Below are positions 1 through 64,000 of a stretch of 64,000 nt of DNA, one piece after another. This stretch comes from Rivularia sp. PCC 7116 (GTDB taxonomy: Bacteria > Cyanobacteriota > Cyanobacteriia > Cyanobacteriales > Nostocaceae), in the NCBI RefSeq assembly GCF_000316665.1, contig NC_019678.1:1674001-1738000 (forward strand). Reading direction: 5' to 3'. The notes under the pieces were generated by a model. The model was not told the DNA's origin. It was given only the letters and a program-made list of their open reading frames with translations, and made no database searches. The translations under genes were made by a program, and so were the position numbers. Numbering within the stretch: position 1 is the first letter of the stretch; every line of letters begins with the position of its first letter.

Positions 1-3000
1 TCAATATATTGCGTTATTTTTTTATCAACTAATTCAAGGTTATTTCCACTTAAAAATAAATTTTTACTTATATTCCAAGCACTATAACTTGCAAATTCTA
101 TATCACCAGTTTCTATTCCATTTTGTATACCTTCTTGCATCGACAAAATTGTTTGCTTCACTGGCTCTTTAAAATGTCCAATCATAGCGTTGAACAAAAA
201 ATAAATTTTGCACTTGAGTGAACTAGCACTCATTTTGTCAAGCACTGATATACTTAAACGCCCGAATCTATAACCTTTTTCAATATCTCCAAATTTTTCA
301 CATAGTATTGCACCATAGGCATCATAAGCGAAAGCAGCAGCCCCACAATTACCATATTTAACTGATAACCGAACCATTGCCAATACTGCTAATGGAAAGT
401 ACAAAGAGCCTCCCATACTAGCAGCAGGAGCTATAAGCATTAGTATTTGCATAGCAGCTAGTTTATAAGCATCAGTCATTCTAGGCAAATAAGCTAAATC
501 TTCGATTTTTCTTCCAGCTAAAGTTAATTTAGTTTGCAAAGCAGAAACCAAAATATACCCCATTTTTGGTTCGGCAGGTAATCGCACACCGAGTAGCTTT
601 AAAACCTGGACTCCTATTTCTAAAGCTTCTGACATACGGTTTTGAGCGATACTAGACTGGATCTGAATTTCATATATTCTGACTTTATCCAAAATAGTAT
701 TAGCTTTTTGCAGTGTGAACTTGCCTAATTTTTTTGATTTTTCAAAATTACCATGTAGATATTCTGCTTCTACAGCCTCTATATGTATGCTTAATATTAG
801 TTCGTAGCTATTTTGCCAATTACAATTTTCTAAAAGCCCTAATGCTATATTTAAATACTTAATGGCAGATTCATAAGCTGTAGCTGTTTTTGCTTTTCTC
901 CCTGCCATCAAATTAAGTTTTGCTAACTCTTCTTTCTGATATTTATTCTCAATTAGAGCTACACCAAAATTTAGCTGATTCACAATATCTAAAATATTGT
1001 CCGAAAGTAATTCTGGTGGGGTTTTCTTTAATAATAACTGACCTATCTTAAGATGAGTTGCTTTTTTATCTGATTCTGGAATGAATGAATATGCTGCTTG
1101 CTGAACGCGGTCATGTAAAAATCGATAACCAACTCTTGAAATGTTGGACTTTAAACTAATTACAGATAAATTTTTATAGCTTATATCTTTATCATCTTTT
1201 TCTATATTGTCTTCAAATACTAAAGGTATTTTGTAAGCTTCACTTAGGGGTAAAATCAATCCAGCCTGTAACGCCGCGTCTAATTCTTTAGCAGTACTGA
1301 CTGAAAATTTTTCGTTTACAATTGACAGCACATCAAGTGTAAATTTATCTCCAATACAGGCTGCTAGCTGCAATACTTTTTGTGTAGATTCTGGTAGTTT
1401 TTTTATCCTATTGGCTACTAGCTCTACTATACTTTTGTCAGTTATACCTATAGTTTGAATTTCTTCAATATCCCACTTCCACATTCCTTGACTTTTCTGT
1501 TTATTCATTAGAGACGAGAAGGGAGTAAAATCGAATTTTAAAAGGTTTTCTTGATAAAGCGTTTGCAATAGTTGATTAATGAAAAAAGGATTGCTACCAG
1601 TTTTATTATAAATTAACTCAGCCAGAGTATTGACTCTTTCTGTATCGTCGTTTAAAGTTTCAGCTACTAACTGAGTTACATCTGTAATTTCAAGTGACTT
1701 TAAAACAATATTATTAACAATTGCATTATTTCTCTCAATTTCTTCTACAGTCTGAATTAAAGGATGAGTTGAACTAACTTCGTTATCGCGGTAAGCTCCA
1801 ATCAGTAGTAAATGTTTAGTTTCGGATTCACCAGTCAATATTTGCATCAACTTCAATGTTCCAGAGTCTGCCCATTGTAAGTCATCAAGAAAAATAACTA
1901 AAGGATGTTCTTTTTGAGCAAAGACATTAATAAACTCGGAAAAAACACGATTAAAACGGTTTTGCGCTTCCATTCCAGCCAATTCGGATATTTCCACTTG
2001 TTTACCAATGATGAGTTCAACTTCTGGAATTACATCAATGATTACCTGTCCATTTGCACCAACAGCAGCTAATATTTTGCTGCGCCATTTTTCGAGTTCA
2101 TTTGCACTTTCTGTAAGTAGCTGCTGCATCAAGCTACTAAAAGCTTGAATTAATGAAGCGTAAGGAATATTGCGTTTGAATTGGTCAAACTTACCGCTAA
2201 TAAAGTAACCGCGCTTTTCGGTAATAGGTTTATTTACTTCGTAAACTACTGATGATTTACCAATTCCCGAGTACCCAGAAACTAGCATCAGTTCGCGACT
2301 TCCTTTACTGACTCTTTCAAAAGCATCAAGAAGTAGATTAACTTGAGTTTCCCTACCGTAAAGCTTTTGAGGAATGAGTAATTGACTTAATATATCCAAT
2401 CTTCCTGGTTGGAACTCAACAATCGTTCCCGTCATTTCTAACTGTTCGCGACACAGTTCTAAATCGGCTAAAATTCCTTTTGCTGTTTGATAGCGGTCTT
2501 CGGCGTTTTTCGCGATCAACTTTTTTACTACATTTGCGATCGCATTAGGAACTTCTGGATTTAGTTGTTGAATTTGAATGGGTTGTCTAGCAATATGGGA
2601 GTGAATTAACTCTAAGGGGTCTTTACTTTGAAAAGGTACTCTACCAGTAAGCATTTCATAGAAAGTTACACCAAGCGAATAAAAATCGGTGCGATAGTCA
2701 AGGACTCGATTCATTCTCCCGGTTTGCTCAGGAGACATGTATGTTAATGTTCCTTCAAGTTGGTTAGGGTCAGTTAATAGCAGTTTTTCCTTACTGAGTC
2801 TTGAAGCGATACTAAAGTCAGTAAGCTTAACTTGTCCTGTTTCAGAATTAATAATTATATTATCAGCTTTAATATCTTTATGAATAATGTTGTGTGAGTG
2901 CAGCGAGACTAAAGCTTTTGCTAATTGAACTGCAATATTTAAAAACTTTAATAAATTTAATTTTTGGTTATTAAGTACTTTTTTAAGAGATTGTCCCCCA

Positions 3001-3266
3001 AAATCTTCTAATACCAGTATCAAACGATTTTGCTCGGTTTCAAGCCTTAATATTTTAACGACACCTTCTAAGTCAAGATTTTCAGTAATTTTATATTCGT
3101 GCTTGAGACGAGTAATCGCATCTAAAGTAGGATAGTCTTCTTTAAGTATTTTAAGAATGACTTTTTGCTGATTTTTTTGCAATGTACCCCGATAAATAAT
3201 GGTGTTGATTCCTTCGTATATGACTTCCGTAATGTCATAGCCAGGAACCAAGGTAGATGTGAGCAT
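1..3266 (-). CDS. HstK-type Ser/Thr kinase-AAA signalling protein (C-terminus cut by window edge)
   Basis: The reading frame is open from an ATG at 3266 to the window edge, about 1,088 codons without a stop. A Hanks-type kinase domain fills roughly residues 10-265, with the catalytic loop reading HKDIKADN near residue 130 and the metal-binding motif reading DFS, not DFG, at 150-152. A P-loop ATPase follows, with Walker A GYSGIGKSS near residue 330 and Walker B VIFLDDLQWAD. The rest is helical and TPR-like. In the cyanobacterial HstK family this order continues into GAF and histidine-kinase or other output domains, which here would lie left of position 1; that is inference. It is probably a cytoplasmic sensor linking Ser/Thr and His phosphorylation. 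The DFS and HKD variants may lower or change kinase activity. The domain call is safe; the output domain is unknown. Confidence 0.9.
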   Translation of the reverse strand, partial: MLTSTLVPGYDITEVIYEGINTIIYRGTLQKNQQKVILKILKEDYPTLDAITRLKHEYKITENLDLEGVVKILRLETEQNRLILVLEDFGGQSLKKVLNNQKLNLLKFLNIAVQLAKALVSLHSHNIIHKDIKADNIIINSETGQVKLTDFSIASRLSKEKLLLTDPNQLEGTLTYMSPEQTGRMNRVLDYRTDFYSLGVTFYEMLTGRVPFQSKDPLELIHSHIARQPIQIQQLNPEVPNAIANVVKKLIAKNAEDRYQTAKGILADLELCREQLEMTGTIVEFQPGRLDILSQLLIPQKLYGRETQVNLLLDAFERVSKGSRELMLVSGYSGIGKSSVVYEVNKPITEKRGYFISGKFDQFKRNIPYASLIQAFSSLMQQLLTESANELEKWRSKILAAVGANGQVIIDVIPEVELIIGKQVEISELAGMEAQNRFNRVFSEFINVFAQKEHPLVIFLDDLQWADSGTLKLMQILTGESETKHLLLIGAYRDNEVSSTHPLIQTVEEIERNNAIVNNIVLKSLEITDVTQLVAETLNDDTERVNTLAELIYNKTGSNPFFINQLLQTLYQENLLKFDFTPFSSLMNKQKSQGMWKWDIEEIQTIGITDKSIVELVANRIKKLPESTQKVLQLAACIGDKFTLDVLSIVNEKFSVSTAKELDAALQAGLILPLSEAYKIPLVFEDNIEKDDKDISYKNLSVISLKSNISRVGYRFLHDRVQQAAYSFIPESDKKATHLKIGQLLLKKTPPELLSDNILDIVNQLNFGVALIENKYQKEELAKLNLMAGRKAKTATAYESAIKYLNIALGLLENCNWQNSYELILSIHIEAVEAEYLHGNFEKSKKLGKFTLQKANTILDKVRIYEIQIQSSIAQNRMSEALEIGVQVLKLLGVRLPAEPKMGYILVSALQTKLTLAGRKIEDLAYLPRMTDAYKLAAMQILMLIAPAASMGGSLYFPLAVLAMVRLSVKYGNCGAAAFAYDAYGAILCEKFGDIEKGYRFGRLSISVLDKMSASSLKCKIYFLFNAMIGHFKEPVKQTILSMQEGIQNGIETGDIEFASYSAWNISKNLFLSGNNLELVDKKITQYI

Positions 3267-3536
3267 TACACAATCCTTCCTAGAAGACTATAAATGTGTT
3301 TGTATATCTAGGGTTCCCCAATATTCAGTTTTTTAAACACTTATAGGGGAAATTTGCTTAAAATTTAAAATATATTGTCAACTAGAGCAAAATTTTTATA
3401 TGTGTTCTAAACTAAAAAATAATAATCCTAAACTAAAAGTTTATGAATATAAAAATAAATCCTGCCGACTTAGACTTATAAATAACTGATTGCCCGCTTT
3501 AATGTTTCAATAATTTTTGAACAAAATCAAAATTGT

Positions 3537-5168
3537 TTAATTAATGCTTGCTTGAGTTATTTCTTCATACTTAGGTAAAGCTAAAATCATTTGTGGCAAA
3601 CTAGGTTTAGAACAATATATTAATTGCGAGTTCAAGAATTTCAATAATGGCTGTATATGTACATCTTCTAACCATTCACTCGCTAAATCCTCTATGATAT
3701 GGTGTTCTGCGATTAGCTTACCTTTAGAAAAACGGCGAACAATTGGGTGAATAAATGCACTTTCCTGTGCTGCTTCTGTATTTTCTTTATGTATGCGCTC
3801 TATTGCAAAAGGGTTTTTATTAGCTTTAAAGATATCTAAGCCAAACTCTAAACTAATAGTGTAATAATGATTATTGTTACCTAATTCACTGTCATGCACA
3901 TAATCAGTAGGAAGTTCTTGGTAGTATTGAGCATATTTATTATCATCTAATATTACAATTACATCGCATAAGAAACCAGTTTGTTGCCATAAACCCGCAC
4001 TTATATTGATGCGCTCGATAATTTCATTAACGATTTTGTCTGGAGTCAAACTAATAGTCTTACATGGTAAATTATGATTTTCATATTTCTTGTCTAATAT
4101 ATGATGTAAAGCACGAATATTGTGGCGAAATCCATGAATAAAGCCGGATTGTTTTTTCTTGAAATCTCGCATATGCATCAACACTCCAGCAAAATACAAG
4201 TCTTTAATATTACTTGATTCCCATTCTGATGTTTGTTCTGGGAAACGGTTATTAATTGTCAATTGGGGCTTACAACTTTCATCAAAAATGGAAGCATCAA
4301 AGCGCCACCCAGCACATACAATTATGCGGTCATAAATTAAGCTTTCTTTTTCTTGATGTGCATGTGCATAGCTAAAAGATACTACAAACTTATTGTTCTC
4401 ACGTTTAATATTATCAATAGTTGCATCAATGACAACATTTTGAGATTTTAGTTGATAAGTATCTAATATATTGTTATTTACCGCTCTTAAATGTCCTACA
4501 TACTTAGTTTCCCATGCCATTTTTACAGGACTAGGACTAGCTAAATGAATTTGGGCGGTTGTATCAACTAAAGCATCAGCAGTTTCAAACCCTGAATTAC
4601 CTTTTCCTATAATTAATACTTTCTCATTGATAAAATCTTCTGGATTAACAGAAATTTCTGTATAGTTCTCGGCTAATTCAATACCAGGAATTGCAGGAAC
4701 GTAAGGTTTTGTAAAACCTGTAGCAATAATCAAGCGCTTACATGTAAAAGTATTCCCATTAGCGTCTACTAATCTAAAATTATCATCTTTAGAGATTTTG
4801 ACTATCTTAGTATCATAGCTAATTTTGATATTAAAATGATTTGCAAAATCATTCAGATATTCGACTAATCTATCAGCATTAGGAAAATATCGTTTACTAT
4901 AATTTTTAAATAGCATTTCTTCACTGTCACTTAGTAAAGAATTCCAGTCCCATCTTAAGTTAATTTCTGGATTATCATACCCTGTATAAACTTTATTAAT
5001 GGAAATAAGTTTACGGTGTATAGGATACTTTTTAAAGAAAGTTCCTGGTTTTTCTCCTGCTTCTAATATGAGATAATCACGATTAGCCTTTTCAAGAAAA
5101 TAACCTAGTTGCAATCCAGCAGGACCAGCACCAATAATTAAATAATCAAATTCTTTTTTATAATTCAT
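3537..5168 (-). CDS. FAD/NAD(P)-binding flavoprotein, FMO/FOXRED2-like
   Basis: The protein has 543 residues. An N-terminal FAD Rossmann motif (IIGAGPAGLQLG, about residues 11-22) and a second dinucleotide motif (IIGKGNSGFETA, near residue 190) mark a two-dinucleotide-binding oxidoreductase of the flavin-containing monooxygenase/Pyr_redox_3 type. An ATGF segment sits between them as in this family. The last 150 residues are an extension resembling that of FOXRED2-like proteins. It probably uses NAD(P)H to reduce FAD and to hydroxylate or oxidise a soluble substrate that cannot be named from sequence. It lies 164 bp downstream of the heme-oxygenase-like diiron protein on the same strand, so the two may be co-transcribed and act on one metabolite. 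Fold confidence is high; reaction confidence is low. Confidence 0.8.
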   Translation of the reverse strand: MNYKKEFDYLIIGAGPAGLQLGYFLEKANRDYLILEAGEKPGTFFKKYPIHRKLISINKVYTGYDNPEINLRWDWNSLLSDSEEMLFKNYSKRYFPNADRLVEYLNDFANHFNIKISYDTKIVKISKDDNFRLVDANGNTFTCKRLIIATGFTKPYVPAIPGIELAENYTEISVNPEDFINEKVLIIGKGNSGFETADALVDTTAQIHLASPSPVKMAWETKYVGHLRAVNNNILDTYQLKSQNVVIDATIDNIKRENNKFVVSFSYAHAHQEKESLIYDRIIVCAGWRFDASIFDESCKPQLTINNRFPEQTSEWESSNIKDLYFAGVLMHMRDFKKKQSGFIHGFRHNIRALHHILDKKYENHNLPCKTISLTPDKIVNEIIERINISAGLWQQTGFLCDVIVILDDNKYAQYYQELPTDYVHDSELGNNNHYYTISLEFGLDIFKANKNPFAIERIHKENTEAAQESAFIHPIVRRFSKGKLIAEHHIIEDLASEWLEDVHIQPLLKFLNSQLIYCSKPSLPQMILALPKYEEITQASIN

Positions 5169-5332
5169 TTTATACTATTTTGTATTTTGTTAAATAATTA
5201 CTTTAAAGATAAAAATAATCCTGTATAAAAGTTACAATTATAGAATACAGGATATATAAATTAAGGTATTTGTTTGGATTATTGCTAGCTATTCCTGAAA
5301 AAGATTCAACTTAATATTTATTAAATTACTGA

Positions 5333-6079
5333 TTAATTATTCACTAAAGGTTCCTCTAAAGGAGTAGCCTTTAAAAATGGCTGTTCAAAATAGTTATTTT
5401 GAGCATATTTCATCAAGTTGTTAACTAATTCAGAAAAAGTTGTATAAACAGTTTCAACTATATGTATAGCTTTTGCTTTCTCATCATCAGTCAGTTGAAC
5501 ATGTTCTAAAAGCTGCTCCATATTATCCATCCCAGCAAACACATGACCTGTTTCTACAGCAAGATGAGACGCTGAAAAATAACGATTTCGCTTTTGAGTA
5601 ATTTGTTCAAGTTCTTGACCCACTTCTGCAAATGCAGAAAAAGCCACAATTCCTGTTGCTTCTACAGTTTCAATCGCAACTAATTTTATAGCTGTACTAG
5701 CATTGAGAGTACTTGCAACTAAGTTATAAGCAAGTAAGCGTGCTGTTTGTGTCTCTTCACCCCATAAAAACCTCAAAGTATCACTTAACTTTAAAGAAGA
5801 ATCTAAACCTAATCTTTCTAAATCTGTAAGAAACCACTTCCAATGACGACCATCTTCATAACTATGAAAATTAATCATCTTTTGAATTGGATCTGTAGTT
5901 GGTTCCTTTCGTAGGATACAGTTATTTAAATCCTTTACACTCATTATTAGCGGAATTACACAAGGAACCCAAACTAATCTTTGTCTAGGATGTATGCTTT
6001 TATCTCGCAAGAACTGAAAAAATGGAAGCTGTGCAAATTCTTTATTTCTCTTCTCAATTAGTTCTAAAACTTCTTTCAT
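5333..6079 (-). CDS. Heme-oxygenase-like diiron oxidase/oxygenase (HDO-like)
   Basis: This 248-residue, all-helical protein has candidate metal ligands spaced as in heme-oxygenase-like diiron enzymes (the fold of UndA, BesC, CADD and the SznF central domain): E75 and H79 in YEDGRHW, E137 or E140 in IETVEATG, and H172, E176 and H179 in SHLAVETGH. Proteins of this superfamily use two irons and O2 for N-oxygenation, C-C cleavage or desaturation. No heme-oxygenase sequence signature is evident. The ATG at 6079 opens the likely transcript; the flavoprotein gene follows on the same strand. The ligand assignment is my reading of motifs, not an alignment. A TenA-like or PqqC-like non-metal fold is the main alternative. 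Confidence 0.65.
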   Translation of the reverse strand: MKEVLELIEKRNKEFAQLPFFQFLRDKSIHPRQRLVWVPCVIPLIMSVKDLNNCILRKEPTTDPIQKMINFHSYEDGRHWKWFLTDLERLGLDSSLKLSDTLRFLWGEETQTARLLAYNLVASTLNASTAIKLVAIETVEATGIVAFSAFAEVGQELEQITQKRNRYFSASHLAVETGHVFAGMDNMEQLLEHVQLTDDEKAKAIHIVETVYTTFSELVNNLMKYAQNNYFEQPFLKATPLEEPLVNN

Positions 6080-6683
6080 TTTAATTCTCTAAGGTCAAGG
6101 TACAATATTCTTTGATTAAAGATGGTATTTGCACTAATCCCTGACACGCTCTTCTAATAAACTCAATACTTACCGAATGAAATGCAAATATTTTAGCTCT
6201 TAAAAGATTACAAGCTCAGAAGGCTTATTAAAATAATTGAGCTTAACATCAACTAACTTTTCTCAAACTTATTCATTAAACAATATTCAGCTTTAGCAGT
6301 GTTGTCTTCACTCCATAACTAATTACTAAGTGTGACAAAATATTTTTGAAATGGGTAGGGGTTTAGACTAATCTTTATTAAAAGAAAAATAATTAGAAAA
6401 AATACGGATAACTCAATCAACTATTAAGTCATGCCATATGCTTTTTAGTTGATATAATTTTCAGAGAAAATACTTAGGCTTTACTATTTATCTACTTAAA
6501 ATGATTAATTCTTCAATTAACCGTTATTGATTATGTAGATAAATTCCACATTCAATTTTGGATTAGCATTTATAGGCTGGCGAAAACAATCAAATTGCTT
6601 TTAATTTCAAGATAAATAGGACTGAACAGCACCATTTAAGAGCCTCCAAGCCTTAGTTCATAGGTTCAACATCAAAGTCAATC

Positions 6684-6716
6684 AAAAAAACAGCCCAAAT
6701 CTATTGAAATGGGCTG
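6684..6716 (-). terminator. Intrinsic terminator, leftward
   Basis: CAGCCCA (6691-6697) pairs perfectly with TGGGCTG (6710-6716). Read on the minus strand the stem is followed directly by seven T residues (complement of 6684-6690). It lies downstream of glgA, about 370 bp past its stop, and probably ends that transcript. Confidence 0.65.
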
Positions 6717-6726
6717 AAAATTAACT

Positions 6727-6745
6727 AGTCCTCTTTTAGAGGACT
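6727..6745. repeat. Perfect 8-bp hairpin
   Basis: AGTCCTCT (6727-6734) and AGAGGACT (6738-6745) form a perfect stem with a three-base loop. No long T run follows on either strand, so this is either a processing or pausing hairpin or part of the local repeat cluster. Confidence 0.5.
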
Positions 6746-6864
6746 TAAACTATTAGCTGAGGGTTTGCAAACCTTATTGATTGCACACACCTATGCTTAC
6801 CAAGGCTACGGTGTACATACAAGTACTCTTGGCATAGATTTCAAGGATTTCAAGCCCGTCAAAT

Positions 6865-6980
6865 TGTCATTGTTCGCTGTGCGAAGCATTCACCTCAAGG
6901 GTGTGGATCGTTGCAAGAGGCTGGGATTTCTATGTCCTAATGCACACGCTCCACTAACTTCGTTCCTCCTGGCAATGACA
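6865..6980. repeat. Inverted-repeat element, TGTCATTG family, copy 1
   Basis: This 116-bp element begins TGTCATTG and ends CAATGACA. Read on the minus strand it shares ordered blocks with 58462-58562: TGTCATTGC at the start, then AATCCCAGCC, CTTGC, GAT, AGGTGAA, and GAATGCTTC towards the end. No coding capacity is evident. It is probably a non-autonomous repeat of the kind scattered through cyanobacterial genomes. Confidence 0.7.
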
Positions 6981-7084
6981 AGGCTTCGAGCTATTTAACT
7001 CATAGTTGAGAACTCGCTTCTAGTTAGGATTTTAAGACTTCTGTATACACGATAGCCTTAACAAGGAGAGGAGAATGGGTAGTT

Positions 7085-8497
7085 TTAACTCTTCACAGCC
7101 ACTTCTTCCTTCTTCTCTTCTTCTGGTAAACCCAACATCGACTTATACAAACTTACATACTTTTTAGCTGAAAGCTCCCAACTGAAATTCTGACTCATAC
7201 CCCGTTTTTGTAATTCTTGCCATTGCGGCTTGAAGCGAAAGCCTTCCCAAGCGCGTACCATGCAGGTGTACTGGTCTAAGGCTTCGTAACGGTCGAAGCA
7301 ATAACCCGTTCCTGTATGATTTACTGGATCGTGATGAGATACTGTATCTACTAGTCCTCCTGTGCGGCGGACAATTGGCACGCAACCGTAGCGCATTGCT
7401 AGCATTTGACTGATACCGCAGGGTTCAAAACGACTCGGCATTAAGAATGCATCGCTTCCGGCGTAAATACGACGAGCTAATGCATCGTTGTATAAGATAT
7501 AGCTCGCCATCCGTCCGGGAAAACGAGATGCCATTTGCCATAGCTGGGTTTCGTAATTTCTGTCTCCCGTACCCAAAACTATAAACTGAGCATCTGTGTA
7601 GGATAAAAACTTATCAAGAACCTGCATCATTAAATCAATGCCTTTCTGTTCCACTAAACGGGATACCATCCCAACTAAAAAGGCATTGCTGTTAACTTCT
7701 AATCCTAATTCTTCTTGTAAAGCGATTTTATTCGGCTTGCGTTTATCTAAAGTTTCACTAGTGAATTTTTCACCAATATATTTATCTGTTTGTGGGTCGT
7801 AAACTTCGGTATCTATACCATTGACAATACCCGATAACTTACCGCTAATAAATGACAGCAATCCTTCCAATGTTTCGCCATAATCAGCAGTTTTGATTTG
7901 CTCGGCATAAGTTGGAGAAACTGTAGTTACTTTATCAGCAAACTGTACCGCAGCAGCCATCGTATTGTGCCCCTGCATGTACCACGGACACCAGGTAATT
8001 TTCTCTAAATACCAGTACCAAGGACCTTGATAAGCTAAATTATGAATTGTAAATACGGTACTAATATCAGGAGATTGATGCAGCCATACCGGAAGCATCC
8101 CCGTATGCCAATCGTGACAGTGAACTATCTCGGGTTTCCAGTAATTCCAGATAAACTCAGCAGCACCATTAGCAAAGAAAGTGAAGCGCCAATCTTCATC
8201 GTCACCACCATAAACTTTGCGCGGATCGAAAGCCGGATGCCCAAATAAATACAAAGGAACATCAGTAGTAGGAAGCACCGATTCGTAAACCGCAAAATCA
8301 TTGAACATGGCATTTCCCTTCCAAACTGGATCTTCGGGAATTTCCATTTTGTCTGGTAAAAAACCATAGTAAGGCATGAGAATACGCACATCATGCCCCA
8401 TTTTCCGCAAAATCTTCGGCAATGCACCCACAACATCACCCATGCCGCCAACTTTGGCTACTGGAGCCGCTTCAGCTGCCACAAATAGAATCCGCAT
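7085..8497 (-). CDS. glgA: Glycogen synthase (ADP-glucose, GT5), GlgA1 type
   Basis: GlgA transfers glucose from ADP-glucose to the non-reducing end of alpha-1,4-glucan in the cytoplasm and is central to cyanobacterial carbon storage. The 470-residue product starts with [12 protein letters not shown] followed by the KVGGMGDV motif that binds ADP-glucose (K15-G18). It carries HCHDWHTG and TIHNLAYQG in the first lobe, then the second Rossmann lobe with [11 protein letters not shown] and the acceptor-site region [10 protein letters not shown], followed by [10 protein letters not shown]. Length and residues match the cyanobacterial GlgA1 type more closely than GlgA2. The gene lies downstream of hemC on the same strand with a 293-bp gap containing hairpins, so co-transcription is uncertain. 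A leftward terminator at 6684-6716 probably closes the unit. Confidence 0.96.
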
Positions 8498-8790
8498 TTC
8501 AGTTATCAGTTATCAGTTGTCAGTTATAAATTATCAGTTGTTGGTTGATAGTTGTTAGCTGTTAGTTGTTAATCTTTACCAGGCGATTTAATATGACCTC
8601 CAAGTACGCTGCCAAGACTGCGGCTACACGGGCAAAGTCCACCTTAGTGGACTTATTTGAGATGATCGTTAACCCGTGCAAGCAGATTTTGTCCGCAATG
8701 ACATACCGTCTCTCGTTCGCGGAGCGTGCCTGAAAGGCATAGGTAGATATTAATTCGCCGGTTGCCTGCCCACTGTTAACTGTTAACCGA
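8498..8790. other. glgA-hemC intergenic region with tandem repeats and nested hairpins
   Basis: Next to glgA (8499-8575) are degenerate TTATCAG/TTAGTTG heptamer-type repeats. Further on, CACGGG (8627-8632) pairs with CCCGTG (8673-8678), enclosing a perfect hairpin AAGTCCAC (8635-8642)/GTGGACTT (8647-8654). No gene is supported: the frames that cross it lack any recognisable domain. It may be a repeat insertion or a transcript-processing structure. Confidence 0.55.
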
Positions 8791-9762
8791 TTACCCGCGT
8801 TCAAGAGTAGCGAAAATCTCATCCAAGATTTCCTGCGCTCCTTGTTCGCGCAAACGCTGTGCTAGTTCGCTTCCTAATTTTTCTGGATCGGACAAAGAAC
8901 CAGTTACAGTGTCTTGAACGCGCTTTGTACCATCGATACTGGCAACTATCCCCGTCATGGTCAATTCGTCGCCGTTAATTTCGGTATTTACCCCGATAGG
9001 TACTTGACAACCGCCTTCTAAATCCCTTAGAAAAGCTCTTTCTGCAAGACAGCGATCGCGAGTTTGAGGATGCTCGATTGCTTCTTTGAGCAAGGATATC
9101 AGTTGTTCGTTGTCGGAAAGACATTCTATGCCCAATGCACCTTGTCCGACTGCATGAAGGGATATTTCCTTGGGAATAACTTGATGTATGCGCTCTGCCA
9201 TTCCCAAGCGTCCCAAACCTGCTGCTGCCAAGATTAAAGCGTCGTATTCTCCGGAGTCTAGTTTGGCAAGACGGGTATTTAAGTTACCGCGTACATCTTT
9301 GAACTCAAAGTGAGGAAAATGATGCCGCAACTGTGCTAAGCGTCGCAGGGAAGATGTACCAATAACTGCGCCTTTAGGCAAAGTTTCGATCTGCTTGTCT
9401 TTGTGCTTTTCATGTACAACCAAAGCATCTGCTGGGTTTTCTCTTTCGCTAATTGCCGCTAAACCCAATCCTTCTGGTAAACGAGTAGGTAAATCCTTCA
9501 GAGAATGAACTGCAAAGTCAATCTCCCGATTCATCATTCCCAATTCCAGTTCTTTGGTGAATAATGCTTTGTCACCAATCTTCGCTAAAGCCACGTCCAA
9601 GATTTTGTCACCCTTAGTAGACATGGTGTGAACTTCAAACTTGATATCAGGAAACTTCTTAGAAAGTTGTTCCTTTACCCAGTAGGTCTGGATAAGAGCG
9701 AGCTGGCTTTTACGAGAACCGATGCGAATAGTTGTGATAGAACTCGAAACAACTGATGTCAT
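8791..9762 (-). CDS. hemC: Porphobilinogen deaminase (hydroxymethylbilane synthase)
   Basis: The enzyme condenses four porphobilinogen units into hydroxymethylbilane in the tetrapyrrole pathway that feeds heme, chlorophyll and bilins. The 323-residue product shows the family landmarks in order: [38 protein letters not shown], and EGGCQVPIG carrying the dipyrromethane-cofactor cysteine at about residue 252. The length is normal. The start at 9762 gives [17 protein letters not shown], leaving a short tail before the conserved core. It stands upstream of glgA on the same strand; pcyA, which consumes heme-derived biliverdin, is elsewhere in the window. Confidence 0.97.
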
Positions 9763-10228
9763 AAACCAATTTGTGGTTAGGAGGAGATATATTCCTTATA
9801 TAGACTACCTTAGTTAGAGACTCTAAGAATTCATTTACCTAGTCTAGGTCAAGTAAATTGAGGCATTTTTTAACATTACTTTACTAACTTTTGTTAAAAA
9901 TTTAGCAGCAAAATGTAGATACACTAAAAATCACATCTCAGAAGAAAGTTTTTGTTTTGATTTCTGGTAGAATGGAGGGAAAAATAAATTGCAAAATTAT
10001 AAAGAATAATTAATTTTTTGCGGTCAATATTTTATTTTTTATTTGGTGACAACTAATTAGATATTTTAATTTAATAGATATAAGCAAAATTTATTTACGC
10101 TGCTAATATCTAGCTTGATAAGCTGTTGCGTATTTTATTTAGATGCAGCAGGCTGGCTGTTCTACTGGCGCTACAAAAATTTTTACTTTTCCTGTTATAC
10201 AATCTAGCGGCACATCAGCCTAGCTCAA

Positions 10229-10401
10229 GGGAGCATCCCAATTTTGCAAAAAGCCCTCAGACTATAAGTCTGGGGCTAATATTACAAAGCCCACCTTCGT
10301 GGGCTTCAACGTTTTTTAGCCCACGAAGGTGGGCTTTGTTTATATAGCCGCACCCTTATAGGGTGTTGGATAAAATATTTGTTCAAAATTGGGATGCTCC
10401 C
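10229..10401. mobile_element. MITE-like element with 18-bp perfect terminal repeats and 8-bp direct repeats
   Basis: The ends GGGAGCATCCCAATTTTG (10229-10246) and its exact reverse complement (10384-10401) bound a 173-bp segment. TAGCTCAA occurs immediately outside both ends (10221-10228 and 10402-10409), as expected of an 8-bp target duplication. The interior contains a perfect 21-bp inverted repeat (10285-10305 with 10318-10338) and a smaller hairpin around CAGACT/AGTCTG. It has no transposase and should be non-autonomous. An 8-bp duplication fits several IS families, for example ISAs1, but no family can be assigned from the ends alone. Confidence 0.85.
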
Positions 10402-10703
10402 TAGCTCAAAATATTTTTTAAATCGTATTTTCATAGAATCACTTCAGCCACAAGACAGGGATTTTCAATCCCAGGGCAATAGCAATTGAGTCAAACAATA
10501 GTATTTTTATTTATTAAGCGAATAAAAATAAAGGAATAAATAATTCAAATTATCTGAAAAGATGCTTTCAGAAGTACTAAAGTGTACTTTTAAATCCTAC
10601 AAAGCTAACTGCACTCTTCCCGAAAGCGGCAATGGGATAATCAGCTTCTCTTCTTGTAGGGAGAAGCATGTGGTTTCTACTTGTAGTTTTTAACTATTAG
10701 TGC

Positions 10704-10799
10704 TTTTCATTTGAGTGCAATACAGTTTAAGAAACCTCACCCCCTTCCCCTCTCCTTCCGCCAGTAGAGGGGTGTATTCTATTCAACCGAAAACTGCTA
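10704..10799. repeat. Interspersed repeat, TTTTCATTTGAGTGC family, copy 1
   Basis: The left end (GCTTTTCATTTGAGTGCAAT) and right end (GAAAACTGCTATAT) recur at 38379-38540. The two ends of the element are imperfect inverted repeats of about 23 bp (roughly 17 matches). The 9-bp string TATTAGTGC occurs on both sides (10695-10703 and 10800-10808) and may be a target duplication. The core includes CGCCAGTAGAGGGGTGTATT, shared with copy 2. Confidence 0.75.
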
Positions 10800-11129
10800 T
10801 ATTAGTGCATTTGTAAATAGAGAATTAAGTTGTTTGAATGAAAAAAATTTAGTAAATCTGGTTTTAATAAGTTCAATAGCTAAAATAATATGTGTATAAA
10901 CTTAATGTATCAGCTCTTATATAATATTTTTAAATAATCAGCAGTGAAAGCGCTTTAGAGAGTATTTCTACTATGACAGTAAAAATTTTGTTATCCAACA
11001 GACTTAAATTCGATAAAGAATAAACCCAACTAGAGAAAGAAGAAAATATTCTCATAAAAGAAGATATTAGTAATTCAGTAAAACAAAGATTACACAAAAT
11101 GCAAGTTGCGAATCTAGGAGAAAATAGCA

Positions 11130-12704
11130 TTGAAATTAGTATCAGAACCTACGACAACCGAAAAGATTCGTAAGATGAAACAGCGGATTCGGTGGAAAGA
11201 TACCGCTATCGTTGAACGAAATATCGACCAAACAAGTTTATTTATAGATGATGGTAAAGCCTCGGATGTAGAATTTTCTTTTCTAGTAGTAGGTGATAGC
11301 GGTACGGGTTCCCACCGGGGACATAGCCCCATGAGGAGAGTAGCGGAACTAATGCTACCCCATTATGATGATTGTCGGTTTATGCTGCATACGGGTGATG
11401 TTGTTTATCAAGTAGGTTCTAGCGAATACTATTCCAAAAATTTTATTAAACCTTATCGAGAAGCTATTTTAGGTGGCGAAGATTACAAAAAAATTGCTTA
11501 TGATGAAATGGTTTTCAAACTGCCTATTTTGCCCGTTTTAGGAAACCATGATTATTATGACTTGCCAATAATATTTGGTTTGATATCGGCAACCACTTTA
11601 CCATTTCGTCGCCTTATCCCCTCAAAATTAGATATTGAAGTTGGTAGACACGGCTCTCATAAAGGTGATGCGTTTGCACGAGCGTTTTTAGATTATTTGA
11701 GCAAATTTAAGTTTCCAGGTGAGTTAGCGCGTCATTTAGACGAATACTATACAGCTAAAACAGATGCAGGAAGATGTCTTCGCTACGTACCGGGGGAATT
11801 TACCCGTCTTCCCAATCGTTACTATACCTTTCGTTACGGTGGGATAGATTTTTTTGCTTTAGATTCCAATACTATTAACGATCCGCTTCCTTTACCGGAA
11901 ACAAAAGAAGGTCAAGCTTATCGCTCATTATTGCAAAAAAGACGCGATGAATTGGAGCAAGAACAAGAAGAAATAAGAGATATTTCTAACAAATTAAATC
12001 CCGATGATGCTAAAGATGCAGAACAAATTGATGACTTACAGTCCAAGCTGTCACAAATCGAGGAGATGATTGTTGATATTAACAAGCAATTAGATAGCTC
12101 TAAAAAACCAGTTACCGATACCGAACAACTCGAATGGTTCAAGCAGCGTTTAATTGAATCTTGGAATTCATCAGAAGTGCGGGGACGAGTAGTTTATTTT
12201 CATCATCCTCCCTATGTCACTGAAGCCACAAAATGGGAACAAGCACAGACTCTTGCAGTTCGCAGCCGCATCCGACACGTTCTTAATGCAGTTGCTGGCC
12301 AGGTAAAATATTTAACTCAAGGTCGTCCTATCGTGGATTTAGTTTTGAACGGACATGCCCACTGTATGGAACACATAGAAACATTAGATACAGGTAACGC
12401 AGACTCCAACACCAACTGGATTGTTTGCGGAGGTAGTGGGCATAGTTTACGACGACAGCGCCCAGAAGGAGCCGATTTATGGGAAAGTAACTCAGCAAAG
12501 GGCAAAACAGAATCTAAGTCAGTAGCGCGATCGCATCTGTTTATAGGTCGTAATGGTTCTGGTTCTAATAAAAGAAGACCTTATTCAGGACTTAGGATTG
12601 ATGTTAAAGAAGGTTCTCCGCCAAAGTTCGTAGTTAAACCTTTAGTTGCAGAACGATATCAACGTCAATGGTATCAACCAAAAATAGAATCATTTACAAT
12701 TTAA
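11130..12704 (+). CDS. Calcineurin-like metallophosphoesterase
   Basis: This is a two-metal phosphoesterase of unknown substrate. The 524-residue product has all the metallophosphatase signatures in order: D-x-G in VVGDSGTGS (about residue 54), GDVVY, GNHD in VLGNHDYYD, HHPP, and GHAH near residue 410. Between GNHD and the last motifs lies a roughly 50-residue acidic coiled-coil segment (around residues 265-325, rich in E, Q, D and K) that is not part of the core fold. The start is TTG at 11130, chosen because AGGAG at 11116-11120 lies nine bases upstream; the next in-frame ATG at residue 14 lacks such a site. No signal peptide is visible. The neighbours give no clue to its role. A terminator-like hairpin follows at 12736-12768. 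Confidence 0.85.
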   Translation: MKLVSEPTTTEKIRKMKQRIRWKDTAIVERNIDQTSLFIDDGKASDVEFSFLVVGDSGTGSHRGHSPMRRVAELMLPHYDDCRFMLHTGDVVYQVGSSEYYSKNFIKPYREAILGGEDYKKIAYDEMVFKLPILPVLGNHDYYDLPIIFGLISATTLPFRRLIPSKLDIEVGRHGSHKGDAFARAFLDYLSKFKFPGELARHLDEYYTAKTDAGRCLRYVPGEFTRLPNRYYTFRYGGIDFFALDSNTINDPLPLPETKEGQAYRSLLQKRRDELEQEQEEIRDISNKLNPDDAKDAEQIDDLQSKLSQIEEMIVDINKQLDSSKKPVTDTEQLEWFKQRLIESWNSSEVRGRVVYFHHPPYVTEATKWEQAQTLAVRSRIRHVLNAVAGQVKYLTQGRPIVDLVLNGHAHCMEHIETLDTGNADSNTNWIVCGGSGHSLRRQRPEGADLWESNSAKGKTESKSVARSHLFIGRNGSGSNKRRPYSGLRIDVKEGSPPKFVVKPLVAERYQRQWYQPKIESFTI

Positions 12705-12735
12705 ACTGAATTATTTATCAATGATACATAAATAT

Positions 12736-12768
12736 AGAAACCCGATTTCTTTAAGATACCGGGTTTCT
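12736..12768. terminator. Terminator-like hairpin between convergent genes
   Basis: AGAAACCCG (12736-12744) pairs perfectly with CGGGTTTCT (12760-12768). It lies 32 bp after the phosphoesterase stop and before the end of the convergent gene. There is no clear T run. A related sequence forms the hairpin at 13580-13600, so this may be a repeat family that serves as a terminator. Confidence 0.5.
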
Positions 12769-12889
12769 GAGGTTTAATATTAACTATTTGTTTCAAATTT
12801 AAGCAGAGTAAATCAAAAGTGAAAAATCAAAAAGCTGGATGATTTTTTTGAATTTTGACTTTTGATTGCTTTCAAATCTTTAAAGCGAA

Positions 12890-13258
12890 TTAGATTACTC
12901 CTGGTCCTTTACCACGAGTATCAGCTTCCATTGTTAAATCGCCTTCTTTATCTTCATTAACTTCTTCAAGTTCTTGTGCACGTTGTGCAGCTTCTTTTTC
13001 TTGTTGTTGCTTGGCATCACCGGGTTCTTCGTAGTACATTTCCGGCTCAACTGCGTAATTATTTACCAACCCTTCTTTGTCTACAGTATAACCTTCAGTG
13101 GTATCTAAACTTTGATCTTCCTCTTTGGAGGGAGTCTGTTTATAATTACCTTTCTCTCTTTCTCTACGAGCGGCAGTCTCAGCAGGAACAATACCGCGAT
13201 CGTATTTTTCTCCTTCAACGCGCTTAGAAGAATCTATGCCTTGATTTTTATCTGCCAT
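12890..13258 (-). CDS. Small acidic, probably disordered cyanobacterial protein
   Basis: I do not recognise a domain. The product of 122 residues is highly charged, rich in E, K, D and Q, and has no hydrophobic core or membrane segment, so it is probably intrinsically disordered. It contains a short QQQEKEAAQRAQELEEVN stretch likely to be helical. The frame extends to a TTG at 13267, but GAGG lies about ten bases before the ATG at 13258, which I take as the start (MADKNQG). It is convergent with the phosphoesterase gene. The composition resembles stress or desiccation proteins, which is only a guess. Confidence 0.6.
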   Translation of the reverse strand: MADKNQGIDSSKRVEGEKYDRGIVPAETAARREREKGNYKQTPSKEEDQSLDTTEGYTVDKEGLVNNYAVEPEMYYEEPGDAKQQQEKEAAQRAQELEEVNEDKEGDLTMEADTRGKGPGVI

Positions 13259-13653
13259 TTTTCTCAATCCTCAATTAAAGAATTTATTAATCAAACGCTA
13301 TAAATAGATTAAGTTAACAGACAGCAATAAGCATACTATCCTCAGAAGTGGCTTAGCTCAAACAGCAATCCTTTTTTCTCTCTCGCTAGATATAATCATA
13401 AGCAAAAATTATTTTATCTAAAGGATGAATTACCTATAGTCAAGTTTGTTAAATAAAAGGTATCCGGCACTTAAAACCACTATTAGACAACCAACGCCCC
13501 GAAGTTAATCTACACTGCGTTTTGTCTCCCCTAAAAACAAATTGCGCTTGTTGGGGCTATTGATAACTTAAACAAAAAACCGGCTTCTTGAAGAAACCGG
13601 GTTTTCGGAATTACCACAATAATTAATAATTTTCTAAAGAAAATCTCACAAAC
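13259..13653. other. Intergenic region with one terminator
   Basis: The stretch next to 13259 is the likely promoter of the small acidic protein. The other end carries the leftward terminator at 13574-13600. Nothing else is evident. Confidence 0.6.
13574..13600 (-). terminator. Intrinsic terminator of the CAAD gene
   Basis: On the minus strand CCGG-T-TTCTT pairs with AGAA-G-CCGG (13580-13600), with one G-U pair, and is followed by TTTTTT (complement of 13574-13579). It lies about 50 bp after the stop of the CAAD protein gene. Confidence 0.75.
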
Positions 13654-14109
13654 TTAGTTCAAAGACTCGGTTGTACTGTTACCTGCAATTTGCTTCTTAA
13701 ATGACTCGATTTCAGTGGCTAATTCTTTTCTAGTTGGTGCTTTAAGTAGGTAGCGGAATGTAAACCAACCAGTATATCCAATTCCAATCAACTCAAACAC
13801 GGGGGATACCAAAGGAATATCGTTTATCGCAGCAAGCATTGCTAGCACTACTTTTAAAGCAACAAAGGATGCCAAAAATACTGCAAGTCCGATAATCGGT
13901 GTCTTGTACGCACTGTAAAGCTTATTTAAATCTTGGGGAATCTCTGCTAAGAATTGAGAAATTTTTGCGCCAATCATATTCAATTGGTTTTCAGAAGTCT
14001 CAGCAGGTGGCAACTTGGCTAAAGTTTGCGGGTTAGTACCATCCAAGGCTGGCATTTCGTTTTGTAAAGCTGTATTAACTTGTTGCGGCTCTTTATATTC
14101 AGTCTCCAT
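13654..14109 (-). CDS. CAAD-domain thylakoid membrane protein (CURT1-like)
   Basis: The 151-residue product has a roughly 60-residue polar N-terminus, an amphipathic stretch, and two hydrophobic segments (about residues 73-95 and 100-122: TPIIGLAVFLASFVALKVVL and SPVFELIGIGYTGWFTFRYLL), ending with a charged helix (RKELATEIESFKKQ). This is the CAAD domain, found appended to some cyanobacterial aminoacyl-tRNA synthetases and related to plant CURT1 proteins that shape thylakoid grana. It occurs here as a stand-alone protein and probably bends or organises thylakoid membranes. It stands alone with its own terminator at 13574-13600. Confidence 0.88.
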   Translation of the reverse strand: METEYKEPQQVNTALQNEMPALDGTNPQTLAKLPPAETSENQLNMIGAKISQFLAEIPQDLNKLYSAYKTPIIGLAVFLASFVALKVVLAMLAAINDIPLVSPVFELIGIGYTGWFTFRYLLKAPTRKELATEIESFKKQIAGNSTTESLN

Positions 14110-14652
14110 TTGTTTCTCCTTACTTTGGTAAATTTGACAAGATTTCTGCTATTTCATTAACAGTTTAAGATTTTTAGTGCTGTGATATCAGCTTCTTTAT
14201 AAGAGATATCTAACTTTATTGGCTGAGGTTAGGTAAATACTATATTTCAGATTTTTATTTCCCTGCGAGCTACTGCAAGGGCTACACCCACCCATCACCA
14301 TATTTACTGTAATCTTCGAGAAAAAACACTTATTTGTTAATTTATTGTTACTTTCATGCTTAGGCTGGGCAAAAGTCTTTTTTATAGGGTATGAGTTATC
14401 AGATGCTGACAAACAATGCATTTACTTTGTTGGCAAAAAATGTTTTATTAGTACCTGCTTACTTTATTTCCACATTTAATAACGAATTATTCATCAATCT
14501 GTTGGAACATTATTCATCTCTATCAAGAGATATAAGCGGTAATTGCTAGTCTGTTTCAAAAAATTTTCTTTGAGAGGGGAGAGGGGAGAGAAGGGAAAAG
14601 CTTTTTGGTTTCTACGACACACATCAATAAAACAAGCACTGCGATACTTTTC
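14110..14652. other. Intergenic region, no gene seen
   Basis: This 540-bp stretch between two leftward genes is AT-rich with a G-rich patch (GAGAGGGGAGAGGGGAG near 14573). It presumably contains the promoter of the CAAD gene. No small gene or strong hairpin was found. Confidence 0.5.
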
Positions 14653-15219
14653 TTAAGGCATTACCGCACCATTGAGATTGGCACCATCTAACAAAGCGCC
14701 GTTGATGTCAGCAAGCTGCAGGTTTGCATTAGTCAGATTTGCACCTCTTAAGTCAGCGTTGCTCAAATTAGTTTTTTTTAAATTGGCACCACTGAGATTG
14801 GCACCACTGAGATTGGCACTGCTTAAATCCACACCACTCAAATCGGCGTTTTTTAAATTAGCACCGCCTAAATTAACATTACTGAGATTCATTTTTCGTA
14901 AGTTTTTTCCTTGCCAGTTGACTCCGCCAAGGTTCTTACCAGGTTTTATTTTGCCTTGAGATGGTGCCGTAATTTCTACCTTACTTTGTTCAGGGGCAAA
15001 CTTCTCTATCGTTGAGGGAGCAGTTGTTTCCACCGGAACTTGTGAAATATCTGGCTGTAAAATTGGGATATCTGATGAGTTTGATGAGTCTGATGAGGAA
15101 AACGGTTTATCAACGCTTTTTAATGCTAAATAAATACCCACACCAGTTAAAAGAGCCGCTCCGGTGAGTATTGCAGTAAGAATAACAAGCAAGCCTTGGC
15201 GATTTTTTTGCGGGTGCAT
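14653..15219 (-). CDS. Membrane-anchored pentapeptide-repeat protein
   Basis: The 188-residue product starts with a short basic tail and one hydrophobic helix (about residues 9-33), followed by a Ser/Pro/Thr-rich linker (35-90) and about 17 tandem A(D/N)LXX-type pentapeptides (roughly 100-186, for example ANLSGANLSGANL and ADLSGVDLSSANL). Pentapeptide repeats fold into a right-handed quadrilateral beta helix. The anchor suggests that the helix lies outside the cytoplasm or in the thylakoid lumen. The function is unknown. The next gene to the right at 15770, on the other strand, also encodes a pentapeptide protein. Confidence 0.88.
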   Translation of the reverse strand: MHPQKNRQGLLVILTAILTGAALLTGVGIYLALKSVDKPFSSSDSSNSSDIPILQPDISQVPVETTAPSTIEKFAPEQSKVEITAPSQGKIKPGKNLGGVNWQGKNLRKMNLSNVNLGGANLKNADLSGVDLSSANLSGANLSGANLKKTNLSNADLRGANLTNANLQLADINGALLDGANLNGAVMP

Positions 15220-15462
15220 TGGTAACGAACTTAGTTTACAAAACCGTTTTACCGGGGTTATCTCAAGTCGAAAATCCTATTTACGTCTAATTCTTATTAA
15301 ACTCAGAAGATGAACATCACCTTAAATTGAGACTAAAATCACCTCGATATATGTTTCATCATCACTTCATATTGATTCGGTTCTCACTTAAGTTAGAAAA
15401 AGTATGAGTTATAACTGAAGCAAAAATACGGATACGTTTATAGTTTGCTCAGGGGGATTATT

Positions 15463-15609
15463 ATGTGGGAGAAGCTTCTACTAGCGATAAGTTTAACATT
15501 GACTCTCCAATTATGTACGCAAACGGGTTTATTTTCTTTTAGTCAAACTGCTCAAGTCAGTATACCAAATGACAATATGTGGTTTGTGGCGCAGAGGCAC
15601 CAAAACTAA
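15463..15609 (+). CDS. Possible small secreted peptide (48 aa)
   Basis: An ATG at 15463, preceded by AGGGGG six bases upstream (15451-15456), opens a 48-codon frame to TAA at 15607. The product begins MWEKLLLAISLTLTLQL, a plausible signal sequence, followed by a short polar tail. No homologue is recognised. It lies about 160 bp before the pentapeptide-TPR gene and on the same strand. The ribosome-binding site and signal-like start support it, but a chance frame is quite possible. Confidence 0.35.
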   Translation: MWEKLLLAISLTLTLQLCTQTGLFSFSQTAQVSIPNDNMWFVAQRHQN

Positions 15610-15769
15610 ACCTACGCTTGTTATGGTTGTTGAATCCTGAAATATTCGGTACTAAAGCTAGGTATATTAGTAGGTAGAGTTTTTACTTATTAAAACAACT
15701 GTAATAGTATTATATTTTATAGGTTAAGCTGGGTAGTCAAGAAAACATATTACTATTTATTGACTACCT

Positions 15770-16543
15770 ATGAAAAACCAATTCGCTATAGCTACAATCG
15801 TATTTCTTTCAAGTTTTAGTTTCACCACCGCAGCACAAGCAGCAAATTCCCAACACGTTAGGCAATTGCTAGCAACCAAGCAATGTCCAAACTGCGATTT
15901 GAGTAATGCGGGCTTGGTAATGTCGGATTTATCTGGAGCGGATTTACGTGGAGCGAATTTAAGTGGTGCAAATCTCAGCCGCGCAAACTTAAGTGGTGCC
16001 GATTTGCGCGATGCGAATTTAAGCGGTGCTGGGTTATTTGGTGCGAATTTAAGCAATGCAAAACTCAGTCGCGTTAATTTGTTGGGTGCCGATTTAAGAA
16101 ATACTTACCTTGTAAATGCAAAGTTAACAGATATAGAAGTAGAAAGTGCTAATTTACAAGGAGCAACTGGTATATCATCTCAAATTGCCAAGCCAGAACA
16201 ATTTTATGCTTGGGGTGTAGCTTCCGCAGAAAAAGGTAATTTACAGCAAGCAACACAATACTTTAATCAAGCAATTAATGCTAAACCAGATTATGCAGGG
16301 GCTTACTTAGCTCGGGGTATTGCTCGCTATCATATGTTGGATAGCAAAGGTGCTTTTCAAGATGCTCAATTTGCGAAAAAACTTTTCAAATCACAGAAAG
16401 ATATTACCGGATTGCAAACAGCACAAGCATTTATGCTAGAAATACAAACACCCCAAGAGGGAAAAGTACGTCCATCGAAACCTGATTTCGTGGACTTTGT
16501 CGGAAGTCTCAGTTCTGTTTTGCTTCAGTTTTTACCGTTTTAA
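15770..16543 (+). CDS. Secreted pentapeptide-repeat and TPR protein
   Basis: The 257-residue product begins with a signal peptide (MKNQFAIATIVFLSS, cleavage likely after AAQAA near residue 25). A short segment with CPNCD (residues about 39-43) leads into about 15 pentapeptides (residues 42-135) of ADLRGANLSGANL type. Two TPR-like helical hairpins follow (about 145-215: AEKGNLQQATQYFNQAINAK and AYLARGIARYHMLDSKGAF). It is probably periplasmic or lumenal and acts as a binding scaffold. The CPNC pair just after the signal peptide could bind a metal or form a disulphide. It is divergent from the membrane-anchored pentapeptide gene at 14653. Confidence 0.88.
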   Translation: MKNQFAIATIVFLSSFSFTTAAQAANSQHVRQLLATKQCPNCDLSNAGLVMSDLSGADLRGANLSGANLSRANLSGADLRDANLSGAGLFGANLSNAKLSRVNLLGADLRNTYLVNAKLTDIEVESANLQGATGISSQIAKPEQFYAWGVASAEKGNLQQATQYFNQAINAKPDYAGAYLARGIARYHMLDSKGAFQDAQFAKKLFKSQKDITGLQTAQAFMLEIQTPQEGKVRPSKPDFVDFVGSLSSVLLQFLPF

Positions 16544-16660
16544 TTTAACTTGGGCATGGGGGATTGGGTGTGGGAGAATCAGAGGGGGTAGAGGGCGTAG
16601 AGTGGGGAGAGGGCGTAGAAAAATTAATTCATAACCTTTAACTTTTGACCTAGCTGATTT

Positions 16661-17281
16661 ATGATTTCTGATGAACTTTGGAAAGAGAATCTTGATTTAG
16701 CACAAAGTTGTTTGGAGCATCCTTTTGTATGTGGAATTGCGGATGGAAGTTTGGAGAGGCAGAAGTTTGCTTATTATGTAGGGCAAGATGCTTTTTTCTT
16801 GAAATCTTTTGCTCGTGCTTACAGTATTGCTGCTGCTAAAGCTCCTGATTTTTCTGTATTTACCACGTTTCATAATTTAGCTGGTGGAGTATTGGAAGAA
16901 TTACAGTTACACCAAGGTTACGCTCGCGAGTGGAATGTAGATTTAAAAGTACAACAACTGGGAAATGCAACTCGTCGCTATACAGATTTTTTATTAGCAA
17001 CTGCTTGGAGTGATGATATTGGTTCAATTGCTGCTGCGATGTCTCCCTGTATGGCTTTATATGCTTTTTTGGGAACGGAATTAGCAAAAAACGGTATTCC
17101 AAATCATCAGTATGCAGATTGGATTCGTACTTACAGCAGTTCGGATTTTCAACCTTTAACGGAACAATTAGCAAGTCTTCTCGATACTCATGGAAGTAAC
17201 ACCGCAGCAGTCGCCTCTGCTTATAGGTATGCTATGTCATGCGAATTAGAATTTTTCCAAGCTAGCTGGGAAGTCAGTTAA
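16661..17281 (+). CDS. TenA/THI-4 family protein (aminopyrimidine aminohydrolase-like)
   Basis: TenA-family enzymes hydrolyse thiamin or salvage aminopyrimidines into thiamin synthesis. The 206-residue product has the family fold and likely catalytic residues: D43 in YYVGQDAFFL, the cysteine nucleophile C130 in MSPCMALYAF, and a C-terminal acidic pair (E195/E197) in CELEFF. The length is typical. No thi gene or TPP riboswitch is seen nearby, so its substrate may differ from thiamin breakdown products. The downstream gene at 17372 is convergent, with TTACCAA-type repeats between them. Confidence 0.88.
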   Translation: MISDELWKENLDLAQSCLEHPFVCGIADGSLERQKFAYYVGQDAFFLKSFARAYSIAAAKAPDFSVFTTFHNLAGGVLEELQLHQGYAREWNVDLKVQQLGNATRRYTDFLLATAWSDDIGSIAAAMSPCMALYAFLGTELAKNGIPNHQYADWIRTYSSSDFQPLTEQLASLLDTHGSNTAAVASAYRYAMSCELEFFQASWEVS

Positions 17282-17371
17282 CAGTGAGCAGTGAGCAGTT
17301 AACAGTTACCAATTACCAATTACCAATTTTCTTCCCCCTTTCCCCCCTCTTCCCCCTTTCCCTTTCACAAT

Positions 17372-18343
17372 TCAACCCTGCCAATCTTCCAACTGGGTAA
17401 ATAAAAAGTAGCGCACATGATCGACAAAATTCGGACCAAATTGTCTTGTTCCGTGCCCCATTCCAGGAACTACATAAAAATCACCGTCGGGAAATTTATT
17501 GGCGCAAGCACGGGTATGTTTTACGCTAACAAGGGGGTCGTTTTTTCCAATTAAGAAGCGAACTCGACGCGGTGATTTGACTGACTCAACGTAATTCATG
17601 GGATTGCATTCAAAAGCATATTCTTCTTCGTTTTTTAATTTTTTGGTTAATTGCAAAATTTTTAGCATAGGCTGTAAATCTGGTTGCAATCTTTTTAAAA
17701 TTGATTCCGCAATTATACTTAAGGGTGAAGCCGCGATATCTGGCAGGAAAGAATATCCCCAACTTTTAGCAAAAGACTTTAGATCTCCATGTCCAATAGT
17801 TCCTAAAAGTCTTTCCCCTATGCCATTTGCATTAAAAGCATAGGTAGAAAACAATACTCCCATACTCACACCAAATAATGCGACTCTGGAATCCCAAAGT
17901 CCGTATTTATGACTGCAAAATTCTCTAACTTGAGCAATGTTGTTAGCGGTGGTACGAAACATTGATAACAACATTGCTGTATCGAAAGGAATTCCTCTAT
18001 CAAGCAAAGGTTTTATTTCTTTGTCCACCATACTCGTAAAAGTACGTACTAAACTGCGTTCGCCAGCTAATGGTGTATCGAATAAAGCTACAGCTATACC
18101 CATTTGGGTGAGCGTTGGCACAATAAAAGCATTCCAACCATAAGGCGCACACATTCCCTGTAAGCCAATTACCAAAGGTGTATGCTCTCTAGGACGATGG
18201 CTGGGTAAAAATACTGCTACCGGAAATCCACTTAATCGGTCATCTATATCCGCTACTCCGGTATAAGGGTAATGCTCGTAAAACCAATAGCGATCGCCAG
18301 TTACACCTTCAAAAGTAATCGAATCCGGTTCGTGAATTACCAT
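17372..18343 (-). CDS. Alpha/beta hydrolase
   Basis: This 323-residue cytoplasmic protein with no signal peptide carries the nucleophile elbow GVSMG (near residue 160), an oxyanion-side LQGMCAPYG loop, the acid-loop region LIGKNDPLV, and the catalytic histidine in GMGHGTRQF near the C-terminus. These make a complete Ser-Asp-His hydrolase. The ASFSMG-type DUF of cyanobacteria and plants that resembles it has no known substrate. It is the only gene between the convergent TenA-like gene and divergent ilvD. The reaction could be esterase, lipase or thioesterase and cannot be settled from sequence. Confidence 0.75.
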   Translation of the reverse strand: MVIHEPDSITFEGVTGDRYWFYEHYPYTGVADIDDRLSGFPVAVFLPSHRPREHTPLVIGLQGMCAPYGWNAFIVPTLTQMGIAVALFDTPLAGERSLVRTFTSMVDKEIKPLLDRGIPFDTAMLLSMFRTTANNIAQVREFCSHKYGLWDSRVALFGVSMGVLFSTYAFNANGIGERLLGTIGHGDLKSFAKSWGYSFLPDIAASPLSIIAESILKRLQPDLQPMLKILQLTKKLKNEEEYAFECNPMNYVESVKSPRRVRFLIGKNDPLVSVKHTRACANKFPDGDFYVVPGMGHGTRQFGPNFVDHVRYFLFTQLEDWQG

Positions 18344-18696
18344 TAAAATATCAATGTAAAATTTATGATACGTATTATTCCGTAGTTAGTTAAAAAAATC
18401 AAATTGAATCAGAAAAGCTTTTACTCTTATCGTTTGAGTTTTAGAATATGGTGCGTGACGGTATTTTGCAGATTGTTTGATTATTAAGATAGTTTATCGT
18501 GACCGTCACAGCACCCTACAATTACCAATTACTATTTTCCTATGCCCCATGCCCTATGCCCTATGCCCAATCCCCAAATAATAATTTTTTTTGCCTAACT
18601 ACTGCCGGTAAATAGTTTCTGATATTTTGGGATAATCTACAAAATCTGCTAAACAGCGCTTCGATGATAAACAACGGCGCGGAGGGGAATCACTAA
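18344..18696. other. Divergent promoter region between hydrolase and ilvD, with palindromic repeat
   Basis: It contains the inverted-repeat element at 18452-18516, a CCCCATGCCCTATGCCCTATGCCC tract split into TGCCCTA repeats around 18541-18570, and the ilvD ribosome-binding site GGAGGGG (18681-18687). No gene was seen. Confidence 0.6.
18452..18516. repeat. Palindromic element, GGTGCGT-ACGG family, copy 1
   Basis: GGTGCGTGACGGT (18452-18464) and ACCGTCACAGCACC (18503-18516) pair with a single bulge, enclosing an AT-rich centre (65 bp total). The ends are close to those at 20411-20472 and 55350-55413. Confidence 0.7.
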
Positions 18697-20370
18697 ATGT
18701 CAGACAATTTCAGAAGCCGAGTTGTAACGCAAGGGATGCAGCGATCGCCAAATCGAGCGATGTTGCGAGCGGTTGGTTTTGGTGATAAGGATTTTAATAA
18801 GCCAATTGTGGGGATTGCTAATAGTTTTAGTACTATTACTCCCTGCAATATGGGAATAAATATATTAGCGCAAAGAGCCGAGGAAGGTGTTCGCGATGCT
18901 CAAGCGATGCCGCAGATGTTCGGTACTATCACGATTAGCGATGGTATTTCAATGGGAACTGAGGGAATGAAGTATTCCCTGGTGTCGCGAGAAGTAATTG
19001 CCGATTCTATTGAAACTGCTTGCAACGGGCAAAGTATGGATGGGGTGCTGGCTATCGGTGGCTGTGATAAAAATATGCCGGGAGCGATGATTGCTATTGC
19101 TCGCATGAATATACCGGCGATTTTTGTTTACGGTGGTACGATTAAACCCGGACATTATGATGCTAAAGATTTAACGGTTGTGAGTGCTTTTGAAGCCGTG
19201 GGAGAATATAGCGCTGGTAATCTTCCAGAAAAAGAGCTTTTAGCAGTCGAGAAGAATGCTTGCCCCGGTGCAGGCTCATGCGGTGGAATGTTTACTGCCA
19301 ATACCATGTCTTCTGCTTTTGAAGCTTTGGGTATGAGCTTGCCTTATTCCTCTACAATGGCGGCGGAAGATGCAGAAAAAGCCGACAGCACCGAAGAATC
19401 GGCGACTGTATTGGTGGAAGCCATACGCAAACAACTTTTACCGCGTCAAATTATTACTCGTAAATCCATAGAAAACGCTATTTCTATAGTTATGGCGGTT
19501 GGAGGTTCCACAAATGCGGTACTTCACTTCTTGGCGATCGCCAATGCTGCTGGTGTGGAATTAAACATTGATGACTTTGAAACTATCCGCGCTCGGGTTC
19601 CCGTATTGTGCGATTTAAAACCCAGCGGCAGGTATGTGGCTACGGATTTACACAAAGCTGGTGGCATTCCACAAGTGATGAAAATGCTTCTTGCTCACGA
19701 TTTATTACACGGTGACTGTATAACTATTACTGGTAAAACCATCGTCGAGTTGTTAGCAGATATACCCGAAGAACCACGGAGCGACCAAGATGTGATTCGT
19801 CCTTGGAATAATCCCATGTATAAACAAGGGCATTTAGCAATTCTCAAAGGCAATTTGGCTGCTGAAGGAGCAGTCGCGAAAATTAGCGGTGTAAAAACAC
19901 CAAAAATAACTGGTCCAGCACGGGTATTTGAATCGGAAGAATCATGTTTAGATGCCATTCTTGCAGGTAAAATTCAAGCCGGTGATGTGATTGTAGTTCG
20001 CTACGAAGGACCTAAAGGTGGTCCAGGAATGCGGGAAATGTTAGCACCTACCGCCGCAATCGTTGGAGCAGGTTTACGCGATTCGGTTGGTTTAATTACC
20101 GACGGACGCTTTTCCGGGGGAAGTTACGGAACGGTAGTCGGACACGTAGCTCCAGAAGCCGCAGTCGGTGGAACTATAGCTTTGGTAGAAGAAGGAGATA
20201 ACATCACTATTGATGCGAGTGCGAGGTTATTGCAATTAGAAGTTTCTGATGATGAAATAGCCAAACGTCGCGTCAATTGGAGAGCGCCAGAACCTCGCTA
20301 TAAGAAGGGAATTTTGGCTAAATACGCTAAATTGGTTTCTTCTAGTAGTTTGGGAGCGGTGACGGATTAG
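18697..20370 (+). CDS. ilvD: Dihydroxy-acid dehydratase
   Basis: IlvD removes water from 2,3-dihydroxy-3-methylbutanoate and its C6 homologue in valine, leucine and isoleucine synthesis, using an Fe-S cluster. The 557-residue product has the cluster motifs GGCDKNMPG and [16 protein letters not shown], the conserved [10 protein letters not shown] segment, and [12 protein letters not shown] near the C-terminus. The length is normal. The ATG at 18697 has GGAGGGG nine bases upstream. It stands as a single gene between two copies of a small palindromic repeat (18452-18516 and 20411-20472), the latter just after its stop and possibly acting as its 3' hairpin. Confidence 0.98.
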
Positions 20371-20410
20371 AATTTGGGTGTGACGGTCTACCACACTCTT
20401 AATATACAAG

Positions 20411-20472
20411 GGTGTGTTACGGCATTAAAAACTTTGATAATTTGAATTATATTGATATTGCCGTAACGCACC
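20411..20472. repeat. Palindromic element, GGTGCGT-ACGG family, copy 2
   Basis: GGTGTGTTACGGCA (20411-20424) and TGCCGTAACGCACC (20459-20472) match at 13 of 14 paired positions around an AT-rich centre. It begins 40 bp after the ilvD stop and could serve as a transcript end. Confidence 0.75.
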
Positions 20473-20519
20473 ATCGAATTATTGATTACAAGTAATTAGT
20501 GATAATTTTGAAAATGGAT

Positions 20520-20990
20520 CTACTGAATTTCTAATCCACAGATAAAGCTTGAAAAGCTATCAGCAAAACGAAAACAACTTTTAAGCTTTGAATTTTCAAT
20601 GTCACCAGAATCATTCCACCCAACAGAATGATTCTGAAAATAGATTGCTCCAAAATCATCTTCTCTTAATGAGAGACAAATCAAATTATTTGCTGCATCT
20701 TCATTAATTGGAATCATCAAGACGGGAAGTCTCTCCTTATATTCTGAAATTGCTTGTTCTATGTTTTTTCCAAAGAATGTACCAGGATAAATTCCTCCAT
20801 CGTCAGTTGAGTACTCAGCGTATTGTTGAAAATCGCATTCTCCATAAGTGCTAAGAAACTGCCGATAGTCTTCTGGAAAAACTGCTTTTAATTTTGTCTC
20901 AATCCGCTCAATTTCTCTTTCGCTGAGGGGAATAAACTCTTCTGTGCATGGGTTTATAGCAAGTTTATCAAGTTTTTCGTTCAAGTTCAT
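20520..20990 (-). CDS. SMI1/KNR4 (SUKH) family protein
   Basis: The 156-residue product shows the SUKH pattern: a starting PLSEREIERIETKL helix, FPEDYRQFLSTYG, a mid-protein PINEDAANNLICLSL stretch, and IYFQNHSVGWN towards the end, finishing in a helix with SFSSFICGL. Many SUKH proteins are immunity partners of contact-dependent or polymorphic toxins, but stand-alone members also occur. No toxin gene is adjacent. The frame reaches a TTG two codons earlier; the ATG at 20990 is preferred. Confidence 0.75.
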   Translation of the reverse strand: MNLNEKLDKLAINPCTEEFIPLSEREIERIETKLKAVFPEDYRQFLSTYGECDFQQYAEYSTDDGGIYPGTFFGKNIEQAISEYKERLPVLMIPINEDAANNLICLSLREDDFGAIYFQNHSVGWNDSGDIENSKLKSCFRFADSFSSFICGLEIQ

Positions 20991-21381
20991 CTTCAATTTG
21001 TAACATCAGTGAAAGATTACCTATGAGGTAAGTAGATAAGTACGATAAAACCTAACTACGTTATTACGTACATAACGGAGTAAAGCAAAGTATCCAGCAA
21101 AGCTGCGGCTCATCGGAAGAGTTGTAGGTATTTTGCACTTCGTTACATGGATAGATTTATTTGTGCCTACATACTTAGGTTGGTTTGAACGTCAGCATAG
21201 CCTACAATTGTTCGGTAATTTTAGAGCAGCAAGGGAGTAATATTAATTCTCTTTGCAAAATTACACTACACGAACGACTTTAATGCTAAGAGCTTTTTAT
21301 AAGTAATTATAATTAACAGCTAACTCACCAAATTTCCATCCAGCCTAACCACCCGCTGAAACTCCCAGCATAGAGGGGAAT
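20991..21381. other. Divergent promoter region with a weak inverted repeat
   Basis: Between about 21067 and 21153 a degenerate inverted repeat can be read (CATAACGGAGTAAAG against the reverse of CTTCGTTACATGG), resembling cyanobacterial palindromic repeats. The ribosome-binding site GAGGGG before 21382 ends the stretch. No gene was seen. Confidence 0.4.
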
Positions 21382-23952
21382 ATGAATACTTCCGAAAAAC
21401 TAATTTGGCTACAAGAGCGCACGGCTTTGGGTATGTTGGAAGCCGAACCCTTAGAGGCGATCGCGCAAATCGTCGAAGAAAAAGTTATTCCAGAAAATCA
21501 ACGTTTTGTCGAAGAAGAAACCCCACCAGAAGCGCTCTACATATTATTAGAAGGCAAACTCGAAAGTAATAGTAAAGACAAAAATAATCCTACTCTTAAT
21601 TGCGGTTTACTTCCTGGTGCTGCAATTAATCTGCAAGAGTTGACGCTGGGTGAATTAACTAAATGTTCGATTACAACTTTAAGTGAATGTGTTTTTTGGG
21701 TGGTACCTGCTGAGAAATTTCAGGAATTAATTGCCGAATATCCCCAAATTCAAACTGCTGTTTCTCGCGAATTAGCTCAAGAAGTCGCTCAGTTAACTTC
21801 TGCTCTTAATTACGAACAGGAGCGCTCTATTGCTTTACGTCCTTATTTAGTTACTAAAGCACAAAGAGGAGTTGTAGGAACGAGTCGTTATGCGGTGCGT
21901 TTGCGAGAACAAATTCGTCAAGCTTCCGATACTCGGGAATCTGTACTAATATTTGGCGAACCTGGTTTAGAAAAAGATAATATTGCTGCGTTAATTCATT
22001 TTGGTTCTGATTTTCGGCGACAGCCAATTATTAAGGTAGATTGCGGTATTTTACAGACTAGCGGTGCCGATTTATTTGGACGTGTAGGTGGTAAACCGGG
22101 GTTAATTGCATGGTTGGAACAAGGTACTTTAGTTTTAAATAATGTCCAGGAAACACCTCCGGAGTTATTACCAAAGTTGGCTGAGTTTATCGAAACTAGT
22201 ACTTATAAACCTGTGACTCGCGAGGGACAACCAGAACCCGAATCTTATCAAAGTCAAGCTCGCATTTTAATTATTTCAGAACAATCTCAATCATTAATCA
22301 AGAAAGCTGTCAATAAAACTATCAAAGCTCCACCGGTGCGAGTGCGGAAGGGTGATATCAAAGCTCAAGTTGAATATTATATTAGTCTTTACTGTCGTCA
22401 AGAAGGGATTCGCAAACCGAAAGTTACGCCGGAAGCTTTACGTCGATTGCAGTCTTATGATTTTCCCGGTAATTTAAAAGAGTTGAAAAGCTTGGTAGAA
22501 AGGGCGATTGTCCAAGCTGATGGAGCCGGAGAATTAACTGAAGAAATATTTTGGTCGGCTGATACTAAGAAAAAACGGTTTCGCTTCAATTTATTAAATG
22601 CTTATCCGGGGTTGAGAAAATTTCTTCGCAGTTCTTGGTATCCCGATCGCATTAATTATGGTTTTACTTTGATAGTCTTTGCGGTTCTTATTGGTATTTT
22701 ATTTCTTGGTCCGCAAACTAGGGACAAAAATTTTGGTTTAAATCTATTTTGGGCTTGGTGGTGGCCATTTTTCCTGCTTCTCTTCCCGTTTTTAGGTCGA
22801 ATTTGGTGTGCTTTCTGTCCGTTTATGATTTACGGTGAAGTTACGCAAAAATTATCTTTGTGGCTGTTTCCAAGAAAACTTCGATCTTGGCCGAGGCATG
22901 AAGCGGAAAAATGGGGTGGATGGTTTTTATTCGCCATGTTTACTTTAATTTTTCTCTGGGAAGAACTCTGGGATTTAGAAAATACTGCTTATTTAAGTGC
23001 TTGTTTGCTGTTATTAATCACGGCTGGAGCAATGATTTGCTCTGCCATCTTTGAAAGAAGATTTTGGTGCCGCTATTTATGCCCTATCGGCGGCATGAAT
23101 GGCTTGTTTGCTAAATTGTCAATGACGGAATTAAGAGCGCAGCAAGGTATTTGTTCGGCTACCTGTACCACTTATCAATGTTATAAAGGTGGCCCGCAAA
23201 AAGGCGAAGGAATGGAAACAAATGGCTGTCCTTTATATTCTCATCCCGCACAGTTGGAAGATAATAAAGACTGCGTATTGTGCATGACTTGTCTTAAAGC
23301 TTGTCCCCATCGCTCGGTTGAATTTAATTTACGCCCTCCCGGTATTGAGTTATGGACAACTCACGTACCGCATGGTTATGAAGTGGCGCTGTTATTTTTG
23401 CTGTTAGGCGGAGTGTACCTGCATCGCTTACCTGAAATTCAACAAGCGATGAAATTACAGTTTGATTTAAACAATTTTTGGCAGCATTCAGAGTTTTCTT
23501 TACTAGCATTAATAGTACCCGCAACTATCCCTTTAGCTGCTTACGGTTTAATGCAAATTTTTTACCGCTTCAATTCTTATCTCAATAACACTAAAGCTCA
23601 AACCAAAAGTTTAATTAAACCGAAACCTTTTCTAGAACTTGCATATGGCTATCTACCATTAATTTTAGGTGGAAGTTTAGCTCATTATTTACGTTTGGGT
23701 TTAAACGAAGCAGGGCGTATATTGCCCGTAACTTTTGCCACTGTAGGATTAAATGGCGCATCTTTACCAGTTTTAGTCGCTCATCCCGCAGTCATTGCTT
23801 TTTTACAGGGTACTACTTTAATATTCTCAACTTTGCTAACAATATTCCTAACGCAAAAAATAGCTCGCCAACCTTTACGCTGTCTGCTATGGCAACATTC
23901 AGCCTCTGCAATTTTAGCAATAAGTATGTGGCGAATTATTGTATCTTTCTAA
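21382..23952 (+). CDS. cNMP-binding / degenerate sigma54-AAA / membrane 4Fe-4S (NosR/NapH-like) fusion protein
   Basis: The 856-residue product joins four parts. Residues about 20-125 form a cyclic-nucleotide-binding-type beta barrel. Residues about 155-390 follow a sigma54 activator ATPase, but Walker A reads GEPGLEKDN, the GAFTGA loop is missing and Walker B reads GTLVLNNV, so ATP hydrolysis and sigma54 contact are unlikely. Then come several membrane helices and two CxxxCP-type sites (IWCAFCP near 476 and FWCRYLCP near 563). A ferredoxin motif CVLCMTCLKACP follows near 630, then more helices. The second half resembles the NosR/NapH/CcoG polyferredoxins that pass electrons across or along the membrane. 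It may be a redox sensor or electron conduit gated by a nucleotide or by AAA contacts. GAGGGG precedes the start. No neighbour suggests the partner. Confidence 0.85.
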   Translation: MNTSEKLIWLQERTALGMLEAEPLEAIAQIVEEKVIPENQRFVEEETPPEALYILLEGKLESNSKDKNNPTLNCGLLPGAAINLQELTLGELTKCSITTLSECVFWVVPAEKFQELIAEYPQIQTAVSRELAQEVAQLTSALNYEQERSIALRPYLVTKAQRGVVGTSRYAVRLREQIRQASDTRESVLIFGEPGLEKDNIAALIHFGSDFRRQPIIKVDCGILQTSGADLFGRVGGKPGLIAWLEQGTLVLNNVQETPPELLPKLAEFIETSTYKPVTREGQPEPESYQSQARILIISEQSQSLIKKAVNKTIKAPPVRVRKGDIKAQVEYYISLYCRQEGIRKPKVTPEALRRLQSYDFPGNLKELKSLVERAIVQADGAGELTEEIFWSADTKKKRFRFNLLNAYPGLRKFLRSSWYPDRINYGFTLIVFAVLIGILFLGPQTRDKNFGLNLFWAWWWPFFLLLFPFLGRIWCAFCPFMIYGEVTQKLSLWLFPRKLRSWPRHEAEKWGGWFLFAMFTLIFLWEELWDLENTAYLSACLLLLITAGAMICSAIFERRFWCRYLCPIGGMNGLFAKLSMTELRAQQGICSATCTTYQCYKGGPQKGEGMETNGCPLYSHPAQLEDNKDCVLCMTCLKACPHRSVEFNLRPPGIELWTTHVPHGYEVALLFLLLGGVYLHRLPEIQQAMKLQFDLNNFWQHSEFSLLALIVPATIPLAAYGLMQIFYRFNSYLNNTKAQTKSLIKPKPFLELAYGYLPLILGGSLAHYLRLGLNEAGRILPVTFATVGLNGASLPVLVAHPAVIAFLQGTTLIFSTLLTIFLTQKIARQPLRCLLWQHSASAILAISMWRIIVSF

Positions 23953-24992
23953 ACTCTTTTCCAGTAAGAATTTAAGTATTTATATAAAGCTGCTTTATTA
24001 AGTACTTTGTTAGATTCCTTTTGATTAATTCTGAATGGTTTGTTTTCTTTGAATCCTTGAGAGACGTAGCATTGCGCGCGTTTCTACAACCCTTTGGAAT
24101 TAACGAAGAAGACTAAATTCAACACTTTTGCTTTGCTTTTACAAAAGCTGAAGCTTAAAATGGCACACAGTTTTGATACTAAAGTTAATACAGGATTCAT
24201 TCTATAACATTAAATGAGTCATAATGTAATGAGGGGTGTTACCCAGCATTTTGCTCTGTAATGAAAGGCTTTGCAAACCTAAATTTGACGTAGAGATAGA
24301 CTTTATCTTCATAATTATTTTGTAAAATTATTTTATATCTTTAACAAAACTTAATATTCCTTACGCAAAATTTATGTGATTCTATTTATACTAAGAAAAG
24401 TAAAATATAAAATTACACCGATTAGTTACGTGTTCTACGACTTATAAAATTACTAACAGTTTACTGACTGTCTAAAGATTCAAGCAGTTAATTGTGGTTT
24501 TTATAGCTAACTGTTTGTAGAAATGCAGACACAAAGGAACCATTAGTATAAAGGCTAAGTCCTAAGATTTGTATTAAATATATTTAGCTTTGATTTCTCG
24601 GTAAGTGTTCTAATAAATCAAAGCATTTAAATCGGCTAGCAATCGTTGAATATCGTGACTTATTTGTCATTAGATTAACTGTAGATTGCTTTCAAATTGA
24701 AAGTATTAAGACCAACTTTCAATATTAAGTCAAGTTGATTTTTAGTTTTATTTTTGACAGTTTTAGAATCATTTTAACGACATGATTATCGGTATATTTG
24801 GCACAAATATAAAAAAAGATATTTTATCGGCAGAGCTACATTTTATGCGTCTAAATGTATAGTTTCCGATTTAATTCATCTTTAAAAGCCTTATTTTTGA
24901 TTGCCAACTCATACAGATGTTCTGAAACGCGCAAAAGGGAATCTATCAAAATATTTATATCCCCATAAACGCCTCAAGGAAACATGTAAATT
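23953..24992. other. Long AT-rich intergenic region upstream of the DegT operon
   Basis: No gene, clear hairpin or repeat family member was found in this 1,040-bp stretch. It contains a GCGCGCG patch near 24074 within otherwise AT-rich DNA. Given its size it may hold regulatory sites for the aminotransferase operon, but none can be named. Confidence 0.45.
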
Positions 24993-26234
24993 TTGGCTAA
25001 TTTAAAAGGCAATAAAAGTAATATGAAAAACAAGATTAGCGAACTTGCTATTTTTGGTGGTTCACCAACTTTTAACGAAAAGTTGCATGTAGGTCGTCCG
25101 AATATTGGTTCTAGGGAAATTTTATTGCAACGTATTAACGATATTTTAGATAGTAAATGGTTGTCAAATAATGGAAATTTCGTACAAGAATTCGAGCATC
25201 AGATAGCTTCATTAGTAGGAGCAAAACACTGTATTGCTACTTGTAATGCGACTATAGGATTAGAAATAGCAATCAAAGCCTGCGAACTTAAAGGTGAAGT
25301 TATCGTTCCTTCATTTACTTTTGTTGCTACCGCTCATGCTTTGCAATGGCAAGGAATTGAACCAGTTTTTTGCGATATTGACCCTAAAACTCATAACATA
25401 GATCCAAAAAAAATAGAATCATTAATAACAGATAAAACTACGGCAATTATTGGAGTTCATTTGTGGGGAAGGGGATGTGATGTAGAAGCACTTGCAGAAA
25501 TTGCTAAACGCTACAACTTAAAACTTTTATTTGATGCTGCTCATGCTTTTAGCTGTTCCTATCAAGGTCAAATGATAGGTAATTTTGGCAATGTAGAAGT
25601 ATTCAGTTTTAATGCAACCAAATTTTGTAATAGTTTTGAAGGGGGTGCAATTGTTACAAATGACAGCGAGTTAGCCAATAAAATTCGTTTAATGAAGAAC
25701 TTCGGTTTTAGTAATTACGATTGTGTTGATTTCATAGGAATTAACGGCAAAATGAGCGAAGTATCTGCCGCTATGGGGTTGACATCACTTGAAAGTATAA
25801 ATGATTTTATTAATATAAACCGTAGAAATTACCAAAAATATCAACAAGAATTATCCAATATCAGGGGCATAAATTTAATTAATTATGACGATGCAGAACA
25901 ATGTAATTATCAATACGTAATTATTGAAATTGATGAATCAATAACTGGAATTAGTCGTGACAAAATTTACGATATTTTGTGGGCGGAGAATGTTCTAGCA
26001 AGGCGCTACTTTTATCCTGGTTGTCATCAAATGGAACCTTATCGTTCTCGTATTGCTGATATGGGTTTGATGTTAACTAATACCAGGCATTTAGCAGCCA
26101 GAGTACTAGCATTACCTACGGGTACTGCCATAGGAATTTCAGAAATAAGTAATATTTGTCAGATATTAAGGCTTGTTAGTACAGGGGAAAATATAAATAA
26201 TGAAATGCTCTACCGAAATGTTTACGCTTGCTAA
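24993..26234 (+). CDS. DegT/DnrJ/EryC1/StrS-family PLP aminotransferase
   Basis: Enzymes of this family put an amino group on a keto sugar linked to a nucleotide, using PLP and usually glutamate. The 413-residue product has GDDVIVPSFTF-like EVIVPSFTFVATAHAL, the PLP-phosphate region NATIGLEIAIKA, the aspartate of LLFDAAHAF and the Schiff-base lysine K210 in FNATKFCNSFEGG. The start is uncertain: TTG at 24993 has AAGGA twelve bases upstream, and ATG at 25023 (removing ten residues) is equally plausible. The next gene overlaps its end by 35 bp, so these are translated from one message. It is probably the amino-sugar-forming step of a surface glycan or glycosylated metabolite. Confidence 0.88.
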   Translation: MANLKGNKSNMKNKISELAIFGGSPTFNEKLHVGRPNIGSREILLQRINDILDSKWLSNNGNFVQEFEHQIASLVGAKHCIATCNATIGLEIAIKACELKGEVIVPSFTFVATAHALQWQGIEPVFCDIDPKTHNIDPKKIESLITDKTTAIIGVHLWGRGCDVEALAEIAKRYNLKLLFDAAHAFSCSYQGQMIGNFGNVEVFSFNATKFCNSFEGGAIVTNDSELANKIRLMKNFGFSNYDCVDFIGINGKMSEVSAAMGLTSLESINDFININRRNYQKYQQELSNIRGINLINYDDAEQCNYQYVIIEIDESITGISRDKIYDILWAENVLARRYFYPGCHQMEPYRSRIADMGLMLTNTRHLAARVLALPTGTAIGISEISNICQILRLVSTGENINNEMLYRNVYAC

Positions 26235-27240
26235 TAATTCACAACTGAAGAAAGATCGGATAAAAGTGAGCGTATCTCTTGTCACTTTCAACCATGAAAA
26301 ATTTATTGCACAAGCAATAGAAAGTGTACTGTTGCAAGAAGTTGATTTTAGTTATGAAATCATTATAGGTGAAGATTTTTCTAGCGATAGAACGCGGGAG
26401 ATTGTTATTGACTATCAAAAACAGTATCCAGATAAAATCCGCTTGATATTACCCGAAGAAAATTTGGGCTGCTACGGGCAAAAGATTTTTGTCAAAACAC
26501 TTGAAGCAAGCCTTGGTGAATATATTGCTTTATTAGATGGTGATGACTATTGGACAACTCCAACCAAGCTACAGCAGCAGGTGGATTTTTTAGATAATCA
26601 TCCTGAATGTGCAATCTGTTTTCATGATGTTACAACAGTTTTCGAGGATGATGCCGATAATTCTCGGAGTTACAACGATTTTGAACCGTACCAATTCTCC
26701 GACTTAGAAAGCATTTTAAAAAGTAACTTTATACCAACCTGTTCGACGCTCTACAGAAAAGGTTTATTTAATGAATTTCCACAATGGTACTGCAATATCG
26801 TTTGTGGAGATTGGGTACTGCACGTATTGAATGCCAGATATGGAAAAATTGGCTATATTAACAAATCTCTAGGGGTTTATCGAGTTCATAGCAACGGTTT
26901 ATTTAGCAGTATGAAAAAAATACAGCAGCTAAAAGAAGCTATAAAATGCTATGAACTGCTGAATGAATACTTAGAATTTGAATACAATCGCATCATCAAG
27001 TCAGAAGAGATTTACCGTTATTTAACTTGTTTGTTTATATACAGGGAAGAAGGAAATTTTATCGAGCAGCAACAATATATCAACAAGTTAATCCGAACTT
27101 TTCTCAATCATCCCTTAGTTAGCTGTACGGCAATTTTTAAGTTTATTAAGAGGAATATTCTTAATAAGCATCGGTTATATAAATGGCGGAGAAAAAAGCA
27201 GAAACCGAAGCTGCTAACCCATGAATATTCAAGTAATTGA
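26200..27240 (+). CDS. Family 2 glycosyltransferase
   Basis: The 346-residue product has a GT-A fold at its start: VSVSLVTFNHEKFIAQAIESVL, then a metal-binding LLDGDDYW near residue 110. It lacks membrane helices, so it transfers a sugar from a nucleotide donor on the cytoplasmic side. The start at 26200 lies inside the 3' end of the aminotransferase gene, with AGGGG twelve bases upstream; an ATG at 26218 is the alternative. Its own end overlaps the next gene by 20 bp. The order suggests transfer of the aminated sugar made by the DegT-type enzyme. Confidence 0.9.
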   Translation: MKCSTEMFTLANNSQLKKDRIKVSVSLVTFNHEKFIAQAIESVLLQEVDFSYEIIIGEDFSSDRTREIVIDYQKQYPDKIRLILPEENLGCYGQKIFVKTLEASLGEYIALLDGDDYWTTPTKLQQQVDFLDNHPECAICFHDVTTVFEDDADNSRSYNDFEPYQFSDLESILKSNFIPTCSTLYRKGLFNEFPQWYCNIVCGDWVLHVLNARYGKIGYINKSLGVYRVHSNGLFSSMKKIQQLKEAIKCYELLNEYLEFEYNRIIKSEEIYRYLTCLFIYREEGNFIEQQQYINKLIRTFLNHPLVSCTAIFKFIKRNILNKHRLYKWRRKKQKPKLLTHEYSSN

Positions 27241-28285
27241 TAGCCAAAATCCCTTATGGCTGCAAACCCTACGTAAACTTCGATATGATGTTTACCATTT
27301 ACCAGAATATGCGCGTTTAGAAGCAAAAAGGAATAAAGCAGATTCGCAAGCTTTTATCATAAGTGATGGCGAAAAAATATTTTTCTTACCTTTTTTAATT
27401 CGTTCGTGTAATGACATCCTGGGTTCAAAAGCACAAGAGTATAAAGATGCAATCTCACCATATGGTTATTCTGGTGTTTTATTGAATCGAGCCGCTGCTA
27501 ATTCTGATATTTTTACCGATTTTGCTCTCAAGGAATTAAATTACTATTTTAAAAGTAAGGGAGTATGTTCGGCATTTTTCCGGCTACATCCGATATTGAA
27601 CAATAAATTTAGTTTTATCTTTTCAAGAGACACTATTAACAAAATTGGCGAAACCATTTCAGTTGATTTAAAGCTTTCAGAGTCACAAATCTGGGCAAAT
27701 ACTAGAAAAGGTCATCAAAGTACAATTAATAAATGTAAGCGACTTGGATTTACTGCGAGGATGGTGAATTTGGTCGAATATGTTGATAATTTTCAGGTAA
27801 TTTACGAGGAAACCATGAATCGGGTTGCAGCCAAGCAATCTTATTACTTTAGTCAAGAGTATTTTTCCGATCTACAAAATTTACATGGAAATATCCACTT
27901 GTGCTTAGTAGAATTAAAATCAGAAATTGCCGCAGCCTGTATATTTTTTGAGTGTGGTGGAATAGTTCAAGCCCATTTGGGTGGAACCAAAAACAAGTTT
28001 TTGCAGCAGTCTCCATTTAATTACTTAATAGACTATGTCCGATATTGGGCAAAGCAACGCGGTAACGAATTGATGCATATAGGAAGTGGTGTTGGAGGTA
28101 CAAAAGACAGCTTGTATCATTTCAAAGCCGGTTTTTCCAAGCAAAGGCATGATTGGTTTGCGTTGCGATTGATTCCAGATTGGGAGAAATATAGTTACCT
28201 AACTAATCTACGAGCAGAATCTTTGAATATTGGAGTTGAGAAATTGTTTCAGTCAAATTTCTTTCCTGCTTATCGTTCTAATTAG
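27221..28285 (+). CDS. FemAB/GNAT-6-like acyltransferase
   Basis: The 354-residue product has the shape of the FemAB/BioF2-like GNAT family: an N-terminal half with IISDGEKIFFLPFL, a central linker near WANTRKGHQSTINKCKRLG, and a second half with AACIFFECGGIVQAHLGGTK followed by LMHIGSGVGG. Relatives add amino acids from aminoacyl-tRNA to cell-wall precursors or acylate sugars. It overlaps the glycosyltransferase by 20 bp, so it is probably the last step of the same three-gene pathway, acylating the amino sugar. No terminator is obvious; degenerate TAATAGG repeats follow at 28288-28318. Confidence 0.8.
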   Translation: MNIQVIDSQNPLWLQTLRKLRYDVYHLPEYARLEAKRNKADSQAFIISDGEKIFFLPFLIRSCNDILGSKAQEYKDAISPYGYSGVLLNRAAANSDIFTDFALKELNYYFKSKGVCSAFFRLHPILNNKFSFIFSRDTINKIGETISVDLKLSESQIWANTRKGHQSTINKCKRLGFTARMVNLVEYVDNFQVIYEETMNRVAAKQSYYFSQEYFSDLQNLHGNIHLCLVELKSEIAAACIFFECGGIVQAHLGGTKNKFLQQSPFNYLIDYVRYWAKQRGNELMHIGSGVGGTKDSLYHFKAGFSKQRHDWFALRLIPDWEKYSYLTNLRAESLNIGVEKLFQSNFFPAYRSN

Positions 28286-28287
28286 GT

Positions 28288-28318
28288 AATGGGTAATAGG
28301 TAATGGGTAATAGGTAAT
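28288..28318. repeat. Short tandem repeats (TAATGGG/TAATAGG)
   Basis: Four alternating heptamers of GGTAATGGGTAATAGG type follow the operon. Similar heptamers occur at other gene ends in this window. Confidence 0.7.
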
Positions 28319-28583
28319 TAATTTTCATCTTTAATACTGAAACACCTGCTTACGATTTTGTGACTTATTACTTCTTTCCCAATTACCGATTAGCAATTAC
28401 CAATCTCTTTTAATGTTTTGATAAGTAGTCAGACAGAATTAATTACATAATGACTGTAAATATTTTTGTCCAATTACTTAATATCGTTCGTTCGGCTACA
28501 GTTCTTATGGGTGTGTGCGATCAAGAATGTGAATAAACGCTTTTAAGGAATGCAGCTTTTCGTATCAATCTTGCTGCTTTTAT

Positions 28584-30278
28584 ATGAAACCCAGAATCAT
28601 TGTCTGTAGTTTAGGACGCACCGGATATAAAATATTTCGTTTGCTCAGACAGCAAGGTGCTTTAGTTGTTGGTATTCACCATCAAGCTATTTCTGGCGAA
28701 AGGGCTGGAGATGTAATTGTTGGCGATTTACATGCGGCTAGTACTCTCAAAGCGGCAGGAATCCAGCAAGCTAATACTTTGGTTATTGCTGGAGGAGATG
28801 ACGCATTAAATTTGTGGATTGTTATGCAAGCACGGGTGCTTAATCCCCGCATTCGGATAATTAACCGCTTTTTTAACACTAGTTTGGGCGAACGTTTAGA
28901 TTTGACTTTGCCAGACCATTTAAGCATGAGTGTTGCGGGTTTAGCTGCACCAGTATTTAGTTTTGCTGCTTTAGGAAATAAAGCTATCGGACAAATCAAA
29001 TTATTTAAGCAAACTTGGCCTATACACGAAGAATATATTCATCAATATCATCCTTGGAACGGTCGCAAACTCAATGAATTATGGGAAGATCGTTCCCGGA
29101 TGCTTATTTATTATTTGCCCGTAGAAGGCGATTTAGATTTAGTTTCGGCAGTCATGTCTGGGCACGAACTCCAAAAAGGCGATCGCTTGATTGTCGGAAC
29201 TCAACCCCAAGTTCGTACAACCCGTAAATCACTAATTACAAAACTGGTGAAAGTCTTTACGAATTTACGTCAATTTAGGCATCACGCTCAATCAGTGTTG
29301 ATTGGAGCAATGTTGTTAATGATGATTATTTCCTTAGCAACGCTTACTTATGTATCTGCCGAACTGAATATGTCTGTTATTGATGCCCTATATTTTTCTG
29401 TAGGTATGATTACTGGGGCAGGCGGCAACGAAACAACTGTAGAAAGTGCTCCCGATAGCATCAAGATATTTACCGTAATTATGATGCTGGTAGGAGCCGC
29501 AATATTTGGTATTTGGTATGCTTTGCTGAATGATTTTGTTTTGGGAACCCGTTTCAAACAATTTTGGGATGCAGCAAGAGTACCTCGACGCAATCACTAT
29601 ATTGTTTGCGGATTAGGTGGTATTGGCATCAAAATCGTCCAGCAGCTTTACAATAACGGGCAAGAAGTTGTGGTAGTTGAACCCAACAGCAACGGTAAGT
29701 TTATCAATACCGCTCGCAGTTTGGGTATTCCGACTATTCATGCTGATGCCAGCTTTCCAGAAACTTTGAAATCTTGCAATGTCACAAATGCCGCTGCTTT
29801 GATTGCCGTTACAGGTAATGATGCGACTAACGTCGAAATTGCTCTTAAAGCTAAAGGTTTATCCTCAAAAATTACCGTAGTAGTAAATTATGCCGACCCA
29901 GACTTTGCCCGCATGGCACAGGAAGTATTTGATTTTGAGGCAGTTTTAAGTCCCGCAGAACTTGCCGCTCCTGCCTTTGCAGCAGCAGCCTTGGGCGGTA
30001 GAATTCTTGGTAATGGTATCACAGCAGATAGTTTATGGGTAGCATTTGCCACAATAATTACACCATCACATCCATTCTGCGGGAAAAGAGTTAAAGAAGC
30101 AGCCATGTCAGCCGATTTTGTACCTTTGTACGTAGAAACTAATTCTCAAACTATCCACGGTTGGGAATTACTCGAAGTCTGTTTGAGCGGTGGAGATATG
30201 CTGTATTTAACAATGCCTGCAACACGTTTGTATCAACTATGGCGCTATACTCCCAAGATTGATGCTGTTAGTTATTAG
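28584..30278 (+). CDS. Channel-like membrane protein with two RCK/TrkA-N domains
   Basis: The 564-residue product has an N-terminal TrkA-N Rossmann fold (IIVCSLGRTGYKIF), an acidic linker, two membrane helices (about residues 235-258 and 290-312) with a re-entrant stretch between them, and a second TrkA-N fold with CGLGGIGIKIVQQL. This is the layout of ion channels gated by paired RCK domains. The pore segment reads YFSVGMITGAGGNE, not the usual potassium filter TVGYG, so K+ selectivity is doubtful. No neighbour indicates the ion. It is a single gene; the start ATG at 28584 leaves no signal peptide. Confidence 0.82.
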   Translation: MKPRIIVCSLGRTGYKIFRLLRQQGALVVGIHHQAISGERAGDVIVGDLHAASTLKAAGIQQANTLVIAGGDDALNLWIVMQARVLNPRIRIINRFFNTSLGERLDLTLPDHLSMSVAGLAAPVFSFAALGNKAIGQIKLFKQTWPIHEEYIHQYHPWNGRKLNELWEDRSRMLIYYLPVEGDLDLVSAVMSGHELQKGDRLIVGTQPQVRTTRKSLITKLVKVFTNLRQFRHHAQSVLIGAMLLMMIISLATLTYVSAELNMSVIDALYFSVGMITGAGGNETTVESAPDSIKIFTVIMMLVGAAIFGIWYALLNDFVLGTRFKQFWDAARVPRRNHYIVCGLGGIGIKIVQQLYNNGQEVVVVEPNSNGKFINTARSLGIPTIHADASFPETLKSCNVTNAAALIAVTGNDATNVEIALKAKGLSSKITVVVNYADPDFARMAQEVFDFEAVLSPAELAAPAFAAAALGGRILGNGITADSLWVAFATIITPSHPFCGKRVKEAAMSADFVPLYVETNSQTIHGWELLEVCLSGGDMLYLTMPATRLYQLWRYTPKIDAVSY

Positions 30279-30421
30279 GTAATTGGTAATTGGTAATTGG
30301 TAATTGGTAATTGAACATCAAAATAATTCTAACCTTTAGCCTTTAACCTTGAACCTTTGACCTTTAACCTTTAACCTTTAACCTTTAACCTTTAACCTTT
30401 GACCTTTAAACTTTAACCTTT
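30277..30421. repeat. Heptamer tandem repeats, TAATTGG then AACCTTT
   Basis: Positions 30277-30313 hold about five TAATTGG units, and 30331-30421 hold about twelve AACCTTT-type units with single-base variants. These short tandemly repeated sequences are typical of filamentous cyanobacteria. The second tract runs into the 3' end of the PAS gene and encodes its last few residues. Confidence 0.9.
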
Positions 30422-31773
30422 GAACTTAATAACTTTTGAGCAATGCAAAGAAAATACTGTGGAGTACCATTACCATCACTAATTACCGAAATACTAACCT
30501 TCAATCTTATAAAATCTCCATTTTTGTGAATAAGCTGTTTGTGTATCGAATTAGCGTTAGTTTTATGATTAAGAATATTAGACATCAACTCCATGCAAGA
30601 ATCTAAATTATCTAAGTCTGTGATATCTTGCCAGCTTAAATCTAATAATTCCGATTCGCTATAGCCAATAATTTCACAAAAATGTGGGTTAACTTCAATA
30701 AATTCTCCAGATAATTTGATTTGATAAATTCCCACCGAGGCTTGCTCAAAAATGGCGCAAAAACGTTCTTCACTTTCCCGTAAAGCATCTTCCGTCCATT
30801 TACGTTGAGAAATATCTTCGACTACCCCTAGAAAATAATCGGGCATTCCTTGTTTGTTGCGTACCAATGAAACACTAACATTAACCCATTGCTCTTGATA
30901 ATATCTATTCCATTTACGAATAAATCGTTTTTGTAAAGAGTAGTTAGAAATCTCGTTGGTAAACAGCTGTCGCACATGCATTAATTCAGCTTCGATATCA
31001 TCTTGATGGGTAATATCTTGCCAACTTACCTGCTTTAAAAGTTCTTCTTTATAGCCAATTATTTCGCAAAAGCGCGGGTTTACCTCAATAAATTCTCCAT
31101 ATAGCGAAACCATAAAAATTCCGACAGCAGCTTGTTCGTAAACAGCACGAAAACGTTCTTCGCTTTCTCTTAAAGCTTCCTCAGCCGTTTTACGTTGAGT
31201 AATATCTCGCGCTACCCATAAAACGCTTTTGTCAGAAATCGGAGAAATGCTAGCGGTAAACCAGACTTGATAATCTTCTTCTTGTAATTGGTAATCAATA
31301 TGCAGATTTTTTTGTGTATCTAAAGCCTGTTCAACCTGTTGTAAGAAAAGTTGAGCGGTTTCTTCCCCAAAGAAAAGCTCCGCAGTCTTATTTATTAATT
31401 TGTTAGTAGTAGCATCGGCATTACTTGCACAAGTCGGTAAAATTTCGACATTAGACAATTTTTTATCTTGAATGCTTACGACTAAGATAATATCTTTAAT
31501 TGACTCAATAATACCCCGCAGTTTCGCTTCCGAACTACTTAACTTATCCTCAAGCAATTTTCGGTTACGAATTTCTTTGTGCAGCTTTTGAGTTAAACTT
31601 TCATTATCTGTTTGCGAAAGCGCAAGCAAACCTTGCAATTTCTGCAAAGCAAGCTGTACTTCCTCATCGCTGTTTCTACGGCTAATCAACAATAACGTCT
31701 CTTTGATTGTGTTATTTAATGCGTCAGCCGCACAACTATCATTAACGGTTGAGGAATTTTCAAATTCTTGCAT
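30406..31773 (-). CDS. Triple-PAS protein without output domain
   Basis: The 455-residue product has a helical N-terminus with a coiled coil (about residues 45-85) and then three PAS domains (about 83-195, 205-330 and 335-450). PAS/PAC markers are ITQRKTAEEALRESEERFRAV and the repeated FIEVNPxFCEIIGY. PAS2 and PAS3 are near copies of each other. No kinase, GGDEF, EAL or HTH follows. The last residues (SKVKV) are encoded by the AACCTTT repeat tract, so an original C-terminus may have been lost or altered. It could be an accessory sensor that binds a partner kinase. There is no signal peptide, so it is likely cytoplasmic. Confidence 0.85.
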   Translation of the reverse strand: MQEFENSSTVNDSCAADALNNTIKETLLLISRRNSDEEVQLALQKLQGLLALSQTDNESLTQKLHKEIRNRKLLEDKLSSSEAKLRGIIESIKDIILVVSIQDKKLSNVEILPTCASNADATTNKLINKTAELFFGEETAQLFLQQVEQALDTQKNLHIDYQLQEEDYQVWFTASISPISDKSVLWVARDITQRKTAEEALRESEERFRAVYEQAAVGIFMVSLYGEFIEVNPRFCEIIGYKEELLKQVSWQDITHQDDIEAELMHVRQLFTNEISNYSLQKRFIRKWNRYYQEQWVNVSVSLVRNKQGMPDYFLGVVEDISQRKWTEDALRESEERFCAIFEQASVGIYQIKLSGEFIEVNPHFCEIIGYSESELLDLSWQDITDLDNLDSCMELMSNILNHKTNANSIHKQLIHKNGDFIRLKVSISVISDGNGTPQYFLCIAQKLLSSKVKV

Positions 31774-32036
31774 AAAAAAAACAAATCAAATTATTGATTG
31801 CAAAGAAATTTATTTACAGCAACAGCAATACTTAAGAAAGAACGTACAAATCGACTCACTTACCATTACTGCTATATCAAGCAGCCTATATTAGTTTATT
31901 GCTAGCCGTGAGGGGAACTTTCAAACCGTTAGTTGAAATATGGTGCTGCCATTGAACAATAATTACACTGACTTCAATTTTATGACAAGTATAATTTGGT
32001 ATATTATGCTTTTTTTTGATATATATCTTATTAACT

Positions 32037-32816
32037 TTATGAAATAGCTTGTAAAAGATGATTAGATAGTTCGCAGAAACCTTTACCTTCGCTAGCCTGA
32101 GTTATATAAGTTGGTTGATGCTGCAATTTACTAACGTATTCCAACACATTGGCAACACCCACCGAGACACCAAAATAACTTTTATCAAATAAACTTTCGT
32201 CATTAGGGCTATCCCCGACAGTAACAACTTCATCTGAGGTATATTCAGGAAAATATTCTTGTAGTATTTGCGATAACCCCACAGCCTTATCTTGTCCTAA
32301 AGGTTTGATATGGCACTGAACATTACTGTAAGTAAATCCCCAACCTAACTCCTGACATTGATGCTGCATGGTTTGTAATGAGTCGATACTTAAACCTGCC
32401 ACATCAAACGTCCAATCCGTAACGCGAAAACGGTTATCGTTAGATTCTTTTATTTGAGGGAAATCAAGCTGTAATTCATGAAAAACAGATGCTAAATCCC
32501 TTCTATGCTGACTTAAATCTTGTATCGGTGTAATAGCTACAGATTGCTCGCTTTGCGAAGGATAGAATAAACCGCCATTTTCAGCGATCGCACCAAATAC
32601 TGGTAAATAATATGCCAAACCACTAACCCAACCAGCGGAACGCCCGGTAACAATAATGACTGTGATATTAGCAGCTGCCAAATCTTGCAAAGCTTGCAAT
32701 AGGGTATCAGTAAATTTGCCTTCCGTGGTTAAGGTACCATCCATATCCGTAGCTACAAGACGGATTTTGCTAAAACAGTTATTTTCTTGATGTTGAGGAA
32801 GCGGTAAACAAGACAT
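32037..32816 (-). CDS. HAD-superfamily (Cof-type/IIB) phosphatase
   Basis: The 259-residue protein has all four HAD motifs: DMDGTLT (catalytic D with D+2), TGRS, a conserved lysine region DKAVGL, and GDSPNDESLF. The C2-type cap in the middle places it with Cof-like and sucrose-phosphatase-like hydrolases that cleave small phosphorylated substrates. Length is typical. The substrate is not evident. It stands alone, divergent from the gene at 32975 with a 158-bp gap. Confidence 0.85.
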   Translation of the reverse strand: MSCLPLPQHQENNCFSKIRLVATDMDGTLTTEGKFTDTLLQALQDLAAANITVIIVTGRSAGWVSGLAYYLPVFGAIAENGGLFYPSQSEQSVAITPIQDLSQHRRDLASVFHELQLDFPQIKESNDNRFRVTDWTFDVAGLSIDSLQTMQHQCQELGWGFTYSNVQCHIKPLGQDKAVGLSQILQEYFPEYTSDEVVTVGDSPNDESLFDKSYFGVSVGVANVLEYVSKLQHQPTYITQASEGKGFCELSNHLLQAIS

Positions 32817-32974
32817 TAAAAAATATAATTCTTATGTACTATAAACTCAGTAGCTTTTAGATATCTAAAATTTACTTCAAAATATTTCAAACAAAATATA
32901 ATCCTACCGCAAAACGGAGTTGCAAATTTGGGCATCCTAATGATTAGGAGTCCAATTTTTTCCCTGTTTCAATT

Positions 32975-33799
32975 ATGTCAACTTCGATATTTGTTGCTCA
33001 ATCTCCCGCAGCAAAAGCTACACAGACATCTCAAAAGGTACTCGCTACCGAAAATCAACTACCTCCATTGCCAGTAATGGTAGCTGGAGGGCTTACCGTA
33101 ATGGTAATTGGCTTAATAATCTACGGCAAACTCGAAATCAAAAAGCTAGAGAAGAAGCTTCGGTTTGAAAAATTTCGCACCCGAGAGTTAGAAAAGAAGC
33201 TGAAGCTATCTCTCCAAACGATTCGTAAAATGGAAACAAACCCCGATTTAATCAACTCGCGGGAATTCAACCTCGATTATTTGCGAATGCGGATGGAAGA
33301 AGAAGTTTTTCACTTCGCCATCGTTAATCAAATAAAAATAAAAATTAAAGATAAAATTTCTCAAGCACTCCGCCCCAATCATGCCAAACAAGGAGTAGTG
33401 GGAATCGCGAGTAGCGCAGGAAGACAAGTAGACGAAACCTTTGATGTCGAATATGAAACTGGTGCTGCTACAGAGAACGGTAAGCGAGTACTTTTTCGCA
33501 TTCAAATTAGGTTAATGAAATTGCCTACGCAAACAAGCTCTGCCACCATCAGCCAGCTAATTGACTGCGTTGAAACCTATCTAAGTCCCGCAGAAGATCA
33601 TGATAGCTGGCAACCGACTATCCAAGGTAGAATAGCCTTTATGCATTGGGATCAAAAAGCTAAACCCACACCTTTATTAGTATTAGAACAATCTAACGAA
33701 GGCGTTAATGTAACTTTCCGTACCAGTCGTTCCGCCAACGGTAACAGCGGTATTATGAATCACTCGCCAAAAAACAACAAGACTGGTTCTCGAAAATGA
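32975..33799 (+). CDS. Conserved cyanobacterial membrane-anchored protein
   Basis: I do not recognise a named family. The 274-residue product has a short polar N-terminus, one membrane helix (about residues 33-52, VMVAGGLTVMVIGLIIYG), a basic coiled coil (55-85, rich in K, E and L) and a C-terminal globular part with several beta strands (about 145-245). The tail is polar and likely disordered. The topology suggests a cytoplasmic domain held at a membrane by the helix. It is divergent from the HAD gene. The devBCA operon lies downstream, convergent. Confidence 0.7.
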   Translation: MSTSIFVAQSPAAKATQTSQKVLATENQLPPLPVMVAGGLTVMVIGLIIYGKLEIKKLEKKLRFEKFRTRELEKKLKLSLQTIRKMETNPDLINSREFNLDYLRMRMEEEVFHFAIVNQIKIKIKDKISQALRPNHAKQGVVGIASSAGRQVDETFDVEYETGAATENGKRVLFRIQIRLMKLPTQTSSATISQLIDCVETYLSPAEDHDSWQPTIQGRIAFMHWDQKAKPTPLLVLEQSNEGVNVTFRTSRSANGNSGIMNHSPKNNKTGSRK

Positions 33800-33967
33800 G
33801 CCGTAAACAGTTATCAGTTATCAGTTACCAAATAAATACAGCCAGTTAATTTAGCTCAACAGGATTTATGATTTTAGATTAATCATTAGCATCAATCTAG
33901 AAACACCTACATTAGGAGATTGACACATATTCAATCTAAAATCTAAAATCTAAAATAAAAAATTAAT

Positions 33968-34714
33968 TTAGTTACTAAGGGTTAGCTGTTCGCTAGTTAA
34001 CAGCCCATCTTCCATATTTATAATACGGTCGGCAATATCCAAAATACGGCTATCATGGGTTACTAACAAAATAGAAGTACCTTGTTCTTTAGCTAGTTGC
34101 TGCATAATTTCAACAACATCTCTTCCTGACTGTTTATCTAATGCGGCTGTGGGTTCATCAGCTAAAACTAAAGGTGGATTATTCACCAAAGCCCGAGCAA
34201 TTGCAACTCTTTGTTTTTGACCTCCAGAAAGATTATCGGGAAAGTAATCTATTCTATTTTCCAAACCAACCGCTCGTAGAATATTTTTAGATTGAGCAAT
34301 AGCTTCTCTTTGAGAAATACATTTATTGAGTTCTGCTGCAATTTGAACGTTTTGTCTAGCAGTTAAGAACTCTAGCAAATTATGTGCTTGAAAAATATAA
34401 CCAATATTGCGTCTGATGTTAACTAATTTTCTCGCATTGGCTCGATACAGTTCTTCGCCTAAAAACTTTAGACTTCCTTCCTGTACGGAACGTAAGCCGC
34501 CGATTAAACTCAGCAAAGTTGTTTTACCCGAGCCAGAAGGCCCCGTCATAATCACAATTTCACCCGGATAAATATCCAGATTAATATCATACAAAATCTG
34601 TTTCTTGAGCGTACCTTTTCCGTAGTAGTGATTCAGATATTTGATTGAAATTACAGGTTCTGTGTTCATCATGTTACTAGTTTGTGGTGAGGAGTTAGGA
34701 ATTAGAGTTCTCAT
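33968..34714 (-). CDS. devA: DevA-type ABC exporter ATPase
   Basis: DevA powers a DevBCA exporter, which in heterocyst-forming cyanobacteria passes glycolipids or other amphiphiles through the envelope. The 248-residue product has Walker A GPSGSGKTT (near residue 58), the Q-loop, signature LSGGQKQRVAIARAL, Walker B LVLADEPTAALD and the H-loop VTHD, as in MacB/LolD-like ATPases. It is the third gene of the leftward order devB-devC-devA, 37 bp after devC. An internal start (MMNTEP, about residue 15) is possible because no clear ribosome-binding site marks the first ATG. The cargo is not shown by sequence; several Dev-type paralogues usually exist. Confidence 0.9.
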   Translation of the reverse strand: MRTLIPNSSPQTSNMMNTEPVISIKYLNHYYGKGTLKKQILYDINLDIYPGEIVIMTGPSGSGKTTLLSLIGGLRSVQEGSLKFLGEELYRANARKLVNIRRNIGYIFQAHNLLEFLTARQNVQIAAELNKCISQREAIAQSKNILRAVGLENRIDYFPDNLSGGQKQRVAIARALVNNPPLVLADEPTAALDKQSGRDVVEIMQQLAKEQGTSILLVTHDSRILDIADRIINMEDGLLTSEQLTLSN

Positions 34715-34751
34715 GTTCGCTGGTTACTGTTAACTATTAAATTATTGCTGA

Positions 34752-35903
34752 CTAAAAAATGTCTGCTGGGTCAGCTGATTTTAATTTTCTCACGGCAATT
34801 ATTCCTGAAATAAAACACATGATAATAGTTAAAAACAAAACCATAATAGCTCTGCTATAGCTCATGAAAACCGGTAAAAGAGTAGCTGCTCTTGCTTGTT
34901 CGTATAGAAATAAAGCAAAAGCTAATCCAGGTAAATATCCTAAAACTGCTAAAATAAAAGCCTCTTGAAGAATTACAATTAAAAAATAATTATGTGAATA
35001 GCCGATTGCTTTAAGAGTGGCATATTCAACTAAATGGTCTGAAACCTCGGTATAAAGTATTTGATAAACAATCACGGTTCCGACAATAAAACCCATGATT
35101 GTTCCTAAAGTGAAAATAAAGCCAATCGCAGTACTACTTGCCCAGAAGTTTTTTTCAAAATCGATGAATTCTTGTTTCGTTAAAACTTTAACATCTGGAT
35201 TTAAATAACTTCTTAACTGTTGAGCAACAAGATTTGGATCTGCACCAGGTTTCAACTTTATTAAACCTATATCAATTAATCCTGGTTGACGGTTTACAAA
35301 TATTCTGAGAAAATTCAAATCGCTAGTAATTAAGTTTCCATCCGAACCGAATGAAGCACCTAGAGTAAATAAGCCTCCTACTTTAACTAACTTTCTTCTA
35401 ACTTCTGCCTTAACATCGTTACCTTGTTCAAATTGCGCTACAATTGGGCCGTATTCCCGTCGAGAAGAACGGTCATATAGCACTACATTTGGTAACTGAA
35501 TTTGATTTAAATTTTGTTTTAAACCAGGAAGAGCAAATATATTATGTTGTGGATTAATTCCTATAACTAAAAGATTTCGAGGAATACCATTTTGGGGATT
35601 TTTCCAACTAGTATAGTCTACATAAATTGGATGAACCGACTCTACAGACTCTAAATCTAATGATTGGTAAAGCCTTTTTTGAGAAAATCTTTTCATCGAC
35701 AAGATAGCACTCGTCTGACGATTGATTAAAACTATTTCCCCTTTCAAACTACTATGAAAACGAACGTTACTATAATATAAAGAATCGCGGAAACCAAGCT
35801 GCATAAACATTAGAACATCCGCAAAAGCAATCCCCGCTAATGCCACTGCTAAACGAGATGCTTCACGCTTGAGTTGTAACCATGCTAAAGGTAGTTTTGC
35901 CAT
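34752..35903 (-). CDS. devC: DevC-type ABC exporter permease
   Basis: The 383-residue inner-membrane protein has one N-terminal helix (residues about 16-36), a large periplasmic domain (40-255), and three C-terminal helices (about 262-285, 310-335 and 348-370), as in FtsX/MacB-type permeases. It begins MAKLPLAWLQLKREASRLAVALAGIAFAD, close to the DevC start. It sits between devB (154 bp upstream) and devA (37 bp downstream) on one strand and forms the core of a tripartite exporter with them. The cargo is unknown. Confidence 0.92.
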   Translation of the reverse strand: MAKLPLAWLQLKREASRLAVALAGIAFADVLMFMQLGFRDSLYYSNVRFHSSLKGEIVLINRQTSAILSMKRFSQKRLYQSLDLESVESVHPIYVDYTSWKNPQNGIPRNLLVIGINPQHNIFALPGLKQNLNQIQLPNVVLYDRSSRREYGPIVAQFEQGNDVKAEVRRKLVKVGGLFTLGASFGSDGNLITSDLNFLRIFVNRQPGLIDIGLIKLKPGADPNLVAQQLRSYLNPDVKVLTKQEFIDFEKNFWASSTAIGFIFTLGTIMGFIVGTVIVYQILYTEVSDHLVEYATLKAIGYSHNYFLIVILQEAFILAVLGYLPGLAFALFLYEQARAATLLPVFMSYSRAIMVLFLTIIMCFISGIIAVRKLKSADPADIF

Positions 35904-36057
35904 CAGTTATCAGTGAACAGTAAACAGTGTTAGCGCTGCGTGTCCCGAAGGGACATATAGTGAACATTTAGGAGTTAAAAATTAGTAGTTATAAATTAGT
36001 AGTTATAAATTTTTAACTTTGACCTTTAACCTCTAACCTTTGACCTTTTTAACTTTT

Positions 36058-37473
36058 TTAAATTTGAATCGTAGCTATCACCTTGGCATTAGTTAACCCT
36101 GCGACTCTCTCTTTATCTTGTTCGGATAGAGCAATTTTGACTTCTACAACCCTTGCATCTACATCTGCGGCTGGATCGGTATTGAGTACATTTCTCTTGC
36201 CTATTTTTCTACCAATTTCAGAGACGGTTCCTTGCAGCTTGCCGCTAAATGCTCCGTTGTCGCTGATTATGGAAACTAACTGTCCCAAACGCACTCTACT
36301 AATACTCGCTTCGGGAACTTCAGCTACCACAATCATTTCGTCGGTACGTCCAATTTCGGCAATACCTTCGGCACTCATGGTTTCTCCAGCTTTGGTATAT
36401 ATCTCTAAAACTTCCCCCGCAACTGGTGCGATTACATAACTCAATTTCATCTCAGCTTCGGCTTTTTTTAATTGCGCGATCGCACTATTAACCTGAGCTT
36501 GTGCCATCCGAGTATTGCTAGGGCGAAGTTCTGAAAGTCTGCTTAAATTAGCTTTTTGTTCGTCTGCCTGCCTTTGTAAAGTTGCTATAGTTTTGTCTTG
36601 ATTGGCTAATACTTCTAAAAGCTGTTGTCGCAAAATTTCGATAGTTTTTCCTCTGTCTGCTGTAGCTTGGGCTAATTGCTGCCGCAAGCTTGCAATAACT
36701 TGTCTGCGATTGGCTTGACTTTCTATGAGTTGTTGAGTTGCAGTCTGTGCGGCAAGTCTTCTTCTATTGCGCTCTAGCTGAGAAATAGCACCTTGTCTGT
36801 ACAAATTTTCATAACGTTGAGCATCAACTTGAGCATTTCTAGCTTCCGCTTGCACCCTTGCGACTGAGGCTCTGAGAGATTCTTGTTGCCCTTGTAGTTC
36901 TACTGCTAAACGATTCACAGTTGCTTGTTGAGAAATAGTTTCTCCACGTAACTGTGCTTTTATTCGAGCAATCGTGGCGTTACTTGCTTGTTCTTCACCG
37001 CGTAACTGCGCTTCAAGTCGAGCAATTATCGCTTTTTGAGCTTGAATTTCTCGCGGCGAACCAACTTTTACACCAGCTAAATTTGCACGGCTTTCTTGAA
37101 TTTTGGCTTTTGCTTGCTCTACCGCAGCTTGACTGCTCCTAAATCCATCTAAAACGGCAATTACTTGACCTTTTCTGACTTTTTGCCCCTCTCTGACTAA
37201 CATTTCTTCTACTCGCGATGTACCTTGTATTCCTGTTGGTGCAGAAAGTCTAATTACTTCTCCTTTTGGCTGCAAGCGCCCTACTGCATTTACGCTACTA
37301 ATCGCGGGCGTAACCGGTACTGGCATATCTGATTGTTCTAATTGTTCTATTCTTACTTTTGTTAATATTCCAGCCGTAATAGCTAAAGGTACTGCTGCTG
37401 CGAGACCCCACCATAGTCTGGATTTATCAAGCGGTTGTTCTCTTGGGACTGGTTTTTCACTTATTCTTGACAT
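36058..37473 (-). CDS. devB: DevB-type membrane fusion protein
   Basis: The 471-residue HlyD-family protein has a basic N-terminus, one membrane helix (about residues 26-43), a split lipoyl domain (VRLSAPTG...VLDGF and YVIAPVAGEVLEIY), and a long coiled coil between (about 115-340) rich in R, Q and A. It bridges the inner-membrane DevCA complex to an outer-membrane TolC-like channel such as HgdD. It is first in the devBCA operon, with nearly 1 kb of gene-free DNA upstream that probably carries its control sites. The coiled coil contains near-repeated segments (IIARLEAQLRGEEQASNAT and TIARIKAQLRGETISQQAT), suggesting internal duplication. Confidence 0.93.
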   Translation of the reverse strand: MSRISEKPVPREQPLDKSRLWWGLAAAVPLAITAGILTKVRIEQLEQSDMPVPVTPAISSVNAVGRLQPKGEVIRLSAPTGIQGTSRVEEMLVREGQKVRKGQVIAVLDGFRSSQAAVEQAKAKIQESRANLAGVKVGSPREIQAQKAIIARLEAQLRGEEQASNATIARIKAQLRGETISQQATVNRLAVELQGQQESLRASVARVQAEARNAQVDAQRYENLYRQGAISQLERNRRRLAAQTATQQLIESQANRRQVIASLRQQLAQATADRGKTIEILRQQLLEVLANQDKTIATLQRQADEQKANLSRLSELRPSNTRMAQAQVNSAIAQLKKAEAEMKLSYVIAPVAGEVLEIYTKAGETMSAEGIAEIGRTDEMIVVAEVPEASISRVRLGQLVSIISDNGAFSGKLQGTVSEIGRKIGKRNVLNTDPAADVDARVVEVKIALSEQDKERVAGLTNAKVIATIQI

Positions 37474-38378
37474 GATAGGTTACTCCATACTTTGAATCAT
37501 GCTGAGTCGAAATAATAAGTAATTCCATCTCAAGCTAGAATCGTGACTAAAAAAGTTTTTTCAAGCAGGTTTTATAAATTTTTTTTGAGAATAAACTTCA
37601 CTTTGCTGTATAGTTGCTGCGCGTTTATCGCTCGTTTTTTTTATAAATTAAAACGTTCATTTTGATTAAGCTAATCATAGCTAGCTTATAGCTAATAATG
37701 CCGAGTAATTCAATATATTATTGAAAATATTCTGCAATATATTGTGTTCTCAACTGACAATTATTAAAAAAATAAAAGTCAGCAATGATATCGATAAAAC
37801 CTTAGTAAAATCATATAGTGAGGCTTTGATATCATTTATTTGAGTTTCAGGTAGAAAAATATTGAGATAGCTGGTTATCAACCAAATTTTGCACCGTACT
37901 CACAAGTAAATTAATGAATCAAGAAAAGAATTGAGACATTAAATACGAATTCAACATGATATTTATATATAACTTTTCCAATTGAGCACAATATGCTTTC
38001 AGAGACCTCAAGCAAAGCCAAAAAATCCCTTCCAAAGCAGGAGAGGTTAATTTTGTATGTTCCTCAAATGAAAACCATTATATATGCCTAAAAGCTTAAT
38101 AATTGAAATCGCAAACGAATTAGTATTTAACGCAAATTATTAATCACTTAACGTCTGGGACTTATTAATCTTCTATAGCTACATTTCACTCACACTCTTA
38201 TAAATTCTACATTCAAATACTGTCTTAAAAAGTAACAGAATCTACAGATGGGTAATAGTATTTATAAGGTTAATTAGCTGGATTTTAAATTAATAGTTAA
38301 CTCTGCACGGCAATAATTTTATAGTGAGGCTTAATAATACACCGTTACTTGATACAACTGTTGACTGAGAACTATCGC

Positions 38379-38540
38379 GCTTTTCATTTGAGTGCAATAC
38401 AGTTTGAGAAAACTCACCACGCCACTTGCTACAACGGAACGTTTGCTCAAGGGAGGGAACCTCCGCAACGCAGTGGCTCCCCTTCCCCTCTGCTTCCGCC
38501 AGTAGAGGGGTGTATTCTATTCAACTGAAAACTGCTATAT
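38379..38540. repeat. Interspersed repeat, TTTTCATTTGAGTGC family, copy 2
   Basis: The left 40 bp and right 60 bp match 10704-10799 nearly exactly. About 60 bp between them (around 38418-38478, starting CACGCCACTTGC and ending GCAGTGGCT) are absent from copy 1 and have their own inverted ends GCCAC/GTGGC. This looks like a smaller element inserted into a member of the family. Confidence 0.75.
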
Positions 38541-38571
38541 AACAATCTCCAACTATTTTTTAATATGCCGT

Positions 38572-38598
38572 AAAAAACCCAGTCATTATAAAACTGGG
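38572..38598 (-). terminator. Intrinsic terminator of pcyA
   Basis: On the minus strand CCCAGT (complement of 38593-38598) pairs with ACTGGG (complement of 38578-38583) across a nine-base loop and is followed by TTTTTT (complement of 38572-38577). It lies about 50 bp after the pcyA stop. Confidence 0.8.
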
Positions 38599-38648
38599 CT
38601 TGTATCATAATTGCAAAATATTTCCAAATCCAAAAACACAATAAATAT

Positions 38649-39386
38649 TCAAGATGGAATATCAAATAAAACAGTTGTCATATAGTATTCTGCCCAATCC
38701 GAACCAAAAGCTTTTTCTAAAACGCGGCGAGTTTTATCATTTTGCTGCTGTTTAGTACAGTAATTTAATTGCCCTTGCAACAGTTTGTTTGCTGTTTCAG
38801 CTTGTACGGGTTTTGCAGTAACAGCGTTTTGACAATGGATTTCTAAAAAATTCTCAACTCTGCCCAGAAACATTTTTTCTTCTTCAGGAGAGCCAGGGCG
38901 TATAAAAATGCAAAACTCCGAAAAAATTTCTCCCCATTCGGGTAAATCGCGGGGTTGAGAAAAATTCAATTCAGGTAACGCACCAAGATCGGTATTGTAA
39001 CTAGATGGTAAAGAGCCATTTAAATGAAGTGGAGACAAATCGGCGATCGCTGCACTAATCTGCCCTCTACCGCCCACCAAATCACAACCAAACATTGGTA
39101 AATCGTATTCAGTGCGAGGGAACATTACACAATGCAAAATATCCAGCATTGAGCCAACCTTCGCAAGTTCCATATGTAGCTTGCGGAACTGGGTTGTTTG
39201 ATAGCAGCAATTTTCAATAGTCAGTTTTTCACCTTCTAACTTACCTTCCACATACCCCAACTCAGCAGGTAAATTATAGGGAGATAAATCCAAATGCTGA
39301 TGCCAAATTCTTTCGATGCTATCAGCCAACTGACGAATTAAGGGATGCTGTTGCTCGCGCAGGGAAGAGTTAGAAGCTACTGACAT
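38649..39386 (-). CDS. pcyA: Phycocyanobilin:ferredoxin oxidoreductase
   Basis: PcyA reduces biliverdin IXalpha by four electrons from ferredoxin to make phycocyanobilin, the chromophore of phycobilisomes and many phytochromes. The 245-residue product has the family residues E73 (HMELAKVGSM), H85 (DILHCVMFP) and D102 (MFGCDLVGG), equivalent to E76, H88 and D105 of the Synechocystis enzyme. The C-terminal half carries PGSPEEEKMFL and RRVLEKAFG as expected. It is a single gene with a strong terminator at 38572-38598. It marks the organism as a phycobilin-making cyanobacterium. Confidence 0.97.
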   Translation of the reverse strand: MSVASNSSLREQQHPLIRQLADSIERIWHQHLDLSPYNLPAELGYVEGKLEGEKLTIENCCYQTTQFRKLHMELAKVGSMLDILHCVMFPRTEYDLPMFGCDLVGGRGQISAAIADLSPLHLNGSLPSSYNTDLGALPELNFSQPRDLPEWGEIFSEFCIFIRPGSPEEEKMFLGRVENFLEIHCQNAVTAKPVQAETANKLLQGQLNYCTKQQQNDKTRRVLEKAFGSDWAEYYMTTVLFDIPS

Positions 39387-39573
39387 TACTTTAAACCAAC
39401 GAATCTTATCTAATAGTCAGTTTACCGCTATCGCTACCAAGCGCGGTTTATTAGTTAACAGTTATTAGCGAACAATTAAAGATGAAGGTGAGCGGCTACT
39501 GATAACCTATGCTGCAATAAATCTTCATCCATAGCACCAACCACTTGTTATCTTGCTGGCAACTTTCAGACCT

Positions 39574-40524
39574 CTAGAATACACTCCAAATCTCGATATT
39601 TTGCTCTTGATTGTAGCTGGCAAGCCATTTGCGATCGGGACTCAAGGCGATTCTCTCAATCTTTGTGGAGTTTTCATGTGATGTACAAAATTCTTGATTG
39701 TTTTCAACGTCCCACACAACAATCTTCATTTCACAGTTGCAGTATGCCAAAAGTTTTCCATCAATGCTCATTGTGGCTGGCAAATCTCCATCTAAAGAAC
39801 ATATAGTCTCGCCAGTATATACCTCCCATACTCGAATTTTTTCTGAAAACGAACCACAAGCAAGTAATTTATTTGCGCGGCTTATTGAAAGACACTCAGC
39901 AAGCCCAAAACTTGAGATGCTAAATTTACGAATTAGTTCACCTGTCCTTATATCCCACAGGTGATGAAAGCCTTTATTTAAAGTTTGACTTAGTAAAAAG
40001 TTGCTATCTGGGCTAATTATGACCGACGAATTAGACCAAGAGTCTTCCGAACTAAATTCTTGTGCCCGAAGCCTCGTAGTATATCCGTCAGTACTAATGG
40101 GTTCTGCTAGCAAGTTATAAACTGCGATTTCTCCTGGTTGCGCTCCACAGGCAACAATTGGCTCATACAAACTCGCAGCAAGTGGGGTAACATTACTTTT
40201 GTGTTCGAGTAAACGGTAAGGTGCGGCATCGAGAATCAGGTCGAATTCATCCGTTTCAAGATTTAATCTGAGAATCACATCAGCGTTGTAAACAGTTCCC
40301 AACAGCCATTTTTCATAAGCGCTAACGCTGACATAATCGTGTCGAAAATCAACTGTTTTGACCAAATCGCCTGTTGCTAAATCCCAAAACTTTACAGTTT
40401 CGTACTGTTCTTTGCAAGAACGATTATTGTGAGCATTACTGATTAAATTTCTACTATCTGCGCTGATTGCAAAATAATTAGGTTTTAAGTCGCTCTTACC
40501 AAGAATAGTATGGACGAGCTTCAT
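39574..40524 (-). CDS. WD40-like repeat protein
   Basis: The 316-residue product contains at least five WD-type blades ending in VKFWDLATG, HHLWDIRTG, IRVWEVYTG, IVVWDVENN and IEIWSVF, spread from about residue 45 to the end. No enzyme or signal peptide is present, so it is a cytoplasmic beta-propeller scaffold. The blades are irregular and the first third is poorly matched. It sits between pcyA and the MazF-type unit on the same strand, 52 bp after the toxin stop, without known relation to either. Confidence 0.8.
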   Translation of the reverse strand: MKLVHTILGKSDLKPNYFAISADSRNLISNAHNNRSCKEQYETVKFWDLATGDLVKTVDFRHDYVSVSAYEKWLLGTVYNADVILRLNLETDEFDLILDAAPYRLLEHKSNVTPLAASLYEPIVACGAQPGEIAVYNLLAEPISTDGYTTRLRAQEFSSEDSWSNSSVIISPDSNFLLSQTLNKGFHHLWDIRTGELIRKFSISSFGLAECLSISRANKLLACGSFSEKIRVWEVYTGETICSLDGDLPATMSIDGKLLAYCNCEMKIVVWDVENNQEFCTSHENSTKIERIALSPDRKWLASYNQEQNIEIWSVF

Positions 40525-40576
40525 ACACTGATAACCTATGGTATTTTAACAACTGTATTAAGGTAGATAAAATCTT

Positions 40577-40915
40577 TCAAAGAGCATCAAAGTCAGCAAG
40601 CGATGTTTTAAGACATTTACGAACTTCTTGCCAATCACGTTCTGATAAGTGACCAATTAAAACTGGATTCGCCGATTGAGGAAGAGTGACAATAAAACAG
40701 CGAAATGCAGAACTAACTCTTAAACCTGCTATTTTCCAATCTTGAAGCACATAGTCAGTTACTCCAAGCCCAGTTGTTTGAGAAGTAATAAGTCCAACAA
40801 TTATATCTGGACGGTTTTTATGGTAGGTCGCTGATGATAAAATAAGAGCCGGACGACGTTTAACACCAGTCACCCCTGGAAAATCGACTGTTACTACATC
40901 ACCAACATCAAACAT
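40577..40915 (-). CDS. MazF/PemK-type endoribonuclease toxin
   Basis: The 112-residue product starts MFDVGDVVTVDFPGVTGVKRRPALILS, with the RPALIL pattern of PemK/MazF beta-barrel toxins that cleave single-stranded mRNA. Other family features are VGLITSQ and a C-terminal helix ERDWQEVRKCL. It starts two bases after the stop of the small gene at 40918, so the two are translationally coupled as toxin and antitoxin. Such modules act in stress responses or plasmid and island maintenance. Confidence 0.85.
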   Translation of the reverse strand: MFDVGDVVTVDFPGVTGVKRRPALILSSATYHKNRPDIIVGLITSQTTGLGVTDYVLQDWKIAGLRVSSAFRCFIVTLPQSANPVLIGHLSERDWQEVRKCLKTSLADFDAL

Positions 40916-40917
40916 TA

Positions 40918-41142
40918 CTAAACACTTTCCTCATCTTCAGGAAATAATGTAGCTGCATATTGTAAAGAAAAATTATTAACATCAACTATATCTCGATCTG
41001 TCCAGCAATCACTTTGATTTATCACAGATGATGAATCCTGCTCAACTAATTCATTAAGAATAAGAGTTGCTAGTCGTAACCGCTCTTGTGGTGGAAGGTT
41101 ACGAACGACTTGAACATACACTTCTTGTGCAGAAGTTGACAT
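40918..41142 (-). CDS. Putative antitoxin of the MazF-like toxin
   Basis: The 74-residue product has a helical N-terminal half (NLPPQERLRLATLILNELVEQ) and an acidic C-terminus (YAATLFPEDEESV). The helix is typical of short cyanobacterial antitoxin-like proteins that lie before MazF genes, with an acidic tail likely to cover the toxin surface. It has no recognised DNA-binding fold. Its stop is two bases from the toxin start and its own start lies 14 bp after the gene at 41157. Function is inferred from position and size. Confidence 0.7.
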   Translation of the reverse strand: MSTSAQEVYVQVVRNLPPQERLRLATLILNELVEQDSSSVINQSDCWTDRDIVDVNNFSLQYAATLFPEDEESV

Positions 41143-41156
41143 AATGAAAAATTATC

Positions 41157-41534
41157 TTAATTTTCATCTACCAAGTGTAACACTTCCGTAACAACACATT
41201 CAGCGACTTTGTGCGAACCAACAACCACGTAAAATCTGATTCCAGGCTTAATGCGCTGTTTGTGTATTGAACGCAATTGTGGATTAAGAACCCGAAAATA
41301 AGCTTTCACTTGCTGTTCGCATACACTTCTGTAAGACAATAAGTTTCCTTCGGAATTCAGCAAGGCATAATATATCATCCAAGCACGATTTTCATCTTCT
41401 TTATACATGAAATCGAGCTTTATCCCTTGAACAAGAAAAGAGCGAACGCCATGTTTAGGCTGAGGAATCGGGTTTAGTTGTGCAGCAAAATCTGGTTTTT
41501 TGTAAACCCATTCTTCAACGATAGCCAAATTCAT
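41157..41534 (-). CDS. Uncharacterised protein preceding the toxin-antitoxin pair
   Basis: I do not recognise this 125-residue protein. It is a mixed alpha/beta protein with no membrane segment or signal peptide, rich in aromatic residues, with QGIKLDFMYKED in the middle and GIRFYVVVGSHKVAECVV near the end. It is 14 bp upstream of the antitoxin gene on the same strand and so is probably part of the same transcript. It could be a third component of the toxin-antitoxin unit or simply a neighbour. Confidence 0.6.
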   Translation of the reverse strand: MNLAIVEEWVYKKPDFAAQLNPIPQPKHGVRSFLVQGIKLDFMYKEDENRAWMIYYALLNSEGNLLSYRSVCEQQVKAYFRVLNPQLRSIHKQRIKPGIRFYVVVGSHKVAECVVTEVLHLVDEN

Positions 41535-41628
41535 TAAAAGTCAGTTATCAGTGAACAAATAACCAATTATCAATGACCAGTTAGAAGCTTTTAATTAATA
41601 ACTCCTAAATCCCAACTCCTAACTCCTT

Positions 41629-42303
41629 CTAAACCGCAGCTTCCGATTCCTCAACCTTTTTCTTCAACTTTTCTGGATCTATTGATTCCAATTCTCCATG
41701 ATTTAAAGTCCAGCAACTATCAGCAATCGGTAATAAGTCTCCCGCATCGTGAGTTACTACCAATAAAGTCCAATGTTGTTTTAATTTCGCTAATAAATTC
41801 ACTAACTGACGGCGCATCGACCAGTCTAAACCTGCTGTTGGTTCGTCTAATAATAATAAATGTGGCTGACGAATTAGCTGCACTGCCAAAGCCAAACGTC
41901 TTTGCTGTCCACCACTTAAAGCGTGGGGTGGGGTTGAAAAAGATAAATGCTCTAATCCTACTTCGCTTAATGCGTTTCTAACTCGCTCTATCCCTAACTC
42001 CGGATGTCCCAAACGTAATTCTTCTAAAATCGTACTCCCACAAAAATGACGCTCGGGAAATTGAAACACCAAACCAGCTAACTGCTGCATTTCTTCGGCC
42101 AATAATTCCTGTTCGCGCCAAAAAAGCGAGCCAGATGTTGGTTCTGCTAGTCCAGATAAGATTTCCAGCATCGTACTTTTTCCAGAACCACTAGGCCCGA
42201 TAATAAGACCTAATGTTTGAGGGGCTAAATCTAAATTAATTGATTTGAGAATCGCGTTCTGGGTAGCAGTCGGATGATAATTTAATTTTCTGAGATAAAG
42301 CAT
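41629..42303 (-). CDS. ABC transporter ATPase, ECF/EcfA-like
   Basis: The 224-residue product has Walker A GPSGSGKST, signature LSGGQQRRLALAVQL, Walker B LLLLDEPTAGLD and H-loop VTHDAGD. The Q-loop VFQFPERHF is characteristic of energy-coupling factor ATPases (EcfA) used for vitamin and cobalt/nickel import. No S or T component is adjacent, so partners must be encoded elsewhere; many cyanobacteria keep ECF parts scattered. The end is rich in K and E. It is a single gene facing the divergent gene at 42623. Confidence 0.85.
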   Translation of the reverse strand: MLYLRKLNYHPTATQNAILKSINLDLAPQTLGLIIGPSGSGKSTMLEILSGLAEPTSGSLFWREQELLAEEMQQLAGLVFQFPERHFCGSTILEELRLGHPELGIERVRNALSEVGLEHLSFSTPPHALSGGQQRRLALAVQLIRQPHLLLLDEPTAGLDWSMRRQLVNLLAKLKQHWTLLVVTHDAGDLLPIADSCWTLNHGELESIDPEKLKKKVEESEAAV

Positions 42304-42622
42304 TGTTTAGAATTAAAAATTAGCCAGTTATTAATTAACTACAAGCGAAGCAGCAGACCTTCCTTCCGAAAAAATCCTCAAATCACAACTTAAGCAAATA
42401 TTATTTACAGATACATCATTATTTAACTAACGTCTTAACTTATTGTGGCAGACTAATCCTCATAAAGATTAGCCAAAAAAAATCTGGGAACCCTCTCAAA
42501 TCTCCCCAGTCAAACTATTTATTAAATTGTCGCGTAAATCTACACGGGGAACAAGCAAAGCATTTACGTAATTTTAAGTATTTTTTTAGACTAGTTCAAC
42601 AGTAATAACTCTGAGGTTTTAC
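42304..42622. other. Divergent promoter region
   Basis: This 319-bp AT-rich stretch lies between two divergent genes. Only the GAGG ribosome-binding site of the right-hand gene (six bases before 42623) is recognised. Confidence 0.5.
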
Positions 42623-43549
42623 ATGACCAAGAAATTTTCTGCTTCATCTACCACTTCCTCTAAAAATATTTTTCGCTTCGCTTCTTCTATTTTTACAACT
42701 TTAATCGCACTGAATTTATGGGTAAATCCAACCCTTGCTGGCGACCCTTTTCCCCGCAGTCAACCCCGCAATATCGGCGATAATACAGAAGCCGCATTTA
42801 AAGCAGTATTTGAGCAAGGGGATTATCAAGCAGGACAAAAGTACCTGCAAAAGGCAATCTCAACTGAGCCTAATGAACCTTTAGCCTATGCCATGCAAGC
42901 ATCTTTAGCTTATACCCAGCAGGATGTAGAAAAATTAGATTCTTACAGCGCCAAAACTTTAGATACAGCTAAAAAATTAATTGTCTCCGACCCGTTGCGT
43001 GGTAATTTATACGCAGCAGTCGGTCATTTTTTAAAAGGAGCAGTAATCCTCACTCGTGAAGGTACAGTTAGCGGTGCCCCAAAAGCTTTAAGCCGTTTGC
43101 GAGATGTTTACAAACATTTAGATAAAGCCGAAGCCATTTCTCCAAAAGACCCAGAACTCAATTTAATCAAGGGTTATATGGATTTAATGCTGGCAGTCAA
43201 TTTGCCCTTCGCCAATCCCCAACAAGCAATACAAAGGTTAGAAAAAAATGCCGGACCTCAGTATTTAGTAGATAGAGGTATAGCTATAGCCTACCGAGAC
43301 TTAAAAAAATATTCCCAAGCCTTAGCATACGTAAATCGTGCCCTTGAAAATGCATCCGACAATCCAGAACTGTACTATCTCAAAGCGCAAATTCTTCGCG
43401 AGCAAGCTAAAAAACAGCAAGACTCTCAAATGACGCAACAAGCAGTTGCTCATTTCGATAAAGCACTAGAGAAAAAATCTCAACTACCTGTAAGTGTCGT
43501 CAAGCAAATAGAACGCGAACGTCGAAGAACAGCACAAAGTATTAAATAA
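42623..43549 (+). CDS. Secreted TPR protein, Sll0314/Alr1548-like
   Basis: The 308-residue product begins with a long signal sequence ending LWVNPTLAGDPF (cleavage likely after residue 39) and then about six TPR-like hairpins (for example YQAGQKYLQKAISTEPNEPLA and YSQALAYVNRALENASDNPE). It is probably periplasmic or thylakoid-lumenal and binds partners through its TPR groove. The family is common in cyanobacteria and has no established role. GAGG lies six bases before the start. It is followed by TTGGGCA repeats at 43556-43615. Confidence 0.85.
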   Translation: MTKKFSASSTTSSKNIFRFASSIFTTLIALNLWVNPTLAGDPFPRSQPRNIGDNTEAAFKAVFEQGDYQAGQKYLQKAISTEPNEPLAYAMQASLAYTQQDVEKLDSYSAKTLDTAKKLIVSDPLRGNLYAAVGHFLKGAVILTREGTVSGAPKALSRLRDVYKHLDKAEAISPKDPELNLIKGYMDLMLAVNLPFANPQQAIQRLEKNAGPQYLVDRGIAIAYRDLKKYSQALAYVNRALENASDNPELYYLKAQILREQAKKQQDSQMTQQAVAHFDKALEKKSQLPVSVVKQIERERRRTAQSIK

Positions 43550-43722
43550 TTGAAAATTGGGAATGGGGCATTGGGCATGGATAATTGGGCATGGGTAATT
43601 GGTGATTGGTAAGAATTATTTATTCTCCCCCCCTCTTCCTCATCTACCCCCTTCTCCCCCTCCCAATCTTCCACAGTTCTTCTACAATAACTTTGGGTAA
43701 ATAATCTGAATATTTCAAACGA

Positions 43723-44175
43723 ATGAAAATAGAATTCCGCGAGATTAATCCTTTTGATGTCTGGATTTGGCTGAGGTTTAATACAGTTCCTTCCGAACGA
43801 GAGAAGCAGTTTGTGGAAGAACTTTTTGATTCTTGGTTTTATGTGGGTAAGTTAGGAGGTTTTAATGCCGAAAATCTTCAAGTTCAGGAAACCGGGCTTG
43901 ATATTAGCTATTTGCATTATGACCAAGATGGTTATCAAAATAGCTTACTGGCTTTAATGCATAATATGGGCGAATTTGAATACAACGGAGATTGGGGAAG
44001 ATGCTGGTTTGATTTAGGAACTTCCGACGCGATCGCACTTGATATCCTCATCAACGCTCTGACTCAATTAGGTCAAGAATACGTCACCATTGATGAAGTC
44101 TACATTGGCGGCGAAAATCCAGATTGGTCAGTTGAAGATAGCGATAGTCGCCCTTCGTTTATTTATGATAACTAG
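43723..44175 (+). CDS. DUF3531 family protein
   Basis: The 150-residue product is rich in aromatic residues and begins with MKIEFREINPFDVWIWLRF, the start of the DUF3531 family known from cyanobacteria and chloroplasts. It has LLALMHNMGEFEYNGDWGRCWFDLG in the middle (given in two parts: LLALMHNMGEFE and YNGDWGRCWFDLG). No membrane segment is present, so it is soluble. The function is unknown; conservation in plastids suggests a role tied to photosynthesis or plastid gene expression. It lies 20 bp before the NUDIX gene, so the two are probably co-transcribed. Confidence 0.85.
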   Translation: MKIEFREINPFDVWIWLRFNTVPSEREKQFVEELFDSWFYVGKLGGFNAENLQVQETGLDISYLHYDQDGYQNSLLALMHNMGEFEYNGDWGRCWFDLGTSDAIALDILINALTQLGQEYVTIDEVYIGGENPDWSVEDSDSRPSFIYDN

Positions 44176-44194
44176 GGAAATACAGGAAAATTAA

Positions 44195-44629
44195 ATGTAC
44201 AAAGAAGGTAAAATCCGCGTTTTAGCCCTGGGAATAATTCGCGATCGCAACAATCGTACTTTTCTTTCCGAAGGCTACGATCCAGTCAAAAAAGATAAAT
44301 TCTATCGCGCCCTAGGCGGTGGTGTTGAATTTGGCGAAACCAGTAAAGAAGCCCTCCAACGCGAATTTCAAGAAGAAATCCAAGCAGAAATTACCAACAT
44401 CCGTTATTTAGCTTGCTTAGAAAATATATTTACCTTCCAAGGAAAACCAGGACACGAAATAATTCAACTTTACGAATGCGACTTTGTTGAACCCAAATTT
44501 TACCAGCAGGAAAAAATTACATTCAATGAAGGGGAAAGAGAGAAAACGGCACTATGGATGGATATTAAAACTTTGAAATCTGGCAGCGTTAGGTTAGTCC
44601 CCGAGGGATTTGTGGAGTATCTCGGGTAG
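44195..44629 (+). CDS. NUDIX hydrolase
   Basis: The 144-residue product has a complete Nudix box, GGGVEFGETSKEALQREFQEE, in the expected first third; the glutamates of REFQEE bind the metal. Nudix enzymes cleave nucleoside diphosphates linked to another group. AGGA lies eight bases before the start. It follows the DUF3531 gene by 20 bp. Substrate is not evident from residues outside the box. Confidence 0.9.
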   Translation: MYKEGKIRVLALGIIRDRNNRTFLSEGYDPVKKDKFYRALGGGVEFGETSKEALQREFQEEIQAEITNIRYLACLENIFTFQGKPGHEIIQLYECDFVEPKFYQQEKITFNEGEREKTALWMDIKTLKSGSVRLVPEGFVEYLG

Positions 44630-44637
44630 AGAAGGGT

Positions 44638-44669
44638 GAGAGGGGGAAGAGGGGGAAGAGGGGGAAGAA
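44638..44669. repeat. GAGGGGGAA tandem repeat
   Basis: Three to four copies of the nonamer GAGGGGGAA lie just after the NUDIX stop. Purine-rich strings of this kind recur near gene ends in the window (16568-16618 is similar). Confidence 0.8.
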
Positions 44670-44744
44670 AGAAGAATTCACAACTTCTAACTCCTAACTA
44701 TTCCCCATACCCAACAACTAACCCTCCGGGTTCGCAGTCGCTCA

Positions 44745-44759
44745 TGGGGGAGACCCCCA
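44745..44759. terminator. GC-rich hairpin between convergent genes
   Basis: TGGGGG (44745-44750) pairs with CCCCCA (44754-44759) over AGA. It lies 116 bp after NUDIX and 20 bp before the end of the convergent gene. No T run follows; the surrounding GCAGTCGCTCA/GACCGCGCTG suggests a repeat that may act as a bidirectional stop. Confidence 0.4.
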
Positions 44760-44778
44760 AGACCGCGCTGTCTCACCA

Positions 44779-45324
44779 CTAACCACTAACTCCTATGGCA
44801 GTTAAAATTGTCCAACCATCAACTAAAAACATTAATAAAGTAAAAATTAGTAAAGTCAAATACATCCAAGGTTGCGACAATGGGTAAACATCCGTAGTAT
44901 CGATACCCGTTTTTTCCTGTACAATTTTCAACAAACGAGCAAATCCTGCTACTCGCATTGGCAGCAAATAACCTTTCTTGTCCTTGCTGACAAAATAGTA
45001 GACAATACCTCCTTGTCCTGTAGTACGAGGTTTCAAGTCATCTACATCCGCCCAAGCCAAAAACCAACCTTTACGAAAAAACTTTGGAACCAAAGGAGGA
45101 TAAACAACCTGGATTCCTTCTTCATTTAAAATTACTCTTTCGGTTAAAACGGCGTACAAAATAACAAAACCAATACCGATACCGACCCAAAGTAGTCCAG
45201 GTGGTACGGGTGCATTTGTAAAATCAGCAAGAAAAGGTAACGGTAAAGTCAGCGCTACATACAAACTTAAAAGCGTAATCCTAATTAAAGGAGATAGCCG
45301 AAAAATAGTAGAATCCATAATCAA
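44779..45324 (-). CDS. Conserved cyanobacterial membrane protein
   Basis: The 181-residue product has an N-terminal pair of hydrophobic helices (about residues 13-33 and 43-60), a soluble middle (65-150) with a PH-like beta pattern (RVILNEEGIQVVYP, FFRKGWFLAWADVDDL, IVYYFVSKDKKGYLLPM) and one C-terminal helix (155-177). I do not assign a family. The layout resembles other bacterial membrane-bound PH-like proteins of unknown role. It is the downstream gene after the DUF4079 gene on the same strand (145 bp gap). Confidence 0.7.
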   Translation of the reverse strand: MIMDSTIFRLSPLIRITLLSLYVALTLPLPFLADFTNAPVPPGLLWVGIGIGFVILYAVLTERVILNEEGIQVVYPPLVPKFFRKGWFLAWADVDDLKPRTTGQGGIVYYFVSKDKKGYLLPMRVAGFARLLKIVQEKTGIDTTDVYPLSQPWMYLTLLIFTLLMFLVDGWTILTAIGVSG

Positions 45325-45469
45325 TTAACAATCAACAATTATCAGTTATAAATTGGGCTTATCCCCACTTCCACAAAAACGTTTTTTCCGCTCCATTCTC
45401 TGCTCCCTCGTCTTTATATTAATTAAATAACTGTTCGCTGCTAACTGCTCACTGCTAACTGATAACTGG

Positions 45470-45931
45470 CTAAGGTAAATACTTTTGCACCACACTCCAA
45501 CCACTTAGCGAAACCCAGACAAACACAAGAAATAAAGCAATATTTGTACTGACGTGAATGCGTCTAGCCCAAACCCAACCAGTGCGAATAGAAATCGCGC
45601 TTCCAGCAGATACTAAAACTAATACCACCGTGGTTAATCCAGCACCTAGGTGTTGTGAATGTCCCAAAGAACCATATTCACCTAAAGTACCGACAATACC
45701 AATTGCTAATAGCAGTATCACTAAAGCAACCATAGTGACACCCATTACATAGTGGAGTATGCGTAGTCCGCTATAACCCCCCGGTAACAGTGCTGCCAAG
45801 CTAGGATTTCCAGATGCTCTAGTACGAAACATCCAAATACCCGTTACCGCTAGCAAAAAATAAGCAAGTAACGACAACCCCATCGACCAAGCAGCGATTT
45901 TCCATAACCAAATAAATGAAGGTAAATCCAT
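45470..45931 (-). CDS. DUF4079 family membrane protein
   Basis: The 153-residue product has four hydrophobic helices (about residues 10-33, 58-80, 90-110 and 122-147) with conserved histidines in LRILHYVMG, LGHSQHLGAG and RIHVSTN. Paired histidines in a four-helix bundle resemble heme-b binding in cytochrome b561-like proteins, so an electron-transfer role is possible but not shown. It is found widely in cyanobacteria and plants. It may be co-transcribed with the membrane protein gene 145 bp downstream. Confidence 0.8.
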   Translation of the reverse strand: MDLPSFIWLWKIAAWSMGLSLLAYFLLAVTGIWMFRTRASGNPSLAALLPGGYSGLRILHYVMGVTMVALVILLLAIGIVGTLGEYGSLGHSQHLGAGLTTVVLVLVSAGSAISIRTGWVWARRIHVSTNIALFLVFVWVSLSGWSVVQKYLP

Positions 45932-46000
45932 ATTTAGGATTGTAGATTGAAGTGGGACATATGGGGAGTAGGGAGTTGTGAGTTTTGAGTGAAAAACTTC

Positions 46001-46028
46001 TAATTGGTAATTGGTAATTGGTAATTGC
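46001..46028. repeat. TAATTGG heptamer repeat
   Basis: Four copies of TAATTGG lie between the DUF4079 and DUF1830 genes, the same unit as at 30277-30313 and 59833-59878. Confidence 0.85.
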
Positions 46029-46035
46029 TCATTGA

Positions 46036-46061
46036 AAATGGGTTGCTAAAGGTAGCAACCC
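46036..46061 (-). terminator. Terminator of the DUF1830 gene
   Basis: GGGTTGCTA (46040-46048) pairs perfectly with TAGCAACCC (46053-46061) over a four-base loop. On the minus strand TTTT (complement of 46036-46039) follows. It lies 37 bp after the DUF1830 stop. Confidence 0.65.
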
Positions 46062-46097
46062 AAAAATAGAGAAAAAAAATTTTAATTAATAAAGGCT

Positions 46098-46505
46098 TTA
46101 GCCAACGATTATTAATGGTTTTGTATTATCTCCGTTTTTTGAATGAATTGAGGATACAAGAGAATTTTCATCTCTAGAATCATCATTGCTTTTATCTGAA
46201 TCTACTTTTAATTCAGTTATATTTGCTTCGTTAATTACAAGGCGATCGCACGGAATTGTATCCGATAAAATTGCACTTGCCATCATCCCCGTATGAATCT
46301 CTAATTGAGCTTCATCGGGTGCTTCAAAAACTAATCTTTGACCGGGAAAAACAACCCGTTCAAAGTACCAGTTAGCGATATTGGAGATGCGGGCCACCTG
46401 TATTTTAGACGTGGCATTAACGTAGCAGCACAGAGATTTCCCTGATTGCTCAGGAGGTAGGGGATCTAGTATTTGAGCCATAACTGCTGAGGAGCTTATC
46501 GCCAC
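46098..46505 (-). CDS. DUF1830 family protein
   Basis: The 135-residue product has the DUF1830 core at about residues 22-90: LCCYVNATSKIQVARI, NWYFERVVFPGQRLVFEA and LEIHTGMMASAILSDTIPCDRL. The C-terminal 40 residues are polar and serine-rich and are probably disordered. The family is confined largely to cyanobacteria and has no known function. The upstream gap is nearly 1 kb. A short hairpin terminator follows at 46036-46061. Confidence 0.85.
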   Translation of the reverse strand: MAISSSAVMAQILDPLPPEQSGKSLCCYVNATSKIQVARISNIANWYFERVVFPGQRLVFEAPDEAQLEIHTGMMASAILSDTIPCDRLVINEANITELKVDSDKSNDDSRDENSLVSSIHSKNGDNTKPLIIVG

Positions 46506-47499
46506 AATTGTATCTTACATTTACAAAGTTAGCACTGCACGATCCCCGCCTGCTGTAACTCTCAATACCAACTGGCTATTTGTATGCTATTTCCACCTTA
46601 AGATATGTTCCAGATATGAAATTTTTATAAAAATCTATGACTTTTTTGCAATTATACACTATGAACAAATCGAAAAAATATTTTATCAAATTTATAAAAT
46701 TGTGCAATGATTTCGATGAGTTTTGTACTATCTATTTATCGAATATTGAATTTACTTTACTATTGACCCAGAAGCAATTATTTATCGTTATCACAAAATC
46801 GTCAAAATTGATAATTTTAAATTAGAAAATTAATGATAATCGTTGGCTAGGAAAATCCAAAGTTAAGGCAGGGATTTTTTGAGCTAAGTTTTAGAGAATG
46901 TTTCAGAAATATCGCTTTAACCCAAATATTGGGCAATTTCTTTTTTCACGCTATTTGCAACAACGTGGGGTTTAAGTTCTGGTTCTAAAAGTTTTTGTGT
47001 AGGCATGTCTCTTAAGAACCCCTAAATCCTAGCTAAATTAGGGAACTGTAACTCCAGTCACAAGATGGAACCTAAAAAAATGCGGCAGACTAAGCAATCA
47101 AAAATCTATGGACAAACTTAGAATACTTATGTGTAGGCAGTAAGTTCTCAAGGATGGGGTTCCAAGAATTAATCGGCTGTAGTCATAGGTTTTGTAGTCA
47201 TTTCTTGTCCCCCGCCACCTTTTATCTCATCAATTAGCCAATCGAATGAGTTTTGTAAAGGAAGTGGATGTTATTGTAAAGGTATATAAAGTAAATTTTC
47301 ATAAAAGATATATGAACATGATTCTTGTACCTCTCACTTACGGTAGTTTTTATTTGTTGACACCGGGTTTTAGGTCAATCTCGGTTTATTAATAATTGAG
47401 TGAAAACTCAAGTACGATTGTCATAAAGGGCAAAAATTCATTTAAATGCGTAATTGGAAAGCGGATATATAAATCTCTTTTTTCTTTGATAACAGCAAG
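46506..47499. other. Long intergenic region with a possible 29-codon frame and hairpin
   Basis: No gene is supported with confidence. A 29-codon minus-strand frame (47006 to 46917, MPTQKLLEPELKPHVVANSV...) looks protein-like but lacks a clear ribosome-binding site. A rightward 62-codon frame at 46637 is AT-rich and unconvincing. Near the right end, TTGAGT (47396-47401) and ACTCAA (47406-47411) make a hairpin with a GAAA loop that would sit in the leader of the radical SAM gene. Confidence 0.45.
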
Positions 47500-49089
47500 A
47501 TGGAAGTTGAAACACGCTCTATGGAAAACAAAATTCTCTACGTTCGCCTTCCTTGTAATCCCATTTTTCCGATTGGGGTTGTTTACCTTGCAGATCATGT
47601 CCACAAAGTGTTCCCGAATGTGGAGCAGCGGATTTTTGATTTGGGAACGGTACCACCTCTGGATTATAAGTCTGCTCTGGATGCATGTATTGATGAATTT
47701 AAACCGACGCTATTAATTTATTCTTGGCGCGATATTCATATTTTTGCTCCAGTTGGTGGAAGAGGTGGAAATCCTTTACAATATTCGTTTGAAATTTTTT
47801 ACGCCAAAAATCCTTTTGTCAAATTGCATGGGGCTTTAGGTGGCGTGCAAATGCTTAAAGGCTTCTACACGGAACTTTGGCGTAACACAGCATTGATGAA
47901 ACGCGGATTAAAACGCGCTAGTAAATACAATAAAGATGTGCGCGTCATTGTTGGTGGTGGTGCGGTTAGCGTTTATTACGAACAGTTGAGCAACAGTTTA
48001 CCGTCGGGTTCTATTGTTTCCGTCGGTGAAGGAGAAACTTTATTAGAAAAACTGTTGAGTGGTAAAGAATTCAGAGACGAACGCTGTTATGTCGTAGGAG
48101 AAACTCAACCGCGCGATCGCCTGATTCACGAACAACCCACTCCTATCGAGAAAAGCGCCTGTAATTACGACTATATCGAAACTATTTGGTCGGAATTTAA
48201 CTATTATCTCCAAGAGCAAGACTTTTACATAGGGGTACAAACCAAGCGCGGTTGTCCTCATAATTGCTGCTACTGCGTTTACACGGTGGTGGAAGGTAAG
48301 CAGGTACGCATCAATCCCGCCGATGAAGTAGTTGCGGAAATGCGACAACTTTACGATAGAGGAATTCGTAAATTTTGGTTTACCGATGCTCAATTTATCC
48401 CAGCACGAAAATTTATGGATGATGCTGTGGAATTATTGGAAAAAATCGTTGATTCCGGAATGACAGATATTAATTGGGCAGCATATATCCGTGCCGATAA
48501 TCTGACTCCGAAACTGTGCGATTTAATGGTAAAAACCGGAATGAATTATTTTGAAATCGGTATTACCAGCGGTTCTCAAGAACTAGTACGCAAAATGCGG
48601 ATGGGTTACAATTTGCGAACCGTTTTACAAAACTGTCGCGATTTAAAAGCAGCCGGATTTAACGATTTAGTTTCGGTTAATTATTCTTTTAATGTAATAG
48701 ATGAGCGTCCCGAAACTATCCGCCAAACTATTGCCTACCATCGTGAATTAGAAAGAATTTTCGGAGTAGACAAAGTTGAGCCTGCGATTTTCTTTATTGG
48801 ATTGCAACCCCATACTCACTTAGAAGAATACGCTTTTAAAGAAGGTATTCTCAATAAAAGTTACAATCCGATGTTGCTAGCTCCGTGGAACGCTAGAAAA
48901 TTACTATGGAATCCCGAACCCCTAGGTTCCTTTTTCGGCGAAGTTTGCCTGCAAGCCACCCGACAAAACCCGTCAGATTTCGGACGTGAAGTCATGAAAA
49001 TTCTAGAAGAAAAACTCGGCTGTGCAGATCTAGAAGAAGCATTAACAGCACCACTTGAAACAAAGCCGAAACAGCTAGCAAGTGTATAA
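47500..49089 (+). CDS. B12-binding-type radical SAM protein
   Basis: The 529-residue product has an N-terminal cobalamin-binding-like Rossmann part (LPCNPIFPIGVVYLADHV) with a GGG-type loop (VRVIVGGGAVSVYYEQL), followed by the radical SAM cluster C-x3-C-x2-C in KRGCPHNCCYCVY near residue 250. The TIM-barrel elements after it include WFTDAQF and NYFEIGITSGSQELV. The C-terminus adds about 80 residues. It probably performs a radical-based modification of an unidentified substrate. It is closely like the cyanobacterial family annotated as photosystem II high-light acclimation radical SAM protein; I recall that name but cannot verify it. An internal start at residue 8 (MENKIL) is possible. A perfect hairpin follows at 49100-49123. 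Confidence 0.85.
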   Translation: MEVETRSMENKILYVRLPCNPIFPIGVVYLADHVHKVFPNVEQRIFDLGTVPPLDYKSALDACIDEFKPTLLIYSWRDIHIFAPVGGRGGNPLQYSFEIFYAKNPFVKLHGALGGVQMLKGFYTELWRNTALMKRGLKRASKYNKDVRVIVGGGAVSVYYEQLSNSLPSGSIVSVGEGETLLEKLLSGKEFRDERCYVVGETQPRDRLIHEQPTPIEKSACNYDYIETIWSEFNYYLQEQDFYIGVQTKRGCPHNCCYCVYTVVEGKQVRINPADEVVAEMRQLYDRGIRKFWFTDAQFIPARKFMDDAVELLEKIVDSGMTDINWAAYIRADNLTPKLCDLMVKTGMNYFEIGITSGSQELVRKMRMGYNLRTVLQNCRDLKAAGFNDLVSVNYSFNVIDERPETIRQTIAYHRELERIFGVDKVEPAIFFIGLQPHTHLEEYAFKEGILNKSYNPMLLAPWNARKLLWNPEPLGSFFGEVCLQATRQNPSDFGREVMKILEEKLGCADLEEALTAPLETKPKQLASV

Positions 49090-49099
49090 TAATTAACAA

Positions 49100-49123
49100 G
49101 TAGGGCGAAGGATATCGCCCTAC
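49100..49123 (+). terminator. Hairpin after the radical SAM gene
   Basis: GTAGGGCGA (49100-49108) pairs perfectly with TCGCCCTAC (49115-49123) over a six-base loop, eleven bases after the stop. There is no strong T run, so it may stabilise the 3' end rather than terminate. Confidence 0.55.
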
Positions 49124-49336
49124 TATCAGCAAAGTCGGGGGAGCAAAGAAAACGGAGGACGTTGAGCAAACAAAAAGACCATGGGAGACTTAGACTCAAA
49201 GCAATGCGCCAGCTATTTACGGAGATTTTCGGGAGTTTTCAAGAATAATTAATAATTACGATAAATAAATCCCTTTATACCTGTAGCGGTGTTAAAATTG
49301 CTCGCAATCCATTCGCGATTACTTTAATAAAATCAA

Positions 49337-50731
49337 ATGTTAGAAGGCTCAATACTCCAAAGGCTACAAAAAGCCCATCAAGATAGCAAAAGACAGATTA
49401 GATACGGCGTTTATTACAAAAATACCTTGGTCGCTCTATGCCATGCTTTAGAAGACCATATATTAGATGATGATAGTGAACCTTTAGTTATCACTGCTTT
49501 TCAACAAGGTAAGTGGTATCTAGAAGAAGCGGAACGTTATGCAGATATTGCTAAATGTTCGCGGCAAATTGCGATAATGGCAGCCCCTGATAGTGCTTGG
49601 CTCGAACATCCTACCAGTCAACTATCTAATGTAGACTTGGTATCTATAGACCCAAAGGATGCTGTAGCCGAAGAATGGCATTTAATTATTTTATCGCCGA
49701 AATACACGGCTATGGTAATTTGTCAAGAACTATCAGAGGAAGATTATGGCTCGTTGGGGCAGCCAGAATCGGATTTAGAACGTAAATTTTATGGGTTGTG
49801 GACGTTTGAGCCAGATTTAGTCAGAGAAACGGCTCAATTAGCTATCAATCATATTCAAAGTTACAATCCGGAATTAGCGAAAAAGCTGCACGAATATGAA
49901 CAGCAAATTAACCCAACTGTTGCCAAATCAGAAGAGTTAGCAACTGTAGTTTCCAGAGTTGTAGACTATTTACAGACCGAACAAACTAATATTTCCGTTC
50001 CTGCTGGTAATCGCCATAGAATTTTGGATAGAAACTTGTTTTCTAACGAAATTCAGGCGTTTTTGCGAATGGCGCAACTTCTTGATGCTGCCGATATTAC
50101 CAATCCAATGGCAGCAACAGAGGTTGTAGCACTATCAGAAACAATGGGGCAGCTTTTAGATTTACCTGCATGGCAAATTAAAAGATTGCGGCTTGCGGGT
50201 TTCCTACATCGCATACATCCGCTACAAAATGCCGAAAGCGTTTTGACTCCCGTAACATCTACCAAGTACAAAGAAGACGCACCTAGTTGCCCTTTAACTT
50301 GTCCTTTAGTACCGGGAACGCAGGTTTTACGTACTATGCCAAGACTACGAGCGGTAGCACAAATTATTACCCATCAATCCGAATGGTGGAATGGTACTGG
50401 AGAACCAGCAGGATTGGGAGGAGACGAAATTCCTTTAGAGTCGAGAATTTTGGCTTTAGTAGCAGATTTTCAATCTAGAGTCAGTCAGAAGTTCTCTTCC
50501 GGATTAAGTAAGGAAGAAACATTTACTCAAGCTTTAGAGGAATGCACTCAACAACAATCAACTCGTTTTGACCCTAAACTAATAGAAACCTTAACTTTAT
50601 TAGTCATGGGCTTTCATCAAGGGCTAGAATTACCAGTAACTTCACCTAAGTTGAGCGCCGGAGTATGGTTAGTTGATAGCAAGCAAGGAGGAATAAGCGA
50701 GCCAAGTGTAATCCAAAGTTACCTAAAGTGA
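49337..50731 (+). CDS. DICT sensory domain protein with HD-GYP-like domain
   Basis: The 464-residue product starts with a DICT domain (about residues 1-170), a sensor found in cyanobacterial light-signalling and diguanylate-cyclase proteins. A helical link (170-230) leads into a C-terminal helical domain with late HD-GYP markers (HQSEWWNGTGEPAGLGGDEIPLESRI, quoted in part: HQSEWWNGTG and GLGGDEIPLESRI). The metal-binding HD pair is not seen: the expected HDIGK position reads FLHRIHPL. It is therefore probably a catalytically weak or inactive c-di-GMP-phosphodiesterase-like module used for binding. It is a single gene. Confidence 0.78.
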   Translation: MLEGSILQRLQKAHQDSKRQIRYGVYYKNTLVALCHALEDHILDDDSEPLVITAFQQGKWYLEEAERYADIAKCSRQIAIMAAPDSAWLEHPTSQLSNVDLVSIDPKDAVAEEWHLIILSPKYTAMVICQELSEEDYGSLGQPESDLERKFYGLWTFEPDLVRETAQLAINHIQSYNPELAKKLHEYEQQINPTVAKSEELATVVSRVVDYLQTEQTNISVPAGNRHRILDRNLFSNEIQAFLRMAQLLDAADITNPMAATEVVALSETMGQLLDLPAWQIKRLRLAGFLHRIHPLQNAESVLTPVTSTKYKEDAPSCPLTCPLVPGTQVLRTMPRLRAVAQIITHQSEWWNGTGEPAGLGGDEIPLESRILALVADFQSRVSQKFSSGLSKEETFTQALEECTQQQSTRFDPKLIETLTLLVMGFHQGLELPVTSPKLSAGVWLVDSKQGGISEPSVIQSYLK

Positions 50732-50773
50732 CTTAATTTTGCTTGCAATTTAGATGGATAATACACTTAAGCG

Positions 50774-50812
50774 CGGACGTAAGGAGAAGCATTGCTGTCG
50801 CTCTTTGCGTCC
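50774..50812. repeat. Inverted repeat after the DICT gene
   Basis: CGGACG near 50775 pairs with CGTCCG near 50808, enclosing a G/C-rich loop of about 27 bases. This may be a transcript-end structure or a small repeat. Confidence 0.4.
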
Positions 50813-50874
50813 GGAAATTTCCATTTAGATAAAACTTTATTTAAATAAATTTACTATCGATAAATATATACATT

Positions 50875-51516
50875 ATGAGTATTGAAGCTATTAAATCGGG
50901 TGAATTAAAGCAGTTAGCTGGAGCTAATTTAGAAGACGAAAATTTATCTCAGACTGACTTAAGTCGAGCCAATCTTGCTGGTGCAAACCTCGTAGGTACG
51001 AATTTTGCTGGCTCTAAATTTGAAGGTGCTCATTTAGAAGGAGCAAATTTGATGGGCGCAAACCTAAAAGAAACTGACTTGCGAGCTAACTTGATGGGAG
51101 CTAACTTGATGCAAGCCGATTTAACCGGAGCAGATGTGCGAGGTAGTAATCTACGGGGTGCTAACTTAATGGGCGCTGTAATCAGCGAAGTTTCTTTTGC
51201 TGGTGCTTTTTTAAGCGGTACTAATTTAATTAACGTGGACTTGCAAGGTGTAGATTTACGCGGTGCTGATTTACGCGGTGCTAATCTTACCGGTGCAAAC
51301 CTCAAAGGTGCAGACTTAAGTCGTGCAGATTTACAGGGTGCATTATTAAGCGAAGCCAATTTAGAAGAAGCTGATTTACGTAAAGCTAATCTTTCTGGTG
51401 CTAATTTAGCAGGCGCAAATTTATTATGTGCGGAATTAGAAGGTGCTAATGTAAACGGTGTTGATTTCGATAGGGCTTGTTTGGTAGGAACAATCGCCCA
51501 CAAGTTGCCTAAATAA
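50875..51516 (+). CDS. Pentapeptide-repeat protein
   Basis: The 213-residue product consists almost entirely of A(D/N)LXX repeats, about 36 of them (for example ANLAGANLVGTNF and ADLRGANLTGANL), from about residue 17 to 204. There is no signal peptide or membrane helix, so it is a cytoplasmic right-handed quadrilateral beta helix. Two interruptions break the periodicity (near residues 68-72 and 108-125, AVISEVSFAGAF). Some pentapeptide proteins mimic DNA and protect gyrase; this one lacks other clues. It stands alone. Confidence 0.9.
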   Translation: MSIEAIKSGELKQLAGANLEDENLSQTDLSRANLAGANLVGTNFAGSKFEGAHLEGANLMGANLKETDLRANLMGANLMQADLTGADVRGSNLRGANLMGAVISEVSFAGAFLSGTNLINVDLQGVDLRGADLRGANLTGANLKGADLSRADLQGALLSEANLEEADLRKANLSGANLAGANLLCAELEGANVNGVDFDRACLVGTIAHKLPK

Positions 51517-52192
51517 ATTAAAAATTGGGCGTTGGTGAATTGAATGAATTTATTATTACTATCTAAGGGTAGCCCCCTAAATCTCCCAAGATTGGCGTTA
51601 GGGTGCTATTCATGCTTTTTGTGCAACGTCAAAAATTGAGTGTAGCTGAATCTGAATATAAATTGAAATTAAGAAAAATTTTAAGCAAGGATGAAAGTAG
51701 CTTGTAATTGCACTTTTATACAAGAGTTTCGGATATTTCAAAAATTAATTTCATACATCAAATCAGCAACGCCAATAATTTATTATTTTCGTATATTGGG
51801 ATACGCAATCAAGATTTTTAGCAATCCCCTTTACAAAATTGTTTGAATTATCTCCTTTGTAAAATATCAAAAATAACTGTTCAGCGGAAGGGCAAGGTTT
51901 AAACTGTATGGTACCCAACTTAAAACCGCAATATACAGTCAATACTAGATTTCACTAAACTAAAAATCGCTACACAAAAACTAACTAAGAACTAACTAAA
52001 AACTAACTAAAAACTAACTACTTATACAAGATAATCTCAAAATAAATACTGGTAACTAATATAAGGAACATTTAAACCGCTTCAGACGTTATCAAATCAG
52101 GTTGAATAATTTTATCTGAAAGTATAAAAATTTATTAACCTGCGTCTAACTGTTCAGTACTAGTATTAAAATCTATAAAAATTGTCAATTAT
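51517..52192. other. Intergenic region with an 11-bp tandem repeat
   Basis: No gene was seen in this 676-bp AT-rich stretch upstream of the WG-repeat gene. Its main feature is the tandem repeat at 51980-52021. Confidence 0.6.
51980..52021. repeat. 11-bp tandem repeat (ACTAACTAAAA)
   Basis: About four copies of ACTAACTAAAA stand in a row, the first with a single G variant. The period matches one turn of B-DNA, so it could bend DNA or be bound on one face, though simple slippage is the default explanation. Confidence 0.85.
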
Positions 52193-53347
52193 ATGGTTTT
52201 ATCACCCAAGGTTGCTTTGTCAGTAGCTTGTAAGCAATTGGCAGCTATTTCTGCTGTATTCGTCGTAACTCTTCCCTGGCTGATATCCACTCCACCAGGC
52301 TTTTCTCTCGATAACACCTCCATAAGCAAACGTCTAAAAAGTCGTAAAAATTCCCAATATACTTTTGTCATTCAGCCAAAATTTACATCGGTAAACGAAT
52401 TTTCTGAAGGATTGGCTTCGGTATATATTGGCTACCGTAAAGGATATGTTAACAATGCTGGGAAAGTAGTTATTCCTCCGATTTTTGATGGAGCTGGAGA
52501 ATTTTCCGAAGGATTCGCATGGATAAATATGAGGGGTAAATGGGGATATATAAATAAAAAAGGTCAGTTAGCTATTAACTTAAACTTTGATACGGCTCGG
52601 GAATTTACTCAGGGATTGGCACTTGTAAAGTCTGGTGACAAATGGGGTTACATCAATAAAGCTGGTCAATTTGTTATTAAACCGCAATTCGATAATGCGA
52701 TGTCTTTTACAGTTGACAAGCAAAGTAAGGTTGCAAATAAAGTAGTACTAGCTCCTGTAAAAATAGGTGAGAAATGGGGGTATATCAATAAAAGTGGAAA
52801 TTTAGTTATTAAGCCTCAATTTAACAATGCTGCTTCTTTTCATGAAGACATGGCAGCAGTCAAAATTGGCGACAAGTGGGGTTACATAAATCATCGCGGA
52901 AAATTAGCGATCGCACCCCAATTTGAACGAGCATGGAAATTTTCCGAAGGATTGGCACTAGCAAGCAAAGATAGCAAATGGGGATATATAAATACCAAGG
53001 GAAAATTTCAGATCGAGCCGTCTTATTTTGAAGCCAGCAATTTTTCCAACGGGCTTGCATCTGTATGGATAGATGGTAAATACGGCTATATCAACAAGAA
53101 GGGTAAACTTGTTATTGAGCCGCAATTTGAAGATGTTGGTAAATTTTCTCAAGGCTTGGCAAAGGTAAATATTGACAATAAATGGGGCTACATCAATAAA
53201 AGCGGTGACATTGTAATTCCTCCACAATTCGATCACGCTGGTGATTTATTGTCATCTCAAACCAATGCAGCTTATCCAAAAGTTGGTAAAGCATGGGTGA
53301 AAGTCGGCGAAAAATGGGGTTATATCAGCTTGCTTTTAAGTGAATAA
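52193..53347 (+). CDS. Exported WG-repeat protein
   Basis: The 384-residue product has a signal-anchor-like N-terminus (about residues 12-42) followed by about nine WG repeats of 33-45 residues from about 55 to 380, each with KWGYINKxG and a following FDxAxxFSEGLA-type stretch. The repeat with VDKQSKVANKVVL is longer than the others. WG repeats form beta-rich solenoids of unknown role, common in cyanobacteria and plants. The N-terminus predicts periplasmic placement. No clear ribosome-binding site precedes the ATG. The gene at 53398 is convergent across a GCTCACT repeat. Confidence 0.88.
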   Translation: MVLSPKVALSVACKQLAAISAVFVVTLPWLISTPPGFSLDNTSISKRLKSRKNSQYTFVIQPKFTSVNEFSEGLASVYIGYRKGYVNNAGKVVIPPIFDGAGEFSEGFAWINMRGKWGYINKKGQLAINLNFDTAREFTQGLALVKSGDKWGYINKAGQFVIKPQFDNAMSFTVDKQSKVANKVVLAPVKIGEKWGYINKSGNLVIKPQFNNAASFHEDMAAVKIGDKWGYINHRGKLAIAPQFERAWKFSEGLALASKDSKWGYINTKGKFQIEPSYFEASNFSNGLASVWIDGKYGYINKKGKLVIEPQFEDVGKFSQGLAKVNIDNKWGYINKSGDIVIPPQFDHAGDLLSSQTNAAYPKVGKAWVKVGEKWGYISLLLSE

Positions 53348-53356
53348 ATTTTGAAT

Positions 53357-53416
53357 TACTATTCACTGCTCACTGCTCGCTGCTCACTGCTCGCTGCTCA
53401 CTGCTCACTGCTCGCT
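53357..53416. repeat. GCTCACT/GCTCGCT tandem repeat
   Basis: Eight or more heptamers alternate between GCTCACT and GCTCGCT between two convergent genes, and the last units run into the 3' end of the protease gene. Confidence 0.9.
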
Positions 53417-54273
53417 GTTAACTGCTTTTGACGCATCCACAAAGCTAATAAAGTCAAACTCAATAAGCCCATTACCCCAGCCAAGGGATTATTGTTTACA
53501 CCAGTAACCCACTGGGGAACGGTTCCAGAATACTTGATTAATTTTCCTACCTCAATTATGTAGTTACCCCAAACTAAACCCCCATGGAGTCCAATCGGTA
53601 AGCCCAAGCGTCCCCTGCAACTGCGTTTAGCCCAAACACAGGCTAAGCCTAATAATAATAATCCGAGAAATTGCGGCGATGTACTTATGATTACCGGCAA
53701 TGGTTTGATAAAGTGCAACACGGCAAAAATAATTGCAGTCGCTGGTATTACCACCGCAGGATTATAATCTCGCTGTAATTCATCATATATAAACCCCCGG
53801 AAAAACAATTCTTCCGCAAAAGCCACACCCAAACCTGTTAACAACCCTTCCAAAACTAATTGCAGCATCGAAAAACCAGGCGGCTGCCAGACTAACCAAC
53901 CTAGCATTCCCTGTACAACGAATAATGCTAAAACACTAATCAGCCCAATTGCGACACCACGCAGCAACTCCACACCATTTTTCCGCGTAAACTCCAAACC
54001 ATAGTGACGAAATGCTTGGGGCTGCTGATGGATATATTTACTCCACCAAGGAAGTAAAAATAGAAACTCAATTGCCAAAATACCCATAGTTAAGATAGTT
54101 CGGGTATTTTCGTCTTTGACTAAAATATAAACTGCTGCCGCATAAGGCAACCACGGCAATAATAAACTCAAAATAAAGCAGCCCAACCTTATAGGGGCAG
54201 GGCGCACAGATAAACTAAATAAATTAATTTTCATACCAAGTTGTTTGTACAGGTAAAGATTGGGTAGCACCAA
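53398..54273 (-). CDS. CPBP-family intramembrane glutamic protease (CAAX/Rce1-like)
   Basis: The 291-residue membrane protein has about seven helices and the three CPBP motifs: EELFFRG (EExxxR) near residue 154, FAVLHF near 195, and GLHGGLVWGN near 245. Members cleave prenylated or other peptides inside the membrane or process bacteriocin-like products. The start is ambiguous: the upstream ATG at 54273 adds 13 residues before MKINLFSL at 54234. The ATG at 54234 lies inside one arm of a 12-bp inverted repeat. Its C-terminus, rich in S and Q, is encoded partly within the GCTCACT repeat. Confidence 0.85.
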   Translation of the reverse strand: MVLPNLYLYKQLGMKINLFSLSVRPAPIRLGCFILSLLLPWLPYAAAVYILVKDENTRTILTMGILAIEFLFLLPWWSKYIHQQPQAFRHYGLEFTRKNGVELLRGVAIGLISVLALFVVQGMLGWLVWQPPGFSMLQLVLEGLLTGLGVAFAEELFFRGFIYDELQRDYNPAVVIPATAIIFAVLHFIKPLPVIISTSPQFLGLLLLGLACVWAKRSCRGRLGLPIGLHGGLVWGNYIIEVGKLIKYSGTVPQWVTGVNNNPLAGVMGLLSLTLLALWMRQKQLTASSEQ

Positions 54274-54334
54274 AAGATTTATATTATCTGATGTTGCTCT
54301 ACCACGCTTGTCAAACCGACGGCAACTTGGTATG
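54232..54334. repeat. 103-bp segment bounded by 12-bp perfect inverted repeats
   Basis: CATACCAAGTTG (54232-54243) and CAACTTGGTATG (54323-54334) bound the start region of the protease gene. The arms are the only strong pairing. It could be a small mobile repeat that supplied the gene's start codon region or a regulatory palindrome pair. Confidence 0.5.
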
Positions 54335-54357
54335 TGCAGTTTCTTTTTTATACAATC

Positions 54358-54639
54358 TCAGTCTTCCGGTTCTATAGTGCTGTTTAACCCGTGAGTTTTG
54401 AGGGTTTCGCTATAAAATTCGGCATGTTCCTGAGCGCAAGTAATAACTAAAGCAAAGCCATTTGTATGGGCTTCCATCATGATGCTTACAGCCTGGGGTT
54501 GGCTGAGGCTCGGCACTGTGGTGATTAGTATCTCCACCACATACTCCATAGCGTTGTAGTCATCATTATGGAGCAAAACACGGTACCGAGGCGCGTGCTT
54601 CCGGGTTGTTGAACGCTTCTCTATAGTTTCGACTGACAC
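54358..54639 (-). CDS. clpS: ClpS protease adaptor
   Basis: ClpS binds N-degron substrates and passes them to ClpAP/ClpCP. The 93-residue product has the core motif PRYRVLLHNDDYNAMEYVV (HNDD starts the substrate-binding loop), MMEAHTNGFALVITC and a C-terminal ETLKTHGL region, all in normal order. N-terminal residues are polar. It is a single gene upstream of the CPBP protease gene on the same strand, 84 bp apart, across the 12-bp inverted repeat. Confidence 0.95.
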   Translation of the reverse strand: MSVETIEKRSTTRKHAPRYRVLLHNDDYNAMEYVVEILITTVPSLSQPQAVSIMMEAHTNGFALVITCAQEHAEFYSETLKTHGLNSTIEPED

Positions 54640-54919
54640 GATTAGTATGCTTCTTCTCGTTTGTTTACTACAACAGACTGGTTTCTATACTTTACTTAAC
54701 ACTTATTCATAGTATTGTATCGCATCTAATTATCATGCCCAAATATATGATAAGTTTTCTGCGGTCGATTGCGGTCGATTAATTATTGCATTGTGAATTC
54801 AGGATTGCGAGAGTACTGGCTTACATGACTCGGTTTAGTTGCATTTCCACAAGTAAAATAGATGAAAATAGATAGATAAAGTAAGCTCGTAATCCTTTTC
54901 GCCCCATTAATTCGTAAAT

Positions 54920-55273
54920 ATGGAGATAAAAGCAAATTTTCAAGCCGGACAAATAGTCTTCCTGGAATACAAAGATAGCAGGCTATATACGGAAGTTATT
55001 CAGGTAGTAGTTGAACGTGATTTGTACTGGGTACGTCCGTTACTGCTTGTCGATCAACAATACTCGGAAGCACAACAGGTAACTGATTTGCGCTCTACTT
55101 CCGACTTGCTCTGGCCGATAAATTTGTTTCAACCAGCTTTGGATACTCAAGTAGTTGAACTGTACGCTCAGATTTTAATCAAAGAACCAAAACCAGAATT
55201 ATCTCAAACCGCTAAACAAAAGCTACATCAGTTTATTCAGGAACTTTGGCAAGCGAATCAAAACGAAGCGTGA
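54920..55273 (+). CDS. Conserved cyanobacterial protein of unknown function
   Basis: I do not recognise a domain in this 117-residue soluble protein. It begins with a beta-rich half (FQAGQIVFLEYKDSRLYTEVIQ, then DLYWVRPLLLVD) and ends in helices (KQKLHQFIQELWQANQ). It has no membrane helix. It is divergent from clpS. A palindromic repeat follows at 55350-55413, just past its stop. Confidence 0.65.
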   Translation: MEIKANFQAGQIVFLEYKDSRLYTEVIQVVVERDLYWVRPLLLVDQQYSEAQQVTDLRSTSDLLWPINLFQPALDTQVVELYAQILIKEPKPELSQTAKQKLHQFIQELWQANQNEA

Positions 55274-55349
55274 TAATACTATAGATTCTAGGTTTTTGAA
55301 AGAATATGCTTGATATAAAATAAAATTTGATGGGTTCTGTAAAGAATAA

Positions 55350-55413
55350 TGCGTTACGACTAGAAATATATTTATCGTCAACTTTAAACTTAAAACTATA
55401 ACGTCGTAACGCA
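55350..55413. repeat. Palindromic element, GCGTTACG family, copy 3
   Basis: TGCGTTACGAC (55350-55360) pairs perfectly with GTCGTAACGCA (55403-55413) around an AT-rich centre. The length of 64 bp and the GCGTTACG core match 18452-18516 and 20411-20472. Confidence 0.75.
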
Positions 55414-55438
55414 ATCTAATTCCTAAAAATTTGCTGTT

Positions 55439-55696
55439 TTAGGCAATCTGAGAATAACTTGGATTCCTTTGAGGTACTTGAGGTGTACGATAGGGGTGGT
55501 TAATTTCAAATTCACTGGGATCGGAACAGCCAGTTTCTGACATAAAAGTTTGTACTAATTCACGATATACAAACCATTGCTTGTGAAGATGACGAATTAA
55601 TTCTGGTTCCATTTTAAAGACATCCGAGTTTTGAAATCCGGCTCTAGATAACCATTCGTAAATAGAAAGAGTCTCGCCATTATTGTTGTGAAGCAT
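55439..55696 (-). CDS. Small uncharacterised protein
   Basis: The start is fixed at ATG 55696 by a full AGGAGG on the minus strand with a four- to five-base spacer, so the product has 85 residues, not the 100 of the longer frame. It begins MLHNNNGETLSIYEWLSRAGF, has a helical middle (ELIRHLHKQWFVYRELVQTFM) and a proline-rich end. No domain is recognised. The strong ribosome-binding site suggests good expression. Confidence 0.65.
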   Translation of the reverse strand: MLHNNNGETLSIYEWLSRAGFQNSDVFKMEPELIRHLHKQWFVYRELVQTFMSETGCSDPSEFEINHPYRTPQVPQRNPSYSQIA

Positions 55697-56450
55697 TTTT
55701 CCTCCTGATAATCTTGGAATTGAGGTTAAAATACGCTTCAAAGATGCTACCCGAAGCGTTTACTAGTTATTTCAAGCGATGGCTATAAATGGGAACTAAT
55801 AAATAAAACGATTTATCCCGCTACTTTTCTATATAAGAAAAGCAATATGGAAGCCCTTTTCACCCATATTTGAGCAAGAGTCAAAATCAAAAAGTATTTC
55901 TAGCCAACAGTCTTGCTGGCTCAATACAAGTATCAATATCTATCCGAGTCTAACTTGGAGAGTGTAAAAAGAAAATCCGAAATATCACCCTATTAAGCAG
56001 TTGATACTTTTACCATAAATATTCAGCCAGATAAATCTTTAGTACTGCTCTAAAAAAGTTATACCTGCCTTCACAAGTATCCACTCTAAGCAAGTATTTA
56101 ATATTATTTTCCTGAAAATAGCAAAATCAATCTATCCTTCTAAAGTTATATATTTACTGTTTGACCCATATGATGAATTGAAACTTAATATTTTTGCGAA
56201 CCGTTTTCCAGAATTCTAATAATACATCATTGAAAAGCACTTTTTTCATAAAACTTAGGGGATTCCCCTAGGTTCAATAGTTACCCCTAGCGATGAAACC
56301 CTTTAAATAAAGGGGTTTTCCGAATATTTTTAATCTTATTAGCTTGAGGGAATTGTCTGCGAATATAGTTTATTTAACAGAGAAACAAATTAGTATTTAA
56401 TTACTTTCTGTTTTTTTAATTATTTTCACTTTTCATGTAAAAAAGTAACT
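55697..56450. other. Intergenic region with minor hairpins
   Basis: AT-rich with short palindromes near 56268-56281 (AGGGGATTCCCCT) and 56300-56318 (CCCTTT...AAAGGG). The left end carries the promoter of the leftward small gene, the right end that of the gene at 56451. No other gene was found. Confidence 0.5.
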
Positions 56451-56816
56451 ATGTTAAAAATTATTTATGGCGACAATAACTTAAGCTTAGATTGCTTGGA
56501 TGGATGTTTAGAAGATTGGATAAACACAAGAGTTGCGATCGCTGTGCGTAGCGCTACGGGGATTCATATTGAATCTAGTACGGCTTCTTTTCTATTACCG
56601 GCAAACTCATCTACCATAGCCCAGGTAGAAAATATACAAGACGCAAATGTAGTGGAATTCTGCCGCTGCGATGCCAAATCACTTGAAGTTGTGTTGAAAG
56701 GTATCTGGTTAACATCAGAATTAGAAAGTGAAACAGGTGTATTCGTAACCAAACTCAAGGATGACACTGAATATTTATTGCAGAATATGTTTGAACCTAA
56801 ATTTTGCCCGGTTTAA
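56451..56816 (+). CDS. Uncharacterised cyanobacterial protein
   Basis: The 121-residue soluble product is beta-rich with a mildly acidic composition: MLKIIYGDNNLSLDCL, DWINTRVAIAVRSATGIHIE and GVFVTKLKDDTEYLLQ. It contains four cysteines, two of them in CRC near residue 72. I do not recognise a family. It lies just left of the Y-like RNA and vWA gene on the same strand, 53 bp from the first paired base of that RNA, so a shared transcript is possible. Confidence 0.6.
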   Translation: MLKIIYGDNNLSLDCLDGCLEDWINTRVAIAVRSATGIHIESSTASFLLPANSSTIAQVENIQDANVVEFCRCDAKSLEVVLKGIWLTSELESETGVFVTKLKDDTEYLLQNMFEPKFCPV

Positions 56817-56868
56817 CTAACTTTATAGTCTAATTTTATAATTAATCATTAAAAATTATTTACAGTCT

Positions 56869-56953
56869 TGCTGTTCGCGGGACTATGGTACGACTTCCGA
56901 ATCCCATCTTGAAACTGGTAATAGTCAGTCGTGCCGCCTTTCCCCGAACAGCA
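56869..56953 (+). ncRNA. Candidate Y-like RNA upstream of Ro-type gene
   Basis: By inspection, TGCTGTTCG (56869-56877) pairs perfectly with CGAACAGCA (56945-56953). After a bulged C, GGG (56879-56881) pairs with CCC (56942-56944). An asymmetric internal loop follows, then GGTACGACT (56887-56895) pairs fully with AGTCGTGCC (56927-56935), with one G-U. An alternative 6-bp helix GACTAT (56881-56886)/ATAGTC (56921-56926) competes. The top region contains TTCCGAATCC, reminiscent of a T-loop. Bacterial Y RNAs that bind Ro (TROVE) proteins have a closed end-to-end stem with tRNA-like parts and are usually beside the Ro gene, which fits. The strand assumed is that of the gene. The alternatives are a leader attenuator or a degenerate mobile palindrome. 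Confidence 0.5.
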
Positions 56954-56979
56954 TCCCCTCTTCAATTTTAAATTTCAGA

Positions 56980-58443
56980 TTGATATTTTCTGTCTCCTCT
57001 GGTTTATTTGTGATGAATGCTACTTTAAATAACCGTGCCCAAGAAGTAGCACGGGAAGATTTAGTCATGTTTATTAATGCTTGTTTGTCCTGTACGGGAC
57101 AGCGAGAATTCTATGATGATGCTTACGGGCAGAAAGTTTCAATTGACTTTTTGCATCAATATATTTTAGGTAATTACCGATTGCTGTACGCCCGTACTTT
57201 AGCAGCAGGCATTAATCATTTTAATCAAGCACAAATAATCTTAAATTTATTAGCTACAGGAAAAAATACATCCCACCAACATCGAAAAGAAGAAGGTGCA
57301 TTGATTGCCTGGGCACTCCAACAACTACCCCCCCAGCGTGCTTGGGGAATATTACAGCAGTTAAGACAGCGGAAAATAAACAACCGTCGCAGTCGTGCAA
57401 TTGCTCGCGATTACTTAAAATATCGCCGCAATCTTGATTTTGATGCAGTTAAGTATCGTTCTAAGTTAAGAGCCATTGTGACTCACGCGCATCTCCAACT
57501 TCAAGGTGAATTAGGTGATTTTCTCTTTCGTAATTGGAAGCAAAAACTATATGAAACAGAATTATTTGAAAACTTCCGTCAAGCTCATTTTAGTCAAGAA
57601 GCAGTTTACAAATTACCTTTTACTGTTGCCGAAGGTTTAGCAGTAAAACACAAAATTAAACGCGAAGTCTTCCTATCGCGCATCCAAGAAAGGATGACTT
57701 TAAACGAAAAACTGCGTTTCCAAAATGCTGGTGAAGGCGCAAAAATCAATATTGACGTCGATTTAGGTCGTCTTTCTTTAACCAAGCTAGCATTATATAT
57801 ACTTTCCTTACCCGTGGAAACTCGAAAACAGAAGCGAGATATTTTCGATTTAGCTCTAGAAAAATCCGCTCGCAAAACATTAAGCAAAGCACCGATGAAA
57901 TTGGGAAAAGTAGCGGCAGTCTTGGATTGTAGCTATTCGAGCTATGGTTCTTCCGAAAAGCGTCGTCGTCCTTTGGGTGTGGCTTTAGCTACTCACTATT
58001 TATTGAAAACTGCATCTAAAGAATATCAAGACTTTTGGACTCTACCACCTTTAGATGTATTGCAAGTACGTCCAAAAGGACAATCCGATTTAGCAACACC
58101 TGTATTAGACGCATTAGAGTGGGGTGCAGATTTAGTCGTAATTGTTTCCGATGGCTGCGAAAACGATCCACCATGCGGTGCGGCTCAAGTATTGCGTGTT
58201 TTTCGGCAACGTTTAGACTCAAAAAATCGTACATCTATAGTTCACTGCAATCCAGTTTTCAACTCGGATGATTTTTCTGTACGTTCTTTATGTGCCGATA
58301 TTCCTACCGTAGGGTTACGAGACGCTGAAGATTTACCAACTATGCTTGGCTTTGCTCAATTTGCCAACGGTTCGGCTTCTTTGTTTGATTTAGAAGATTA
58401 TTTAGCTCATAGAGTTAATCGTCAATTATCAATAAATAAGTAA
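56980..58443 (+). CDS. Ro/TROVE-like vWA-domain protein
   Basis: The 487-residue product has a helical HEAT-like first two thirds (about residues 25-290) and a von Willebrand A domain (about 305-470). The vWA has a full metal-ion site: D316-S318-S320 in VLDCSYSS, T373 in LATPVL, and D391 in VIVSDGCEND. This two-part layout is that of the Ro60/TROVE family, ring proteins that bind misfolded RNA and Y RNA. The TROVE assignment rests on architecture and NNRRSRAIARDYL-like basic helices, not on an alignment. The start may be residue 13 (MNATLNN, at 57016), as no clear ribosome-binding site marks 56980. A candidate Y-like RNA lies 26 bp upstream. The ARPP-like gene follows on the same strand with a repeat between. 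Confidence 0.75.
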   Translation: MIFSVSSGLFVMNATLNNRAQEVAREDLVMFINACLSCTGQREFYDDAYGQKVSIDFLHQYILGNYRLLYARTLAAGINHFNQAQIILNLLATGKNTSHQHRKEEGALIAWALQQLPPQRAWGILQQLRQRKINNRRSRAIARDYLKYRRNLDFDAVKYRSKLRAIVTHAHLQLQGELGDFLFRNWKQKLYETELFENFRQAHFSQEAVYKLPFTVAEGLAVKHKIKREVFLSRIQERMTLNEKLRFQNAGEGAKINIDVDLGRLSLTKLALYILSLPVETRKQKRDIFDLALEKSARKTLSKAPMKLGKVAAVLDCSYSSYGSSEKRRRPLGVALATHYLLKTASKEYQDFWTLPPLDVLQVRPKGQSDLATPVLDALEWGADLVVIVSDGCENDPPCGAAQVLRVFRQRLDSKNRTSIVHCNPVFNSDDFSVRSLCADIPTVGLRDAEDLPTMLGFAQFANGSASLFDLEDYLAHRVNRQLSINK

Positions 58444-58461
58444 GTAAACAAAAATATTTAC

Positions 58462-58562
58462 TGTCATTGCGAGCGAAGCGAAGCAATCCCAGCCCTTGCG
58501 ATGAGTCGCACATAAAGGTGAACGCTGAATGCTTCATTTCACTTCGTTCCATTCGCAATGAC
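58462..58562. repeat. Inverted-repeat element, TGTCATTG family, copy 2
   Basis: This 101-bp element begins TGTCATTGCGAGCGAAGCG and ends TTCGCAATGACA, the two ends being imperfect inverted repeats. It shares ordered blocks with 6865-6980 (reverse strand). It lies between the vWA gene and the ARPP-like gene, 18 bp after the first stop, and so probably forms a hairpin in any shared transcript. Confidence 0.75.
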
Positions 58563-58642
58563 ATTGTGTAATTAATTATGTTTAACTACTTATTTAATGA
58601 TGGTTGAGTAGCTGATAATTGATAATTGATAATTGATTTAAA

Positions 58643-59827
58643 ATGGCACAAAAGAAAAATATACTAACTAATATATCTCTTAAAGGATTAGATATTGCTC
58701 CTTCTCAAGTACGTGGTGCGGTAAGAATTTTACCATTATTAAGACGGAATGTACGCGACGATTTACGTTTGATGAAACGTTCTTATAATGACGATTTAAC
58801 TGTCGTATCTGTAGATAAAAACCTTAATTATTATGCTTATATTCCTCATGGGTTAGTGATGTCTTGGACTGATGACGGTAGTCCGGTGGCAGCTTTGGGA
58901 GGACAAATTCAAAAAATAAAACAACAAACAAAATCTGATGGTAAAAACTTAGATTGTGGTTGTACGAGCGTGCGTTTAATGCATCGCATGAGAAAAAAAG
59001 AATCCCAGAATCAATTAAGATTTTTACCCCTACATTTAGCAATGGAAGGTTTTCTTTCCATGTTTTTTTCTGGTCCGAATATTGCTTGGAGCGAATACTC
59101 TAAATATGCTCTTGCAAATGGTTTAGGTTGTCGTTACGAAACTGCCGTACAAGGACGCGAGATTGCGAAATTGGAAGATGCATTGCGGGTATTTGAAATT
59201 CACCCCAAACAGGTGGGGGTATTAATATTTGTAGCAGAAGCTTTAGCATCAGCTTTTGTGGTTCCTACCCCAGAAGATTATCGTTTACTGCATAGGAGTT
59301 TATTAGAAGACTTTTATGGTGAATTAATTTATCAATATGGTTTGCTTCACGATACAACTTTTCCTATGGATGTATCTATTAATGAATCAGAAATTAATAG
59401 TTTAAAAAGTTTAAGAGCGGCTATTAATAAAATGCGAATGGATTGGGCTTCTTTTCAAGGTTTTATGGCGAGTGGAATTTTAGATAGTCCATGTCAATCT
59501 AAAATAGTTTATAATGCTGGGCCATTTAGATTGCAGCGGTTTATTACCAATATAGAGCTTAAAGGTGAAAATCATATTGGAGAAGTTATTACTAGAGAAA
59601 ACGGAGAATTAGAATATTTAAAATCTTTTCGTTTATCTACCGCGCAAACAAAGCGAGTTTACTTACTAAGTAAATTAGCCGAACACAATTGGAATATTAA
59701 TGCTACTGCCGAAGCACTCGGAAATAATTATGATAGTTTTGTCCATCGTTTAGAAAAAGCTGGTTTTGGTTATTTATTAAATCAGCAAGTACGCGAACAA
59801 GTTCTTAAGAGAAGACGGAAGAAGTAG
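58643..59827 (+). CDS. ARPP-like protein with C-terminal Fis-type HTH
   Basis: The 394-residue product has a large alpha/beta N-terminal part (about residues 1-325) and ends in a Fis-type helix-turn-helix (about 345-380: NWNINATAEALGNNYDSFVHRLEKAG, given here as ATAEALG and FVHRLEKAG). The body has a cluster of short motifs: YIPHGLVMSW, DCGCTSVRLMHR, and ALASAFVVPTPEDYRLL. It resembles the cyanobacterial family named ARPP-2 (ARG and rhodanese-phosphatase associated), described with Ro-TROVE and vWA proteins in RNA repair and conflict systems; I recall this from memory and could not check it. It follows the vWA gene by 199 bp on the same strand. No catalytic residue can be assigned. It may regulate the operon or contact nucleic acid through the HTH. 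Confidence 0.65.
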   Translation: MAQKKNILTNISLKGLDIAPSQVRGAVRILPLLRRNVRDDLRLMKRSYNDDLTVVSVDKNLNYYAYIPHGLVMSWTDDGSPVAALGGQIQKIKQQTKSDGKNLDCGCTSVRLMHRMRKKESQNQLRFLPLHLAMEGFLSMFFSGPNIAWSEYSKYALANGLGCRYETAVQGREIAKLEDALRVFEIHPKQVGVLIFVAEALASAFVVPTPEDYRLLHRSLLEDFYGELIYQYGLLHDTTFPMDVSINESEINSLKSLRAAINKMRMDWASFQGFMASGILDSPCQSKIVYNAGPFRLQRFITNIELKGENHIGEVITRENGELEYLKSFRLSTAQTKRVYLLSKLAEHNWNINATAEALGNNYDSFVHRLEKAGFGYLLNQQVREQVLKRRRKK

Positions 59828-59832
59828 AATTT

Positions 59833-59878
59833 GGTAATTGAGAATTGGTAATTGGTAATTGGTAATTGGTAATTGGAC
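59833..59878. repeat. TAATTGG heptamer repeat
   Basis: About six copies of TAATTGG follow the ARPP-like gene, the same unit as at 30277-30313 and 46001-46028. Confidence 0.85.
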
Positions 59879-59923
59879 ATTGGGCATTGGGCTGTACGAT
59901 ACGAATGCTACTAGCTATGTAAT

Positions 59924-59957
59924 AAAAAATTGCCAGAGATTCTATTTTCTCTGACAA
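59924..59957 (-). terminator. Intrinsic terminator of the small leftward gene
   Basis: On the minus strand a 10-bp stem with one G-U pair (complement of 59948-59957 with 59930-59939) is followed by TTTTTT (complement of 59924-59929). It lies 45 bp after the stop of the gene at 60003-60194. Confidence 0.75.
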
Positions 59958-60002
59958 CTGTATTTGTTTCTCATATATTTTGTGGAAACATTAAAATAAA
60001 CG

Positions 60003-60194
60003 TTAGCCTTTGAGTGCTTTTGTAAAATTTCTACGATAAGATTTACTACCAATAAAGCAAGCTGGCCATAACAAAGATAAAGCAAGGCGATTTGTTAAGC
60101 TGTTGCTGAAATTAGTTCTTCTAAATCCAGTCCAAAATTTCCAAACACCGCCTACGTAAGCAACAATTAGTAAACCAGCAATGAACCCAGGCAT
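60003..60194 (-). CDS. Small membrane protein (63 aa)
   Basis: The ATG at 60194 has GGAG eight bases upstream and gives MPGFIAGLLIVAYVGGVWKFW, one hydrophobic helix, followed by a basic tail (GFRRTNFSNSLTNRLALSLLW) with a second short hydrophobic stretch. A 73-codon extension to 60224 has no ribosome-binding site. The good RBS and a terminator (59924-59957) make this a real single gene. No family is known to me. Confidence 0.75.
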   Translation of the reverse strand: MPGFIAGLLIVAYVGGVWKFWTGFRRTNFSNSLTNRLALSLLWPACFIGSKSYRRNFTKALKG

Positions 60195-60408
60195 TTTATC
60201 TACTCCAAAAAAAAGAATACTCAAATATCATGACTTGGCATAAGAGTCAATAATTACACTCTCATACACTAGTTTAAGGTAGGCTTACCTTTTCTATCCA
60301 GTTATATAGAGATGTGGAGATGGGAAGACAAGGGAATAGTTTTTCATACTCCTCAATTATTCCCAATACCCAATGCCCAATTACCAATTACCGATTACCG
60401 ATGAAAAA

Positions 60409-62838
60409 TCAAACAATATCTTTACGCTTGAGTAATATTAACGCCACAATCAAATAAACTACTGTGTGTAAACCGAGAATTCCCCAATTCAACATTAAAT
60501 TGTTGAAAGTCGCGTCATAAACTGAAGAAGCGGCAAAAATATCTTCTAATGAAGGTGCCCCTGGAGTGGCTGCCGGTACCATCTCGTTAACGTTAACTAA
60601 AGCACCATAAGCACCCATAGACCAACGACTAATAGTCAACCAGCCGAGTTTTCCCGATAATCTTTTTAATTCAAATAAAACCCCTGAAAGAATTATCTGA
60701 GGAATCATAATTAAAGGCAGTATGCTATTAGCTTCGTTTTCGTTTTTGACTGCTGCGGAAATCATTAAACTCAAACTAACGCTTGCTAGCAAAGTTAAAA
60801 AAGTTGTGATTCCTAAGCCCACCCCCCAAGGTATAAGATTAGATTCTGGCGATTTAAAACCAATTACAACAGTTATAACTATCAATAAAGTTTGTAAAAA
60901 AGTTAAACCACCACGAATCAAAACTTTAGAAGTTAAATAAGGCAGCAAACCCAAATTAATCAGCCTTTCCCTGGCATAAATAGCAGATTCTTTGACAATT
61001 TCTCTTACCGAACTCGAAAGCCCTACCCAGATACCAATACAGGCAAAGATAAATAATACTTTGAGTGCTAAAGGTCCTTGAGTGATTTCTAAAGGTTCTA
61101 ACTTACGTAGAGGAGTTTCGTTTCTTAATATCCAAGCCGTTAACGCGATCGCAATTGGCCCGGATATCAAAGCAAATATCCAACTAGCGCTATCTCTAAC
61201 TACTAATTGGAAGTATCGCTGGCTCAGTAATATCAACTGTTTAAATGGGGATATACCAGTATGAATTTTATCGTTGCTTTTCTTTTTGGTATCTGTACCT
61301 GGCTTGAGTAAATTGCCAACGTATTTCTGAAAATAAGCAGAATGCTTGTATCTTTTCGACCAATAATCTACTGTTTCAACTACTTCTTTAGGACTTCCAC
61401 CTTGGTCTAATTTAATATAAATATCGGAAAAGTACTTTAACTCATTCGACGGCATTTCAAAGTATTTTAACGCTTCCCCCGGAGGTCCGTAATAACATAA
61501 TTTGCCACCTCTACCCATAAAAGTAATTCTGTCGCAAACTTCAATATTTGCCGTGGCATGAGTAACTAATATCACCGTCCTCCCCTGGTCTGCCAATTCC
61601 CGCAGCAACCGCATCATCTCTTTATCTAAACCGGGATCGAGTCCAGAAGTCGGTTCATCAAGAAAAAATAACTTAGGATCGGCTAATAGCTCTACACCAA
61701 TGCTCACCCGTTTGCGCTGCCCTCCGCTAAGGTTGCGAATAAAGTTGGTTCTAACGTGAGTCAATTTAATTTGGTCGAGAGTTCTTTCTACGACTGCTTT
61801 CACCTCAGTATCGGGAGGAAGTCGCAATTTACATGCGTATGCTAAAACTTCCTCTACTCTCAAATCTGGATGTACGATGTCATCTTGGGGTACGTAACCA
61901 ATCTGAGAACGATAAACAGCCCAATTTCGCCGCAAGTTATCTCCATTGAGATATACCGAACCCGATGTTACTGGTGCAATTCCCAATAATGATTTCATCA
62001 AAGTGGATTTACCAGCGCCGCTTCCACCAACCAAAGCTACTAACTGTCCGGTTTCAATAGCTAAGGAAACATCGTCAAGGATTGCCTTTTGAGTTCCGCC
62101 TTTGACTTTAACAATCCGTTGTAGCCGATCCACGTCGAGGCGAACTTGACTACCATTATTTAATAATTCTAGGTATTCTTTTGTATAAAGTAACGAAAAT
62201 GGACCGATTTGTATTTTGCTGCCGTCGGTTAATTTAACCCGTTTAGAAATTCTTTCGCCATTGACAAAAGTACCGTTGCTACTGGAATCTTGGATAAAAT
62301 AACCGCCTTGACCATCAGGTAAAAGCGTTGTGTGTATGCGAGATACGGTTGGTGCATCCAACTGCATCGAAGCATAATCATCTAGTTTCGTTGCACGTCC
62401 TAGCTGTATGGGAGATTGCTTCAAACCTTTAAAAACCAAACGCCGATTGCTGGGAATAGCAACCGGAACATCTCTTGGATGATAGTAGGTTAACTGAATA
62501 TGGTTGTGAACCGATTGTCCGATTTCAAACTGCAATCCATCTTTTAATAAGTAGCCTGAAGCATCAATGCGATTTCCATTGATAAAAATTCCGTTACGGC
62601 TAGGTTTTGTACCTTCACCATCAAAAAGCCGATAAACATTACCTTCTTTTTTTAAAATAGCTTGTTTTCTAGAAAAAACTTCCCAACCAACAGGAACGTC
62701 TAAATCAGCCCACTCAAGCCCCCGTCCCAAGCGATGTTCTTCTTCCCTTAGATACAGCCGTAAAATTTGCCCTTGATTGTTTAATTCTAAATAAGGTTGA
62801 GGACTTGCAAGCGTTGGTTTGTCAAAGCTATGAGTCAT
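60409..62838 (-). CDS. FHA-FHA-ABC (ABCG-type) transporter
   Basis: The 809-residue product fuses two forkhead-associated domains (about residues 15-115 and 135-215; SSSNGTFVNGERI in the second) to an ABCG-like ATPase (about 240-480: Walker A GGSGAGKST, signature LSGGQRKRVSIGVEL, Walker B LFFLDEPTSGLD) and an ABC-2 membrane part with about six helices (525-805). FHA domains bind phosphothreonine, so Ser/Thr kinases probably control transport. Such half-transporters act as homodimers. The lipoprotein gene at 63176 is divergent with a 337-bp gap, suggesting shared control. Substrate is not evident. Confidence 0.9.
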   Translation of the reverse strand: MTHSFDKPTLASPQPYLELNNQGQILRLYLREEEHRLGRGLEWADLDVPVGWEVFSRKQAILKKEGNVYRLFDGEGTKPSRNGIFINGNRIDASGYLLKDGLQFEIGQSVHNHIQLTYYHPRDVPVAIPSNRRLVFKGLKQSPIQLGRATKLDDYASMQLDAPTVSRIHTTLLPDGQGGYFIQDSSSNGTFVNGERISKRVKLTDGSKIQIGPFSLLYTKEYLELLNNGSQVRLDVDRLQRIVKVKGGTQKAILDDVSLAIETGQLVALVGGSGAGKSTLMKSLLGIAPVTSGSVYLNGDNLRRNWAVYRSQIGYVPQDDIVHPDLRVEEVLAYACKLRLPPDTEVKAVVERTLDQIKLTHVRTNFIRNLSGGQRKRVSIGVELLADPKLFFLDEPTSGLDPGLDKEMMRLLRELADQGRTVILVTHATANIEVCDRITFMGRGGKLCYYGPPGEALKYFEMPSNELKYFSDIYIKLDQGGSPKEVVETVDYWSKRYKHSAYFQKYVGNLLKPGTDTKKKSNDKIHTGISPFKQLILLSQRYFQLVVRDSASWIFALISGPIAIALTAWILRNETPLRKLEPLEITQGPLALKVLFIFACIGIWVGLSSSVREIVKESAIYARERLINLGLLPYLTSKVLIRGGLTFLQTLLIVITVVIGFKSPESNLIPWGVGLGITTFLTLLASVSLSLMISAAVKNENEANSILPLIMIPQIILSGVLFELKRLSGKLGWLTISRWSMGAYGALVNVNEMVPAATPGAPSLEDIFAASSVYDATFNNLMLNWGILGLHTVVYLIVALILLKRKDIV

Positions 62839-63175
62839 TATATATAGTTTTAGGTTGAATATAAATTATTTAATCGAACCGATATCAATAGATGCATTAG
62901 ATGCATTCTTTTTGTTAGTCAAAAACAGCTACAACAAGATCTAAATAAGAAAGTTTTCCGTGCAACCTCGAAAACCTACTTGTTTGGTTTTGAACTAAAT
63001 TTGAAATTATTTGTACGTATTTACTTAAAAAAGCAGATATCGCCTATCTTAGTCAATAGGTATCTTACATTTGGCAATATAGATTTGAGCGAAAGTTAAG
63101 TTTGAAAAAGATTTGTAAATTTTGATAATTAAATTTAAATACGCAGCCATTTAAGTTCATTTATAAAAAAGTATT
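62839..63175. other. Divergent promoter region
   Basis: This 337-bp AT-rich stretch separates the divergent ABC transporter and lipoprotein genes. No hairpin or known operator was recognised. Confidence 0.5.
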
Positions 63176-64000
63176 ATGTTTATACGTGGGTTTGTGCGAT
63201 TCGGGTTTTTGATATTAATCGCACTCTTAGGGATAGGATGTAATTCTTCAAAAAGAGTACCAAAAAAAGTGACTCTAGGCTTAGTTAGCTATGGGGAAGA
63301 AGATATTTCACTCTATAAATACGAGGGCTTTAAAAACTATATTCAGGCACAAACAAAGTCGATAGTAGAACTAGAACCTGCTTACAACGAATTACAAGCT
63401 ATCGACCAAATTCATCGCAAGCAATGGGATATCGTGTTTGCACCACCAGGTTTAGCGGCGATCGCCATCGATAAGCAACTTTACAAACCTCTATTTTCAA
63501 TGGGTGAAGTAAGCAGCAGACAGCGTTCGTTAATAGTAGTCAGAGATGATAGCCCTATTAAGAAAATACCGGATTTGGCAAATAAAACTATAGCTTTGGG
63601 TCAAATAGGTTCTGCTGCTGGCTACTATGTTCCTTTATACGATCTCTACGGTTTAACCCTTAGAAATATCCGTTTTGCTCCCACTCCTAAAACAGTACTT
63701 CAATGGCTGAATGAAGGTAGCATTGATGCTGGTGCTTTGTCTGAAAAAAACTTTGAAATTTATCGTCGGCAAATTACGGAAACAAAGTTTAGAATCATAC
63801 ATATCAGTCGGTGGATTCCCCCCGGAGTCGTATTGCTATCACCAAATATTGAACGAAATCGGGAACGAGAAGTCCGCGCAATTATGAGTAAAGCCCCAGC
63901 AAATATTACATCAGATGCTGGTTATATTCCTAGCGTCAAAATTCCTGAATACAAGCAGTTTATTCAGCTAATTAAAAAAGTTAAACCTTTAGAGGCGCGA
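63176..64000 (+). CDS. PhnD-like substrate-binding lipoprotein (C-terminus cut by window edge)
   Basis: The frame is open from ATG 63176 to the window edge, 275 codons with no stop. A signal peptide of about 20 residues ends in LLGIGC, a weak lipobox (position -3 is G rather than the usual L). The rest follows the PhnD/NMT1-type periplasmic binding fold, with VTLGLVSYGEED at the start, GLAAIAIDKQLYKPLFS, ALGQIGSAAGYYVPL and ALSEKNFEIYR in order. Relatives bind phosphonate, phosphite or related anions, but many cyanobacterial ones are signalling receptors rather than importers. The last part of the domain and the stop lie beyond position 64000. It is divergent from the FHA-ABC gene. Confidence 0.85.
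   Translation, partial: MFIRGFVRFGFLILIALLGIGCNSSKRVPKKVTLGLVSYGEEDISLYKYEGFKNYIQAQTKSIVELEPAYNELQAIDQIHRKQWDIVFAPPGLAAIAIDKQLYKPLFSMGEVSSRQRSLIVVRDDSPIKKIPDLANKTIALGQIGSAAGYYVPLYDLYGLTLRNIRFAPTPKTVLQWLNEGSIDAGALSEKNFEIYRRQITETKFRIIHISRWIPPGVVLLSPNIERNREREVRAIMSKAPANITSDAGYIPSVKIPEYKQFIQLIKKVKPLEAR

Follow-up and report, generated by a model that had tools for sequence, protein, structure and literature searches.

The window analysed here is the whole 64,000-nucleotide stretch of Rivularia sp. PCC 7116 DNA, and the locus under study lies on its plus strand. An alr0857-family protein (positions 56451 to 56816; E 2e-37), whose gene adjoins the RNA at some cyanobacterial loci, is followed by a conserved structured RNA (56862 to 56956, the span of our model R1; 102.1 bits), a 476-aa vWA protein with a predicted Ro60 fold and a MIDAS (57013 to 58443), and a 394-aa ARPP-2 protein with an HTH-like C-terminal region (58643 to 59827). 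The vWA open reading frame is listed from a TTG at 56980, and the 26-bp gap between RNA and gene claimed in the initial annotation rested on this codon. The start codon in line with relatives is the ATG at 57013, which leaves 59 bp between the end of the stem and the gene.

Direct reading, folding and covariation all point to a structured RNA at this site. The 9-bp terminal stem (56869-56877/56945-56953) and the inner helix (56887-56895/56927-56935) of the initial annotation were both borne out by direct reading. The stem past the single bulged C (56878) is also present, but the 3 bp assigned to it were one too few, the GGGA/UCCC helix having 4 bp (56879-56882/56941-56944). A short hairpin (56904-56906/56916-56918) forms part of the R1 span, and the loop begins with UUCCG (56895 to 56899), conserved at 98-100% (n = 91 copies). 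The predicted fold of positions 56860-56965 has an energy of -37.7 kcal/mol, with 0/200 dinucleotide shuffles equally good (z -5.8). Compensatory stem changes across relatives had been named beforehand as a test, and covariation was strong: such changes occur in 17/25 pairs among 36 copies and in 20/25 pairs among 91 copies, and 28 distant copies, aligned with MAFFT and refolded from scratch, likewise showed covariation of the stems. In the 91-copy alignment, 96.0% of cells are paired, vs. 37-47% after sliding. The single bulge on the 5′ side is present in all 91 copies (C in 70, U in 21). RNA alignment A7 comprises 71 of the 80 named loci, L149-L151, L048, L049, L166 and the window, and omits five loci without the RNA and four close copies (L078, L101, L117, L137); RNA alignment A6 comprises 25 of 27 non-cyanobacterial loci and L149-L151. 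Four reverse-strand matches in set A3 were excluded from counts.

A search of Rfam matched the RNA to no family, and a known Rfam identity was rejected, the best hits for the RNA alone being mir-129 (E 5.7) and Chlorobi-1 (E 7.3). A tRNA or tmRNA identity was rejected by ARAGORN, a program that is not discriminating here because it found nothing at canonical Y RNA loci either. Complementarity between the RNA core and the genome's rRNA operon gave 0 sites for GACTTCCG (0.09 expected), and the matches for ACTTCCG (2 sites vs. 0.37 expected), CGGGACT (1 vs. 0.37) and GGGACT (1 vs. 1.5) are too weak to carry weight.

The vWA protein was modelled by AlphaFold with a pLDDT of 83, and the eight PDB matches of the predicted fold at E<=1e-3 are all Ro60/Rsr chains. 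The model predicts a ring of helical repeats closed by the vWA domain, in agreement with the Ro60 layout that had been claimed, and the complete MIDAS claimed with it is intact in the window protein: D305, S307, S309 and D380 are invariant in 45/45 homologues, and position 358 is T in 41 and S in 4 (vWA alignment A4 holds 44 of 79 named ORFs and the window). At the level of sequence the comparison with TROVE came out differently. Pfam returned 0 families for the window protein and no TROVE match for any of the 45 homologues, one of which matched PF25045 vWA_Ro60 at E 0.11 and one of which had an isolated HD-CE match (E 0.00096); hhalign against four TROVE proteins gave a probability of 5.8. 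Neither Pfam nor the fold search matched the N-terminal part of the window protein to a non-TROVE family. Since the profile alignment is not significant, no placement was found on the vWA protein for a set of Y-RNA-binding residues of human Ro60.

The second protein is indeed an ARPP family member, as had been claimed: it matches the ARPP-2 profile (PF22549) at E 7.5e-114 and 379.9 bits, against a cut-off of 27. Its C terminus is HTH-like, but the claimed HTH lacks a clear match, HTH_30 falling below the Pfam cut-off (E 0.014). A fold search with the ARPP-2 model (pLDDT 67.5) gave 0 PDB matches at E<=1e-3, and no described function was found for this protein. The ARPP-2 gene lies downstream of the vWA gene on the same strand at 73/80 named loci, and ARPP-2 scores above 300 bits in 31/32 RNA-bearing genomes (alignment A5: 36 of 66 ORFs and the window). 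Of 792 neighbour ORFs, those of vWA and ARPP-2 alone are widely recurrent from phylum to phylum. The initial annotation was also right that RtcB is absent from the locus; in the window's genome RtcB matches were confined to C1:3.55 Mb and 7.50 Mb.

The RNA lies upstream of the vWA gene at 75/80 named loci in five phyla (as named in records), and was found in 26/26 named genomes searched whole. Among 150 related genomes, the RNA and the full-type vWA protein occur in the same 32; a 29-bit match in a further genome (G290) lies inside an ORF and was treated as chance. Carriers of the locus include Chlorogloeopsis fritschii PCC 6912 (L070) and Calothrix parasitica NIES-267 (L085). Copies are found on plasmids too. 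Viral spread was rejected, since 59 stretches fit a pattern and 0 encode a relative.

Could the RNA instead work in cis, as the 5′ leader of a vWA-ARPP-2 operon, be it a riboswitch or an autoregulatory site to which the Ro-like protein binds? Its position just before the vWA gene fits this idea (median distance to the start 29 nt at the 75 named loci), as does an extended -10 motif seen in many lineages against single-base-content shuffles, which places a likely transcription start near the RNA 5′ end. The spacing, however, ranges from -9 to 575 nt, and three loci (L080, L082 and L084; genomes G019, G051 and G029) have the RNA 519-575 nt upstream with the alr0857 gene in between. Although same-strand attachment to the vWA gene holds at most loci, it breaks in three genomes: G478 and G479 carry the RNA on a different contig from the vWA gene, beside an alr0857 gene, and G136 has an orphan copy whose next downstream ORF is on the opposite strand; a same-strand ORF of 100 aa is lacking there. 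Moreover, 12/75 loci have two or three tandem copies. Taken with the two unlinked genomes and the orphan copy, these tandem copies speak for an RNA that acts in trans rather than for a leader, and we consider the leader explanation unlikely.

A sigma-70-like match upstream of the RNA in the window (TTAACT-18-TATAAT, 56813 to 56842, plus strand) is at chance level, because one was found vs. 1.2 expected in shuffles, and TATAAT-like boxes upstream of cyanobacterial RNA copies numbered 31, vs. 31.3 in single-base-content shuffles. A GGGGATTCCCC palindrome (56258 to 56268) precedes the alr0857-RNA unit of the window. In 18/75 named loci a form of this palindrome is found no more than 900 bases ahead of the RNA, making it a possible regulator site.

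The locus resembles that of Ro60 or its bacterial counterpart Rsr (TROVE, PF05731) with a Y RNA in its predicted ring-plus-vWA fold, in its MIDAS, and in having, beside the protein gene, a gene for a small RNA whose terminal stem is bulged. It differs in that the vWA protein has no sequence match to TROVE, the RNA has no tRNA-like module or Rfam Y/YrlA match, and the neighbour is ARPP-2 rather than the RtcB of Ro60/Rsr RNA-repair loci. Bacterial Y RNAs have been described as tRNA mimics, and few bacteria have been studied for Ro60 and Y RNAs. One such mimic, YrlA (RF02553), is similar to the RNA here in size, in the long stem joining its ends and in the adjoining Ro-type gene, but has a tRNA-like domain that is absent here. 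As a positive control, tRNA or YrlA signals were recovered upstream of canonical TROVE at 5/5 loci at E<=0.1 (2/5 at the gathering score); the RNA itself and the six scanned loci carrying it gave neither a tRNA nor a YrlA match. Canonical TROVE occurs in 22/32 RNA-bearing genomes and in 30/118 others, showing that it and the new system are separate.

A second vWA-ARPP pair, vwaB followed by an ARPP-1-like protein, lies elsewhere in the same genome (L047). Its vWA protein is homologous to that of the window (hhalign probability 98.2, E 4.9e-14), but it differs in lacking the R1 RNA and in having, by our own reading, RNA-ligase-like and AAA-like ORFs alongside. None of nine vwaB-type loci has R1, and no shared structured RNA was seen upstream of them. 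Passages of PMC9503650 place ARPP beside systems presumed to target nucleotide or ribose moieties; the neighbours they describe (ARG-centred, HIRAN, WYL, deacetylase) differ from the Ro-like vWA protein here, and neither TROVE nor Ro60 appears as a term in that text.

The vWA protein might instead be Ro-like in fold alone and do another job, with the RNA serving ARPP-2 or some other protein. The missing sequence relation to TROVE is consistent with this, and ARPP-2 is nearly as consistent a companion, RNA distances over 37 loci correlating with those of ARPP-2 (r 0.64) about as well as with those of vWA (r 0.66). Yet G136, where ARPP-2 was not found, retains the RNA together with a truncated vWA frame, while G039 has ARPP-2 (>300 bits) without RNA or vWA, albeit near a contig edge. 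In addition, a bulged stem is what Ro60 binds: passages of PMC4726728 and PMC4030889 describe its site on Y RNA as a single bulged cytidine, comparable to the single 5′-side bulge here, although the U in 21/91 copies departs from a strict bulged-C rule. On balance we find this explanation doubtful. A type III-style toxin-antitoxin pair, with repeated antitoxin RNAs before a toxic RNase, is highly improbable: the RNA is directly upstream, at times in tandem, and has plasmid-borne copies, but 63/75 loci have a lone 95-nt RNA and not a run of short repeats, the set includes a second conserved protein (ARPP-2), and the vWA protein has a Ro60-like predicted fold and no PADLOC match. The missing PADLOC match was also the ground for rejecting a known defence protein.

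The best reading is a second RNP lineage of the Ro–Y type in which ARPP-2 is the third part. The covariation and a predicted fold that matches only Ro60/Rsr at E<=1e-3 support the initial annotation's view of a Ro-type variant with an ARPP-like partner. The system is likely a sister to the established Ro–Y RNA machinery, found in several bacterial phyla and unlisted in the sequence libraries searched. Against it count the missing TROVE sequence match, the modest fold agreement with Ro60 (TM-scores only about 0.5, rmsd about 8), and the absence of a tRNA-like domain and of an Rfam Y RNA match. The three-nucleotide bulge that vertebrate Y RNAs have on the facing strand is likewise missing as such. 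Starting from what was established directly (structure, covariation, linkage, co-occurrence, the predicted Ro fold, the MIDAS and the identity of ARPP-2), we think it probable that the locus encodes a ribonucleoprotein working like Ro–Y RNA, and infer transcription, RNA binding, gating, a role for ARPP-2 and a cellular purpose. An RNA of ~85-95 nt would be made from its own gene and act in trans. The outside of the Ro60-like ring would be bound by two elements, the terminal stem with its one bulged pyrimidine and the GGGA/UCCC helix, which hardly varies, by analogy with the bulged lower stem of Y RNAs on Ro60. The bound RNA would thereby govern whether the ring can reach other RNAs. The UUCCG loop would replace the tRNA-like module of bacterial Y RNAs and recruit a partner, ARPP-2 or a nuclease being candidates. 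ARPP-2 itself may act as an effector at RNA or ribose ends, or as a regulator via its HTH-like end, and the whole would likely serve to deal with damaged or misfolded RNA during stress.

A bolder version has, in our estimation, an even chance of being right: an independent second Ro–Y class, spanning five phyla or more, whose Y-like RNA, tRNA-free and with a conserved UUCCG loop, links a profile-invisible Ro ring to ARPP-2, with ARPP-2, and not PNPase or RtcB, as effector or regulator of an RNA-damage response. A Ro-fold RNP without a tRNA mimic would separate what is essential (the bulged stem and the ring) from what is lineage-specific (the effector module), and ARPP-2 would gain a candidate RNA partner. 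These data suggest that Ro-type RNPs are more widely spread than TROVE searches reveal.

In the window, an alr0857-family gene (56451-56816), the structured RNA (56862-56956, the span of its covariance model R1), the gene for the vWA protein (57013-58443, with an ATG at 57013 that agrees with relatives) and a gene identified as ARPP-2 (58643-59827) all lie on the same strand. The last of these bears out the ARPP-like partner proposed in the initial annotation. A direct reading of the RNA placed its helices where that annotation had put them, except that the middle helix is of 4 bp rather than 3; the predicted fold has an energy of -37.7 kcal/mol (z -5.8). At 56258-56268 is the palindrome GGGGATTCCCC; 18 of 75 named loci (from the best 80 of 226 stretches in the genome collection) have it, or a close form of it, 5′ of the RNA, and it is a possible operator of an alr0857-RNA unit.

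With the vWA protein as query, 39 of 150 related genomes gave a match (30 loci). By profile searches, 28 of the 30 loci have the RNA upstream of the vWA gene, in 36 copies altogether. Compensatory changes across relatives, on which the initial annotation's RNA turned, are present in its stems. In a MAFFT alignment of the 36 copies, both sides had changed in 17 of 25 pairs and 95.1% of cells pair, a figure that falls to 33-48% once the partner is shifted along. Twenty-eight distant copies, aligned separately with MAFFT and folded de novo, again yielded the two main helices, with 14 of 22 pairs doubly changed. When 91 copies were aligned to R1, an alignment that leans towards the model on which it was made, the proportion of paired cells is 96.0%, and double changes occur in 20 of 25 pairs, a count equalled in 3 of 500 shuffles (0 of 500 for the other measures). 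Outside the helices, the CU that follows GGGA and the UUCCG of the loop are conserved. Rfam searches gave no match at the gathering score for the whole window and nothing with E<=5 for the 4.7-kb region; the RNA by itself drew two matches, both at E above 5.

The RNA and the protein travel together. R1 detected the RNA in 32 of the 150 relatives, exactly the 32 with a full-type vWA protein (of the same kind as the window's); of the remaining seven vWA matches, six are distant paralogues and one (G089) is a stretch of 26 residues. Among the 80 named loci, the best of 226, 53 are labelled cyanobacterial and 27 Myxococcota, Armatimonadota, Planctomycetota, Gammaproteobacteria and others. The RNA is present in 75 of the 80, in 88 copies, all upstream of vWA and on its strand. 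One locus labelled Comamonas (L109) has RNA and proteins close to Myxococcus loci, and its label may be wrong. Whole-genome searches for the five RNA-negative named loci and 21 others found the RNA in 26 of 26 genomes; for three of the five, it is close to the end of a contig. In G478 and G479, RNA and vWA are on different contigs, and the RNA is flanked by an alr0857 gene and by a large ORF with a GTPase-like translation. In a 386-genome sample of the phylum, R1 gave 14 matches and the vWA profile 18. The same search found the RNA with 13 of the 17 full-type proteins; a divergent RNA precedes the gene in another three (L149, L150 and L151; 34-45 bits), and the contig of the last (G179) stops about at the vWA gene. 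The fourteenth R1 match (G290) falls within an ORF and is probably a chance hit. From these sequence comparisons, we consider it close to certain that RNA and protein form a real, widespread module.

In 73 of the 80 named loci (best of 226), ARPP-2 lies downstream of vWA in the same orientation. In a set of 792 neighbour ORFs, vWA (69 loci within this set) and ARPP-2 (65) are the only ones to turn up widely in different phyla; a cluster of alr0857-like ORFs (19 loci) is cyanobacterial without exception. The ARPP-2 fold matched nothing in the PDB with E<=1e-3. Anabaena alr0857 is described in PMC10272220 as a member of a translation-stress regulon, which is no more than a hint. In the conjugative Nostoc plasmid pn3, the vWA and ARPP-2 positions are separated by a XisH/XisI pair (L168 5505-6244). 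The window's genome has a second pair, of a vWA related to the window's by profile comparison and an ARPP-1-like protein (L047 6350-8807; G000:C1:8125349-8127806). Beside it are ORFs that, like the ARPP-1-like protein, were named from their translations: one RNA-ligase-like (5271-5720), one further vWA (2468-3901), one AAA-like and one Nudix-like. A member of the alr0857 family is at G000:C1:8118712-8119074. An RtcB-like frame at G000:C1:3553350-3555068 is interrupted by some 500 nt of stop-free sequence, which may be an intein.

The Ro60-type assignment of the vWA protein in the initial annotation holds for the predicted fold and the conserved MIDAS, but not as a significant sequence relation to TROVE, the domain of canonical Ro60/Rsr. 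The window's protein had nothing significant in Pfam, NCBIfam, PADLOC or PDB sequences; 45 homologues gave scattered weak Pfam matches, none to TROVE (the sole one below 0.001 being HD-CE, in one member), and profile comparison with four cyanobacterial TROVE proteins was not significant. The AlphaFold model (pLDDT 83, pTM 0.78) matched Ro60/Rsr in all eight PDB hits with E<=1e-3, including D. radiodurans Rsr (2nvo, E 6.4e-7), at a TM of about 0.5 and an rmsd of about 8 over 529-544 columns, gaps included, for a model of 476 residues; the next hit had E 0.048 and TM 0.13. The MIDAS is conserved in the 45 homologues, all of which also share NNRR, KYR and HxH in the helical domain.

Is the RNA a leader of the vWA mRNA or a gene of its own? 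The extended -10 motif TGnTAnnnT, in 70 distinct upstream regions, lies 6-8 nt before the R1 start in 22 of 29 occurrences (no offset had more than 3 across 200 shuffles, which preserve single-base content only). This predicts a transcription start near the stem base, which suits a separate gene and a leader equally. The promoter-like match of the window's copy is no better than chance. In myxococcal loci such as L099, L105, L111 and L116, inspection by eye showed a common GTCAG that precedes the extended -10 box and lies some 30-45 nt upstream of the RNA. The RNA-to-vWA distance, with vWA starts picked by script, varies from -9 to 575 nt (median 29 nt; best 80 of 226 loci), 12 of 75 named loci from the same set have two or three RNA copies, and an alr0857 gene separates RNA from vWA in L080, L082 and L084 (G019, G051 and G029). 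In G136, an orphan copy is followed by an ORF on the opposite strand, the vWA frame (L050 6865-7722) is cut to 285 aa and adjoins ORFs reading as transposase, and a search for ARPP-2 found none; this looks like a decaying system that kept its RNA. Given the variable spacing, the multiple copies, the intervening alr0857 and the G136 orphan, we favour a trans-acting RNA.

In the literature searched, with passages of PMC7824862, PMC7159879, PMC7790460, PMC8394870, PMC10272220, PMC9503650, PMC4726728 and PMC4030889, neither the RNA nor the vWA-ARPP-2 pair was found to be reported; a prior mention of the pair, for example in Burroughs and Aravind 2016, Sim et al. 2020 or Chen et al. 2014, is possible.

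The Ro60 site of Y RNAs is described as having a single bulged cytidine (PMC4726728, PMC4030889). In the window's family one pyrimidine is bulged, a C in 70 copies and a U in the other 21 (91 in all); the opposite three-nucleotide bulge of vertebrate Y RNAs is absent as such. YrlA, a bacterial Y RNA, has a tRNA-like domain according to PMC8394870; the window RNA, in contrast, matches neither tRNA nor YrlA in Rfam searches, and a scan of six loci carrying its type found no such match. One of the six (L106) had a weak miRNA-family match away from the RNA. Five canonical cyanobacterial TROVE loci, including L148 from the window's genome, served as controls: tRNA or YrlA matches lay upstream of the gene in 5/5 at E<=0.1, and in 2/5 at the gathering score with faster filters. 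These RNAs (L055 2501-2619, L056 473-623, L057 2595-2822, L058 2973-3097 and L148 1663-1910) score as long-insert tRNA or sub-cut-off YrlA, and are probably unannotated Y RNAs. Canonical TROVE is found in 52 of the 150 relatives, 22 of them among the 32 RNA-bearing genomes; it and the RNA-vWA module are therefore separate systems, able to share a genome such as that of the window. We consider it probable that the module's RNA is the Y-like partner of the Ro-like ring.
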